Shown here: piece after piece, positions 1-53,885 of the stretch
How positions within the stretch are numbered: position 1 is the first letter of the stretch
How the letters are laid out: the number at the start of each line of letters is the position of its first letter
DNA from: Bacteroidota bacterium
GTDB taxonomy: Bacteria; Bacteroidota; Bacteroidia; Bacteroidales; F082
Direction: 5' to 3'
Assembly: GCA_003650365.1 (NCBI GenBank)
Contig: QMPA01000002.1
Location: forward strand, 1 to 53,885
DNA length: 53,885 nucleotides
Translations under genes and position numbers: made by a program
Notes under the pieces: generated by a model
Told to the model about the DNA's origin: nothing
The model's input: the letters and a program-made list of their open reading frames with translations, nothing else
The model's database searches: none

Positions 1-1
1 A

Positions 2-310
2 GATTTCGATATTCCGCTAGTTCTGTCGGGTTCAGTATTTCAATTAAAGGTTTGGAACGAATTACGGAAAATTCCGTTTGGAGAAAGAAGAACTTATTTG
101 CAGCAAAGTAAAAATTTAGATTCCCCCAAAGCAATCAGGGCAGTGGCAGCAGCCAATGGTGCCAATAAAATTTCAATTCTGATTCCCTGTCATCGGGTAG
201 TGGGTTCCAATGGAAGCCTGGTTGGCTACGGTGGTGGATTAAGGAATAAGCAGTTTTTGCTGGAACTCGAAAGCAAGGAGAATGCCAATCAGATTCGTTT
301 AGATTTTTAA
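2..310 (+). CDS. ogt: Methylated-DNA--protein-cysteine methyltransferase, C-terminal part (truncated by window start)
   Basis: Open frame from base 2 reads ...SGSVFQLKVWNELRKIPFGERRTY...AIRAVAAANGANKISILIPCHRVVGSNGSLVGYGGGLRNKQFLLELE; PCHRV active-site motif. Confidence 0.93.
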   Translation, partial: DFDIPLVLSGSVFQLKVWNELRKIPFGERRTYLQQSKNLDSPKAIRAVAAANGANKISILIPCHRVVGSNGSLVGYGGGLRNKQFLLELESKENANQIRLDF

Positions 311-320
311 TTTCAAGTAA

Positions 321-512
321 TAACCTGAGTCCGGTATAACAACACCTGATTTAGAATGACTTGTATTTTCATAGTCTTCTCTTGGTGTTTTTCTTGGTGT
401 CTTTGTTCCGATAGCTATCGGAACAAAGACACGAAGAAGCACCAAGGCAATATTCGGTAAGTATTTGCAAACTTAATTTATAGATAGTCTGTCTTAAATC
501 GAACTCAGGTTA
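321..512. mobile_element. MITE-like non-coding element, copy 1
   Basis: Ends TAACCTGAGTCCGGTATAAC (321-340) and the inverted CTTAAATCGAACTCAGGTTA (493-512) match about 16/20; internal 36-bp perfect palindrome at 397-432; aligns along the left half with the reverse complement of 52731-52950. Confidence 0.65.
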
Positions 513-563
513 ATAAGCGTTAGCGTGGGAAAGGGAGTAAGCCGACTTGTGACAAAACGCTGT

Positions 564-1286
564 TTATTTATCTGCCTCTACAACTAAGGGGATACTCTTC
601 TCGGTCAAAGCGTCTCTCATAAAATTACCATAAAACTTCCAATCAGAAAAGCCGGCTTGTCGTAATAATTCTTCAATTTCGGCCTTACGAAGAGGGTAAA
701 GCTGAATTGTATTCTTAATCTGCTGTTTACTTTTTTTGATAGTTAAAATTGTTTCAAAAGCAATGCTGTTCTTTGCAGGATAGTAGGTGTAGTTTCTAAC
801 GAATTTAATGGCTTCGTTCTCAATTGTTGGTAAGCCACTAATTCCAATATCGATAATATTATCGTAATTGATAATCTGGAAAAGTAACTTGCCATTTTCT
901 CTCAGGATTTTTTTTGTTTGAAAAAAGAAATCAAGAATACTTTTCAATGATTCCAAATGAACGAGTGTATTTCCAAAGCAAATGACAGAATCAAAAGATT
1001 GTTGTCCGAATCCTTGCTCAATATCCAACATATTCATGACCCGAAAATCCACTTTTGGATACTCTTTTTCTAAAGCCTTATCAATCATGCTTGTATCAAG
1101 GTCGATCGCAATAACTTCATTAAAGATTTTTGACAGTTCTATAGAAAGGCTTCCCGTACCACAGCCGATGTCGAGCAATGATAATTTTTCTGGCTCGGGA
1201 AAAGAACCCTTTACAAACTCGACTTGCGTTTTGTTCAGCGGAAATATCTGTTTGTAGTAATCGGCAATACTTTTGTAGAAATTCAT
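564..1286 (-). CDS. Class I SAM-dependent methyltransferase
   Basis: SLLDIGCGTGSLSIELSKIFNEVIAIDLD motif I and Rossmann pattern. Confidence 0.85.
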   Translation of the reverse strand: MNFYKSIADYYKQIFPLNKTQVEFVKGSFPEPEKLSLLDIGCGTGSLSIELSKIFNEVIAIDLDTSMIDKALEKEYPKVDFRVMNMLDIEQGFGQQSFDSVICFGNTLVHLESLKSILDFFFQTKKILRENGKLLFQIINYDNIIDIGISGLPTIENEAIKFVRNYTYYPAKNSIAFETILTIKKSKQQIKNTIQLYPLRKAEIEELLRQAGFSDWKFYGNFMRDALTEKSIPLVVEADK

Positions 1287-1315
1287 TTGTTGGGTTTTGT
1301 AAAATTTATTTTGGT

Positions 1316-2170
1316 TTAAGGAATGTCATAATCAAAATCAAAACGTTCGAAAAGCATAAGTATCGGAATGGGTTTGTCAGTCTGCAAAAAGTCAGGGTTC
1401 AGGCCAATGGCTTTTTTGTTTCCTGCATCCGATTTTGCACCCCACATCATCACGTAAAGACCTTTTGAATGTGCATAATCAATTTCTTCAGGAGGGGTGT
1501 CAACTGTTGTTCCAATTCCGAAAATATTGTTGTCAGATGCCTGATCAACACTACTGCCAACAACAATACCTTTGGTAGTCAATCCCATATCTTTTGCAGT
1601 GAGTAAAAAAGCCAGGTCACTTTCGACAAAAACATTTCCCGACATATTGTATTTTTCGCAAATGCGTTTTATGGCACCTAAAAACTGACGACGATATACT
1701 TCGTTGTATGCAAGTTCCGGATTTAATTTGCAATCAAATGAAAAATACAAATCATTCAAATTGGGCAGGCTGCTAAAAACTTCATCAACCGAATAAATCG
1801 GAATGTCATCCACTAAAGTGTTGTAATAACAATCTTTAATTTCTGACCAATTGTAATTGTAAGGTGAGCTGTATCCATCACAGCGGGTTCTGCCATCCAG
1901 AGTTTCGTCATGAAAAAGAATGAGCACACTGTCTTTGGTAATCTGGACATCCAATTCAGTGCCATCTGCACCTATTCCGATTACAGGCTTTATGGCTTCA
2001 AGTGTATTATTGGGATATTTGTATAGGTCGCCCATGCCACCATGCCCCAATATCATAATCACATTGTGGTTCAGGTTTTTAATGATGTAATTCTCTTCTT
2101 TGTCGCATTGACTAAATAGCAGGCCTAAACCGAGCAATAACAATGTCAATATTTTGTGGTTGCTTTTCAT
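1316..2170 (-). CDS. Glycerophosphodiester phosphodiesterase family lipoprotein
   Basis: Start set to MKSNHKILTLLLLGLGLLFSQC (lipobox); GHGGMGDLYKYPNNTLEAI...ADGTELDVQITKDSVLILFHDETLDGRT resembles the GDPD catalytic region. Confidence 0.8.
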   Translation of the reverse strand: MKSNHKILTLLLLGLGLLFSQCDKEENYIIKNLNHNVIMILGHGGMGDLYKYPNNTLEAIKPVIGIGADGTELDVQITKDSVLILFHDETLDGRTRCDGYSSPYNYNWSEIKDCYYNTLVDDIPIYSVDEVFSSLPNLNDLYFSFDCKLNPELAYNEVYRRQFLGAIKRICEKYNMSGNVFVESDLAFLLTAKDMGLTTKGIVVGSSVDQASDNNIFGIGTTVDTPPEEIDYAHSKGLYVMMWGAKSDAGNKKAIGLNPDFLQTDKPIPILMLFERFDFDYDIP

Positions 2171-2886
2171 TTCTTCTTTCCTCCTCCAAACGCATAACCA
2201 ATCATTAGGTTGACTGTTGACCAACCCTTATTATCATTAAAAACCCATGTGGCATTAAGAGGTGGAATTTCTGAATTGTTTTGCCCGCGGCTGACAGAAA
2301 ACAACTTTCCGTAAATGGAAATATTCAAATCGATAACAAGGCGTGTGAATGCAACAAACTGCCCACCCAATGTTGCACCGGCACTCAATCTTGTTGTTGA
2401 AGAATTCTCATAAGCAAAGGAATTCGTTTGTGAAAAATAGATTTCTGATTTTTTGAAATACTGGTTAAAATCGAGACAACCAGATATGTAAAATCCCTGC
2501 CCTTTCTTTTGCTTTGTGCTTAAAAAGTAAAATTTAACAGAAGGGATAAAATGATAACCTCTTGTTACTACATCCTTTCTCGTATATGAAAAGCCTTCAT
2601 TTTCATCAAAGTAATCGTGATACTTAATGAAGGTATAATCTTCAAACAGGCCGAAATCAACAAGTGCTCCAACAGATAAATTGTGTTTAATGAAACGTTC
2701 GTATTCAACTCCCAACCATTTTTGATTGTGTCCATTAATTGCCTGCGCAATGGGAATTGCATTAAGTTTTATGATGTTGTTTCTGAAATTGCTCTGCTGT
2801 TCGCCAGTGTCTTGTGCAGTAATCATGGCAACACAAAATTGAAAGAACAGGATAAGAATGATGTATTTAAAGGTTGAAGAAATCAC
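2167..2886 (-). CDS. Outer-membrane beta-barrel protein (hypothetical)
   Basis: Signal peptide, alternating aromatic/hydrophobic strands, C-terminal VNLMIGYAFGGGKKK. Confidence 0.55.
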   Translation of the reverse strand: MISSTFKYIILILFFQFCVAMITAQDTGEQQSNFRNNIIKLNAIPIAQAINGHNQKWLGVEYERFIKHNLSVGALVDFGLFEDYTFIKYHDYFDENEGFSYTRKDVVTRGYHFIPSVKFYFLSTKQKKGQGFYISGCLDFNQYFKKSEIYFSQTNSFAYENSSTTRLSAGATLGGQFVAFTRLVIDLNISIYGKLFSVSRGQNNSEIPPLNATWVFNDNKGWSTVNLMIGYAFGGGKKK

Positions 2887-2998
2887 GGATCAATTAAAAA
2901 TGGTTATATTTTCGTGCCGGAATAAAATAATACTGAACGACCTATTTCTCTATCTTGCGGCCAATATTCAGTGAAACAAATCTACAATTAATTTAAGA

Positions 2999-3898
2999 AT
3001 GAAACCAACACTTTTAATACTTGCGGCCGGGCTTGGAAGCCGTTATGGTGGCGTAAAGCAAATGGACAAAATTGGCCCTTCGGGCGAAAGCATTATCGAC
3101 TATTCAGTTTTTGATGCCATCAGGGCAGGCTTCGGGAAAGTGGTTTTTGTGGTCAACCCGAAAATTATTGATGATTTTAAATCAATCTACGAACCCCGTT
3201 TGAAAGGAAAAATCGAAACATCATATGTTTTGCAGGAAATCGAAAATATCCCCGAAGGGATAAAATTTAATCCCGAGCGTGTGAAACCCTGGGGGACTGC
3301 TCATGCCGTTTTGGTGGCGAAGGATGAAATAAATGAACCTTTTGCCGTAATCAATGCCGATGATTTTTATGGAAAAGAAGCTTATGAAACCATTGCTGAC
3401 TTTCTTGTAGAACAAAGCAACAAAACTGGTGCTTTTGCAATGGTTGGCTATAAACTAAAAAATACTTTGAGTGATTTTGGTAGTGTTTCCCGTGGTGTTT
3501 GCGAGATTGAAAACAAGTTGTTGACCGATGTTGTAGAGCGCACAAGCATTGTCAGAAAAGATGGAGGAATTGTTTTTGAAGACAATGGAAAAGAAGTAAG
3601 TATAAGTAACAATGCTATTGTTTCGATGAATTTCTGGGGATTTACACCTGACTTTTTTGAGCAAACGGAAAAGGATTTCAAAGCATTTATCGTTGAAAAT
3701 GCCAGCCAGTTAAAGGCTGAGTTTTACATTCCTTATGTTGTAAACAATCTTATCCAGAATAAGGAGGTAACAGTAGAAGTGTTAACAAGCGATGCCAAAT
3801 GGTTTGGTATTACTTACCAGGAAGATAAAGCAATCACCATCCAGGAGGTGAGTAAATTGGTTGATATGGGCATTTATCCTAAAAGTTTGTGGGGATAA
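2999..3898 (+). CDS. Sugar nucleotidyltransferase (NTP_transferase family)
   Basis: N-terminal LILAAGLGSRYGGVKQMDKIGPSGESIIDYSVFDAIRAGF. Confidence 0.85.
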   Translation: MKPTLLILAAGLGSRYGGVKQMDKIGPSGESIIDYSVFDAIRAGFGKVVFVVNPKIIDDFKSIYEPRLKGKIETSYVLQEIENIPEGIKFNPERVKPWGTAHAVLVAKDEINEPFAVINADDFYGKEAYETIADFLVEQSNKTGAFAMVGYKLKNTLSDFGSVSRGVCEIENKLLTDVVERTSIVRKDGGIVFEDNGKEVSISNNAIVSMNFWGFTPDFFEQTEKDFKAFIVENASQLKAEFYIPYVVNNLIQNKEVTVEVLTSDAKWFGITYQEDKAITIQEVSKLVDMGIYPKSLWG

Positions 3899-3925
3899 AT
3901 TACTCATTGAATAGGTAGCGATTCG

Positions 3926-4675
3926 CTATTTTAATATTGAGCCATTTTTAAAAATCATCACGCTATTATCTACATCAGCAATGGGAATTATGGGCTCGGG
4001 GATGGTCTTTGCAAATTCGTCAACAGCCTTCACAATACCCGGCCAATCAGGATTGTAATCGTGTACTATTATTACACCACCCGGAGCGAGCCGGGGATAG
4101 AAGAACTCGAGGCCGGCTTTAGTAGGATTGTATAAATCAACATCCATATTTACCAGCGCAAATTGTTTGTTAACGATATTTTCAGTTGTTTCGGGGAAGT
4201 ATCCTTTGTGAAAAACAAATTGATGAGATGCCAGTCTTTGTTTTACCTGTTCAATTGAAGTATCGGCAAAATTGTGTTTGGTATAAGTAGCCGCTTTTCC
4301 AATTTCCACCTCCAGGTCTTTTTCCCGGAATCCTTCAAAAGTATCGAACAAATGGAACTCACGTTTGCTATCCATTAAATAGATAAGCTCTGCCGAATCG
4401 CCTTTATAAACACCTAACTCGGCAAAGTCACCTTGAACCTTGTCTTTTTTCAAGCGCTCAATCTGAAACCAAAAATTAAAGAAGCGTACTTTGTCGGGGT
4501 ATTTATGCTCTGCTTTTTTCAACTCCAAAGAAACATTTCTGTTTTTTACTGCCACTTTCCATGCTCTGGGTTGGTAGTTTTTATCAAACAACAAAGTGTA
4601 AACATAATAAAGCAAGTACAGCAAGATAACTGCAACAAGGATAAATTGAATGATTTGAAAAAATGTGATGTTCAT
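3926..4675 (-). CDS. TylF/MycF-like macrocin O-methyltransferase family protein with N-terminal TM segment
   Basis: GDFAELGVYKGDSAELIYLMDSKREFHLFDTFEGF and NMDVDLYNPTKAGLEFFYPRLAPGGVIIVHDY. Confidence 0.8.
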   Translation of the reverse strand: MNITFFQIIQFILVAVILLYLLYYVYTLLFDKNYQPRAWKVAVKNRNVSLELKKAEHKYPDKVRFFNFWFQIERLKKDKVQGDFAELGVYKGDSAELIYLMDSKREFHLFDTFEGFREKDLEVEIGKAATYTKHNFADTSIEQVKQRLASHQFVFHKGYFPETTENIVNKQFALVNMDVDLYNPTKAGLEFFYPRLAPGGVIIVHDYNPDWPGIVKAVDEFAKTIPEPIIPIADVDNSVMIFKNGSILK

Positions 4676-4681
4676 AAAAAA

Positions 4682-4734
4682 TGCCTAAAGTTTAGAGTGC
4701 CTAAAGTACTTAAAGTTTGGAGTGCCTAAAGTTC
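4682..4734. repeat. Short direct repeats (TGCCTAAAGT x3)
   Basis: tgcctaaagtttagagtgcctaaagtacttaaagtttggagtgcctaaagtt. Confidence 0.75.
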
Positions 4735-4741
4735 TTTCTTT

Positions 4742-6034
4742 TTACAAAACCTCAGCCACAACAAAAGTGCTCCCCCCCACAAAAACCAGATCGTTAACAC
4801 CCGCATTGTTTATTGCTGAATTATAGGCATCTGTTACTGAGTTAAAAGATTGCCCCCTTAAACCGGCTTTGAATGCTGCTTCTTTCAATTCGACAGCATT
4901 CATCCCCCTTGGGATATCAGCTTTGCAAAAATAATAAGTTGCGTGCTTGGGCAGCAAATACAGAATAGTTTCCGGGCTTTTGTCATTCACCATTCCAAAA
5001 ACAAAATGCAAGTGCTCGAAATCTTTGCTGCCAATCTGTTCAATAACAGCCTGAATGCCTTCGGGATTGTGGCCGGTATCGCAAATGGTCAGCGGATTGC
5101 TGCTCAGTGTTTGCCAACGTCCCTGGAGCCCTGTATTTTCTAATACTTTTTGCATACCATTTCTGATGATTTCACTTGTAAGTTGAATCAAACCTGATTC
5201 TTGTAAAAGCGAAACCGTCTGCAATGTAGTTGCCATATTCCCTGCCTGGTAGTTTGCCAGCAGAGGTGAATCCATTTTTTCGAGAAACAATTCTCCATCT
5301 AGCCAAATATCGAAAAGCTGTTGCGATTTGTTGGTTGTTTCTATTTTTCTAAATTCAAAATGATCATCAGTATAAGTTATTGCTGCGTTTTTTTGCGAAG
5401 CTACTTCTTCAAAAACATCCTTTACTCCGACCTGCTTTTTGCCAACTACCAAGGGGATGTTCTGTTTAATTATTCCCGCTTTCTCACGGGCAATTTCTAT
5501 CAACTCATCACCCAGAAACTGCTGGTGGTCATAGCCGATATTTGTAATAACAGTTACAATTGGATTGCTAATGTTTGTCGAATCAAGCCTTCCACCCATT
5601 CCGGTTTCCAATACTGCAAAATCAACCTGCTCATCAGCAAAATAATTGTAAGCCATTCCGACTGTCATTTCAAAAAAAGAAGGTTTTAATTTGTCAAATG
5701 CTTTCTGATTTGTTTTAACAAATTCAACCACCCTTTCTTGTGGAATTACTTTACCATTTAAACGAATACGCTCCCTGAAATCCTTTAAGTGTGGCGAAGT
5801 ATAAAGTCCCGTTTTATATCCGGCTTCCTGAAGGATAGAAGCCAAAAGATGACAGACGCTTCCCTTTCCGTTGGTACCGGCAACATGGATGGCCTTAAAC
5901 TTTTCCTGTGGATTGCCCAGCGCATTCAGCAAATCAACAGTCGTTTTTAAATCAGCTTTATATGCAGCCTTACCGACACGCTGAAACATGGGCAACTGAC
6001 TAAATAACCAAACGATGGTTTCTTTGTAGTTCAT
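4742..6034 (-). CDS. folC: Bifunctional folylpolyglutamate synthase/dihydrofolate synthase
   Basis: IHVAGTNGKGSVCHLLASIL, TGLYTSPHLKDFRERIRLNG, ETGMGGRLDSTN. Confidence 0.95.
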   Translation of the reverse strand: MNYKETIVWLFSQLPMFQRVGKAAYKADLKTTVDLLNALGNPQEKFKAIHVAGTNGKGSVCHLLASILQEAGYKTGLYTSPHLKDFRERIRLNGKVIPQERVVEFVKTNQKAFDKLKPSFFEMTVGMAYNYFADEQVDFAVLETGMGGRLDSTNISNPIVTVITNIGYDHQQFLGDELIEIAREKAGIIKQNIPLVVGKKQVGVKDVFEEVASQKNAAITYTDDHFEFRKIETTNKSQQLFDIWLDGELFLEKMDSPLLANYQAGNMATTLQTVSLLQESGLIQLTSEIIRNGMQKVLENTGLQGRWQTLSSNPLTICDTGHNPEGIQAVIEQIGSKDFEHLHFVFGMVNDKSPETILYLLPKHATYYFCKADIPRGMNAVELKEAAFKAGLRGQSFNSVTDAYNSAINNAGVNDLVFVGGSTFVVAEVL

Positions 6035-6124
6035 CGGACAAAGGTAAGGGGGAAAGTTTAAAGTTCAAAGTTTAAGGTTGAAGGTCTTATGTGTTAATCT
6101 AAGAACCCACTGTCCTATAGAGAT

Positions 6125-6175
6125 CCCTGCCTTGCCGGCAGGCAGGTCCCCCAAGGGGAGAATTGGGGTTGCCCT
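6125..6175. repeat. Composite dispersed repeat (CCTGCC..GGCAGG hairpin plus CCCCAAGGGGAGAATTGGGGTTGC)
   Basis: Sequence ccctgccttgccggcaggcagg; the ggggagaattggggttgc part recurs inverted at 53846-53885. Confidence 0.65.
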
Positions 6176-6188
6176 AAATTAGCAGCGG

Positions 6189-6233
6189 GTGGTCAGACGA
6201 TTATACTCCGTGACGAAATCATCGTCCGACCAC
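6189..6233. repeat. GTGGTC-hairpin repeat, copy 1
   Basis: GTGGTCAGACGAT (6189-6201) pairs with ATCGTCCGACCAC (6221-6233), 12/13. Confidence 0.7.
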
Positions 6234-6252
6234 TATGTTGGGCTTCCTTTTA

Positions 6253-6296
6253 GTGGTCGGACGGCTGTTTGATTTGGCGTATAGCCGTCTGACCAC
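6253..6296. repeat. GTGGTC-hairpin repeat, copy 2
   Basis: GTGGTCGGACGGCT / AGCCGTCTGACCAC, 13/14; loop contains tttgatttggcgt. Confidence 0.75.
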
Positions 6297-6309
6297 TTTA
6301 CCCTCCCCC

Positions 6310-6388
6310 ACTGACGCGCGGATTTCCCGCGTGCATAATAATTTTGTATCGAATCTTAAAATACGCGAATATTCGCGCATCAGGAATA
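6310..6388. repeat. 79-bp double-hairpin dispersed repeat, copy 1
   Basis: actgacgcgcggatttcccgcgtgcataataattttgtatcgaatctt....tacgcgaatattcgcgca.caggaat; near identical and in the same orientation at 7636-7714. Confidence 0.9.
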
Positions 6389-6588
6389 GTTCAATTAGCA
6401 AATGCAATTTTTTGAGGAAGAATAATAGGATTTGATATTATAAAAAAATCTCAAAGATTGTTGTAGTATCGAGTCACCAAGTGTATGTGGGAAACCTTTA
6501 AAAATTCCACTTATGAAGTGTACTATCTACTGATTAGTGCTTTTTCTAATGTTTTAGCAATTGTGGATATTCAATGGTTTTTAGAATG

Positions 6589-6981
6589 TTAAGGGTTTTC
6601 TTTTATAAGGGTTTTCTTTTTACGCATCAAATAATACAAGTTTGTTACATTTCCGGCTGCTCCTCCATTATTAGAAACAAATTCCCATCCGCATTTTATC
6701 ACAAAATTAACAGCATCCATCGGTGACTCAAAATCAATAACATTTCCATTTTCATCAGTGTACCTATGCCCTTTCCAGTTCACATATTCTTCACCAATAT
6801 CAAAGTTTACTGCCCAGTTTTTTCCATACATACTGGTCGTATAACACGATATTTCAATATACTCTAATCCGAGTTTATTAATATCCTTTCCGTTAACAAA
6901 CAATGTTTTTTGTTTTTCTTCCTGTCCAAAGCATATTCCTGCCATCAGGAAAACGATAGAAATAATAAATAATTTTTTCAT
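6589..6981 (-). CDS. Small secreted protein of unknown function
   Basis: Signal peptide MKKLFIISIVFLMAGICFGQ, 130 aa ORF, no recognised domain. Confidence 0.6.
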   Translation of the reverse strand: MKKLFIISIVFLMAGICFGQEEKQKTLFVNGKDINKLGLEYIEISCYTTSMYGKNWAVNFDIGEEYVNWKGHRYTDENGNVIDFESPMDAVNFVIKCGWEFVSNNGGAAGNVTNLYYLMRKKKTLIKENP

Positions 6982-7001
6982 GGTTTTAGTTTTGAGTTAT
7001 T

Positions 7002-7484
7002 TTAAGGGTTTATTTTTATTGCAAAACCCGACAGACGGATACCTATAACGGTATGAGGATTTTCAACTCCTAAATATGCTCTGGTTATTTCTTCTGTTCT
7101 GAAATTCATTAGACCATTTGCTCCATTTTTTACACAAATATTGTATAAACTGTCAAGTGCCTGCTGAGTATCCATTTTTTCATCAACCCATTTATAAATA
7201 TCATAAAACTGTGGTCCTGAGCTAGTGCTTCCGTGTACATAATTTGGATTTGGCTGTCTTCCTGTTCTTCTGTAATTTGAAGAAGGCACCAACTCATACG
7301 TAAGTAAACCAATACTTTCATACTCGCCCAGGTATTTCTCTGGTGTTACAAGAAATCCTTCATCAGAGTATCTTTTGAAATCAATACCATAAAGGTTTTC
7401 TTCGCCAGGAATAAAAGATATTTTTTCGAGGCTTGTACATGAAGTCAAAATTGTGATAGTGAGAACAATTAACAATTTTTTCAT
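7002..7484 (-). CDS. Putative lipoprotein of unknown function
   Basis: MKKLLIVLTITILTSCTS lipobox; 160 aa. Confidence 0.65.
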   Translation of the reverse strand: MKKLLIVLTITILTSCTSLEKISFIPGEENLYGIDFKRYSDEGFLVTPEKYLGEYESIGLLTYELVPSSNYRRTGRQPNPNYVHGSTSSGPQFYDIYKWVDEKMDTQQALDSLYNICVKNGANGLMNFRTEEITRAYLGVENPHTVIGIRLSGFAIKINP

Positions 7485-7542
7485 AAGAATAGTTGTTGGT
7501 TAATAATAGGTAAATGTATTAAATATTTTGACTCAAATTTTA

Positions 7543-7603
7543 TGCAAAGCCCCTCTGTCCTTCAGACATCTTTCACCTTAAGTGGAGAGAATGGAGCTTG
7601 CAT
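7543..7603. repeat. Degenerate copy of the GTCCTTCNGACATCT dispersed repeat
   Basis: gtccttcagacatctttcaccttaagtggagagaatggagcttgc aligns with the reverse complement of 53846-53885 (gtccttcggacatctccccctaggggagaattggggttgc). Confidence 0.6.
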
Positions 7604-7635
7604 AAAAAATTTGGGAAGCCCCATTTTCCCTCCCG

Positions 7636-7714
7636 ACTGACGCGCGGATTTCCCGCGTGCATAATAATTTTGTATCGAATCTTGAGGTACGCGAATATTC
7701 GCGCACCAGGAATG
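7636..7714. repeat. 79-bp double-hairpin dispersed repeat, copy 2
   Basis: Same as 6310-6388 except about four substitutions (aaaata/gaggta, cat/cac). Confidence 0.9.
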
Positions 7715-7727
7715 GTGATAATGTAGA

Positions 7728-8645
7728 TTACTTCATCAGAATAAAATTGTAAGTAATACTACCGCGTTGTAATTCTGCGGCTGATGGATCAGCTGTAAAG
7801 GTTGAATTCTTTGCAGCATCTACAGCAATTTTTCGTAGATTGGGATCAAGAACAGTCGTTCCTTTTGACTTGACCTGTGCCTTGGTAACAACGCCCTGAC
7901 GGTTTACCCAAATGTCAACAACAACAGTTCCTTGTTCTTTAAAGTTGGCTGTAGGTTTATCCAAATATTTTGAGCCCCTTCCTCCAAGGCTAAAAGAAAT
8001 GCCGTTGCCTTTTCCACCCTGGCCATCATATTTATCACTGTCTTTAGCACCTTGTGGTTTTCCCTGATCACCCGGTCCTTCGGTGACTCCCTGATTGGTT
8101 CCTTCAGTACTTTTTGAACTTCCGGGATATAAAGCTTTTTGGTTCACTACAGGCTTGGGGTCTTCAACAGGTACTTCTTCGGCAGGCTCTTCTGTAACAA
8201 AAGTAGAATCAATGGTTTCTTCTTCTGGTTCTTCCTCAATAATTTCTTCTTTTACAGGCTCAGGTTCAACTTCTTCCTTGGGTTCTTCAATGATTTCTTC
8301 TGGAGGCTCTTCCTCTTCTTTATCTTCAAGCACGGGTGCTTCTTCAACGTCTTGTGTCAGGTTTTCTTCTTCCTGGGGAACGGGCTCGGGTTCAACGGCT
8401 TGTTGTTTGGGTTGGGGTGGAGGTGTTGGATCTGACTGCGGTGGGGGAGTATCGCTTTGCACATCACCAGAACCGGTATCGGTATAACCCAGGTTGACTT
8501 CAACTCCTTCTTCGCCGGGTAGAGGAAGGGGTGTCCTTAGCGCAAGAAAAAACAAAGCAAGCAATACAAGAAGATGGACAAGGATTGTGCTAATCATTCC
8601 CCTTCTTTTGTCCTTGTCGGAAAATATTTCTTTTAGACTACCCAA
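7728..8645 (-). CDS. tonB: TonB-family energy transducer
   Basis: Single N-terminal TM, Pro/Glu-rich linker, C-terminal TonB-like domain (GTVVVDIWVNRQGVVTKAQVKSKGTTVLDPNLRKIAVDAAKNSTF); next to exbD and exbB. Confidence 0.88.
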   Translation of the reverse strand: MGSLKEIFSDKDKRRGMISTILVHLLVLLALFFLALRTPLPLPGEEGVEVNLGYTDTGSGDVQSDTPPPQSDPTPPPQPKQQAVEPEPVPQEEENLTQDVEEAPVLEDKEEEEPPEEIIEEPKEEVEPEPVKEEIIEEEPEEETIDSTFVTEEPAEEVPVEDPKPVVNQKALYPGSSKSTEGTNQGVTEGPGDQGKPQGAKDSDKYDGQGGKGNGISFSLGGRGSKYLDKPTANFKEQGTVVVDIWVNRQGVVTKAQVKSKGTTVLDPNLRKIAVDAAKNSTFTADPSAAELQRGSITYNFILMK

Positions 8646-8697
8646 TTAAATTTTCTTTTAAAAGTGAAATGTTTTTGTGTACAACAATAGCAAAAAA

Positions 8698-8845
8698 CCC
8701 CAAAGTTAAAATCCCAAAAATCAATTTTCAAATAACAAATAATTTTCAAAAACTAATTTTCAATGACCGAAACTGTTTGGAATTTTGAAATTTAAACATT
8801 GTGATTTATTTGAGATTTGGTTTTGTCATTTGTATTTTTTTCTGT
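8698..8845. repeat. AT-rich dispersed repeat around AAACTGTTTGGAATTTT
   Basis: Shares its AAAC[A/T]GTTTGGA core and TTTGAGATTT flank with 51280-51415. Confidence 0.5.
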
Positions 8846-8865
8846 ATCATTTTTTAATACGCATT

Positions 8866-9279
8866 CTATCGTGGCGGCTTGGTTGCCAATATCACCTTGT
8901 GTTTTGTATTGTGTTTATTATTTATCGCATTCACTGCATCAATTACAACAACAATATCCTGAACCGGGGCTGTTTTATCGGCACGCAATACAACCGATGC
9001 TTCGTTTTCATTCCTGATCATGCTGTATAATACATTTTCTAGTTTGGTCGGCTCCACCCTTCTTTCATCCACATAAATATTTCTGGCTTTGTTGATATAA
9101 ACTGTTACCGTTTGCTTCGACATGGTTTTGCTTTCGCTGGAAGGCAACAACAATTTAATGGCATTGGGTGCCACGAGTGTGGAGGTCAGCATGAAGAAAA
9201 TTAATAACAAGAACACCATATCCGACATGGAAGCCATGCTGAACTCGGTATTGCGCTTATTTCGCATTTGAATGGCCAT
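8866..9279 (-). CDS. exbD: ExbD/TolR biopolymer transport protein
   Basis: FSMASMSDMVFLLLIFFMLTSTLVAPNAIKLLLPSS plus C-terminal ExbD-like fold. Confidence 0.9.
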   Translation of the reverse strand: MAIQMRNKRNTEFSMASMSDMVFLLLIFFMLTSTLVAPNAIKLLLPSSESKTMSKQTVTVYINKARNIYVDERRVEPTKLENVLYSMIRNENEASVVLRADKTAPVQDIVVVIDAVNAINNKHNTKHKVILATKPPR

Positions 9280-9310
9280 AGTTTTTTTATTTTGTTTCTA
9301 ATCGTTTTTT

Positions 9311-9354
9311 CTCCCCCACGGGGGGAGAAATGTCCTCCTGAGCGAAGTCGAAGG
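9311..9354. repeat. Composite hairpin repeat in the exbB-exbD spacer
   Basis: CTCCCCC-ACG-GGGGGAG hairpin at 9311-9327, then CCTGAGCGAAGTCGAAGG at 9337-9354. Confidence 0.75.
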
Positions 9355-9366
9355 AGGTAGAGGGTG

Positions 9367-10059
9367 TCACTTTGCCGGTTCGTGCAATACATCCATAAAT
9401 TCAGTAGCTGTAATTTCCAGTTTGTAAACTACTTTCTGAATACGGGCTACCAGAATATTATAAAAAATATAAGCGGTAATTCCAACAACGAGTCCGCCAA
9501 CTGTTGTAATCATTGCCTGGTAAATTCCGCGTGAAAGCAGTTCAATGTTTATATTATTCCCTGCCATCGACATATCGTAAAAAGCACGAATCATTCCAAT
9601 TACTGTCCCAAGAAATCCCAGCATGGGAGCTGCTCCTGCAATAGTAGCAAGTCCTGCCACATTTTTCTCCAGTTTCGAAACTTCAAGTTTACCTACATTT
9701 TCGATGGCGGTATTGATGTCATTCAGGGGTTTTCCAATGCGTGTCAAACCTTTGTCAATCATTCTGCCAATGGGCGATTTATTCGCTACACAAAGTGCCT
9801 TCGCCGATTCCAGTTTCCCTTCATGAATAAATGTCCGGATATTGTCCATGAAGCCCTTATCCTCACGTGCAGCCCTTCCAATAATGAAATAGCGCTCAAA
9901 GAAAATATAAAATGCAATAACGGAGAGCACGCCGATAATTCCCATTATCCATCCACCGCGTAAAACAAGGTCAAGTATGGGTAATGTAAGTTCCCCTTCT
10001 GTGCCAGCTGCAATCATTTCACCTGTTTCCTGAATCTGTAATATAATTCCTGTAACCAT
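9367..10059 (-). CDS. exbB: MotA/TolQ/ExbB proton channel family protein
   Basis: AGLATIAGAAPMLGFLGTVIGMIRAF...ISRGIYQAMITTVGGLVVGI-type motifs. Confidence 0.93.
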   Translation of the reverse strand: MVTGIILQIQETGEMIAAGTEGELTLPILDLVLRGGWIMGIIGVLSVIAFYIFFERYFIIGRAAREDKGFMDNIRTFIHEGKLESAKALCVANKSPIGRMIDKGLTRIGKPLNDINTAIENVGKLEVSKLEKNVAGLATIAGAAPMLGFLGTVIGMIRAFYDMSMAGNNINIELLSRGIYQAMITTVGGLVVGITAYIFYNILVARIQKVVYKLEITATEFMDVLHEPAK

Positions 10060-10338
10060 AATTCTTCTGTTAAAAAAGATGTAAAAATAAAGCTAAAATG
10101 TGCATGCTGCTACTGTGGTATTTTTATTTTTAACAAGATGCTGTTAATAGTAACTTTAAAACTGTCATTTTATTATTTTGCTGGAGAAAAGCGAGGCTTT
10201 ATTTTAGAATCGGCCTGTTTCTAATTTAGACACTTTATAAATTTGGAACACATCGACACATTTACTTTTAATCGATATTTGGGTCTATTTCTTTACTATT
10301 TTTGCGCCCATTATAAACCAACCTAATTTGATGACATC

Positions 10339-11793
10339 ATGTTTATTTTAATGTTAATTATTTTTATTCTTGGGTACACAATGATTGCCCTCGAACACCC
10401 GATTAAAGTTGACAAAGCTGCTTCTGCTTTGCTCACCGGAACAATCTTATGGGCTTTGTATGCGCTGAATTCTACGGGATTATTAGAACTCGGATTCAGT
10501 CCTACTTGGGGAGCCGTTCAACAAATTGGCCATGATATTGTCCAGTTTATTAAACCATCAGTCGATGAGACAAGTTTTAAAAGCCTCTGGGAAGGCCAGG
10601 TTGAATTAGGCCATGATGTGACACATTTCGTACAACACGAGCTAAACCATCACCTGGTTGAAATTGCACAGATTCTTTTCTTCCTTCTTGGTGCGATGAC
10701 CATTGTTGAAACAGTTGATCAACACCAGGGATTTAAATTGATTACCGATAAAATAAAAACAACCAGTAAAGTGAAACTGCTTTGGATACTTAGTTTCCTT
10801 ACTTTCTTCATGTCAGCTACATTAGACAACCTGACAACAACTATTGTATTGGTTGCTTTACTCAGGAAGTTGATAGATGACAAAGAAACAAAGTGGTTTT
10901 TTGCAAGTATGGTCGTACTGGCTGCAAACGCAGGTGGTGCCTGGTCGCCAATTGGTGATGTTACTACCATCATGCTGTGGATTGGGGGACAAATCACCAC
11001 AGTAAATATTATTGCCAAGGTTCTTCTTCCAAGTTTATTTACAATGGTTGTCCCATTAGTAATTGTAAGTTTTACAGTAAAAGGAAATGTTACAAGACCT
11101 GTTCTTGCCAAAGGCGAAACACAGGAGTTTACCACTGCTTTCGAACGCAAACTATTATTAATAATGGGTGTTGCAGCCCTACTATTTGTTCCCGTTTTTA
11201 AAACGGTTACACATCTACCTCCTTTTGTAGGTATGCTATTTGGATTGGGTGTAATTTGGGCAACTACTGAATTCATCCATCGGCATAAGCCCGAGGAGGA
11301 CAAGAGAAAATTAACCGTTATTGGTATCCTAAGAAAAGTTGATACTGCTACTATTTTCTTCTTCATGGGAATTTTACTGGCTGTTGCTGCATTACAATCG
11401 GCAGGCCACCTCGATGTATTGTCAAAGTATTTAGATGAACATTTACATAATGTTTATGCCATTAACCTGATTATTGGTGTGCTGTCAGCGATTGTTGACA
11501 ATGTACCTCTGGTAGCTGGTGCCATGGGAATGTATCCTATTACTGATGCCGCAGAAGCTACAGGTTACGCCGCTAACTTCATTGTTGACGGCACTTTTTG
11601 GGAGTTCTTGGCCTATTGTGCTGGTACAGGTGGAAGTATCCTTATTATTGGATCTGCAGCGGGTGTTGCAGCCATGGGACTGGAAAAAATTGACTTTATC
11701 TGGTATATGAAAAAGATAAGCTTATTGGCACTTATTGGCTATCTTGCCGGAGCAGCAGTTTATTACCTTCAGATAGAAGTCTTTGGGTTTTAA
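10339..11793 (+). CDS. nhaD: NhaD-type sodium:proton antiporter
   Basis: Multi-TM; SATLDNLTTTIVLVALLRKL, NAGGAWSPIGDVTTIMLWIGGQI, AIVDNVPLVAGAMGMYP. Confidence 0.88.
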   Translation: MFILMLIIFILGYTMIALEHPIKVDKAASALLTGTILWALYALNSTGLLELGFSPTWGAVQQIGHDIVQFIKPSVDETSFKSLWEGQVELGHDVTHFVQHELNHHLVEIAQILFFLLGAMTIVETVDQHQGFKLITDKIKTTSKVKLLWILSFLTFFMSATLDNLTTTIVLVALLRKLIDDKETKWFFASMVVLAANAGGAWSPIGDVTTIMLWIGGQITTVNIIAKVLLPSLFTMVVPLVIVSFTVKGNVTRPVLAKGETQEFTTAFERKLLLIMGVAALLFVPVFKTVTHLPPFVGMLFGLGVIWATTEFIHRHKPEEDKRKLTVIGILRKVDTATIFFFMGILLAVAALQSAGHLDVLSKYLDEHLHNVYAINLIIGVLSAIVDNVPLVAGAMGMYPITDAAEATGYAANFIVDGTFWEFLAYCAGTGGSILIIGSAAGVAAMGLEKIDFIWYMKKISLLALIGYLAGAAVYYLQIEVFGF

Positions 11794-11814
11794 ACACCAT
11801 TAATTAATGAAATT

Positions 11815-11843
11815 AAAAACCGTCCGAATGGGCGGTTTTTTTT
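11815..11843. terminator. Rho-independent, probably bidirectional terminator
   Basis: aaaaaCCGTCCgaatGGGCGGtttttttt between convergent nhaD and anmK. Confidence 0.85.
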
Positions 11844-12900
11844 ATGGATTATAAATTGCCCCGGAACTGCTATTGGTAGTTGCTCCAGTTGCTGATGCCA
11901 GGCAATTGTACTCGCCCATGTTTCGAAGTACACCCATAAAAGCAAAAATTAACGCTTCTTTAAAATCAATAATTTCCTTGTCAGGGATGACGATTTCATT
12001 TTTTGTTTCCATCAAAATGGCATTGGTCAGAAATTGATTATGGGCTCCTCCTCCGGTAATCAGTATTTTTCCAGATGAAAAATCTTTTACTGCTTCATTT
12101 ACCTGAAAGGCAATATGCTTCACTACTGTGTAAAGTTTGTCCTCAACAGAGCAGTCGGTATCGTCAAGTATTTTAGTAAATACAGACTGAACGTATTGAT
12201 TGCTTAATGATTTTGGTGATTTATTTTGAAAATAGGGATCGCTGTTCAGCTTATCAAAAAGGGGCCGGTTCAATTTCCCCAATTGGGCAAAACGTCCATT
12301 TTCATCAAAAGGTTTTCCTAACTGAAGGCTTAGAAAATTCAGCAGTTGATTGGCCGGGCACACATCGAAGGCAATCCGGCTACCATTCACATCGTAAGAT
12401 ATATTTGCAATACCACCGATGTTCAAACAGAATTCATATTCTGAAAACAATAGTGAATCTCCAATGGGAACAAGGGGTGCACCCTGTCCTCCCAACTGAA
12501 TGTCTTTAATCCGGAAATCATTTATTGTTTTCACTCCAGTAAATTGGGCAATGGTCTGACCATGCCCCAACTGAAAAGTAAAACCTTTGGCAGGCTCGTG
12601 AAAAATAGTGTGGCCGTGGGAAGCAATTAAATCAGGTTCAATACCATGTTTGTCTAAAAAACCATTCACTGCTTCTGCCAGGAAAATGCCAAAACTGATG
12701 TCGTATTCTACCAATTCTGCAGCACTTTTTGTGGGTAATTCATATAGAATTATTTTCCATTCTTCACTGAATGGAACAGTTTCAGAATGGATGATTTTGT
12801 AATTCCATTTTTTGTCAATTTTATCAAAAGAACAAAAAGTCAAATCGACACCATCCAGCGAGCTACCCGACATAATACCTAAAGCTGTGTGTGTTATCAT
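11842..12900 (-). CDS. anmK: Anhydro-N-acetylmuramic acid kinase
   Basis: ALGIMSGSSLDGVDL, ASHGHTIFHEP, FDVCPANQLLN, GGGAHNQFL. Confidence 0.93.
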   Translation of the reverse strand: MITHTALGIMSGSSLDGVDLTFCSFDKIDKKWNYKIIHSETVPFSEEWKIILYELPTKSAAELVEYDISFGIFLAEAVNGFLDKHGIEPDLIASHGHTIFHEPAKGFTFQLGHGQTIAQFTGVKTINDFRIKDIQLGGQGAPLVPIGDSLLFSEYEFCLNIGGIANISYDVNGSRIAFDVCPANQLLNFLSLQLGKPFDENGRFAQLGKLNRPLFDKLNSDPYFQNKSPKSLSNQYVQSVFTKILDDTDCSVEDKLYTVVKHIAFQVNEAVKDFSSGKILITGGGAHNQFLTNAILMETKNEIVIPDKEIIDFKEALIFAFMGVLRNMGEYNCLASATGATTNSSSGAIYNP

Positions 12901-12928
12901 ATATTTACGGGTTGCGGGTTTCAGGTTA

Positions 12929-14221
12929 TTAAAGGTCCTTTACAAGTGTTTCCAAGTGCATGCCTCTTGACCCCTTCAATAAAACATTGGCATTTTCAAG
13001 CGGGTTTTTCCGTAAAAATTCTCCAGTCTGTTCTGTAGATTCGAAGAATAAAAATCTGTCTGATTCTTGTTGTTGGTAAAAATCCTTTCCTACAAAAATC
13101 ACATTTCCAAAACTTGTCTCTTCCACCTGCCGAATGATCCTTTTGTGCTCAGCGGGAGAGTCGTTTCCCAACTCAAACATATCACCCAAGATAAGCCATG
13201 GATTCTCTGGTTTGAATGCAACAAAACTTTTTATCGCCTCGCTCAAACTCACGGGATTGGCATTGTAAGCATCGAGAATAATCTTGTTCTTTTCAGTTTT
13301 CAGTTGTTGTGAACGGTTGTTATTCGGGATATAATTAGTGATTGACTGCTTTATATTTTTAGAAGAAATGCCAAACAATAGTCCAACTGCAACAGCAGCC
13401 ATCAGGTTATTGAAATTATAACTTCCGTACATTTTCGTATCACAAAGTAGGTTTTTATTCTCCAAGTGCCATTGTAGTTTTATAAAGGGATGTGTCTCCA
13501 TCAACCTTCCATGCACTTCGCCAGCATTTCTTCCGTAAGTAAAACGCTTCATCCCTGTTGATAATTCCATCAACAATTCGTCATCTGCATTCACTAATGC
13601 TTTCCCATTTGCTTTACGCAAAAACGCAAACAATTCACTCTTTGCTTTAACAACTCCTTCAAAACTTCCAAATCCTTCAAGGTGGGCTTTCCCAATGTTG
13701 GTAATTATACCTGAGTTTGGTTGTGCAATTTCACAGAGTGCTGCAATTTCTCCAATATGATTTGCACCCATTTCTACAATTGCAATTTCTGTTTCTTCCT
13801 TGATGCTTAATAGTGTTAATGGAACTCCGATGTGATTATTGAGATTTCCCTCCGTTGCGATAATTTTTTTTTCGCTTTGCAAGACTGCTGCCGCCAATTC
13901 TTTGGTTGTTGTTTTACCATTTGAGCCTGTTATTGCCAGAACATGAATACCTGTTTTTTCCCGATGATGAGCCGCCAATTGTTGCAATGCTGTCAAGACG
14001 TCCGGGACCAACAAATATTTTTCACTCTTTTTAAAACTCGCATCATCAATTATGGCAAATGCTGCCCCTTTTTGAAGTGCCGTTTCTGCAAATTCGTTTC
14101 CATTAAAATTGTCACCTGACAAGGCAAAAAACAGAGAATCGTGCACATCTTTTCTAGTGTCGATTGAAACTTTTTGACACGCAAGAAACTGGTGATATAA
14201 ATTTTGGATTTGCTTTTCCAT
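12929..14221 (-). CDS. murF: UDP-N-acetylmuramoyl-tripeptide--D-alanyl-D-alanine ligase
   Basis: SIDTRKDVHDSLFFALSGDNFNGNEF, AITGSNGKTTTKELAAAVL, EMGANHIGEIA. Confidence 0.94.
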   Translation of the reverse strand: MEKQIQNLYHQFLACQKVSIDTRKDVHDSLFFALSGDNFNGNEFAETALQKGAAFAIIDDASFKKSEKYLLVPDVLTALQQLAAHHREKTGIHVLAITGSNGKTTTKELAAAVLQSEKKIIATEGNLNNHIGVPLTLLSIKEETEIAIVEMGANHIGEIAALCEIAQPNSGIITNIGKAHLEGFGSFEGVVKAKSELFAFLRKANGKALVNADDELLMELSTGMKRFTYGRNAGEVHGRLMETHPFIKLQWHLENKNLLCDTKMYGSYNFNNLMAAVAVGLLFGISSKNIKQSITNYIPNNNRSQQLKTEKNKIILDAYNANPVSLSEAIKSFVAFKPENPWLILGDMFELGNDSPAEHKRIIRQVEETSFGNVIFVGKDFYQQQESDRFLFFESTEQTGEFLRKNPLENANVLLKGSRGMHLETLVKDL

Positions 14222-14232
14222 TTATTAGATAT

Positions 14233-14262
14233 AAAAAAACCCCACTCATTAAAATGAATGGG
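14233..14262 (-). terminator. Rho-independent terminator downstream of gldJ
   Basis: Minus strand CCCCATTCATTttaaTGAGTGGGGTTTTTTT. Confidence 0.82.
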
Positions 14263-14287
14263 GTAAATGTAATAAATATTGTTCAGA

Positions 14288-15772
14288 TTATTTTCCGGGT
14301 ACCTGGCTTCCAACGCGAATCATTGCGCAGCGGAATCCAATGGTTGATGCGGCTTCATCTTCGTTTAGATATCTTCTAACACCAGGACTCAGGTAGTAAA
14401 CACCGTCATTCCAAGAGCCTCCTTTAACAACACGTGATTTGTCACTGATCAGTGTGGTTATTCCGTAATCATACATCTGGCCTGTACTATTAATATCCGG
14501 ATCATCACCACTAAGCCAATCAGCTTGTACTGCTGACTGGAAATCACCGTCAAGATAATTCACATTATTTGCCTTGCGGTAATTTTTACGATTGGCTGCT
14601 TCTTCAGGTGTAATTTCAACATATTGAATTCTACCGAGGCTGTCTTTTTCAGCAACATTACCATCCATATCTTTCTTTACATTTTTATATATGTTTCCAC
14701 GATATGGATTGTAGTCGGCTACAACTTCGTGTGAAGAAGGACGATATACATCCAACACCCATTCGCTAACATTACCGGCCATATTATAAAGACCATAGTC
14801 GTTTGGCCAATAGGATCCGATAGGAGCGGGTAACGAAGCACCATCATTAAGGTTGCCTGCGACACCCATATAATCACCGTTTCCACGTTTGAAGTTAGCG
14901 ACAAAGCTACCGTAGTATTTACTCTCGTCAGTCCTTACACCATTTCCGTTCCAGGGATATTCTCTCCGCTCAACAACACGATTGTACAAAGTATTCCCTA
15001 TCAGACCGAGTGCTGCATATTCCCATTCGGCTTCAGTGGGAAGTCGGTAACGAGGAAGTAAAATACCATCTTCAAATCGAACAGCCCTTATTCCTGATCC
15101 TTCCTGATTAAGGTCTTCTTTACCTTCTTTAACAAGTCCTTCGTATTGGCCAGCCAGATATGCATCGGTATTAAAATTGTCGGCATTGCTTTGGTCTGGA
15201 TCAAAATCAAGGATACCAGTTTCAATGAGTAGGTTCTCGTTAACACGGTCAGTTCTCCATGCAGCATAATCGTTTGCCTGTATCCAGGAAACGCCTACTA
15301 CAGGATAATATTGAAATGAAGGATGGCGAAAATAAGTATGAATCAATGGTTCGTTATAAGCCAAACGGTCGCGCCAAACTAAAGTGTCGGGCAATGCATT
15401 TTGCACTACCGATGGGTAATCCTGACCGTAAACCCTGTTTAACCAGTAAATATATTCGCGGTAGGCAAGGTTGCTTACCTCCGTCTGGTCAATGTAAAAG
15501 CTGCTTACAGTAACTTTTCTGGGTTGATTATCCCACTCGTAAAACGGGTTTTCTTCTGTCGCTCCCATTGTAAATGTACCACCTTCAATGAGTACAAGCC
15601 CCGGACCTGTAATTTGTTCCTGCGATTCTGCTACTTCAAAACCACCGTTTTCAGGAGTATTGTATTCCCAACCGGTTGTTTGAGAGCGCTGATTACTTTT
15701 GCAGGATGAAGCTAAAACTGCAATGCTTGCAATTCCCAGAATAAATAGGGTTAACTTATTAATTTTTAACAT
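14288..15772 (-). CDS. gldJ: Gliding motility/T9SS-associated lipoprotein GldJ (SUMF1/FGE-sulfatase-like fold)
   Basis: Lipobox VLASSCKS, TTGWEYNTPENGGFE, GGTFTMGATEENPFYEWDNQPRKVTVSSFYIDQTEVSN, VVKGGSWND...IGFRCAM. Confidence 0.9.
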   Translation of the reverse strand: MLKINKLTLFILGIASIAVLASSCKSNQRSQTTGWEYNTPENGGFEVAESQEQITGPGLVLIEGGTFTMGATEENPFYEWDNQPRKVTVSSFYIDQTEVSNLAYREYIYWLNRVYGQDYPSVVQNALPDTLVWRDRLAYNEPLIHTYFRHPSFQYYPVVGVSWIQANDYAAWRTDRVNENLLIETGILDFDPDQSNADNFNTDAYLAGQYEGLVKEGKEDLNQEGSGIRAVRFEDGILLPRYRLPTEAEWEYAALGLIGNTLYNRVVERREYPWNGNGVRTDESKYYGSFVANFKRGNGDYMGVAGNLNDGASLPAPIGSYWPNDYGLYNMAGNVSEWVLDVYRPSSHEVVADYNPYRGNIYKNVKKDMDGNVAEKDSLGRIQYVEITPEEAANRKNYRKANNVNYLDGDFQSAVQADWLSGDDPDINSTGQMYDYGITTLISDKSRVVKGGSWNDGVYYLSPGVRRYLNEDEAASTIGFRCAMIRVGSQVPGK

Positions 15773-15808
15773 CTTTAATAAAAATTGATTGTTTTACTTT
15801 GTTAATAA

Positions 15809-16816
15809 CTAAAAAGAGGGTGAACTTATTGCTCTTATGTGTCTTCTCTTTGATTCACTGTAAATACAGAAGTCCCAAGCCAGTGATAACTCATGTGAAC
15901 CACCTGAACCACTCAATTGGGAAACAGTAACATCGTAACTGTAACCAATTCTAAGGTGATTGAAAGTTAAGCCAACCAATGCAATAAATGCATCGGGGTT
16001 CTGGAAATTGTGCCTAAACCATGCGCCAACCACCAGTGGTTTTCTCTTTAGGTAAAGTCCTGCATTCAATTGATGAAAATCACCTTGTTGCATATACAAG
16101 ATATTAGGTTGCAATATAAAATCATCCGGATCGTCGTTTCCCAACATACCCTGGCTGAGGTTAATTGTTACACCACCATGTCCGGTAATTTTCATGGGTA
16201 ATTTTGTATTCGGGTCACCATAAAACGAAAGATTAGGTTGTGTAAGGTGATCTACCGCTACACCAATAAACCATTCGTCGTAATAGCCCATAACCAAACC
16301 TGCTGAAAAATCAACAACGCCAATATTGTCCTTTTCAGGACGTGATTCCATTGTTGGATTATCAATTTCTCCAGTAGTTGGATTAATTTGATCTGCAAAA
16401 ACCAGAATATCCCAATCCAGTTTTTCCTGATAGTACCCACCTCTGACACCAAAACTGATAAGAATGGGATCGCTCACTTTTAGTTTATAGGAATAGAACA
16501 AGGAAGCGGAAGTCCTGGTCAAGGCACCATCGCCTTGCCGGTCACTCATTACCAAAACACCAAAACCGCTATTGATTCCGGGTAAGCTTTGGTCGTAAGC
16601 CACGTTATAGGTAACGTATGCATTTGAAAAATTATGCCATTGATTCCGATAATTTAGCCCGACTCTTCCACATTCAGTAGCACCGGCAAGTGCTGGATTT
16701 AAATACAATGGGTTGGCATAGAACTGCGAAAACTGAGCGTCCTGAGCCTGGCTAATGCCCATTGAAACCATTAATACAAAGAATATTACTATTCGGGAAT
16801 ATCTATACATTCGCAC
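15809..16816 (-). CDS. PorP/SprF family type IX secretion membrane protein
   Basis: DAQFSQFYANPLYLNPALAGATECGRVGLNYRNQW, characteristic of PorP/SprF. Confidence 0.92.
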   Translation of the reverse strand: MRMYRYSRIVIFFVLMVSMGISQAQDAQFSQFYANPLYLNPALAGATECGRVGLNYRNQWHNFSNAYVTYNVAYDQSLPGINSGFGVLVMSDRQGDGALTRTSASLFYSYKLKVSDPILISFGVRGGYYQEKLDWDILVFADQINPTTGEIDNPTMESRPEKDNIGVVDFSAGLVMGYYDEWFIGVAVDHLTQPNLSFYGDPNTKLPMKITGHGGVTINLSQGMLGNDDPDDFILQPNILYMQQGDFHQLNAGLYLKRKPLVVGAWFRHNFQNPDAFIALVGLTFNHLRIGYSYDVTVSQLSGSGGSHELSLAWDFCIYSESKRRHIRAISSPSF

Positions 16817-17005
16817 CTCTAGCTGGGTTTTGGTTTTGAGTTGACAATATTACGATCTTTTTTTTAACCGTGTTAAATAATAGATAATTTTTTTATTTGT
16901 ATGAATAAGGCCGTTTCTTTGCAAAATAATTAGGGAGTTTGTACGTTAATGTGTCCGAAAGACCTTCGCTTATTGTTATCAATATTGATTCTAATCAAAC
17001 CGACA

Positions 17006-20000
17006 ATGTTACAACGAAAATACCAGGTATTTGTTTTATTCCTTCTTGTTAGTCTGGCAACTTATTCAATCCCATACAGCTTTACAGAGCAAATAAACTG
17101 GAATAGTATCCAAAGATTTGAAATTGAAGAAGGGGTTTATGCCGAACGGATTTCATTTAAAGGGGCATATTATTCCGGTATGCAATCTTTACCATCGTAT
17201 ATAAAAGAGTATCCCATTCATACCGAATCGGCAACACTGAATGTGTTTCTTATGAATACAATCTTTATTCCGGCTACAGCTGCTGAAACGGAAATTCTGA
17301 TGAAATCAACCGCTCCCGACACAACAGTTTCAGTACAATCTACAATTGTTATTTCGCGAAAGGTGCCTTTTGCAAGAGTTGAAATACTACCTATTAAGTG
17401 GAATAGTAAAAAGCAGATTTTTGAAAAACTGCTGTCTTTTGATCTTGTTGTTGAAGTCGAAGACTTTCCCATTGCCGCTTTTACTGAAACAAAGTATGCA
17501 AGCAATTCGGTACTTAATACCGGGAATTGGTTTAAGGTGAAGATTGATAAAAGCGGGATATTCAAAATTACCTATACAGAATTACAAACGATGGGTTTCG
17601 ATGTCTCTTCAAATCCACGACAAATTGCTCTTTTTGGAAATGGGGGAGGGGTATTACCAGAAAAAAATAATGCTTTCAGATACGATGACCTTGTGGAAAA
17701 CCCAATTATTGTTGTGGGAGAAGATGACGGGAGTTTTGATGAAGGCGACTATATTCTGTTTTATGGCGAAGGACCGGTTGTTTGGAAGTACAATACAGCT
17801 ACACATCGTTTCGTCCACCAGAACAATTATTACGATGATTACTCCTATTATTACCTCACAAATTTAGGACATTCGGCAAAACGCATTGAGGAAGCAGTAC
17901 CTCCATCTGATCTTTTCGATATACAAATCGATGATTTTGACGATTACGCCTTTCATGAAATTGATGAAACCAATATTGCCGGAACTGGCAGGGTCTGGTA
18001 TGGGGAAGCTTTTGATTTTAGCAATACCCAGGAGTTTGCCTTCTCCTTTCCAAATATTATTACGCTCTCAAATACGGCTTATTATAAAGGTAGTTTCGCT
18101 GCAAAGTCCTACAGTACCAGCGCATTTAATATATACATAAATGGTGTTTTACTAAAGTCAGTAAATATGCCCAAAATATCGACCAGTAACCGCTACCAAA
18201 TTGGGCAAAAAAAAGATACTGATTTTTCATTTACTCCCAAAAGCGATCAGCTAACAGTCAAGTTGGTTTACCAACGAGCATCTAACAATGCAGTTGGGTA
18301 TCTTGACTATATCGATCTGAATGTGAGACGAAAATTAATCATGGCTGGTAATCAAATGGCTTTTAGAAAAAAATCGATTGCTGAAGCCAATACAGTTGCT
18401 CGTTATGTATTAGGTAATGCCAATACTGGTATTTCAATATGGGATATTACATATCCGCTTAACCCACAAAAAATTAAAACGCAAGCTGCTAACGGAAAAC
18501 TAACTTTTAATGCTGCTGCTGACACCTTGAGACAATTTATTGCTTTTGATGGACAGACTTATCACCAAACGGAATTTGTTGAAAAAATAGAAAATCAAAA
18601 CTTACATGCAGTAAAAAACATAGACTACCTTATCATTTGTCATCCTGATTTTTTGGCTGAGGGAAATCGGATAGGCGAGTTTCATCGTACGCATGATAAC
18701 ATAAGTTACTTTCTCACCACTACCGAAAAAATCTACAATGAGTATTCTTCGGGTTCACAGGATGTAACTGCTCTTCGTGATTTTATAAAAGGCATTTATG
18801 ATCACAGCGATGCCGGCAGGGAATTGAAATATGTGTTGTTGTTTGGTGATGCTTCTTACGATTACAAAGACCGCATGGCTGATAATTCCAATTATGTTCC
18901 CTGTTGGGAAACCATTGAATCTTTGAACATTGTGAATTCCATTGCTACTGATGATTATTTTGGTTATTTAGATGACGGCGAAGGAGTTTCAGATGCTGAC
19001 AAAGTTGATGTTGGCATTGGTCGTTTCGTTGTTGCCTCTCCAGAGGAAGCTACGCTGGCTGTTGATAAATGCATCCATTATGCTACTAATACGGAGTTTG
19101 TGATGCACCCCTGGAGAAATGTCATTACTTTTCTTGCCGATGACGGGGATGCCAACAGACACCTGAAAGATGCAGAAATACTCGCCGGTTTTTTGAATGA
19201 CAACTACGCTGTTTACAATATCGACAAAATTTATGTTGATGCTTATGAGCAAGTTTCGACACCTTCGGGGCAAAGGGCACCGTTGGTTAATAAGGCAGTA
19301 AACGACCGTATCGGTCAGGGTACCATGATTTTAAACTACTCGGGTCATGGTGGCGAAATTGGCATGGGTCACGAACGTTTCCTGACGATTCCCGATATTA
19401 ATTCCTGGACCAATTACGATGCACTATCTGTATTTATTACAGCTACTTGCGAGTTTAGCCGCTATGACGACCCAACAAGGGTGTCGGCTGGCGAACAGGT
19501 TTTTCTTAATGAGAACGGAGGGGGAATTGCACTGTTTTCAACATCAAGGGCTACTTACGCCGGTGCTAATTTGGCACTTAATTTGGCCATTTACGAAAAC
19601 AATATGTTCGAAAAAATAGATGGTGAATACCCATGCTTTGGAGATATTATCCGTAAATCAAAAAAATTGGGAGGAAGTAACGACAAAAAATTCCTACTTC
19701 TCGGTGACCCTGCTCTGCAAATGGCATACACAGAACATACTGCCAAAACAATAAAAATTAATTCGAATATTGTTGTCGAGGATTATCCCGATACAATCCA
19801 GGCATTGTCAATGGTTACCATCGAAGGAATTGTAACCGACGAGAATGATGAGTTGCTTAGCGATTTTAACGGAGTTCTTTATCCGAAAATATTTGATAAA
19901 GCATCACAAATTCAAACATTCGGAGCTGACCCTGGAAGCATTGCAACAACTTTTTATTTGTATAAAAGTTTACTTTTTAATGGGAAAGCCAGTATCGTAA

Positions 20001-20821
20001 ATGGCACATTTGAATTTGAATTTATGATGCCAAAGGACATTGCATATAATTATGGAAACGGTCGAATAAGCTACTATTTAAGGGATGAGCTGACAGACGG
20101 TAATGGTTATACCCAAGACTTTATTATTGGTGGGGTTGATGAAAATGCTACTGAGGACAAAATAGGGCCAGACATTACTTTGTTCATGAACGATACCACT
20201 TTTCTATCAGGTGATCGAACAGATGAAAACCCTGTACTGCTGGCATTTGTTGAAGACGAGAGTGGCATCAATACTACAGGTAATGGAATTGGCCACAATA
20301 TTACAGCAATTATTGATGAAGAGAGTTCGTTAAGCTATAACTTGAATGCGTATTACGAGTCGGAAAGAAACAGTTATAACAAAGGAACTGTTACTTATCC
20401 CTTTAACGATCTTGCAGATGGTGAGCATGTTTTGAGTCTGAAAGTGTGGGATGTTCACAATAACTCATCCATTGCTTATCTTAATTTTTTGGTTACTACT
20501 TCCGAAGAATTGGTGATTGAAAACCTGATGAATTACCCGAATCCGTTTTTATACGAAACTAATTTTGTTTTCGACCACAACCAATCTGGTCAGGAACTGG
20601 ATGTTATTATAGAGGTATATAATTCATCAGGTATGTTGGTTCGTACATTGGAAACGCACATTATACCGGAAGGTTATAAATCGCCACCATTAAGGTGGGA
20701 TGCCCGTACGGATGGTGGTGGTTTAATAGGCCGTGGATTTTATGTTTACCGGCTGATTGTTAAAAAACCAGATGGTGAAACAGCCGAAGCCAGATCGAAA
20801 CTTGTATTTATAAAACACTAA
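17006..20821 (+). CDS. porU: Type IX secretion system sortase PorU (peptidase C25 family), copy 1
   Basis: SVLNTGNWFKVKIDKSGIFKITYTEL, ILNYSGHGGEIGMGHERF (His), ITATCEFSRYDDP (Cys), NYPNPF C-terminal region. In-frame ATG at 17006 precedes a signal-like sequence. Confidence 0.92.
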   Translation: MLQRKYQVFVLFLLVSLATYSIPYSFTEQINWNSIQRFEIEEGVYAERISFKGAYYSGMQSLPSYIKEYPIHTESATLNVFLMNTIFIPATAAETEILMKSTAPDTTVSVQSTIVISRKVPFARVEILPIKWNSKKQIFEKLLSFDLVVEVEDFPIAAFTETKYASNSVLNTGNWFKVKIDKSGIFKITYTELQTMGFDVSSNPRQIALFGNGGGVLPEKNNAFRYDDLVENPIIVVGEDDGSFDEGDYILFYGEGPVVWKYNTATHRFVHQNNYYDDYSYYYLTNLGHSAKRIEEAVPPSDLFDIQIDDFDDYAFHEIDETNIAGTGRVWYGEAFDFSNTQEFAFSFPNIITLSNTAYYKGSFAAKSYSTSAFNIYINGVLLKSVNMPKISTSNRYQIGQKKDTDFSFTPKSDQLTVKLVYQRASNNAVGYLDYIDLNVRRKLIMAGNQMAFRKKSIAEANTVARYVLGNANTGISIWDITYPLNPQKIKTQAANGKLTFNAAADTLRQFIAFDGQTYHQTEFVEKIENQNLHAVKNIDYLIICHPDFLAEGNRIGEFHRTHDNISYFLTTTEKIYNEYSSGSQDVTALRDFIKGIYDHSDAGRELKYVLLFGDASYDYKDRMADNSNYVPCWETIESLNIVNSIATDDYFGYLDDGEGVSDADKVDVGIGRFVVASPEEATLAVDKCIHYATNTEFVMHPWRNVITFLADDGDANRHLKDAEILAGFLNDNYAVYNIDKIYVDAYEQVSTPSGQRAPLVNKAVNDRIGQGTMILNYSGHGGEIGMGHERFLTIPDINSWTNYDALSVFITATCEFSRYDDPTRVSAGEQVFLNENGGGIALFSTSRATYAGANLALNLAIYENNMFEKIDGEYPCFGDIIRKSKKLGGSNDKKFLLLGDPALQMAYTEHTAKTIKINSNIVVEDYPDTIQALSMVTIEGIVTDENDELLSDFNGVLYPKIFDKASQIQTFGADPGSIATTFYLYKSLLFNGKASIVNGTFEFEFMMPKDIAYNYGNGRISYYLRDELTDGNGYTQDFIIGGVDENATEDKIGPDITLFMNDTTFLSGDRTDENPVLLAFVEDESGINTTGNGIGHNITAIIDEESSLSYNLNAYYESERNSYNKGTVTYPFNDLADGEHVLSLKVWDVHNNSSIAYLNFLVTTSEELVIENLMNYPNPFLYETNFVFDHNQSGQELDVIIEVYNSSGMLVRTLETHIIPEGYKSPPLRWDARTDGGGLIGRGFYVYRLIVKKPDGETAEARSKLVFIKH

Positions 20822-20897
20822 TGAACCAAGACATCGATTTTTGTGTTTTCTTTGCAAATTGATAGAACGTCTGAGTTAAAGATGAATGTAAATTAGA

Positions 20898-23800
20898 ATG
20901 AACCGGATATTAACTTTTTTCTTGCTGCTTTTTCTTCCTTTGATTTTTATGGGTCAAAAGGAGATTTCTGTGCAATTAAATTGGACGGGTATTCAGTCGC
21001 AACAAACGGTTAAAGGACTGGAAGTAAATAGCCTGGTATTTGACGATGCCACTAACTTATACGATTTCGGTGCACTATCGGTTTACTCATTTTCGCTGCC
21101 TTTGCCCGGAGAGTTTTTAGCATACGAACTCAGTTTGTCCAATATTGTTTCCGATACAATTCCGAAGGAAGAAGCACTGTGCTTGACGGATATGGAGCTG
21201 GTGACCAACAAAATTCAATACAGGATTGTCCCAAATAGTAATAATGTTGAGTTGTTTATCTTACCTTATCAGTTGGCTGATGATGGAAAAACGTATATAA
21301 AATTTCAAGGTTTTGAAGTTTTAGTGGATATTGTCCCGGCCGGGGATTATACCCGGAAAACACCTGTTATTGTTAGTTATACAAATGAATCGGTATTAAA
21401 TACAGGAAGCTGGTTTAAATTGGGCATTGCCGAAACCGGCATCCACAAACTGACTTATACCGATTTGGAAGAAATGGGAATCAATCCCCAACAGTTAGAT
21501 CCTGCCAAATTGGGCATTTTCGGAAATTATGCAGGTATGTTGCCCGAATACAATGGCGACCGTCGGGCTGATGATTTGCAGGAAAATACCATTTTTATTG
21601 CTGGAGTAGAAGATGGGAAATTTGATACCGAGGATTATATTTTGTTTTATGCCAAATCGAGTGTGCACTGGCGATACAATATTTTTACCGGACGTATCGA
21701 TCATTTTAATAACCTGTATGCCGATACAACTTATTACTTCTTTACAACCAATAAAGGAAACAACAAAAGAATTGACACGCTTAGCAGTTCGGGGCAAACC
21801 CCTTCCGAAACCATTGATTCTTATTACGATTTTACAGCCCACGATCGCGATTTGGAAAACCTTATTTACTCGGGAAAAGTATGGTATGGCGAACGCCTGA
21901 CACTGGACACAAGTGAACGAACATTCTCCTTTTCTTTTCCCGGCCTTAAAATCGAACGCCCTGTTTATATGAGTTTTGAAATGGCGATCAGGGCTTTTGA
22001 AAATACTTATTACCGGGTTTTTGTAAACGATGAAATTGTAATCGATTCAACACGGATTCTAAAAACCAGCCCCAATGGTCCTTATGCCAGGCAATCAAAA
22101 AGAAAGGTAACTTTTTTTACCAATAGCGAAAACCTTGAAGTAAAAGTGAAATATTATACTACATCGGGAACTTCAATCGCATGGATTAATTTCATCGAAC
22201 TTAATGTAGAAAAGGAGTTAAATTTTACTGGTGGACAAATGGGATTTCGCGACCCGCATATAGTGGCGGCAGGAAACATCACGCGCTTTAATTTCGACAA
22301 TGCACAAAGTGACGCAATTATTTGGGATATCTCAGATTTTCATAATCCTATCCAGATTGAATATATTACAGATGGTGGCAGCGGCATACATTTTACTTTG
22401 CCCACTGATACCATCCAGGATTTTATCATTTTCGATCCTGAATCATCCTATAGGCCAGTTGTTTTCGAACCGATTGAAAATCAAAATTTGCACGGCATTA
22501 CACAGGCAAAGCTGATTGTAATTAGTCCGGAAATTTTTCTGGAACAAGCCAACCGTTATGCGCAAATACATCGCGATCAGGATGATATGACAGTTTTGGT
22601 TTTAACGCCCGAGCAAATTTATAACGAGTTTTCATCGGGCTCTCAGGATGTTACTGCCATCAGGGATTTTATGCGGATGTTATGGAAAAAAGGAATTTTT
22701 GGTGACGAACCGGCTTATTTAATGTTGTTTGGCGATGGTTCTTACGATTACAAAGACCGTGTTCACCACAACACCAATTTTGTACCAACCTACCAATCGG
22801 ACAAATCATTGATTCACACACAGTCCTACGTAACCGATGACTATTTTGGTTTACTCGATGATAATGAAGGTTTAAATTGTTCAGGTGTTCTTGATATTGG
22901 CATTGGCAGGTTTCCTATTTCTACAGTAGAGCAGGCAGAAATTGCAGTAAACAAACTGGAATACTACTTGGCAAAGAATGCCAATGTAATGCGTGACTGG
23001 CGGAACGATATATGTTTTATTGCTGATGATCAGGATGGTAATCTGCATTTGAAACAAGCCACACAACTGATTGATATTGTCGATACAATGTCGGCTTGGT
23101 TTACTACCAATAAAGTTTTTATAGATGCCTATACCAAAGTATCAATTCCTGATGGTAAAAGATATCCGGAAGTAAATAAGGTAATAAAAAATCAGGTTGA
23201 TAGGGGAGCGCTAATTGTTAATTATACCGGTCACGGTGGGTTAATTGGCTGGGCAGATGAACGTATTCTGGATGTACCCACAATTATGGGATGGGAAAAT
23301 ATAAACAATTTGCCACTTTTTATTACAGCAACCTGCGAGTTCAGTCGTTTTGATGATCCGGAATTTGTTTCGGCTGGTGAACTTACTTTTCTGAACGAAA
23401 AGGGAGGGGCTATTGCTTTACTGACAACAACCCGGCTGGCCTTTGCCGCTGCAAATATCAAAGTAAATCGAGAAATTTACTATCACCTCAGAGAAAAAAT
23501 AAATGGAAATTACCCAAGGCTTGGCGACTTAATTCGATTGGCAAAAGATCCTTCGAGTACCAGTTATCTAAATTTTGTTTTACTTGGCGATCCTGCAATG
23601 CAATTGGTTTTCCCGGAACACAATGTGGTTACCACCAATATTAGCAACAAAGCAAATGGTGAAATTGCCGATACTGTAAATGCCATGTCCGAGCTTACAA
23701 TTCAGGGGGAAATTATTGATTGCTCAGGAAACAAAGTGTCCGATTTTAATGGATATCTATATCCGAAGGTGTTTGATAAGCCAACAAAATATTCAACACT

Positions 23801-24707
23801 TGGAAATGATGTGGGTAGTTATCCGGTAGATTTTAAGCTTTCTGACAAAATATTGTATTCAGGAAAGGTTAGTATAGTTGACGGTAGTTTTGAGTTTACT
23901 GTCCGTATTCCAAAAGATATTTCTTACCAATACGGATTTGGAAAAATTAATTATTATGCACTTGATACTTCACAATTTGTGGATGCCTGGGGAGAATATG
24001 AACAATTGTTAATTGGGGGAATAAATGAAGATGCGGAAATTGATGACGATGGTCCTGAAATAAATCTTTACCTTGATACACATAACTTTAAGCCAGGAAA
24101 TACCACTTCAAGTAAGCCCTTGCTGATTGCCGATTTGTTCGATGAACAAGGTATTCAGACAACAGGGCATAGCTTGGGACGCGATTTATCGTTGGTAATT
24201 GATAGCGATTTTGGGAACTCAAAAATTGTTAACGACTATTTTTCTCCTGACGTTGACACTTATCAGAGTGGCGAAGTAAAATATCAGTTCAATAACCTAA
24301 CAGCAGGATGGCATGTGCTGAGTTTAAAGGCCTGGGATCTGCAAAACAATTCATCGGAAGAGTCGATTGATTTTTATGTTGATGACGATGCTGAAATCTT
24401 ACTCCGGGAGGTGGTGAATTATCCGAATCCGTTTATCAATGAAACAAACTTCGGATTTGTTCACAATAAGAGCGGCGTACAACTTCAAGTTGAAATTAAA
24501 ATTTATGACCTGAATGGAAGATTTGTTGGGATACTAAATGAAACAATCTATTCTTCAGGCTATCAGAGTCAAGCCATCGTCTGGAACGGAAGAAACCAAA
24601 ATGGGGATAAGGTTAATCCCGGACTGTACACCTACCATATTTCGGTTACCGATATGTATGGGAATGTAAGTGTTCAACGACAAAAAATGATAAAGTTGGG
24701 TGAATAA
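20898..24707 (+). CDS. PorU-like C25 peptidase/sortase, tandem paralogue
   Basis: Collinear with the preceding ORF: SVLNTGSWFKLGIAETGIHKLTYTDL, IVNYTGHGGLIGWADERI, ITATCEFSRFDDPE, NYPNPFINETNFGF. Confidence 0.9.
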   Translation: MNRILTFFLLLFLPLIFMGQKEISVQLNWTGIQSQQTVKGLEVNSLVFDDATNLYDFGALSVYSFSLPLPGEFLAYELSLSNIVSDTIPKEEALCLTDMELVTNKIQYRIVPNSNNVELFILPYQLADDGKTYIKFQGFEVLVDIVPAGDYTRKTPVIVSYTNESVLNTGSWFKLGIAETGIHKLTYTDLEEMGINPQQLDPAKLGIFGNYAGMLPEYNGDRRADDLQENTIFIAGVEDGKFDTEDYILFYAKSSVHWRYNIFTGRIDHFNNLYADTTYYFFTTNKGNNKRIDTLSSSGQTPSETIDSYYDFTAHDRDLENLIYSGKVWYGERLTLDTSERTFSFSFPGLKIERPVYMSFEMAIRAFENTYYRVFVNDEIVIDSTRILKTSPNGPYARQSKRKVTFFTNSENLEVKVKYYTTSGTSIAWINFIELNVEKELNFTGGQMGFRDPHIVAAGNITRFNFDNAQSDAIIWDISDFHNPIQIEYITDGGSGIHFTLPTDTIQDFIIFDPESSYRPVVFEPIENQNLHGITQAKLIVISPEIFLEQANRYAQIHRDQDDMTVLVLTPEQIYNEFSSGSQDVTAIRDFMRMLWKKGIFGDEPAYLMLFGDGSYDYKDRVHHNTNFVPTYQSDKSLIHTQSYVTDDYFGLLDDNEGLNCSGVLDIGIGRFPISTVEQAEIAVNKLEYYLAKNANVMRDWRNDICFIADDQDGNLHLKQATQLIDIVDTMSAWFTTNKVFIDAYTKVSIPDGKRYPEVNKVIKNQVDRGALIVNYTGHGGLIGWADERILDVPTIMGWENINNLPLFITATCEFSRFDDPEFVSAGELTFLNEKGGAIALLTTTRLAFAAANIKVNREIYYHLREKINGNYPRLGDLIRLAKDPSSTSYLNFVLLGDPAMQLVFPEHNVVTTNISNKANGEIADTVNAMSELTIQGEIIDCSGNKVSDFNGYLYPKVFDKPTKYSTLGNDVGSYPVDFKLSDKILYSGKVSIVDGSFEFTVRIPKDISYQYGFGKINYYALDTSQFVDAWGEYEQLLIGGINEDAEIDDDGPEINLYLDTHNFKPGNTTSSKPLLIADLFDEQGIQTTGHSLGRDLSLVIDSDFGNSKIVNDYFSPDVDTYQSGEVKYQFNNLTAGWHVLSLKAWDLQNNSSEESIDFYVDDDAEILLREVVNYPNPFINETNFGFVHNKSGVQLQVEIKIYDLNGRFVGILNETIYSSGYQSQAIVWNGRNQNGDKVNPGLYTYHISVTDMYGNVSVQRQKMIKLGE

Positions 24708-24741
24708 AAATTTCCAAATAATAATACAATAATTAATACGT

Positions 24742-24749
24742 TACTTTTG
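24742..24749 (+). promoter_or_regulatory. Bacteroidota -7-like box (TAnnTTTG) upstream of porV
   Basis: tacttttg about 60 nt upstream of the porV ATG; no convincing -33 box at canonical spacing. Confidence 0.35.
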
Positions 24750-24809
24750 CAAACCTTTTTTGCCAGGTGAATTATTGGCAAATTATTAAGAATAAGAAAA
24801 TAAAACAGA

Positions 24810-26036
24810 ATGAAATTTAAGATTTTCCTTACGGCAACTATTCTCGCATCATTTTTGAGTACCAGTGCACAATACCATAGTCTTGGTGGCCAGGGAGACG
24901 GCCCAAATGTAATCACGACTGCTGTCCCTTTTTTAATGATTGGTCCTGATGCCCGCGCTGGTGGTATGGGCGATGGTGGAGTCGCTACTTCTCCCGATGC
25001 CAACTCGATGCATTGGAATGCTGCTAAATTTGCTTTTATCGACCAAAAATTTGGATTCGCTATTTCTTATACACCCTGGCTGCGTAACCTGGTAAACGAC
25101 ATTAACCTGCTTTATGCTAGCTATTTCAACAGGATTGGAGATATGCAAACCATTGCTTTCAGCTTGCGTTATTTTACGCTGGGAGAAATTACTTTTACAG
25201 ATAATCAGGGACAGGTTCTTGGCATTTTCAAACCCAACGAATATGCCATAGATGGAACTTATGCCCGTAAATTATCCGAGCATTTATCAATTGCTGTTGC
25301 TGCACGTTTTATATATTCGAACCTTACACAGGGACAAACCGTTCAGGGGCAAGAAACAACAGCAGGGATTTCTGCAGCAGCCGATATTGCCATGTACTGG
25401 CAAAAAGATGTAGATTGGTTTAAAACAATGGATGCTGAATTTGCCTGGGGGATAAATATCTCTAATATTGGAAGTAAAATGTCTTATTCGAAAAGTAATA
25501 TCGAAAAAGATTTCATCCCAACTAATTTCAGGGTTGGGCCCCGGCTGACACTTTTAATTGATGACTACAACAAACTTTCATTCAATTTCGATATTAATAA
25601 ATTGCTTGTGCCTACACCTCCTATTTATGCACTTGACTCTTCTGGTAATCCCATACCTGTACCGGGATCGGATAAATATGAAATTGAAAAGGGAATGGAT
25701 CCTGATGTACCGCCAATCGGAGGAATGGTTCAGTCGTGGTACGATGCGCCTTACGGATTTAGTGAAGAAATGAGCGAATTCAATTTCGCGGTTGGAATGG
25801 AATATTGGTATAACGATATTTTTGCCTTGCGTGGCGGTTTCTTTTGGGAAGACAAAAACAAAGGGGCACGCCGTTATGCCACATTAGGCGTAGGACTCAG
25901 GTACAATGTATTTGGTCTTGACTTTTCCTATTTAATACCTGTTTCTTCGGCACAAAACCCATTGCAAAATACCTTGCGTTTTTCATTGATTTTCAACTTT
26001 GGAAATGTAACGCAAAGAGTTGATCCAGAAGGATAA
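24810..26036 (+). CDS. porV: Type IX secretion system outer membrane protein PorV (LptO)
   Basis: AVPFLMIGPDARAGGMGDGGVATSPDANSMHWNAAKFAF, FadL-like barrel; follows the porU genes. Confidence 0.93.
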   Translation: MKFKIFLTATILASFLSTSAQYHSLGGQGDGPNVITTAVPFLMIGPDARAGGMGDGGVATSPDANSMHWNAAKFAFIDQKFGFAISYTPWLRNLVNDINLLYASYFNRIGDMQTIAFSLRYFTLGEITFTDNQGQVLGIFKPNEYAIDGTYARKLSEHLSIAVAARFIYSNLTQGQTVQGQETTAGISAAADIAMYWQKDVDWFKTMDAEFAWGINISNIGSKMSYSKSNIEKDFIPTNFRVGPRLTLLIDDYNKLSFNFDINKLLVPTPPIYALDSSGNPIPVPGSDKYEIEKGMDPDVPPIGGMVQSWYDAPYGFSEEMSEFNFAVGMEYWYNDIFALRGGFFWEDKNKGARRYATLGVGLRYNVFGLDFSYLIPVSSAQNPLQNTLRFSLIFNFGNVTQRVDPEG

Positions 26037-26530
26037 TGAACCAATTTAGGATTGGCTTTGGTTACGATGCCCATCAACTTGTTCCCGGCAGGAAATTTAT
26101 AGTCGGGGGCGTTTCCATTCCACATACCAAAGGTGCCATTGGGCATTCAGATGCTGATGTTTTACTGCATGCTATTGCCGATGCTCTATTAGGTGCAGCA
26201 GCCTTGGGCGACATTGGTACACATTTTCCCGATACAGATCCTCGTTTCAAAAATATCGATAGTAAAGTGATTGTTCAACAAGTTGTGTTGCTGTTGCATG
26301 AAAACAACTTCACAGTTGGAAACATCGATACCACGATTGTTTTACAAGAACCAAAAATCAGTCCCTATATTCCTGAAATGAGAAAGCAAATAGCTGCTGT
26401 TCTTGAAATTGATGAATCGGATGTTTCAGTAAAAGCAACTACTACCGAACATATGGGATTTGTTGGACGTGAAGAAGGTGTTGCAGCGTACGCGATTGCG
26501 ATGATTGTAGGGAAGGAAAAGGGGAAATAG
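26036..26530 (+). CDS. ispF: 2-C-methyl-D-erythritol 2,4-cyclodiphosphate synthase
   Basis: RIGFGYDAHQL, GHSDADVLLHAIADALLGAAALGDIGTHFPDTDP, NIDTTIVLQEPKISPY; start overlaps the porV stop (taATG). Confidence 0.95.
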   Translation: MNQFRIGFGYDAHQLVPGRKFIVGGVSIPHTKGAIGHSDADVLLHAIADALLGAAALGDIGTHFPDTDPRFKNIDSKVIVQQVVLLLHENNFTVGNIDTTIVLQEPKISPYIPEMRKQIAAVLEIDESDVSVKATTTEHMGFVGREEGVAAYAIAMIVGKEKGK

Positions 26531-26594
26531 GGGAAGTAGGGAAGTAGGGAAATAGGGAAATAGGGGAATAAGGGAATAGGGAATAGGGAAATAA
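26520..26594. repeat. GGGAAATA-type G-rich tandem repeat
   Basis: ggggaaataggggaagtagggaagtagggaaatagggaaataggggaataagggaatagggaatagggaaataagg. Confidence 0.9.
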
Positions 26595-26607
26595 GGACGA
26601 GTCAATA

Positions 26608-26655
26608 AGTCGTCAGACCACTATTACGCCAAATCAAAAATGTGGTCATACGACT
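26608..26655. repeat. GTGGTC-hairpin repeat, copy 3 (inverted relative to 6253-6296)
   Basis: AGTCGTCAGACCAC / GTGGTCATACGACT, 13/14; loop acgccaaatcaaa is the reverse complement of the loop at 6253-6296. Confidence 0.75.
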
Positions 26656-26663
26656 AATATTTC

Positions 26664-26714
26664 AATATTCAATTAGCCCGGTCAGCCTGAGCGAAGTCGA
26701 AGGTAGTTCAAGGG
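26664..26714. repeat. AATATTCAATTAGCCCGGTCAGCCTGAGCGAAGTCGAAGGTAGTTCAGGG dispersed repeat, copy 1
   Basis: Near-identical inverted copy at 37087-37136. Confidence 0.9.
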
Positions 26715-26746
26715 TTCAAACATTCAAGGATTTACGCATTCAAGCA

Positions 26747-27292
26747 TTAATTGTTGCTAAAGGCATTAAAAATAATCCACAATTCAATCTCGTTGTCAAA
26801 GCCATAGAAGGCGGGCAGTTGCAATTCATCATTATACAGTTTCCCCTGGAATGTGAAAATCCGGTAGTTTGTTGTACCTGAACCTGGCCGTGTAATGGTT
26901 ATTTGAAAGGCGATGGTTTCATCCAGCCCCAGCTCTTCACAAATTAATTGAAGTTCGACCGGATAAGTCTGATTAATACTTTTCTGGTTAATGATTTCAC
27001 GGATAGGTAAAATCCCTTTGAAAACATATTCAAATTTTTCTTCTCCGGCAGTTTGCTCATGAAACTCAGGGTGGATTGTTGAGATAAAGTCAGTGTTTTT
27101 TAAACGTGTGGTAAAATCACCATTCCGATAATCCAGAAAAGTCGTAATATTTTTGTTTTCCCACTGGTAATTCTCACCATTTTTAAACGCATTAATTTTT
27201 AAAGCGGCTTTGTTGGTTTGGTAGCGGGTTTCTTGCGCCAGGCTTAAATTAATTGTGAAAATAATGACTGCTAAAGTGATTAGGGTTTTCAT
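26747..27292 (-). CDS. Putative exported protein of unknown function
   Basis: Start placed at MKTLITLAVIIFTINLSLAQ (signal peptide); upstream ORF extension lies in repeat DNA. Confidence 0.6.
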   Translation of the reverse strand: MKTLITLAVIIFTINLSLAQETRYQTNKAALKINAFKNGENYQWENKNITTFLDYRNGDFTTRLKNTDFISTIHPEFHEQTAGEEKFEYVFKGILPIREIINQKSINQTYPVELQLICEELGLDETIAFQITITRPGSGTTNYRIFTFQGKLYNDELQLPAFYGFDNEIELWIIFNAFSNN

Positions 27293-27314
27293 TGTTCGTA
27301 GGTTTTTAATGTTC

Positions 27315-27512
27315 ATTTGAAATCCACCTTCTTTGATGGTGGTTATGTTCTTTTTGTTATACATATTATTTCTTAACTGGAAGGATGGAAGGGTGGAAGA
27401 AGTCACTAAATCAACCATCCTTCCTTCCTTTTTTCTTCCATCCTTCCAGTCGTATTTCGATGAAGCGCCCTATGGGTGCAATTCAAGTCCACCTTCTTTG
27501 AGGGTGGATTCT
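27315..27512. repeat. Nested repeat: direct TCCACCTTCTTTGA(G/T)GGTGG copies flanking a 16-bp inverted repeat
   Basis: aatccaccttctttgatggtgg and agtccaccttctttgagggtggatt flank ACTGGAAGGATGGAAG (27376-27391) / CTTCCATCCTTCCAGT (27435-27450). Confidence 0.75.
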
Positions 27513-27625
27513 TTAATTTTTTATGGCAAGCACTTTTACTCAATTTATCAATAAGTAAAAATAGCTATTTTTCTTGAATTCGACAATCTGTCTTTAACAA
27601 TTCAATACACCCCAAAAGACAACCT

Positions 27626-29062
27626 TCACTCCTCAAAAAAGGAGTCATTAAAGTTAATCAGGTATAACTTTTTAGTTGAACGGGTGAGTGCGGTATAAAG
27701 CCAGCGCAGGTATTCGGTGTTGACCATTTCGTCGTTTAGGTAGCCCTGGTCAACAATTACAATTGGCCATTGGCCACCCTGTGTTTTGTGGCAGGTGAGT
27801 GCATAGCCGAATTTTACATGCAGTGCATTTAAATAAGGGTTCTTTTTCATTTTGTTCATCCGGCCCGATTTTGAAGGAATATCAAAATAATCTTCTTCAA
27901 TGCGGGCAAACAACTCATTGCTGTTTTCCCGCGATAATCCAGGACCATCGGCTGTAAGTGTATCGAGAAGTAGTTTCACACTAAGTGCCTTCTCTTCCGG
28001 ATAATCGAGCAATCGGATGTCAACATCAGCGAAATGGAAACCGTACATTTCCTCGGTTTTCAGAACCCTTAACACACTCAGTAAATCACCATTGGCAATA
28101 AAACCTGCTTTTGAATCCGCATCAAGCCAATAGTAATTATTCTTAACAACCATCAATGCATCGCCTCCTTCCAGCATCGATTCGCGTTGTAAAATATGCT
28201 CCCTTATTTGCTGGTTAAACAAATTAGCCCGCTTATTGGAACGGCAAACCAAAACGGCATCTTCTGCATCGCTGTTCATAAAAGTTTGCTGCAATAGTTC
28301 TTCAAATTCGTAGCCATCATTTATACGGACAATATCTGACTTAAAACGGGAAGTTTCAAAAAACGGGGGGGCACTGTTCTGCATTGTAATTTTCTCCCGC
28401 AAACGGGTAGCCGAAAAAAGAATGCCCGAATCTTCTGATTGCCGCATCACCTCTCTCATTTCAAAATCATAAGCCGTTACAGAAAAAGCACTGTGGATGT
28501 AGTCAATTTCAAGGGCAGGACTCAGTTGCAATCCGACTGGCGGAAGTTGTGCTGTGTCGCCCACCAAAACCATTTTGTTATTTGAACTTGAAAATACATA
28601 GGCCATTAAATCGTCGAGGAGACTTCTTGTCGAGAAAAAGCTTTCATTCTGTCGACTTTCATCATTTATCATGGAAGCCTCATCAATAATAAAGACTGTA
28701 TTTTTAGATTGATTGGGTGCAAGCAGCATGCGGTGTGCCCCTTCTTTTGTGTTAAAGATTTGGTAAATACGCCGGTGAATAGTGCTGGCCTGAAAGCCGG
28801 TATATTGCGCCAGCACTTTGGCTGCCCTTCCCGTTGGTGCAAGTAAAACAAATTGCTTTTTTGAATCAGCAAGAAAACTGACGTAAGCACTGATTAGACT
28901 GGTTTTCCCCGTTCCGGCATAACCTTTTAGAATATATACAGGGGAAGGTTTTTTACTCAACTCAAAGGCGGAAAGGTGACTGATAGCCTTGTCCTGGTCT
29001 TTGGTAGGTAGGTAATTAAAATGATTTAAAAGCGCTTTCTGAACCGCCTTTTGATGTATCAT
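27626..29062 (-). CDS. RecD-like ATP-dependent DNA helicase (AAA_30/UvrD_C_2)
   Basis: LKGYAGTGKTSLISAYV, FIIDEASMINDES, LVGDTAQLPPVG, GYALTCHKTQGGQWPIVIVD, YTALTRSTKKLYLIN. Confidence 0.9.
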   Translation of the reverse strand: MIHQKAVQKALLNHFNYLPTKDQDKAISHLSAFELSKKPSPVYILKGYAGTGKTSLISAYVSFLADSKKQFVLLAPTGRAAKVLAQYTGFQASTIHRRIYQIFNTKEGAHRMLLAPNQSKNTVFIIDEASMINDESRQNESFFSTRSLLDDLMAYVFSSSNNKMVLVGDTAQLPPVGLQLSPALEIDYIHSAFSVTAYDFEMREVMRQSEDSGILFSATRLREKITMQNSAPPFFETSRFKSDIVRINDGYEFEELLQQTFMNSDAEDAVLVCRSNKRANLFNQQIREHILQRESMLEGGDALMVVKNNYYWLDADSKAGFIANGDLLSVLRVLKTEEMYGFHFADVDIRLLDYPEEKALSVKLLLDTLTADGPGLSRENSNELFARIEEDYFDIPSKSGRMNKMKKNPYLNALHVKFGYALTCHKTQGGQWPIVIVDQGYLNDEMVNTEYLRWLYTALTRSTKKLYLINFNDSFFEE

Positions 29063-29138
29063 TTTTGATTCTTTAAGTTACAGATTAACAATTTTAAGCT
29101 TTGAATGTTGAGTTTTGTATTTTGTATTTTGAACTTAT

Positions 29139-31487
29139 TTAGAAAGGGTATCCTATCCCAAAATTCAACCTGAAATCGGAAAACTTCAGGTAATCAAATC
29201 GCCACTTTTCTCCCTCTAAAGCCGGGTCTCTTAGCGGAATAGCTGCATCTATTCTAAAGATAAAAAATTGGAAATCGAATCGAAAACCAAGGCCGGCATC
29301 AACTGCCAATTGTTGATAAAACGTGTCAAAATTAAATTGTCCGCCAATAAAAGTAATGGTGTCGTTGTTGTAAGTCCAGATATTACCAACATCAGCAAAT
29401 AGTGCCCCTTTAAAGAATTTGTAAATCGTAAAACGATATTCTACATTTCCTTCCATTTGAATATCACCAATCCGCTCGTAATCAGTTCTGCCAGAATATG
29501 CACCCGGTCCAAGCATCCGGTATTCCCATCCTCGCATATCGTTGGCACCGCCACCATAATAGCCTTTTTCGTAGGGTATTTCGTTTGAGTTTCCGTAAGG
29601 GATGGCGACTCCCATTATAATCCTGAACACTATACTGCTTGATCTTTCTCTCAGATAATAGTAGTGACGATAATCAAAATTCATCCTTAGAAACTGGGCA
29701 TAACGGACGCCTAAAAATTGGTAGAAGCCTTCGTCTGATTTATTTGAATTGAACAAGTTATCCAAGCCATATAAAAGATTACCGGAAGACTCAAAATTGA
29801 CCCTCAAGTAGTCAAAATTCCTCTTGGCTGTTAAGTTCTGGTTGTTAAAAATAATGCTGTATTTCAGCCCAAAAACCATGTGGTCGGAGTACTGCTCAAC
29901 CAATCTTCTGTTTTTTTCCTGTTCCAGAATCGAATCAAATTCTGGTGTCCGATTTACATTTACATAATTTAGGTTAAGTGGGGTAAGAATGTGTTTAATG
30001 CGCAGGTTCTGATTCCATGTATAACCAATGTCAATGTTAAAAATATTCCTGGAATAATAGGGTCTGTTTTGAAAACTATAACCAAAAGAAAGATTGGTTT
30101 GTGGAGCATATCTTTGGTTGAAGCGCTCTAATCTGATTGGTGAAAGAAAACGTGGAAAAAAAAGTGTGCCATCAAAGCCCGCTTCAAAAGTATTGAAGAT
30201 ACCTGTACTTGTGTTCCCTCCCTCAATATCACTGATGGTTTGTGCCTCAAAACCTCCCTTCAGACGAATACGCAGCACATCTGCCCTTCCGAAAATGTTT
30301 TTATTGAGCCAAATCAAATTTCCCCGTATACCTAAGTCGCCACTTGAGTTAGTGCCTTCCATTTCGGCACTAAATGTATTGAGGTCAGCATGCTGAATTT
30401 GGATGCGCGAATTCAAATATTTTTTTTCAGAATCCGGACTGTTTCCTGCATTCGTTGTATCGAAGCTGACTGTTGCCGTACGGATGATCCGATAATTAAA
30501 AAGACGTCGGTAAGTATTTTGTAAATCTGAAGCAGAATAAGGTTCTCCGGGTTTTATTTTAACACTTGAATTGAAAGCCTTGGCTTTTATCTTCATTTTG
30601 TTGCGGTATAAAAACGAATAAGTATAATTGGTCGTATCAGGCCAAAAGCGGATGCTGTGTATTAAAGTGTCGTAATCAAAATCTAAGTTTGGCTTAAAGT
30701 TCTCGAGAATATCTACCCTGTTAATAAAATAACGACTATGGTTTTTTTCGCTGTGTTCTTCAGGATCAGAAGCATTAACAGTTTTAATGTTGTTTATTTT
30801 TATAACAACAGTCATCTTGTGTGCATTAAAACTGCTGTCAACAACGTACTGAATATAGTTCCGGTTGAAATAGTAATAACCAACATCACGAAGTTCGGCA
30901 GTAATGCGGTCGCGCTCGTCATCAAAAGTGTAGGCATTGTAAATGTCACCTGTTTTCAATAGGCTCTTGTCCAATTCGTTGAAAACAAAACTCTTTAGTA
31001 AGCTGTCAGGAATTTCATAAGTTATTTTCGAAATTCGATAAGGGGTTGCCGGTGTGATTTCGTAATGTAGTTTAACAATTTTATTGCCAAAATCTGTTGT
31101 GTGTTGAACCTCAGAATTAAAAAAACCAATATTGTTTAAGTATTGTTTTAAACGATGGTTAACTTTTTCGGCATCTTCAACAGTATAAAAAACAGGAGGT
31201 TCGCTAAAATGTTTGGTCATCCATTTATTGAATTTCTTCTCCCCATCATGGTGCTTGAAATAAATTCCCAATTGGGTCCGGATACCGAAAACCTTTTTGT
31301 TGGGAACAGGTTTCAAGAAAGTGCGGAGAACTGAGTTGTCAATATCCGGTGTTTTCTCGCTGAGTGTAATCTTATATTTATTGATCAGGATTTCATCATC
31401 CTTCAAATATTTCTTTACCGCACAGCCACTAAAAATGCTGATAAGCAGCATGAGCAGAAAACTTATTTTAAAATATTTGTTTATCAA
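29139..31487 (-). CDS. tamL: BamA/TamA-family outer membrane lipoprotein (TamL-like)
   Basis: Lipobox ISIFSGCAVKKYLKDDEILINKYKI, POTRA-like repeats, C-terminal Omp85 barrel with GGANDMRGWEYRMLGPG. Confidence 0.88.
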   Translation of the reverse strand: MINKYFKISFLLMLLISIFSGCAVKKYLKDDEILINKYKITLSEKTPDIDNSVLRTFLKPVPNKKVFGIRTQLGIYFKHHDGEKKFNKWMTKHFSEPPVFYTVEDAEKVNHRLKQYLNNIGFFNSEVQHTTDFGNKIVKLHYEITPATPYRISKITYEIPDSLLKSFVFNELDKSLLKTGDIYNAYTFDDERDRITAELRDVGYYYFNRNYIQYVVDSSFNAHKMTVVIKINNIKTVNASDPEEHSEKNHSRYFINRVDILENFKPNLDFDYDTLIHSIRFWPDTTNYTYSFLYRNKMKIKAKAFNSSVKIKPGEPYSASDLQNTYRRLFNYRIIRTATVSFDTTNAGNSPDSEKKYLNSRIQIQHADLNTFSAEMEGTNSSGDLGIRGNLIWLNKNIFGRADVLRIRLKGGFEAQTISDIEGGNTSTGIFNTFEAGFDGTLFFPRFLSPIRLERFNQRYAPQTNLSFGYSFQNRPYYSRNIFNIDIGYTWNQNLRIKHILTPLNLNYVNVNRTPEFDSILEQEKNRRLVEQYSDHMVFGLKYSIIFNNQNLTAKRNFDYLRVNFESSGNLLYGLDNLFNSNKSDEGFYQFLGVRYAQFLRMNFDYRHYYYLRERSSSIVFRIIMGVAIPYGNSNEIPYEKGYYGGGANDMRGWEYRMLGPGAYSGRTDYERIGDIQMEGNVEYRFTIYKFFKGALFADVGNIWTYNNDTITFIGGQFNFDTFYQQLAVDAGLGFRFDFQFFIFRIDAAIPLRDPALEGEKWRFDYLKFSDFRLNFGIGYPF

Positions 31488-31552
31488 AAGAAATACAATT
31501 GTTACTGCAAATTTAAGAAAAGAGGGATAGGAAAAAGAGGTGGAAGATAATT

Positions 31553-31696
31553 AGGGTAATAGGGTAATAGGGGAGTAGGGAAATAGGGAAATAGGGAAAT
31601 AGGGAAATAGGGAAATAGGGAGATAGGGAAATAGGGAGATAGGGAAATAGGGAGATAGGGAGATAGGGAGATAGGGAGATAGGGTAAAAGGGAATA
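31553..31696. repeat. 18-unit, 8-bp tandem array (consensus AGGGARAT)
   Basis: Counted directly: agggtaat x2, aggggagt, agggaaat x5, agggagat, agggaaat, agggagat, agggaaat, agggagat x4, agggtaaa, agggaata. Confidence 0.97.
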
Positions 31697-31797
31697 GAGT
31701 GTCTTGTCCTGAAATAGGTTGACATAAAAATGGGATGGGTAGACAAGCCTTATTCCCCTTATTTCCCTTACACCCTTATTCCCCCAATAGCACTTTC

Positions 31798-32814
31798 CTA
31801 TACCACATTAACTTCCATATCCAAGTCAATCCCAAACTTCTTTTTTACACTTTTTTGAATAGAAATTGCAAGTGCCAGCATTTCTTTGCCACTTGCATTT
31901 CCGAAATTAACCAATACCAGCGATTGCTTTTCATAAACGCCTGCATCGCCAATGCGTTTTCCTTTCCATCCGCATTGTTCGACCAGCCAACCCGCAGCAA
32001 GTTTGAATTTTTTATCAGATAATTTATAGACGGGCATGTCGGTAAATTGTTTCCTTAGCAATTCAAGCTTTGAAATATTAACAACAGGGTTTTTAAAAAA
32101 ACTACCTGCATTTTTCAATTCTTCCGGTTCAGGAAGTTTAGAACGCCGAATCGTTTTGATCAATTCACTGACTTGTTTAAGGTCTATTTTCGAAGGATCA
32201 ACATTTGCAAAAGCTTCTTTTAATGGTCCGTATTCCAAATGAAAGTTTGGGGCTTTGTTCAATTGAAAAGTGACGTTTAATATAAAGTACTTTCCCTTAT
32301 GTTGCTGTTTAAATATGCTGTTACGGTATGCAAATTCACATGCTTTGTTGTCGAAGTGAACGACTCTTCCAGTTGCCAGTTCAAATGCTTCCAGGCTTTT
32401 CATCACATCTTTTAGCTCAATCCCATAGGCGCCAATATTTTGTACAGGAGCAGCGCCAACAGTGCCTGGTATAAGGCTTAGGTTTTCTAATCCGTACCAG
32501 CTGTTTTCAACTGTAAAGTCAACCAATGAAGACCAAAATTCACCTCCACTAACCTGCAAGATAATATGCTGTTCTGTTTCGCGTATCACTTTTTTACCGC
32601 GCATTTGGTTAAGAAGAACGATCCCTTCAAAATGATCGGTAAACAATATATTGCTGCCTTCGCCAAGGACAAGAATTTGCTGGTTTTTCAAGTGTCCATC
32701 TTCAAACAATTCATGCAAATCATTCAAAGAAGTAATCATGGCTGCTTGCCTGGTTTCCACTTCAATCCCAAATGTATTGAAAGGTTTTAAACAGAAGTCT
32801 TTTTTTATTAACAT
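31798..32814 (-). CDS. murB: UDP-N-acetylenolpyruvoylglucosamine reductase
   Basis: VLGEGSNILFTDHFEGIVLLNQMRG, GLENLSLIPGTVGAAPVQNIGAYGIE, NAGSFFKNPVV. Confidence 0.95.
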   Translation of the reverse strand: MLIKKDFCLKPFNTFGIEVETRQAAMITSLNDLHELFEDGHLKNQQILVLGEGSNILFTDHFEGIVLLNQMRGKKVIRETEQHIILQVSGGEFWSSLVDFTVENSWYGLENLSLIPGTVGAAPVQNIGAYGIELKDVMKSLEAFELATGRVVHFDNKACEFAYRNSIFKQQHKGKYFILNVTFQLNKAPNFHLEYGPLKEAFANVDPSKIDLKQVSELIKTIRRSKLPEPEELKNAGSFFKNPVVNISKLELLRKQFTDMPVYKLSDKKFKLAAGWLVEQCGWKGKRIGDAGVYEKQSLVLVNFGNASGKEMLALAISIQKSVKKKFGIDLDMEVNVV

Positions 32815-32815
32815 T

Positions 32816-34024
32816 ATGAACCAAAGATATAAAAACCGGGCAATATTTTCTCCCTGCTGCTGTTGTTCTAAAAAGCCGCTTCATTTTACAATTTTTTATC
32901 AATTGCAAAAAAAAGTCATTGTATCTGTCATTAACGACCTGGTTACCGACCAGCGAGTAAGTAAGGTTTGTCAAAGTCTTGCCAAGATGGGGTTTGAAAT
33001 TTTGTTGGTAGGAAGAATACTACCGAATAGTTTACCAATGGATGACAGACCTTACCGTATTCATCGTATGAAATTGGTATTTACAAAAGGGGCATTTTTT
33101 TATGCAGAATTTAATCTGCGACTCTTCTTTTTCCTGTTGTTTCACAAAGCAGACTTGCTTGTTGCCAATGATCTGGATACGCTTTTACCCAACTATTTAA
33201 TTTCAAAAATTAGACGTACAGGTTTGGTCTACGACAGCCATGAATATTTTACAGAGGTACCTGAATTAGTCAACCGAAAAAGGACACAAAAAATCTGGAA
33301 AACCATTGAAAGAAATATCTTCCCAAAGCTGACAGATGTAATTACGGTAAACGATTCCATTGCTGATCTTTATGAGAAAGAATATGGAATCAGACTGAAA
33401 GTAGTACGTAATGTTCCGCTTAAGCGATCCGGTAAATTAAAACCGGCAAGCCGGCAAACGCTGGATATTCCTGAATCAAAAAAAATTCTCATCATGCAAG
33501 GTTCTGGCATCAACATTCATCGTGGTGCAGAAGAAATGGTTGAAGCCATGCAATACATTGATGGTGCTGTATTACTGATTGTTGGAGGTGGTGATGTAAT
33601 TGACAAGCTAAAAGAAATTGTCAGTGAAAAATTGCTTGGGGAAAAAGTGATTTTCAAAAAACGCCAGACTTATGATAAGCTAATGCAATTTACTGCCCTT
33701 GCCGATCTGGGACTTACACTTGATAAAGATACTAACCTGAATTATCGCTTTAGCCTGCCCAATAAACTTTTCGATTATATTCAGGCTGGCACTCCTGTTC
33801 TCGCCTCGAAACTTCCTGAAATAGAAAAAATAGTTACTACTTATAATATTGGTGGCTTTATTGCTGACCACAATCCCAAACACATTGCGCAAAAAATTAG
33901 TGAAATACTTAGTAACCAATCGCTAATCGAAGAGTGGAAAAAAAACTGTACTTTTGCCGCCTCCCAATTGAATTGGGAAAACGAAGAAAAAGTGCTGCAA
34001 AGCGTTTATCGTAAATATGCCTGA
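32816..34024 (+). CDS. Glycosyltransferase (GT4-like)
   Basis: VIVSVINDLVTDQRVSKVCQSLAKMGFEILLVG, DLLVANDLDTLLPNYL, KLFDYIQAGTPVLASKLPEIEKIV. The tracked ORF start at 32651 lies inside murB; the true start is at or after 32816. Confidence 0.82.
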   Translation: MNQRYKNRAIFSPCCCCSKKPLHFTIFYQLQKKVIVSVINDLVTDQRVSKVCQSLAKMGFEILLVGRILPNSLPMDDRPYRIHRMKLVFTKGAFFYAEFNLRLFFFLLFHKADLLVANDLDTLLPNYLISKIRRTGLVYDSHEYFTEVPELVNRKRTQKIWKTIERNIFPKLTDVITVNDSIADLYEKEYGIRLKVVRNVPLKRSGKLKPASRQTLDIPESKKILIMQGSGINIHRGAEEMVEAMQYIDGAVLLIVGGGDVIDKLKEIVSEKLLGEKVIFKKRQTYDKLMQFTALADLGLTLDKDTNLNYRFSLPNKLFDYIQAGTPVLASKLPEIEKIVTTYNIGGFIADHNPKHIAQKISEILSNQSLIEEWKKNCTFAASQLNWENEEKVLQSVYRKYA

Positions 34025-35135
34025 TCAACACTTACATATTGTATCTTTCGACATTCCGTTTCCGGCCAATTATGGTGGTGTAATTGACGTTTTTTATAAA
34101 GCCAAAGCTTTGGCGAAAAAAGGTGTGAATGTTCATTTGCATTGTTTTGAATACAACAGGGAACATTCAGATGAATTAGAAAAATTGTTTTATGCCGTAC
34201 ATTATTATAAGCGCGATATTTCTAAAAAGCAGCTTTTTAAGAGCATACCTTATATTGTCAGTTCCCGATCTTCAGAAGTACTTATCAAAACCTTACTAAA
34301 GGATAATTACCCTATTTTACTCGAGGGCCTGCACACTTGTGGTTTACTTGATGAGCCAAGGTTGAAAAACAGAAAGCGGATTGTGCGGACGCATAATATT
34401 GAACACGAGTATTATCAGAATCTGGCAAAGGTTGAGAATGATTTGTTTAAAAAGTATTATTTCTATAACGAATCAGCCAAACTAAAGCGCTACGAAAAAA
34501 TTCTGAGCAAATCGGACATGCTGCTTTCCATTTCAAAAAATGATGAAGATTATTTTTCATCGCATTTTAAGCGGGTTGAATTTGTGCCGGCATTTCATCC
34601 TTTCAAAAAAGTTGAAAGTAAAATTGGGAAGGGTGAATATGTTTTGTACCATGGGAATCTGTCTGTTCCTGAAAATTCAAATGCTGCAAAATTTCTGATA
34701 AATGAAGTTTTTAATGATTTGAATATTCCATTAAAAATTGCAGGATTAAATCCTCCAACTCATTTATCCAACCTCTTTAACAACGGCAAAAACATTGAGT
34801 TAATTCCTAATCCTGATGACGAAACCCTCAACGAGTTGATAAAAAATGCCCACATTAATGTTTCGGTAACTGCACAAAAAACTGGTCTTAAATTAAAACT
34901 GCTTAACACCTTATACAATGGGCGTTTTTGTTTGGTAAATGATAAGATGCTGAGTGGCAGCGACCTTGATGACTTATGTGTAATTGCAAACGATCGGGGG
35001 AGCATGAAACGAAAAATAAAAACTTTGTTTAAGCAGGATTTTTCTGCTGATAAAATTGAAGAGCGGAAAGAAAAACTCGGAACTGTTTACAACAATGGTC
35101 ACAATGTGGAGCACCTAATCAAGCTTGTTTGTTGA
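34017..35135 (+). CDS. Glycosyltransferase family protein
   Basis: HIVSFDIPFPANYGGVIDVFYKAKALAKKGVNVHLHCFEY, RTHNIEHEYYQNLAK, translationally overlaps the previous GT. Confidence 0.75.
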   Translation: MPDQHLHIVSFDIPFPANYGGVIDVFYKAKALAKKGVNVHLHCFEYNREHSDELEKLFYAVHYYKRDISKKQLFKSIPYIVSSRSSEVLIKTLLKDNYPILLEGLHTCGLLDEPRLKNRKRIVRTHNIEHEYYQNLAKVENDLFKKYYFYNESAKLKRYEKILSKSDMLLSISKNDEDYFSSHFKRVEFVPAFHPFKKVESKIGKGEYVLYHGNLSVPENSNAAKFLINEVFNDLNIPLKIAGLNPPTHLSNLFNNGKNIELIPNPDDETLNELIKNAHINVSVTAQKTGLKLKLLNTLYNGRFCLVNDKMLSGSDLDDLCVIANDRGSMKRKIKTLFKQDFSADKIEERKEKLGTVYNNGHNVEHLIKLVC

Positions 35136-35801
35136 TTGTGTAATACTTCCTTCCTCACATTTTACAACCTGCCCCGGAAATTTATGGATTAAATTGTAGT
35201 TATGTGTTGCCATGATGACTGTTTTCCCCGATTCACTGATGCGCAACAGTAATTTAACAATTTCGTTTGAAGCTTCGGGATCAAGATTGCCGGTAGGCTC
35301 ATCGGCCAGAATAACCTCTGGTTGATTGAGTAATGCGCGGGCAATGACAATTTTTTGTTGTTCTCCACCAGAAAGGCGATGCGGCATTTCATTCAATTTC
35401 GACACCAGTCCTACTGCATCGAGCACTGTCAAAATCCGTTTACTTATTTCTGTTTTGTCTTTCCATCCGGTAGCCTTGAGTACGAAATTCATGTTTTCTT
35501 TAACTGAACGGTCGGCCAATAATTGGAAATCTTGAAAAACAATCCCCAACTTTCTGCGCAAAAAGGGAATCTCTTTTCTTTTGATGTTTTTTAAATCAAA
35601 GCCACAAGCATTTCCTAAACCAGTTTCGAGCGGTAAATCTGCATAAATCAATTTCAGCAAGCTCGATTTTCCACTTCCTGTTTTCCCAATTAAATAAACA
35701 AAATCTCCCTGCTCAATGGTCAAGTTAACATTGGCCAAAACCAATTTGTTTTTTTGAAAGACGGAAATACCTTGTAGATGAATGATTGGATTATTGCTCA
35801 C
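35115..35801 (-). CDS. ftsE: FtsE-like ABC transporter ATP-binding protein
   Basis: LIGKTGSGKSSLLKLIY, RLSGGEQQKIVIARALLNQPEVILADEPTGNLD. Confidence 0.82.
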   Translation of the reverse strand: MSNNPIIHLQGISVFQKNKLVLANVNLTIEQGDFVYLIGKTGSGKSSLLKLIYADLPLETGLGNACGFDLKNIKRKEIPFLRRKLGIVFQDFQLLADRSVKENMNFVLKATGWKDKTEISKRILTVLDAVGLVSKLNEMPHRLSGGEQQKIVIARALLNQPEVILADEPTGNLDPEASNEIVKLLLRISESGKTVIMATHNYNLIHKFPGQVVKCEEGSITQSTNKLD

Positions 35802-35854
35802 TTTTATTCTTTAAGGCAAAAATAGGGAAAAAAGGGCGGATAATGATGCGATGA

Positions 35855-35896
35855 ATTTTCTGTAGAGACGCGATGCATCGCGTCTCTACAGAAAAT
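35855..35896. repeat. 42-bp perfect palindrome
   Basis: ATTTTCTGTAGAGACGCGATG|CATCGCGTCTCTACAGAAAAT, no mismatch and no loop. Confidence 0.97.
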
Positions 35897-35902
35897 GCCT
35901 TA

Positions 35903-36475
35903 TTAAACCAATCCTGTAAATCCCATAAATGCAAGGGCAAGAATGCCGGCTACTACAAGCGCAATGGGTACGCCACGCATGGCTTTTGGGACTTCCATCA
36001 AGTCGAGGTGCTCGCGAATACCGGCAAAAAGTACCAGAGCTAGCGTAAATCCAATAGCATTGGCAATGGCATAAACAACACCTTCGATGAGGTTAAAATC
36101 TTTTTGAATGGTGAGAATGGCAACACCGAGTACAGCACAGTTGGTAGTGATTAATGGAAGAAAAACACCCAATGCCTGAAACAAGGCAGGGCTTACTTTT
36201 TTCAGAATAATTTCAACCATTTGAACCAGCGATGCAATGATCAGGATAAAAACAATGGTCTGCATAAAACCAAGTCCGAGCGGGTTCAATACGTAATATT
36301 GGATGATCCAGGTGACCATGGTGGCCAGTGTCAAGACAAACAGAACAGCACCACCCATTCCGACTGATGTGGAAAGCTTTCCCGAAACGCCAACAAAAGG
36401 ACAAATCCCCAGGAACTGCGTCAATACAATATTGCTAACGAAAATTGAACCGATTATTATTACAAAATATTCCAT
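35903..36475 (-). CDS. rnfA: Rnf electron transport complex subunit A
   Basis: Polytopic RnfA: VSNIVLTQFLGICPFVGVS; last gene of rnfBCDGEA. Confidence 0.92.
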   Translation of the reverse strand: MEYFVIIIGSIFVSNIVLTQFLGICPFVGVSGKLSTSVGMGGAVLFVLTLATMVTWIIQYYVLNPLGLGFMQTIVFILIIASLVQMVEIILKKVSPALFQALGVFLPLITTNCAVLGVAILTIQKDFNLIEGVVYAIANAIGFTLALVLFAGIREHLDLMEVPKAMRGVPIALVVAGILALAFMGFTGLV

Positions 36476-36489
36476 AGCTTTTCCTTTTA

Positions 36490-37071
36490 CTAGGCTTTAT
36501 TCAGTTTATTAATTAATGCGATAAGGTAACCCAATACAATAAATGCCCCGGGAGCCAGTACAAACACAAGCATTAAATCTGCTTCAATAAGCTTGATTCC
36601 GAAAATGGCACCACTTCCCAATAATTCCCTTGCTCCACCCAATAGTGTTAGTGCGAAGGCAAACCCCAAACCCATGCCCATTCCATCAACTATGGACGAC
36701 CATGGTGTATTTTTCGAAGCAAATGCTTCGGCCCTGCCCAACACAATACAGTTCACAACAATCAGGGGAATAAACAAACCGAGTGCTTCGAACAAATCAG
36801 GAGTGTAGGCTTGCATTACCAATTCTACAATTGTTACAAAGGAGGCGATAATGACAATAAAAGCCGGAATCCTAACTTTGTCTGGAATGGCTTTTCGCAC
36901 AACCGAAACAACGAGGTTCGACATCACCAAAACAAAAGTGGTGGCTAATCCCATTCCCAGTCCGTTAACAGCTGAGGTTGTTACACCCAACGTGGGACAC
37001 AATCCCAGTAATAAAATGAATACCGGATTTTCTTTGATAAAACCTTTTGTGAAATTTTGTATTTGGTTCAT
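36490..37071 (-). CDS. rnfE: Rnf electron transport complex subunit E
   Basis: Start [41 protein letters not shown]; the longer tracked ORF runs into a dispersed repeat. Confidence 0.93.
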
Positions 37072-37086
37072 GGTGTATTTTTTTAT

Positions 37087-37136
37087 CCCTGAACTACCTT
37101 CGACTTCGCTCAGGCTGACCGGGCTAATTGAATATT
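37087..37136. repeat. CCTGAGCGAAGTCGAAGG-core dispersed repeat, inverted copy in the rnfG-rnfE spacer
   Basis: Reverse complement matches 26664-26714. Confidence 0.9.
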
Positions 37137-37141
37137 CAATA

Positions 37142-37717
37142 TTATTTCTTTTCTCCTTTATATGTATCACTCGCTCTTTTAACTGCATCACAAAATGCAC
37201 GTGAGCTAATTGTTGCGGCAGTAATGGCATCCACATCGCCACCATCTTTGGTGACTTTCAATTTAAACGATTCCGGATTTTTCCCAACAAACTGGGTGGG
37301 GAAGTTCGATTTTTTAATGTCCATTTTATCACCAAGCCCAGGTGTTTCTTTGTGAGAAAGAACGGCTGTATTGTTGATAGTTCCATCTTCCAAAATACCG
37401 ACCATTAATTCAATTCGTCCACTGAAGCCTTTCATCGTAAAAGTTTTAATGGCAGCACCAACCAATTTGTTTTCTTTCGATGCATAATAAAAAGTCAGTG
37501 AATCATCACCTCCAACATCCTTCACTTTTACAGTTTGAATGGTGTCAAACTCAGGCAAGACGGCTTTAATTGCGGCTTCCAGTTTTTTTTGTTTGGCAAT
37601 GGCAATGGGCTCCTTGGTGATTGTGTAAACCCCTCCCAAAGCCAAAGCTGCTATGGCTGCTACAAGGAATAAGGTAAGCACCATATTGATAAAATTCGAT
37701 TCTCGTTTACTGGCCAT
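37142..37717 (-). CDS. rnfG: Rnf complex subunit G (FMN-binding)
   Basis: N-terminal TM, FMN_bind domain, [16 protein letters not shown] near the C-terminus. Confidence 0.9.
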
Positions 37718-37743
37718 GTCTTTATTTTTTTCCTTGTTATTTT

Positions 37744-38757
37744 TTATTTAGCAATTTCAACACCCGTGTTTACACCAAAACGTTTGGGTTTAAATCCACG
37801 GTTAATAAGTGGAACGGTAGCGTTCATCAACAGAATGGCGAACGAAACACCTTCTGGATAAGCACCCCACATCCTGATCAGGATGGTTAATAGGCCAACG
37901 CCAAATCCAAAAATCAATTGTCCGCCTTTTGTCATGGGTGAAGTCACCATATCGGTAGCCATAAATATTGCCCCCAATAACATTCCTCCTGTCAACATAT
38001 GGAAAACAGGATCGGCATATTGTTCAGGATTTATTCCCCAGAAAATACCTGAAAAAACAGCAACTGTAAGCAGCATGGAAACAGGGATTTCCCAACTGAT
38101 AATTTTTTTGTAGAGCATATACAAACCGCCAAGTATTAATGCAATAGCTGATACTTCTCCTAAAGAGCCACCCATTTCTCCGGTTAAGCTTTGCATAGCA
38201 GATGGTATTTCGGATGAAAGTTCAGACATTGTTTTTGGGGTTTCTGCGGTCAGTCCTTCTTTTACAATACCCAATGGTGTTGGGCCGGTAACTGTATCGA
38301 TAAAACCTTCTGTAATAGGAGATGGTTTTGGCCAGGATGTCATTTGGACAGGAAAGGAAATAAGGAGGAAAACCCTGGCAACAAGTGCGGGATTGAAAAC
38401 ATTTTTCCCCAATCCGCCAAAAGACATTTTCGCCATACCAATGGCTACCAGGGCGCCAATAATAATCATCCATCCCGGTAGGTTTGAGGGTAGGTTGAAA
38501 GCCAGTAGTATGCCGGTTACCAATGCTGATCCGTCAGTAATTGTTACTGCACCTTTGATCAGGTATTTTTGAATCAGCCATTCAAAAAATAAACAAGCTA
38601 CAATGCTTAGCATGAGTACACGAATGGCCCCGAATCCGAAAAAATAAATGGAAACTAACATAGCCGGAACCATTGCGATGACCACGCCATACATTATTTT
38701 TTTGGTTGAATCATCTCCGTGAACGTGTGGTGATCCTGATACCGTAAACATATTCAT
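37744..38757 (-). CDS. rnfD: Rnf complex subunit D
   Basis: VSGSPHVHGDDSTKKIMYGVVIAMVPAMLVSIYFFG, DGSALVTGILLAFNLP, DTVTGPTPLGIV. Confidence 0.93.
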   Translation of the reverse strand: MNMFTVSGSPHVHGDDSTKKIMYGVVIAMVPAMLVSIYFFGFGAIRVLMLSIVACLFFEWLIQKYLIKGAVTITDGSALVTGILLAFNLPSNLPGWMIIIGALVAIGMAKMSFGGLGKNVFNPALVARVFLLISFPVQMTSWPKPSPITEGFIDTVTGPTPLGIVKEGLTAETPKTMSELSSEIPSAMQSLTGEMGGSLGEVSAIALILGGLYMLYKKIISWEIPVSMLLTVAVFSGIFWGINPEQYADPVFHMLTGGMLLGAIFMATDMVTSPMTKGGQLIFGFGVGLLTILIRMWGAYPEGVSFAILLMNATVPLINRGFKPKRFGVNTGVEIAK

Positions 38758-38810
38758 AATTTCAAATTTCAGTTCTTGGTTTTTGGTTGAATTTGATTAT
38801 CAACAAAAGC

Positions 38811-40151
38811 TTAATTTCTACCCCGGTTTCTCATTATTGCACCTACCTTGTTTTTTCCAAGTCGCAGGTAATCTAACAATGGAATGCTTGCAGGGCAAGT
38901 GTATTGGCACGAACCGCATTCGATGCAATCCATGATTTTTTCGGTCTCGGCTATTTCGTATTTCCCCAGTTTTGATGCTTTTGAAAGCAGGAAGGGCTCC
39001 AGCCCCATCGGACAAACATAGGTACATTTCGAGCAACGTATGCAGGGACTCTCCACTTTGCGCTGCGACTCTTCTTTTTTCATGAGTAAAATACCCGAAG
39101 AGCCTTTTACTACAGGAACGTCTGTGGTTGTAAGTGCTTTGCCCATCATGGGGCCACCGCCGATTATTTTTCCTGTATTTTCAGGCAAACCTTCGGCTGC
39201 ATCAATAAGTTGCTGAATAGGTGTTCCGATACGAACCAGGAAATTAGATGGCTTTTTAACGGCCTTCCCGGTAACGGTAACTACCCTGTCAATAAGCGGT
39301 TTGTTTTTTTGAACGGCTTCGTAAACGGAAAAAGCCGTACCGACATTTTGTACCACGCAACCCACTTCGATAGGCAATTTGGCAGAGGGAACTTCGCGGT
39401 TAACTGTGGCTTTAATCAATTGCTTTTCGCCACCCTGCGGGTATTGCACTTTCAATGCCTGAACTGTAATACCCTCAAAGGATTTTACGAGTTCCTGCAT
39501 GTGTTTGATTGCATCAGGCTTGTTGTTCTCGATACCGATAATCGCTTTTTTTACATTCAGTGCCTTCATTAAAATCTGGGTGCCAACCAAAATTTCCGGT
39601 CCTTTTTCAAGCATCAGCCGATGGTCGGAGGTCAGGTAAGGCTCACATTCAACACCATTAATTATCAGGTATTCCGCTGTTTTCCCCGGCGGGGGCATCA
39701 ATTTAACATAAGTTGGAAAAGTAGCTCCACCCATGCCTACCAAGCCAGCAGTTTTTATTTTCTCGATAATTGCTTTACCGTCTAGTTTAATTTCTGTTTT
39801 CAAGTCTTCTGTACGGTCGATCTCGTCTATCCATTCATCGCCTTCCACATTAATGACGATGCCCGGTCTTTTGTAACCTGTGCCATCAATTACGTTGTCG
39901 ATTTTCAATACCTTCCCGGAAACGGGAGAATGAATATTTGTTGAAATAAAACCACCGGCTTCTGCCAGCAATTGTCCTACTTTAACTTCATCGCCACGCT
40001 TAACCAGTGGTTTTGAAGGCGCACCCAGGTTTTGCCCCAGGGGGACAATGGCCTGTTTTGGTATGGCTAATTTTTCAATTGGAGCATTGGAAGACAATTT
40101 ATTCTCTTCCGGATGAACACCCCCTAATACAAATGTTTTTAGTATTCCCAT
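38811..40151 (-). CDS. rnfC: Rnf complex subunit C
   Basis: FVLGGVHPEENK, VGMGGATFPTYVKL, CIRCSKCTYVCPMGLEP and CIECGSCQYTCPASIP ferredoxin motifs. Confidence 0.95.
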   Translation of the reverse strand: MGILKTFVLGGVHPEENKLSSNAPIEKLAIPKQAIVPLGQNLGAPSKPLVKRGDEVKVGQLLAEAGGFISTNIHSPVSGKVLKIDNVIDGTGYKRPGIVINVEGDEWIDEIDRTEDLKTEIKLDGKAIIEKIKTAGLVGMGGATFPTYVKLMPPPGKTAEYLIINGVECEPYLTSDHRLMLEKGPEILVGTQILMKALNVKKAIIGIENNKPDAIKHMQELVKSFEGITVQALKVQYPQGGEKQLIKATVNREVPSAKLPIEVGCVVQNVGTAFSVYEAVQKNKPLIDRVVTVTGKAVKKPSNFLVRIGTPIQQLIDAAEGLPENTGKIIGGGPMMGKALTTTDVPVVKGSSGILLMKKEESQRKVESPCIRCSKCTYVCPMGLEPFLLSKASKLGKYEIAETEKIMDCIECGSCQYTCPASIPLLDYLRLGKNKVGAIMRNRGRN

Positions 40152-40161
40152 CTTTCCGGAA

Positions 40162-41103
40162 TTATTCTTTGGTTTCTTTATCTGGAGCCGGGCTGGCTTC
40201 CACTTTTTCTATCACAGTCGTTTTTTCAACAACTGGTTTGGGAATCACTTTTTCGACTACAGGCTTTGGCTTTCTTGGTTTAAAATTTACTTCCCAAATG
40301 GCCTCGGTAGGACAGACTTCCACACATTTCCTGCAAAGTGTACATTTCTCAAAATCAATATAAGCAAGGAAACTATTTATGGTGATGGCATCGAATTTAC
40401 ACACTTTATCGCATTTTCCACAACCAATACAAGCTACTGCACAATTCTTTTTGGCAGGACCGCCTTTTTCTTTGTTAACGCAGGACACAAATATTTTCTT
40501 GTCTTTCGGTCCTTTTTTTCGCAACTCAATAATATCCCTTGGGCAAGCAATAACGCAGGCACCACAAGCAGTACATTTGTCATTTACAACGGGAAGCCCT
40601 GTTTCCGGATCCATGTGGATGGCATCAAAATCACAAGCATCAACACAATCACCAAGTCCCAGACAGCCAAACTGACAGCCACCTTCTCCACCATACAAAG
40701 CATGAGCAAAGGCGCATGAAGTAGCTCCTTCGTATTTTACTTTGGCCGGTGTATTCTTAAATGTTCCGTTACATCTGATAACGGCAATTAACGGGTCAGC
40801 GGCTTCTACTTCCAAACCCAGAATACTGCCCACCGTTTGCATAACATCGTTGCCACCAACGGGGCAGTTCAGGCCTTCAAGATTTTTGTTTTTCTTGGCC
40901 GAGGTGGTGGTTGCTTCAGCAAAAGCCCTGCAGCCCGGAAAACCACAGCCTCCGCAGTTTGCTGCTGGCAGAGCTTCTTCTACTTCGTCGATTTTCGGGT
41001 CTTCGTAAACCTTAAATTTTTTGGCAATAAAGTATAAAATGACGGCAGCAATTAAACCAAGCCCTCCGAGAGCCGCAACTGCTATGATTATTACATTATC
41101 CAC
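40162..41103 (-). CDS. rnfB: Rnf complex subunit B
   Basis: EEALPAANCGGCGFPGCRAFAEA and multiple CxxCxxCxxxCP motifs. Confidence 0.94.
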   Translation of the reverse strand: MDNVIIIAVAALGGLGLIAAVILYFIAKKFKVYEDPKIDEVEEALPAANCGGCGFPGCRAFAEATTTSAKKNKNLEGLNCPVGGNDVMQTVGSILGLEVEAADPLIAVIRCNGTFKNTPAKVKYEGATSCAFAHALYGGEGGCQFGCLGLGDCVDACDFDAIHMDPETGLPVVNDKCTACGACVIACPRDIIELRKKGPKDKKIFVSCVNKEKGGPAKKNCAVACIGCGKCDKVCKFDAITINSFLAYIDFEKCTLCRKCVEVCPTEAIWEVNFKPRKPKPVVEKVIPKPVVEKTTVIEKVEASPAPDKETKE

Positions 41104-41405
41104 ACCTAATTATTTTAATAGAACAACATGAAATGCTGCTTTGTCAGCAATTCACAAAAATAAAAGAAATCAAGATACTGTGAAAAACTAAACAGCAAGC
41201 CCAATTTCTTTTAAGCGTCTGATATTGTGACTAATGCGTTAATCTGGCCAGAAGTGTTGAAATATCTTATTGCGGAACGTATTGGTTTTTAGACGTTCAG
41301 TAATTAATTTTAGAAAGACTCTAAATTAAAATAAGGAGATAATTATTGTGAAGACAAAACATCTTTTTAGAAAAAAGATGGGAGAATTATTCTTTTCCTC
41401 AACCA

Positions 41406-41822
41406 CTAAACAATACTGTGGTCAAAGTTTTTCTTGAAGAAATCCCTTGAAAGATACATCACAAAATAATAGGGGATGAGTGTTGCCAGAGACAATATAC
41501 CTGCCAATCCCTGGTCGAAGTTCAATGCGCTTAGCAAAATTAAAGTGGCTACAATTACAAGGAAGGGGAAAACATAGCCAAACAAAATAGCCCAAACGCC
41601 ACTAGATTGCTTCATCTTAATCATTACGGACTGCCCGATCTTGTAGGTCTCGTGATTATCGGGAAGACTAACATCAATAATTTTTTCCTGCGTATCGCTT
41701 ACTGAGCATGACCCGCTTATTTCGCATGAGGCGCATCCCGATTTGGCAATAATTGCAACTTCAGCAGTACTGTTCGAAATACTTTTAATAAAACCAGGAT
41801 GTGTTACAAATTTGTTGCTCAT
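41406..41822 (-). CDS. rseC: RseC/MucC-like (SoxR-reducing system) protein
   Basis: AEVAIIAKSGCASCEISGSCSVSD, two TM segments, upstream of rnfB. Confidence 0.75.
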   Translation of the reverse strand: MSNKFVTHPGFIKSISNSTAEVAIIAKSGCASCEISGSCSVSDTQEKIIDVSLPDNHETYKIGQSVMIKMKQSSGVWAILFGYVFPFLVIVATLILLSALNFDQGLAGILSLATLIPYYFVMYLSRDFFKKNFDHSIV

Positions 41823-41913
41823 TTTCTATCAATCAGGCAGCAAAAGTAATTAGAGTTTGTTTATGAATTCGAAAAAAGTTTATTAGGTTTGTCCGGCTAG
41901 AAAAAAAAGAAAA

Positions 41914-42987
41914 ATGACAGGTGTTGATTTTGAGAAGAGTTTTGTGCAATTTTTTAACGCATCGGAGATTAGCGATGTAAAGCCATTTGGTAATGGACAT
42001 ATAAATGACACCTATTTGGTAAAAACAACTGGGGAAGCTTTTATTTTTCAAAAAGTCAACCAAAATGTTTTTGATATCGCAGCCCTCGTACACAATTATA
42101 AAATTCTTAACAAGTTTGTTGAGGCTTATCAGAGGGAGATGGGCATTTCGTTAACCCCAAGAATACTAACAATTGAGATTGGTGATTATCATTTTATCGA
42201 TAAAGATGGTGCCGCATGGCGGAAAGTTGAATTTTTACCAGAAAGCAAATCCTATGATATTACTACAGATACAGCTATTTCTTTTGCTGCTGCTGAAGCT
42301 TATGGCAAATTTCAAGTATTCCTCAATACACTTGATGTCGAACAGTTTCAGGATACTATCCCCCAATTTCACCACCTCGAAAACAGGATGAAGCAGTTTG
42401 AGGAGGCTTTGAATAATGCACCAAAAAATCTATTGGATAATGCTGCTCCAGAGATCGGCCAGGTAGAAAAATTTAAGAGTGTTGGAATAGCAATCACCCA
42501 TTTACTGAATACAGGAAAACTCCCTCTGCGTCTCTCACATTACGACACCAAATTGAACAATATTATTTTTCATGAGAGCCAAGCTTATGTTATTGATCTT
42601 GATACCGTAATGCAGGGAAGTGTTCTGTTTGATTTTGGCGATATGGTACGTACTTTTACAAGTCCGGCTGCTGAAGATGAACCGGATATTGAAAAAACTA
42701 TTTTCCGCTTGTCGCATTTTGAAGCATTAACAAATGGCTATCTTGGTGTTCTTAAAAATGAGTTGACAGCTACCGAAAAGCAAAACCTGTTACTTGGTGC
42801 AAAAGCCATTATTTACGAGCAGGCACTGCGTTTTTTATCCGATTATTTCAATGGAAATATTTACTATAAAACGGCATATCCCGAACATAACCTTGTGAGA
42901 TGTCGAACCCAGCTAAAGCTGCTCGAAGAAATTTTTATTGGCGAAAGTAAGGCTGTTGATATTCTAAACAAAGTTCTAAATTTGTAA
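41914..42987 (+). CDS. APH-fold phosphotransferase (possible hexosamine/sugar kinase)
   Basis: FGNGHINDTYLVKT, RLSHYDTKLNNIIF (HxDxxxxN), YVIDLDTVMQG. Confidence 0.8.
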   Translation: MTGVDFEKSFVQFFNASEISDVKPFGNGHINDTYLVKTTGEAFIFQKVNQNVFDIAALVHNYKILNKFVEAYQREMGISLTPRILTIEIGDYHFIDKDGAAWRKVEFLPESKSYDITTDTAISFAAAEAYGKFQVFLNTLDVEQFQDTIPQFHHLENRMKQFEEALNNAPKNLLDNAAPEIGQVEKFKSVGIAITHLLNTGKLPLRLSHYDTKLNNIIFHESQAYVIDLDTVMQGSVLFDFGDMVRTFTSPAAEDEPDIEKTIFRLSHFEALTNGYLGVLKNELTATEKQNLLLGAKAIIYEQALRFLSDYFNGNIYYKTAYPEHNLVRCRTQLKLLEEIFIGESKAVDILNKVLNL

Positions 42988-43016
42988 TCCGAAAATGAAT
43001 CCTAAACAAATATAAT

Positions 43017-43604
43017 ATGATGTGCGGATATAAAAAAATAGTCATCCTTAGTACTTTGTTCTTTTTTGTTTTGTGTGCCCAGGGGCAGTTTTTAATTTCC
43101 GGAACAAGTGCTTCTAAAAAAGGGACAGATCAAAGCAATTCCGAATCAAATAGGCAAAGGGATATTTACTTACTGGAGCAAAAATCCAAAGTAATTGAAC
43201 AAGATGTACTAAGTGGAAACCTAAGTGTATTTGACAAACACAAATTGGATGTGCTTGAATTAATGGACCGGGAAATCTCGAGAAGTGCGTATGACTTTTC
43301 TGAAATGAAGGAGGAGTTGAGGGATATTGATCCTGACAGTCAGGAAGGGCGGGCCTTGCGGATTTCTATCCAGCAAATGGATGGCAGAGTGAATAGGCAG
43401 AAGTTTATTCGTTTAAAAGTTGCTGATTTTTCTATTGATGATATTTATTATGATAATACCAAAGAACTTTCAGGCTTAAGGTCTCAGTATTTTCAGTTTA
43501 TAAAAAGTATGAAAATCAATTTGAGAGACAATGAAGGTGTAAATTTAGAATCTGGTGATAAGCAAATTAATCAAGGGCCTCAGTATCAGATTCACCAGAA
43601 ATAG
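43017..43604 (+). CDS. Hypothetical exported protein
   Basis: Signal-like N-terminus IVILSTLFFFVLCAQGQ; 195 aa; no recognised domain. Confidence 0.55.
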   Translation: MMCGYKKIVILSTLFFFVLCAQGQFLISGTSASKKGTDQSNSESNRQRDIYLLEQKSKVIEQDVLSGNLSVFDKHKLDVLELMDREISRSAYDFSEMKEELRDIDPDSQEGRALRISIQQMDGRVNRQKFIRLKVADFSIDDIYYDNTKELSGLRSQYFQFIKSMKINLRDNEGVNLESGDKQINQGPQYQIHQK

Positions 43605-43611
43605 TATCTAA

Positions 43612-46779
<3,168 letters not shown>

Positions 46780-46868
46780 ACCTAAAAGTGGGCTTCAAAA
46801 AAAGTGTTTGTTACTTTTGTTTTGTTATCTGATAATAATTTTTACTTTTATTGCTCAAATAAAGAACC

Positions 46869-48005
46869 ATGTCTGAACCAGGATTTAATAAAATAAGACC
46901 GTATAATAATGAAGAAATTCAGCAGGCAATTCCACGAATTATTGCTGATCCACAGTTTAAACTCCTGATGAATTATTTGTATCCTGTCGAAAACCACGAA
47001 TCCATTCTTGAAAATCTTTTGAAAGTAAAAGATGTATCAGCGTTTCAGCAGGTTTTGACTTTGCCCGCCATTGAAGGGATTGTTGCCAATACTGCTGAAG
47101 GTGTTACTTCTTCGGGTTTTGAAAATATTTCGAAAGATGAGCCCCATGTTTTTGTAGCGAATCACCGCGATATTACGCTCGACTCTTCTATTTTGGGAAT
47201 GCTTTTGTTTCAACATGGGATGGCACCCAGCCAAATAACCTGGGGCAATAACCTGATGGTTTCTCAGTTGATTATTGATCTGGGAAAATGCAACCAGATG
47301 ATTACAGTTTTCAGGGAAGGCACACCAAAGGAAATGTTGATCAATTCGCAAAAACTATCTGCTTATATTCGAAAAGTAGTGGTTGATGGCCATAAGACGG
47401 TTTGGATTGCTCAGCGAAAAGGCCGGGCGAAGGATGGCTTTGATCAAACGGAGGTCGGTATTTTAAAAATGTTATCGCTTTCGCGGACGGCAGATGTGAA
47501 ATCGGGATTGATGGATCTCAATATTGTCCCTGTATGTGCTTCTTACGAACTTGAGCCCTGTGGTGGGATGAAAGTCAGGGAAATATACCAGTCGCAAAGT
47601 GAAAACTATGTGAAGGATAAAGACGAGGATTTCAAAAGTATCCTCGGTGGGGTAACCATCCCCAAGGGTAGGATTCATTTTACTATTGGAAAATCCATAA
47701 ATGCAGACATTCAAAATATTGACGATTCGTTAAACAAAAATGAATTGGTTGAAAAAGTCGCCCAGATAATCGACAAGCAGGTTTATCAAAATTATTATTT
47801 GTGGCCCACCAATTATTTGGCCTACGATTTATTGGAGCAGTCAAATCGCTTTGCCGATCAGTACGATCAGAAAACCAAAGACCAATTAGATGAACGGCTG
47901 GAACTGGCACATCAAGCCGTCGAAGCTGACACCAATGACATTAAAGATCTCTTCTATAAAATGTATGCCAATCCGGTGTACAACAAATTGGCTGTTGAGG
48001 GGTAA
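46869..48005 (+). CDS. 1-acyl-glycerol-3-phosphate acyltransferase-like protein
   Basis: HVFVANHRDITLDSSILGMLLF (NHxxxxD-like motif), VFREGTPKEM. Confidence 0.8.
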   Translation: MSEPGFNKIRPYNNEEIQQAIPRIIADPQFKLLMNYLYPVENHESILENLLKVKDVSAFQQVLTLPAIEGIVANTAEGVTSSGFENISKDEPHVFVANHRDITLDSSILGMLLFQHGMAPSQITWGNNLMVSQLIIDLGKCNQMITVFREGTPKEMLINSQKLSAYIRKVVVDGHKTVWIAQRKGRAKDGFDQTEVGILKMLSLSRTADVKSGLMDLNIVPVCASYELEPCGGMKVREIYQSQSENYVKDKDEDFKSILGGVTIPKGRIHFTIGKSINADIQNIDDSLNKNELVEKVAQIIDKQVYQNYYLWPTNYLAYDLLEQSNRFADQYDQKTKDQLDERLELAHQAVEADTNDIKDLFYKMYANPVYNKLAVEG

Positions 48006-48052
48006 TTATCCATTTACTTGTTCGTTGACCGCTTGTTATTTGCTAATACATC

Positions 48053-48898
48053 CTATCTCTCCGGCACAATAGTTTCAGTAAAATCTGATGAAAAAGCCGC
48101 AAAATAGCCAACCGCCCCTTTGTTTAAGTTGGTGCTTACATTTGCGGGTGGCCCACTGAATAAAGGAATGTTCATGCTGATTTCTGTCTGTAATTCTATG
48201 ATAAAAATATAGTACTCTTCTGTTATGCTGGAAGTAACCAGTGTAAATTGATCACTCGGCTTTAATTCGCTGCTGTCCAGAACCATCACATAGGCACCAT
48301 AAACGTAATTGCCGTCAAATAGTTTGTCGTCGGTAACAGTCATTTTCCAAACCGTATCGGTAAGGAGTGTGCCATTTCGAAGGCCATTGAACATGTAAAA
48401 GTTGGGTCCGGGTGGGTCGTATCCGTAAAATTCGATTGCCCAGCGTCCCCGTTCCGGGATGTAAACGGCCCGTGTTGAGTCAATATCAGCGGAAAGTGAA
48501 GGCATGGTTTCGCTGGCTTCAAAATGTTTTTCGCCGGCAATTTCTTCTGCCAGATCTATTTTTAGCTGATATGTTTTTTCGATTGCACCTTCAAAATTAA
48601 AGGGAGCCAAATAATAACCCGGATAGTTTTTGTCTTCATCAAAAAGAAAAATATTTGTTCCGTCTTCAACGGTAACTGTGGCACCGCTAACCAGAGGAGG
48701 GGCTTCGTTTGAAAAATAGCCTGCGGTTGTGGTTAAATGTATGTATTGAAATGTTGATCCACCAGGTGTAATATAGCCTTCGACAGCCAGCCTAGTGTAT
48801 TCCTGTTCAAGTTCAATATCGATGCGCTCAGTACAGGAATTTAAAATACCAAGGCTGAGTATTGAAACGGTGATGATATAAAGTGTTTTGTATTTCAT
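48053..48898 (-). CDS. DUF4249 domain-containing lipoprotein
   Basis: Lipobox LGILNSCTERIDIELEQEYTRLAVEGYITPGG; next to TonB-dependent receptor. Confidence 0.8.
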   Translation of the reverse strand: MKYKTLYIITVSILSLGILNSCTERIDIELEQEYTRLAVEGYITPGGSTFQYIHLTTTAGYFSNEAPPLVSGATVTVEDGTNIFLFDEDKNYPGYYLAPFNFEGAIEKTYQLKIDLAEEIAGEKHFEASETMPSLSADIDSTRAVYIPERGRWAIEFYGYDPPGPNFYMFNGLRNGTLLTDTVWKMTVTDDKLFDGNYVYGAYVMVLDSSELKPSDQFTLVTSSITEEYYIFIIELQTEISMNIPLFSGPPANVSTNLNKGAVGYFAAFSSDFTETIVPER

Positions 48899-48901
48899 AG
48901 T

Positions 48902-51235
48902 TTAAAATCGAAAATTATAAGTGATAGATGGAATAATGCCAAATAAATAAGTCACTTCGGCATAAGTAATATTGGGGTCGTTGGGGTCACTTTGGAAATT
49001 TATCACCCAGGGATTTTTTCTGTTGTAAACATTGTAAATCGAAAAATTAAGCGAGTTGTGCCATTTTTTACCCGGCTTGTCTTTGTCGTGCCAGGTAACC
49101 GAAACATCGAGGCGGTGGTAATCAACCATCCGGTACGAATTTCGTTCAGAGTAAACCGGTACCACAGTATTGCCATAAACATAGCGTCCTACCGGAAATG
49201 TAATGGGTTGTCCGGTCAGGTAAACCCAGGTAGCCCCAAAACTGATTTGCTCTCCCAGATTGTAATTCATTACAATAGAGAAATCGTGGGGACGGTCGTA
49301 ACTGGCAGGGTAGGGGTCGCCATTGCTGATGCCTTCAATCTGTTGCAAAGTTCTGGACCAGGTATAACTGACCCACCCGCTCAGGTTTCCACGGGTTTTT
49401 TTTACGAGAAACTCGACACCGTAACTCCATCCTTTTCCGAACAGCAATTCGCCTTCAATAAATTTGTTTAGCAATAATTCAGCGTGATCCTTAAAGTCGA
49501 TGGCGTTCTTTACATTTTTATAATAACCTTCAACGGAAGTTTCGAGCAAACCTTTTTTGAAATTCCGGAAATAACCCAGGGCAAACTGGTTTCCGATTTG
49601 CGGTTTTACATTCATGCTGGCCGGAAACCAAATACTCAGCGGAGAACCACCTGTCGAATTTTCGGCTTGCTGGATGTATTGGAAGTTTCGCGAATAGCTT
49701 GCTTTAATAGATGAAACTTCGTTGAGTTTAATGACGATTCCCAAACGGGGTTCAAAGCCCAGATAGGTGTTGTATATTTTCCGGTCAGGCTGAGGCGTAT
49801 ATCCTGTTGTGTCTCCAAATTCGTTGTAAGTGAATACGGTGTCGGGTCCGATATTGTTAAACATAGAAAGTCGTAAGCCATACTTTAGCGTTAAAAGTGA
49901 GCCCAGCTTTTGATTGTTGCTGATGTAAATCCCACTTTCTAGTGAATAGTTATTCGGAATTGAATAAGTGCCAAAAGTTGTAGTGTCGCCCAGCCCTTCA
50001 ACTTTCCCGGGATAAAAATTGTGGTAAATTGAAGAAATGCCAAAACGGACGGTATTGTTGGTATTGGCATACCAGGTAAAATCACCTTTTAAAGTATAGT
50101 CGGTCAAATCAGATTCCCAAACAAAAGCCTGTACATTAGGTTCGGGAATACCCAGGCTGTAATTAAAACGGTTGGCAACGAGTGTAAAATTAGAGAAAAG
50201 TTTTTCATGAAAAATGTGATTCCAGCGCAATGTGCCCGTAGCATTTCCCCAATTCATATTAAATTGTCCGCTTTTCAGTACATCTTTTCCAAAATAACCC
50301 GAAAGAAAAACATGGTTATTCTGATTAATTGACCAATTTACTTTTGCATTCATATCATAAAAATAAAGCGCACTTTGTTTCATGTTTTCATCTTTGGATA
50401 ATCTCAAAAACAGATCGGCATAAGTGCGGCGCCCCGAAACCATGAAGGATGCTTTATTTTTGGCGATGGGGCCTTCTAAAGTCAGACGGGAGGCGATCAG
50501 TCCAATCCCTCCATTTCCATGAAATTTTTTATTGTTTCCTTCTTTCATCCGTACATCAACCAGCGAGGAAAGCCGGCCACCATATTGTGCAGGCAAATCG
50601 CCTTTGTACAATTGAACACTTTTCACAGCATCGTTGTTGAATACCGAAAAGAATCCCATTAAATGACCGGCATTGTAAACCGTGGCTTCGTCTAATTGCA
50701 CAAGATTCTGGTCGGGGCTGCCCCCACGTACGCTAAAGCCTGAACTGCCCTCGGCAACAAATTTTACACCGGGCAGCAGTTGGAGTGCTTTAATAATGTC
50801 AACTTCGCCCATAAGCATGGGAATGGATTGAATTGTTTTTGAAGTGAGGGTATTTACACTCATTTGGTTTGAAGTGACATTCTCATGCGCCTGCTCAGTT
50901 ATTTCCACTTCTTCAAGCCGTTTGCTGGCAGTGCCCAGTTCAATATTGATGGTGGTGTCGCGGCTTAATTCCATATCGATTACAACATTGGCATAACCGA
51001 TGAAAGAGTAAACAATCTGGTATTTATTTGCCGGAAGCGAAATAGAATAAAAGCCGTAGGTATTTGATGCTGCCCCTTTGTTGATGTTTTTTATCAGTAC
51101 GGTGGCTCCCGGCAAATGTTCGCCATCACTCTTATCCGAAATAAATCCGCTCAGCGTGATATTGCCTTTTTGGGCATGAACGGCTGCCTGTGCAGAAACA
51201 AAGAGCAAAATAAGAAGGATGATTTTATTTAGCAT
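48902..51235 (-). CDS. TonB-dependent receptor with carboxypeptidase-regulatory-like N-terminal domain
   Basis: ISGFISDKSDGEHLPGATVLIKN, plug ALQLLPGVKFVAEGSSGFSVRGGSPDQNLVQLDEATVYN, C-terminal TYNFRF. Confidence 0.93.
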   Translation of the reverse strand: MLNKIILLILLFVSAQAAVHAQKGNITLSGFISDKSDGEHLPGATVLIKNINKGAASNTYGFYSISLPANKYQIVYSFIGYANVVIDMELSRDTTINIELGTASKRLEEVEITEQAHENVTSNQMSVNTLTSKTIQSIPMLMGEVDIIKALQLLPGVKFVAEGSSGFSVRGGSPDQNLVQLDEATVYNAGHLMGFFSVFNNDAVKSVQLYKGDLPAQYGGRLSSLVDVRMKEGNNKKFHGNGGIGLIASRLTLEGPIAKNKASFMVSGRRTYADLFLRLSKDENMKQSALYFYDMNAKVNWSINQNNHVFLSGYFGKDVLKSGQFNMNWGNATGTLRWNHIFHEKLFSNFTLVANRFNYSLGIPEPNVQAFVWESDLTDYTLKGDFTWYANTNNTVRFGISSIYHNFYPGKVEGLGDTTTFGTYSIPNNYSLESGIYISNNQKLGSLLTLKYGLRLSMFNNIGPDTVFTYNEFGDTTGYTPQPDRKIYNTYLGFEPRLGIVIKLNEVSSIKASYSRNFQYIQQAENSTGGSPLSIWFPASMNVKPQIGNQFALGYFRNFKKGLLETSVEGYYKNVKNAIDFKDHAELLLNKFIEGELLFGKGWSYGVEFLVKKTRGNLSGWVSYTWSRTLQQIEGISNGDPYPASYDRPHDFSIVMNYNLGEQISFGATWVYLTGQPITFPVGRYVYGNTVVPVYSERNSYRMVDYHRLDVSVTWHDKDKPGKKWHNSLNFSIYNVYNRKNPWVINFQSDPNDPNITYAEVTYLFGIIPSITYNFRF

Positions 51236-51279
51236 GTTATTAATAATCGTTGGTATTTGTTTTTAAATGCCTAAGGATA

Positions 51280-51415
51280 AACCCGAAAATCCAAATATCA
51301 ATTCAACAAATATGCAAATCTCAAAACGAAACACCTTTTTATTTCAAACAGTTTGGATTTTAAATATTGTCTTTTTGAGATTTATTTGTTATTTGGTAAT
51401 TGTTTTTTGTAATTT
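51280..51415. repeat. AT-rich dispersed repeat around AAACAGTTTGGATTTT
   Basis: Core aaacagtttgga at 51346-51357 with ccaaat/caaatctcaaa and tttttgagatttatttgttatttgg arms; related to 8698-8845. Confidence 0.55.
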
Positions 51416-51466
51416 TCTACTAATAATACACGAATATTAGAAATAAGAGATTAAGCTTTAACGTGT

Positions 51467-52456
51467 TTACTCCTCATTTATTTTCAATTCAATCTCATAT
51501 AAATCCGAACTGCCATCATCATTGTCACAAACTGTAAGAATGATGATTTTGTTTTCGCTTATTAATTTGACGGTAATTCCCTCTTGCTTTTTTTGTAGTG
51601 TTTTGCCATTTTCTGTAATCAGCTCTGCCACAATTGCTCCCTCATTCATTTTTGTGAAAGATACGAATCCAACATAACTTCCCAAAACAGTACCATCGTC
51701 GATTTCATTGCTGGTGTTTTCGAGGGAAGCCGTGAAAAGAAGTCCCGAATGTTCCGGTAAAACACAGGCCCCTGAAAAGCCTGCAGCAACACCTTTGTCA
51801 CTGGGTAAGTTGAAAGGGTAAACTTTCATAGCAGGAACCAAAATGCTTTCACTTTTGATAAAAGCGAGTAAAGCTTCCCTTTCTATTTCAACGATGAAGT
51901 TTTTACTCACATTTCCCCTGTGCAATAAGTAGGCTTTATTTTCGGAGAAAGCCAAACCCTCGATGTTGATTTTATTATTGGGTTTCAATCCTGCTTCTTC
52001 TTTGATGGCATTGTAAACAGGGCGCATATTCTTTTTGTGTATCTTGCTATTTCCGGAATTGGAAATCAGAAAAGCAGTATCCCGTTTTGTTTTTTTTGAG
52101 CCCGAAGACAGTATCAACAATTGTTTTTCTCCGGCTTCCTCCAATAATGCCATGGATTCAAAATCGGCCTTCAGTTTTTTTGGTGTCCTGCCATTTACAA
52201 TTGAATCTACGCCAGCAATTTTTTCTTTGCCGATAATATTCCAGTTCTCATCTAATGTGAAAAGAAAAGGCAGGTCATCGCCAATGATGTAAATTTTTCC
52301 ACCGTAGAACTCAATCCCCGAAGCCGAAGCCAGATGGGGAAAATATTTGTGTTTGATAACTTGGGTGCTGATTGATTTCACTTCTCCGGAATTGGAACAT
52401 GAAACCATTAAAATGGCAATAATTATTGTCAGGGTAATTTGTGTGAGCTTATTCAT
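51467..52456 (-). CDS. Putative lipoprotein of unknown function (possible beta-propeller)
   Basis: MNKLTQITLTIIIAILMVSCSNS lipobox; repeated strand-rich pattern. Confidence 0.6.
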   Translation of the reverse strand: MNKLTQITLTIIIAILMVSCSNSGEVKSISTQVIKHKYFPHLASASGIEFYGGKIYIIGDDLPFLFTLDENWNIIGKEKIAGVDSIVNGRTPKKLKADFESMALLEEAGEKQLLILSSGSKKTKRDTAFLISNSGNSKIHKKNMRPVYNAIKEEAGLKPNNKINIEGLAFSENKAYLLHRGNVSKNFIVEIEREALLAFIKSESILVPAMKVYPFNLPSDKGVAAGFSGACVLPEHSGLLFTASLENTSNEIDDGTVLGSYVGFVSFTKMNEGAIVAELITENGKTLQKKQEGITVKLISENKIIILTVCDNDDGSSDLYEIELKINEE

Positions 52457-52730
52457 CTGTGGTTTTCATGTTTTTGATGAGACGGGAGCAAAGATAGAAA
52501 TCTTGTGCTGTTATTTATTACGAGCCAAATCGAATAAAGGAAGATTGGTTCTTTCTCAACCTGCTAAGTGCAAAAGGCCACTTAGCGGGTTTGAAAGATA
52601 TGCTAAGTTGACCCGCCTGTTTATTTCAGTTAGAAATCTTGAAGATCAGAAACATATCTTGATAGAGTTTGATAAAGTTATGAAAAAAAATACTAATATG
52701 GTATAACTTCAATAGAATGTTGAAAGGTAG

Positions 52731-52950
52731 TAAGCTGAGTTCTATTTAAGGCACTTTATCTATACTTCAGATATTCAATTACTTACAAGAAACTCCCTTT
52801 GTGGTTCTTAGTGTCTTGGAGTCTTTGTGGCTAACTATTCTGCTACTATTCCGATAGCTATCGGAACAAAGACACAAAGAAAACACTAAGAAATGATTAT
52901 CAAGACATAAGTTATTCTGTATCAGTATTTGTTATATCGAACTCAGGTTA
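52731..52950. mobile_element. MITE-like non-coding element, copy 2 (inverted relative to copy 1)
   Basis: Ends TAAGCTGAGTTCTATTTAAG and (inverted) TAACCTGAGTTCGATATAAC; palindromic core TTCCGATAGCTATCGGAA at 52849-52866. Confidence 0.65.
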
Positions 52951-53020
52951 GTAGCCCATTGAGGGATTTGTCAGTTTTCAATTAAAGGCACACTTTTTGA
53001 CAAGTTAAATTCTTAGTTTT

Positions 53021-53704
53021 GTGAAAAGAATGAATAAGGAAAAACAGAAACTCGGTAGAGCACTTTTTATTCCACTGATTTTATTGACGCTAATGTGGGT
53101 CGTAAGACTTGTTGAATACGGCTTTGGAATTGAATTGGGATTTCTCGGTGTTCATCCTTTGCATGTGGACGGACTGCCGGGCATTGTTCTTTCTCCACTC
53201 TTGCATGGTGGTTTTGAACATTTGCTGGCCAATTCTTTGCCTTTCCTTATTTTGTCACTTGCCTTGTTTTATTTCTATCCCCAAATAGCTGTAAAAGTAC
53301 TGATTGGTATCTGGCTTTTGTCGGGATTGTGGATATGGTTTGGTGGACAGCCTTCGTCATATCATATCGGTGCAAGCAGTCTGATTTATGGTTTCTCAGC
53401 CTTTTTATTTGTCAGTGGAATGATTCGTAAAGATACCCGCTTAGCTGCCCTGGCATTGATAGTTGCTTTCCTGTATGGAAGCATGGTTTGGGGAGTGTTC
53501 CCTGAATTTTTTCCAAAGAAAAATATTTCATGGGAAGGCCATCTTGGTGGATTTATTGCAGGACTTATACTGGCCTTTTACTTTCGGGATTCAGGTCCTC
53601 AGCGCAAACAATATTCCTGGGAATTAGAAGAGGAACCGGATGAAGAGGAACCGGATGGCCGGCAATATTGGCAGTTGAAGAAAGAGAATACGGATACAAC
53701 CTGA
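53021..53704 (+). CDS. Rhomboid family intramembrane serine protease
   Basis: HGGFEHLLANSLPFLIL, YHIGASSLIYGFSAFLFVSG (catalytic Ser in GASS), WEGHLGGFIAGLILAF (catalytic His). Start may be GTG 53021 or ATG 53030. Confidence 0.9.
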   Translation: MKRMNKEKQKLGRALFIPLILLTLMWVVRLVEYGFGIELGFLGVHPLHVDGLPGIVLSPLLHGGFEHLLANSLPFLILSLALFYFYPQIAVKVLIGIWLLSGLWIWFGGQPSSYHIGASSLIYGFSAFLFVSGMIRKDTRLAALALIVAFLYGSMVWGVFPEFFPKKNISWEGHLGGFIAGLILAFYFRDSGPQRKQYSWELEEEPDEEEPDGRQYWQLKKENTDTT

Positions 53705-53725
53705 TGGTGAAATTCCAAAACTCAA

Positions 53726-53743
53726 TCCCGATAGCTATCGGGA
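53726..53743. repeat. TCCCGATAGCTATCGGGA palindrome
   Basis: Perfect 18-bp palindrome sharing CCGATAGCTATCGG with both MITE-like cores. Confidence 0.85.
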
Positions 53744-53845
53744 CAAAATCCAAATAAATTCTAAATGTCAAATCATAACAGATCATCGTTATCTGCGTCA
53801 AAAACAAACCATAATCCAAAGTTCAAACTCTGGCTGTTTTGTAAA

Positions 53846-53885
53846 GCAACCCCAATTCTCCCCTAGGGGGAGATGTCCGAAGGAC
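53846..53885. repeat. GCAACCCCAATTCTCCCCTAGGGGGAGATGTCCGAAGGAC dispersed repeat, cut by window end
   Basis: Partial inverted matches at 6147-6175 and 7557-7601. Confidence 0.7.

Follow-up and report, generated by a model that had tools for sequence, protein, structure and literature searches.

Introduction

In the textbook type IX secretion system (T9SS) a cell carries one PorU, which trims the exported proteins and anchors them at the surface. The cycle of this sortase is best described in Porphyromonas gingivalis, for which the accounts we draw on describe a cycle that includes cutting off the C-terminal domain (CTD) of the cargo and transferring the cargo to an amine, with PorV for delivery and PorZ as the source of the acceptor (PMC10202324; PMC8545088). 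The discussion of this enzyme in one of these accounts describes as unresolved how PorU chooses cargo for release or for anchoring (PMC10202324). In Flavobacterium johnsoniae the shuttles are divided by cargo: PorV serves type A CTDs and cognate PorP/SprF proteins serve type B CTDs (PMC12618676). Neither a duplication of PorU nor PorU paralogues turned up in a literature search, with subscription papers outside its reach, and a phylogenetic survey of the system makes no mention of PorU duplicates, paralogues or copies (PMC7323717).

Here we report the analysis of a stretch of 53,885 nucleotides (the window) from a genome of the Bacteroidales family F082, which carries two PorU genes, porU-A and porU-B, in tandem upstream of porV. 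Judging from the sequence evidence assembled below, the reading that we favour, with a probability of roughly 0.55, is that PorU-A and PorU-B are two active, specialised sortases that differ in the segment aligning to the S1 pocket and share one attachment machinery.

Two PorU genes in tandem upstream of porV

The first-pass annotation of the window had described a pair of full-length PorU-type ORFs directly upstream of porV and had taken both for sortases: the family models and the comparison with the solved PorU bear out both statements, and all the motifs that it quoted are present, including the His of GHGG and the Cys of ATCEFSR in both copies (Table 1). The two proteins score 800-870 bits above the cut-off of the PorU equivalog model (NF033707; cut-off 420, matched over model positions 1-1094), which excludes a chance match. 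Both match the Pfam family Peptidase_C25 (PF01364; E 1e-94 and 8e-103) and, from end to end, the P. gingivalis PorU of known structure, 6za2 (E 7e-160 and 3e-138; profile E 2e-231); their multidomain architecture is collinear with that of the solved PorU up to and including the C-terminal CTD, which in PorU-A as in PorU-B is a CTD-like domain with the NYPNPF motif. Over 1254 alignment columns the two copies are 39% identical to each other (E = 0). They remain at 130 and 164 bits on the model of the putative sortase PorU2 (NF052324), the cut-off of which is 450. Against gingipains they give a remote match at best (E 0.003) or none, the PorU match runs end to end, and this end-to-end PorU architecture rules out a gingipain-like C25 cargo protease as the identity of either copy. 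The linkage to porV seen in the window is likewise retained in most relatives. By family models and collinearity with the solved PorU, we assign both tandem ORFs as true PorU sortases.

The longest ORF of porU-A spans 16949-20821, which gives 1290 aa if translation begins at its first ATG. A start at 17006 (Met20 of that frame) is more plausible, because a signal-peptide-like stretch, MLQRKYQVFVLFLLVSLATYS, begins there. The porU-B ORF encodes 1269 aa. The genes are closely spaced, with 76 bp between porU-A and porU-B and 102 bp between porU-B and porV, and a consensus scan of these two gaps found no terminator-like site on the plus strand. Divergent to porU, on the minus strand (14288-16816), lie a gene for a GldJ-like lipoprotein and a PorP/SprF gene.

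Table 1. Features of the porU-porV locus, with positions in the window, and of the unlinked PorU-like protein U3, with locus positions
Feature	Position	Strand	Evidence or remark
gldJ-like lipoprotein, T9SS context	14288..15772	-	TIGR03524 449 bits, slightly below cut-off 458
Adjacent PorP/SprF family gene in divergent orientation, T9SS context	15809..16816	-	TIGR03519 253 bits
porU-A, upstream copy	17006..20821	+	NF033707 PorU equivalog 1293 bits; collinear with 6za2; clade A
Catalytic His800 of PorU-A (NYSGHGG), predicted	19346..19348	+	aligned with RgpB His211
Catalytic Cys834 of PorU-A (ATCEFSR), predicted	19448..19450	+	aligned with RgpB Cys244
Thr869 of PorU-A, putative S1-loop residue (RATY), RgpB Gln282 position	19553..19555	+	top A/B-separating column
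porU-B, downstream copy adjoining porV	20898..24707	+	NF033707 1219 bits; collinear with 6za2; clade B
Catalytic His779 of PorU-B (NYTGHGG), predicted	23232..23234	+	aligned with RgpB His211
Catalytic Cys813 of PorU-B (ATCEFSR), predicted	23334..23336	+	aligned with RgpB Cys244
Ala848 of PorU-B, putative S1-loop residue (RLAF)	23439..23441	+	top A/B-separating column
porV, shuttle / outer-membrane partner common to both sortases	24810..26036	+	NF033710 PorV equivalog 495 bits, cut-off 250
U3, unlinked third PorU-like protein	L044:3703-6660 = G000:C226	+	also L108, L106, L107, L110, L111, L112, L109, L085, L113

Catalytic residues of the tandem copies

The catalytic dyad was placed by profile alignment, which sets a His and a Cys of each copy against His211 and Cys244 of the gingipain RgpB. 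Both residues are kept in 68/68 upstream-type (A) and 65/65 downstream-type (B) sequences, 133 in total, and throughout the 169 A, B and other PorU proteins of the larger alignment; hence there is no dead copy among the tandem members, and PorU-A and PorU-B are both predicted to be catalytically competent. It had also been proposed in the first-pass annotation that the second copy might be a scaffold in the attachment complex. A PorU paralogue that lacks the Cys does exist elsewhere in some genomes (U3, below), but a non-catalytic scaffold is contradicted by the B copies themselves, all 65 of which keep both catalytic residues together with the surrounding GHGG and TC motifs; we therefore regard it as very improbable.

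The paralogue in question, U3, is a protein of 876-999 aa encoded away from the tandem pair in nine genomes of the window's family and in one further genome, G049. Its catalytic Cys is lost in all ten: it is mostly replaced by Gly, in one case by Ser, and falls in a gap in the most divergent member. Five members were examined further; on the PorU model they reach 575-878 bits, with the first ~870 positions of the model covered, and in four of them a match to the type A CTD model TIGR04183 replaces the PorU C-terminus, with no CTD match in the fifth (L113). The loss of the Cys combined with the type A CTD thus points to a dead sortase fold turned into a cargo-like protein. In a tree of 108 rows U3 falls within B on a long branch, most members have the A-like residues at the positions of Thr869 and Lys914, and its placement in the PorU tree is uncertain.

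Distribution of the pair

In the window's own family the tandem pair is found in 33 of 37 sampled genomes, the source genome included, and the gene order A, B, porV is constant wherever all three sit on one contig. The other four genomes, three of one genus and G015, have a single PorU; one of these single-PorU genomes is a single-contig chromosome of 3.27 Mb. Across the order we recovered 56 loci, from 17 family codes, with one member in each of the clades A and B. Hence, where the pair had been put forward as a trait of this lineage, its presence there stands, and its range is wider, taking in no fewer than 17 of the order's families. Of 295 genomes drawn from the order, 262 have PorU and 72 of these gave two PorU matches above threshold, a figure to be taken as an upper bound because it counts split genes and perhaps also the unlinked U3 type; at the two-match loci fetched across the order, the PorU genes are adjacent in 29/33.

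Outside the order the survey took in ~196 genomes with PorU. Of those with a second match, 27 were re-examined, and a second true PorU was ruled out for each of the 27: the matches are PorU2-like frames below the cut-off, one frameshifted gene or split genes. Second matches of the PorU2 or a similar type in other classes are mostly frames of 1200-2400 aa below the PorU cut-off; that of G109 is a frameshifted gene and those of G260 and G297 are genes split between contigs. A recent or local duplication and an assembly artefact were likewise ruled out as explanations of the pair, given the 39% identity of its members and its presence in independent genomes and families.

The remaining components of the attachment complex are present in one copy. 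Every genome of the family has one PorZ and one full-length PorQ; PorV is single in almost all of them, the exceptions including G003, with a second copy above the cut-off, and G018 and G014, with weaker second matches. The idea that two sortases share one PorV is thus supported by the copy counts, since family genomes carry almost always one PorV alongside the single PorZ and full-length PorQ.

Several loci differ in layout from that of the window. In four genomes of Lentimicrobiaceae (f6; G041, G447, G592 and G528, at loci L091, L203, L190 and L189) porV is absent from the stretch fetched near the porU pair; in G041 it was located on a separate contig. A Bacteroidetes MAG carries a triple tandem of full-length PorU genes (L012:7500-19075), the second and third of which are both of B type, and L192 also has a third PorU copy, the extra one again of B type. 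In G038, a genome with two dispersed PorU genes, two PorZ genes lie 2.4 kb apart (G038:C20:212772-215595), which is a separate case of duplication in the attachment complex.

Descent of the two copies

A first, small tree separated the A and B copies of the family into two clades with a support of 100; on that tree, AU tests did not reject the alternative that the window's family and Lentimicrobiaceae had each duplicated PorU on their own (p 0.26 and 0.31). Separate A and B clades across families came only with the denser sampling of two later trees. In a FastTree of 169 sequences from many more families, clade A (support 98) unites 63 of 68 upstream copies with five single copies, and clade B (support 97) contains 64 of the 66 downstream copies and, out of place, a single upstream copy; the second ORF thus stands in a PorU clade of its own instead of among the ordinary C25 cargo proteases. 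In the second tree, of 108 rows, the A clade has a support of 97 and all B copies lie at one side of a branch with a support of 99 (SH-aLRT), a side that also takes in U3 and one further row. These topologies fit an origin of A and B in one old tandem duplication early in the order, a claim resting on the two denser trees (FastTree, LG+G4), the models of which are weaker on long branches. PorU copies that fall outside the A and B clades, namely those of G048 (f13), G038 (f3, dispersed) and G057 (f22), appear to reflect further PorU duplications of their own.

All five single-copy genes within the A/B lineage are of A type; hence, where one PorU has gone, it is B. Where both are present their trees mirror each other (r = 0.93, 31 genomes). 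The identity between A and B is nearly equal within a genome (37.4%) and between genomes (37.0%), and gene conversion keeping the two alike was accordingly rejected for want of a signal. In 99% of genome pairs the evolutionary rate of B exceeds that of A, which could reflect relaxed constraint instead of specialisation.

This joint inheritance bears on a further explanation, heteromeric control, by which A and B would form a heterodimer with one copy holding the other latent, in the manner of the P. gingivalis PorU homodimer. There, according to a summary of earlier work, a hairpin of the partner inhibits PorU upon dimerisation (PMC10202324, citing Mizgalska 2021), and the structure 6za2 is itself titled dimeric latent PorU. 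The A and B studied here are co-encoded as well as co-inherited. However, the family genomes that lack B retain A alone, and A is therefore independent of B; we consider control of this kind unlikely.

Residues that separate A from B

All 1188 alignment columns were ranked without bias by how well they separate clade A from clade B, with weighting for relatedness. The top column, 869 in PorU-A and 848 in PorU-B, has Thr in 68/68 A sequences, Ala or Ser in 64/64 B sequences and mostly Val in PorU proteins outside both clades. Profile alignment places it opposite Gln282 of RgpB, in the S1 pocket, with the proviso that this alignment joins distant relatives (profile E 1e-9 overall); in gingipain, Gln282 is among the residues touching the arginine at P1 (PMC4357240; PMC9559808). 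From this sequence alignment, residue 869/848 is predicted to line the S1 pocket of PorU. The clades are also separated by residue 868, which is Ala, Pro or Leu in A and Leu in B, and by position 914/892, directly before a conserved GDP motif, which is Lys or Arg in A and Asn or His in B. AlphaFold models of the two copies were of low confidence (mean pLDDT 66.7 and 63.4) and were set aside for residue placement; the best Foldseek match of the low-confidence PorU-B model is 6za2, the dimeric latent PorU. At a GxGHD motif in the C-terminal region, the His is replaced by Arg in 32/32 B copies of the family (residue 1095 of PorU-B in the window), whereas A copies and other PorU proteins have, with few exceptions, kept it.

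That the top column of 1188 aligns to an S1-pocket residue is consistent with a division of labour between the copies. The two enzymes might instead differ in their acceptors, one attaching cargo to an anchor of the lipopolysaccharide type, the other releasing it or using another amine. PorU does both release and anchor cargo, the basis of its choice being presented as unsettled (PMC10202324), but the fixed A/B difference aligns to the P1 side, away from the acceptor side, and there is just one PorZ, the partner that presents lipopolysaccharide. A split by acceptor is accordingly a distinctly unlikely account of the pair.

Cargo counts and copy number

Type A CTD cargo was counted with TIGR04183; the counts are a first look, approximate and with kinship ignored. 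Within the family the median number of candidates is 162 in the 33 two-PorU genomes vs 62 in the four one-PorU genomes (p = 0.002). Across other families of the order, each represented by one genome, the corresponding figures are 133 (n = 7) vs 78.5 (n = 12; p = 0.013), and candidates per Mb are likewise higher there in two-PorU genomes (p = 0.003). The trend is poorly matched by G015, which lacks B yet has 114 candidates in 2.4 Mb, and the association is partly confounded by phylogeny.

An increase of cargo with PorU copy number is what would be seen if the second PorU just added sortase capacity for the same substrates in cargo-rich genomes. The extra B copies of L012 and L192 would suit such a dosage effect, as would the lineages outside the A/B clades (f13, f22 and f3) that appear to have duplicated PorU independently. 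The pair of the window is, however, old: its members are only 39% identical, differ by a fixed, putative pocket residue in 17 families and are not homogenized by gene conversion, a combination that dosage by itself would not predict. On this balance we hold dosage as the sole explanation to be unlikely.

A proposed two-sortase model

The reading of two active, specialised sortases can be set out as the following course of events: early in the history of the order, one tandem duplication would have given rise to two PorU proteins, which then diverged in the segment aligned to the S1 pocket. Its own CTD would take each PorU through the T9SS, after which the protein would reside on PorV at the surface, and, by analogy with the known PorU cycle, both would work with the single PorQ/PorZ set. 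PorU-A would be the indispensable general sortase; PorU-B would be an added, faster-evolving sortase that most likely deals with a further subset of cargo or of cleavage sites in cargo-rich genomes. We thus infer that A and B may process different cargo. A more far-reaching form of this model, in which the distinct S1 pockets of a two-sortase system split one PorV-delivered cargo stream into differently cleaved or anchored sets in many T9SS lineages of the order, is tentative, and we place it short of even odds.

An old and widely kept pair with one fixed candidate specificity residue amounts to a natural experiment on PorU specificity. It further implies that surveys which score PorU as present or absent would miss half of the processing machinery.

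Comparison with known systems

The closest counterpart of both copies is the P. gingivalis PorU (6za2), with which they share a collinear mature protein, the His/Cys dyad, a CTD of their own and a gene adjoining porV. The differences are in number and in the predicted pocket: there is one copy in P. gingivalis, whereas here there are two paralogues of 39% identity, and the S1-loop segment has Val in the P. gingivalis enzyme, Thr in PorU-A and Ala in PorU-B. PorU2 (NF052324), a putative T9SS sortase, has a related C25 region, but the window copies fall far below the cut-off of its model. Gingipain R2, or RgpB (1cvr), has the C25 catalytic domain and the dyad in common with them; it is, however, a cargo protease and a distant profile match. 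The shuttles of F. johnsoniae present a parallel of another kind: there a multiplied T9SS component divides the cargo, as is proposed here, but the component multiplied in that organism is the shuttle, whereas in the system reported here it is the processing enzyme, and PorV is single.
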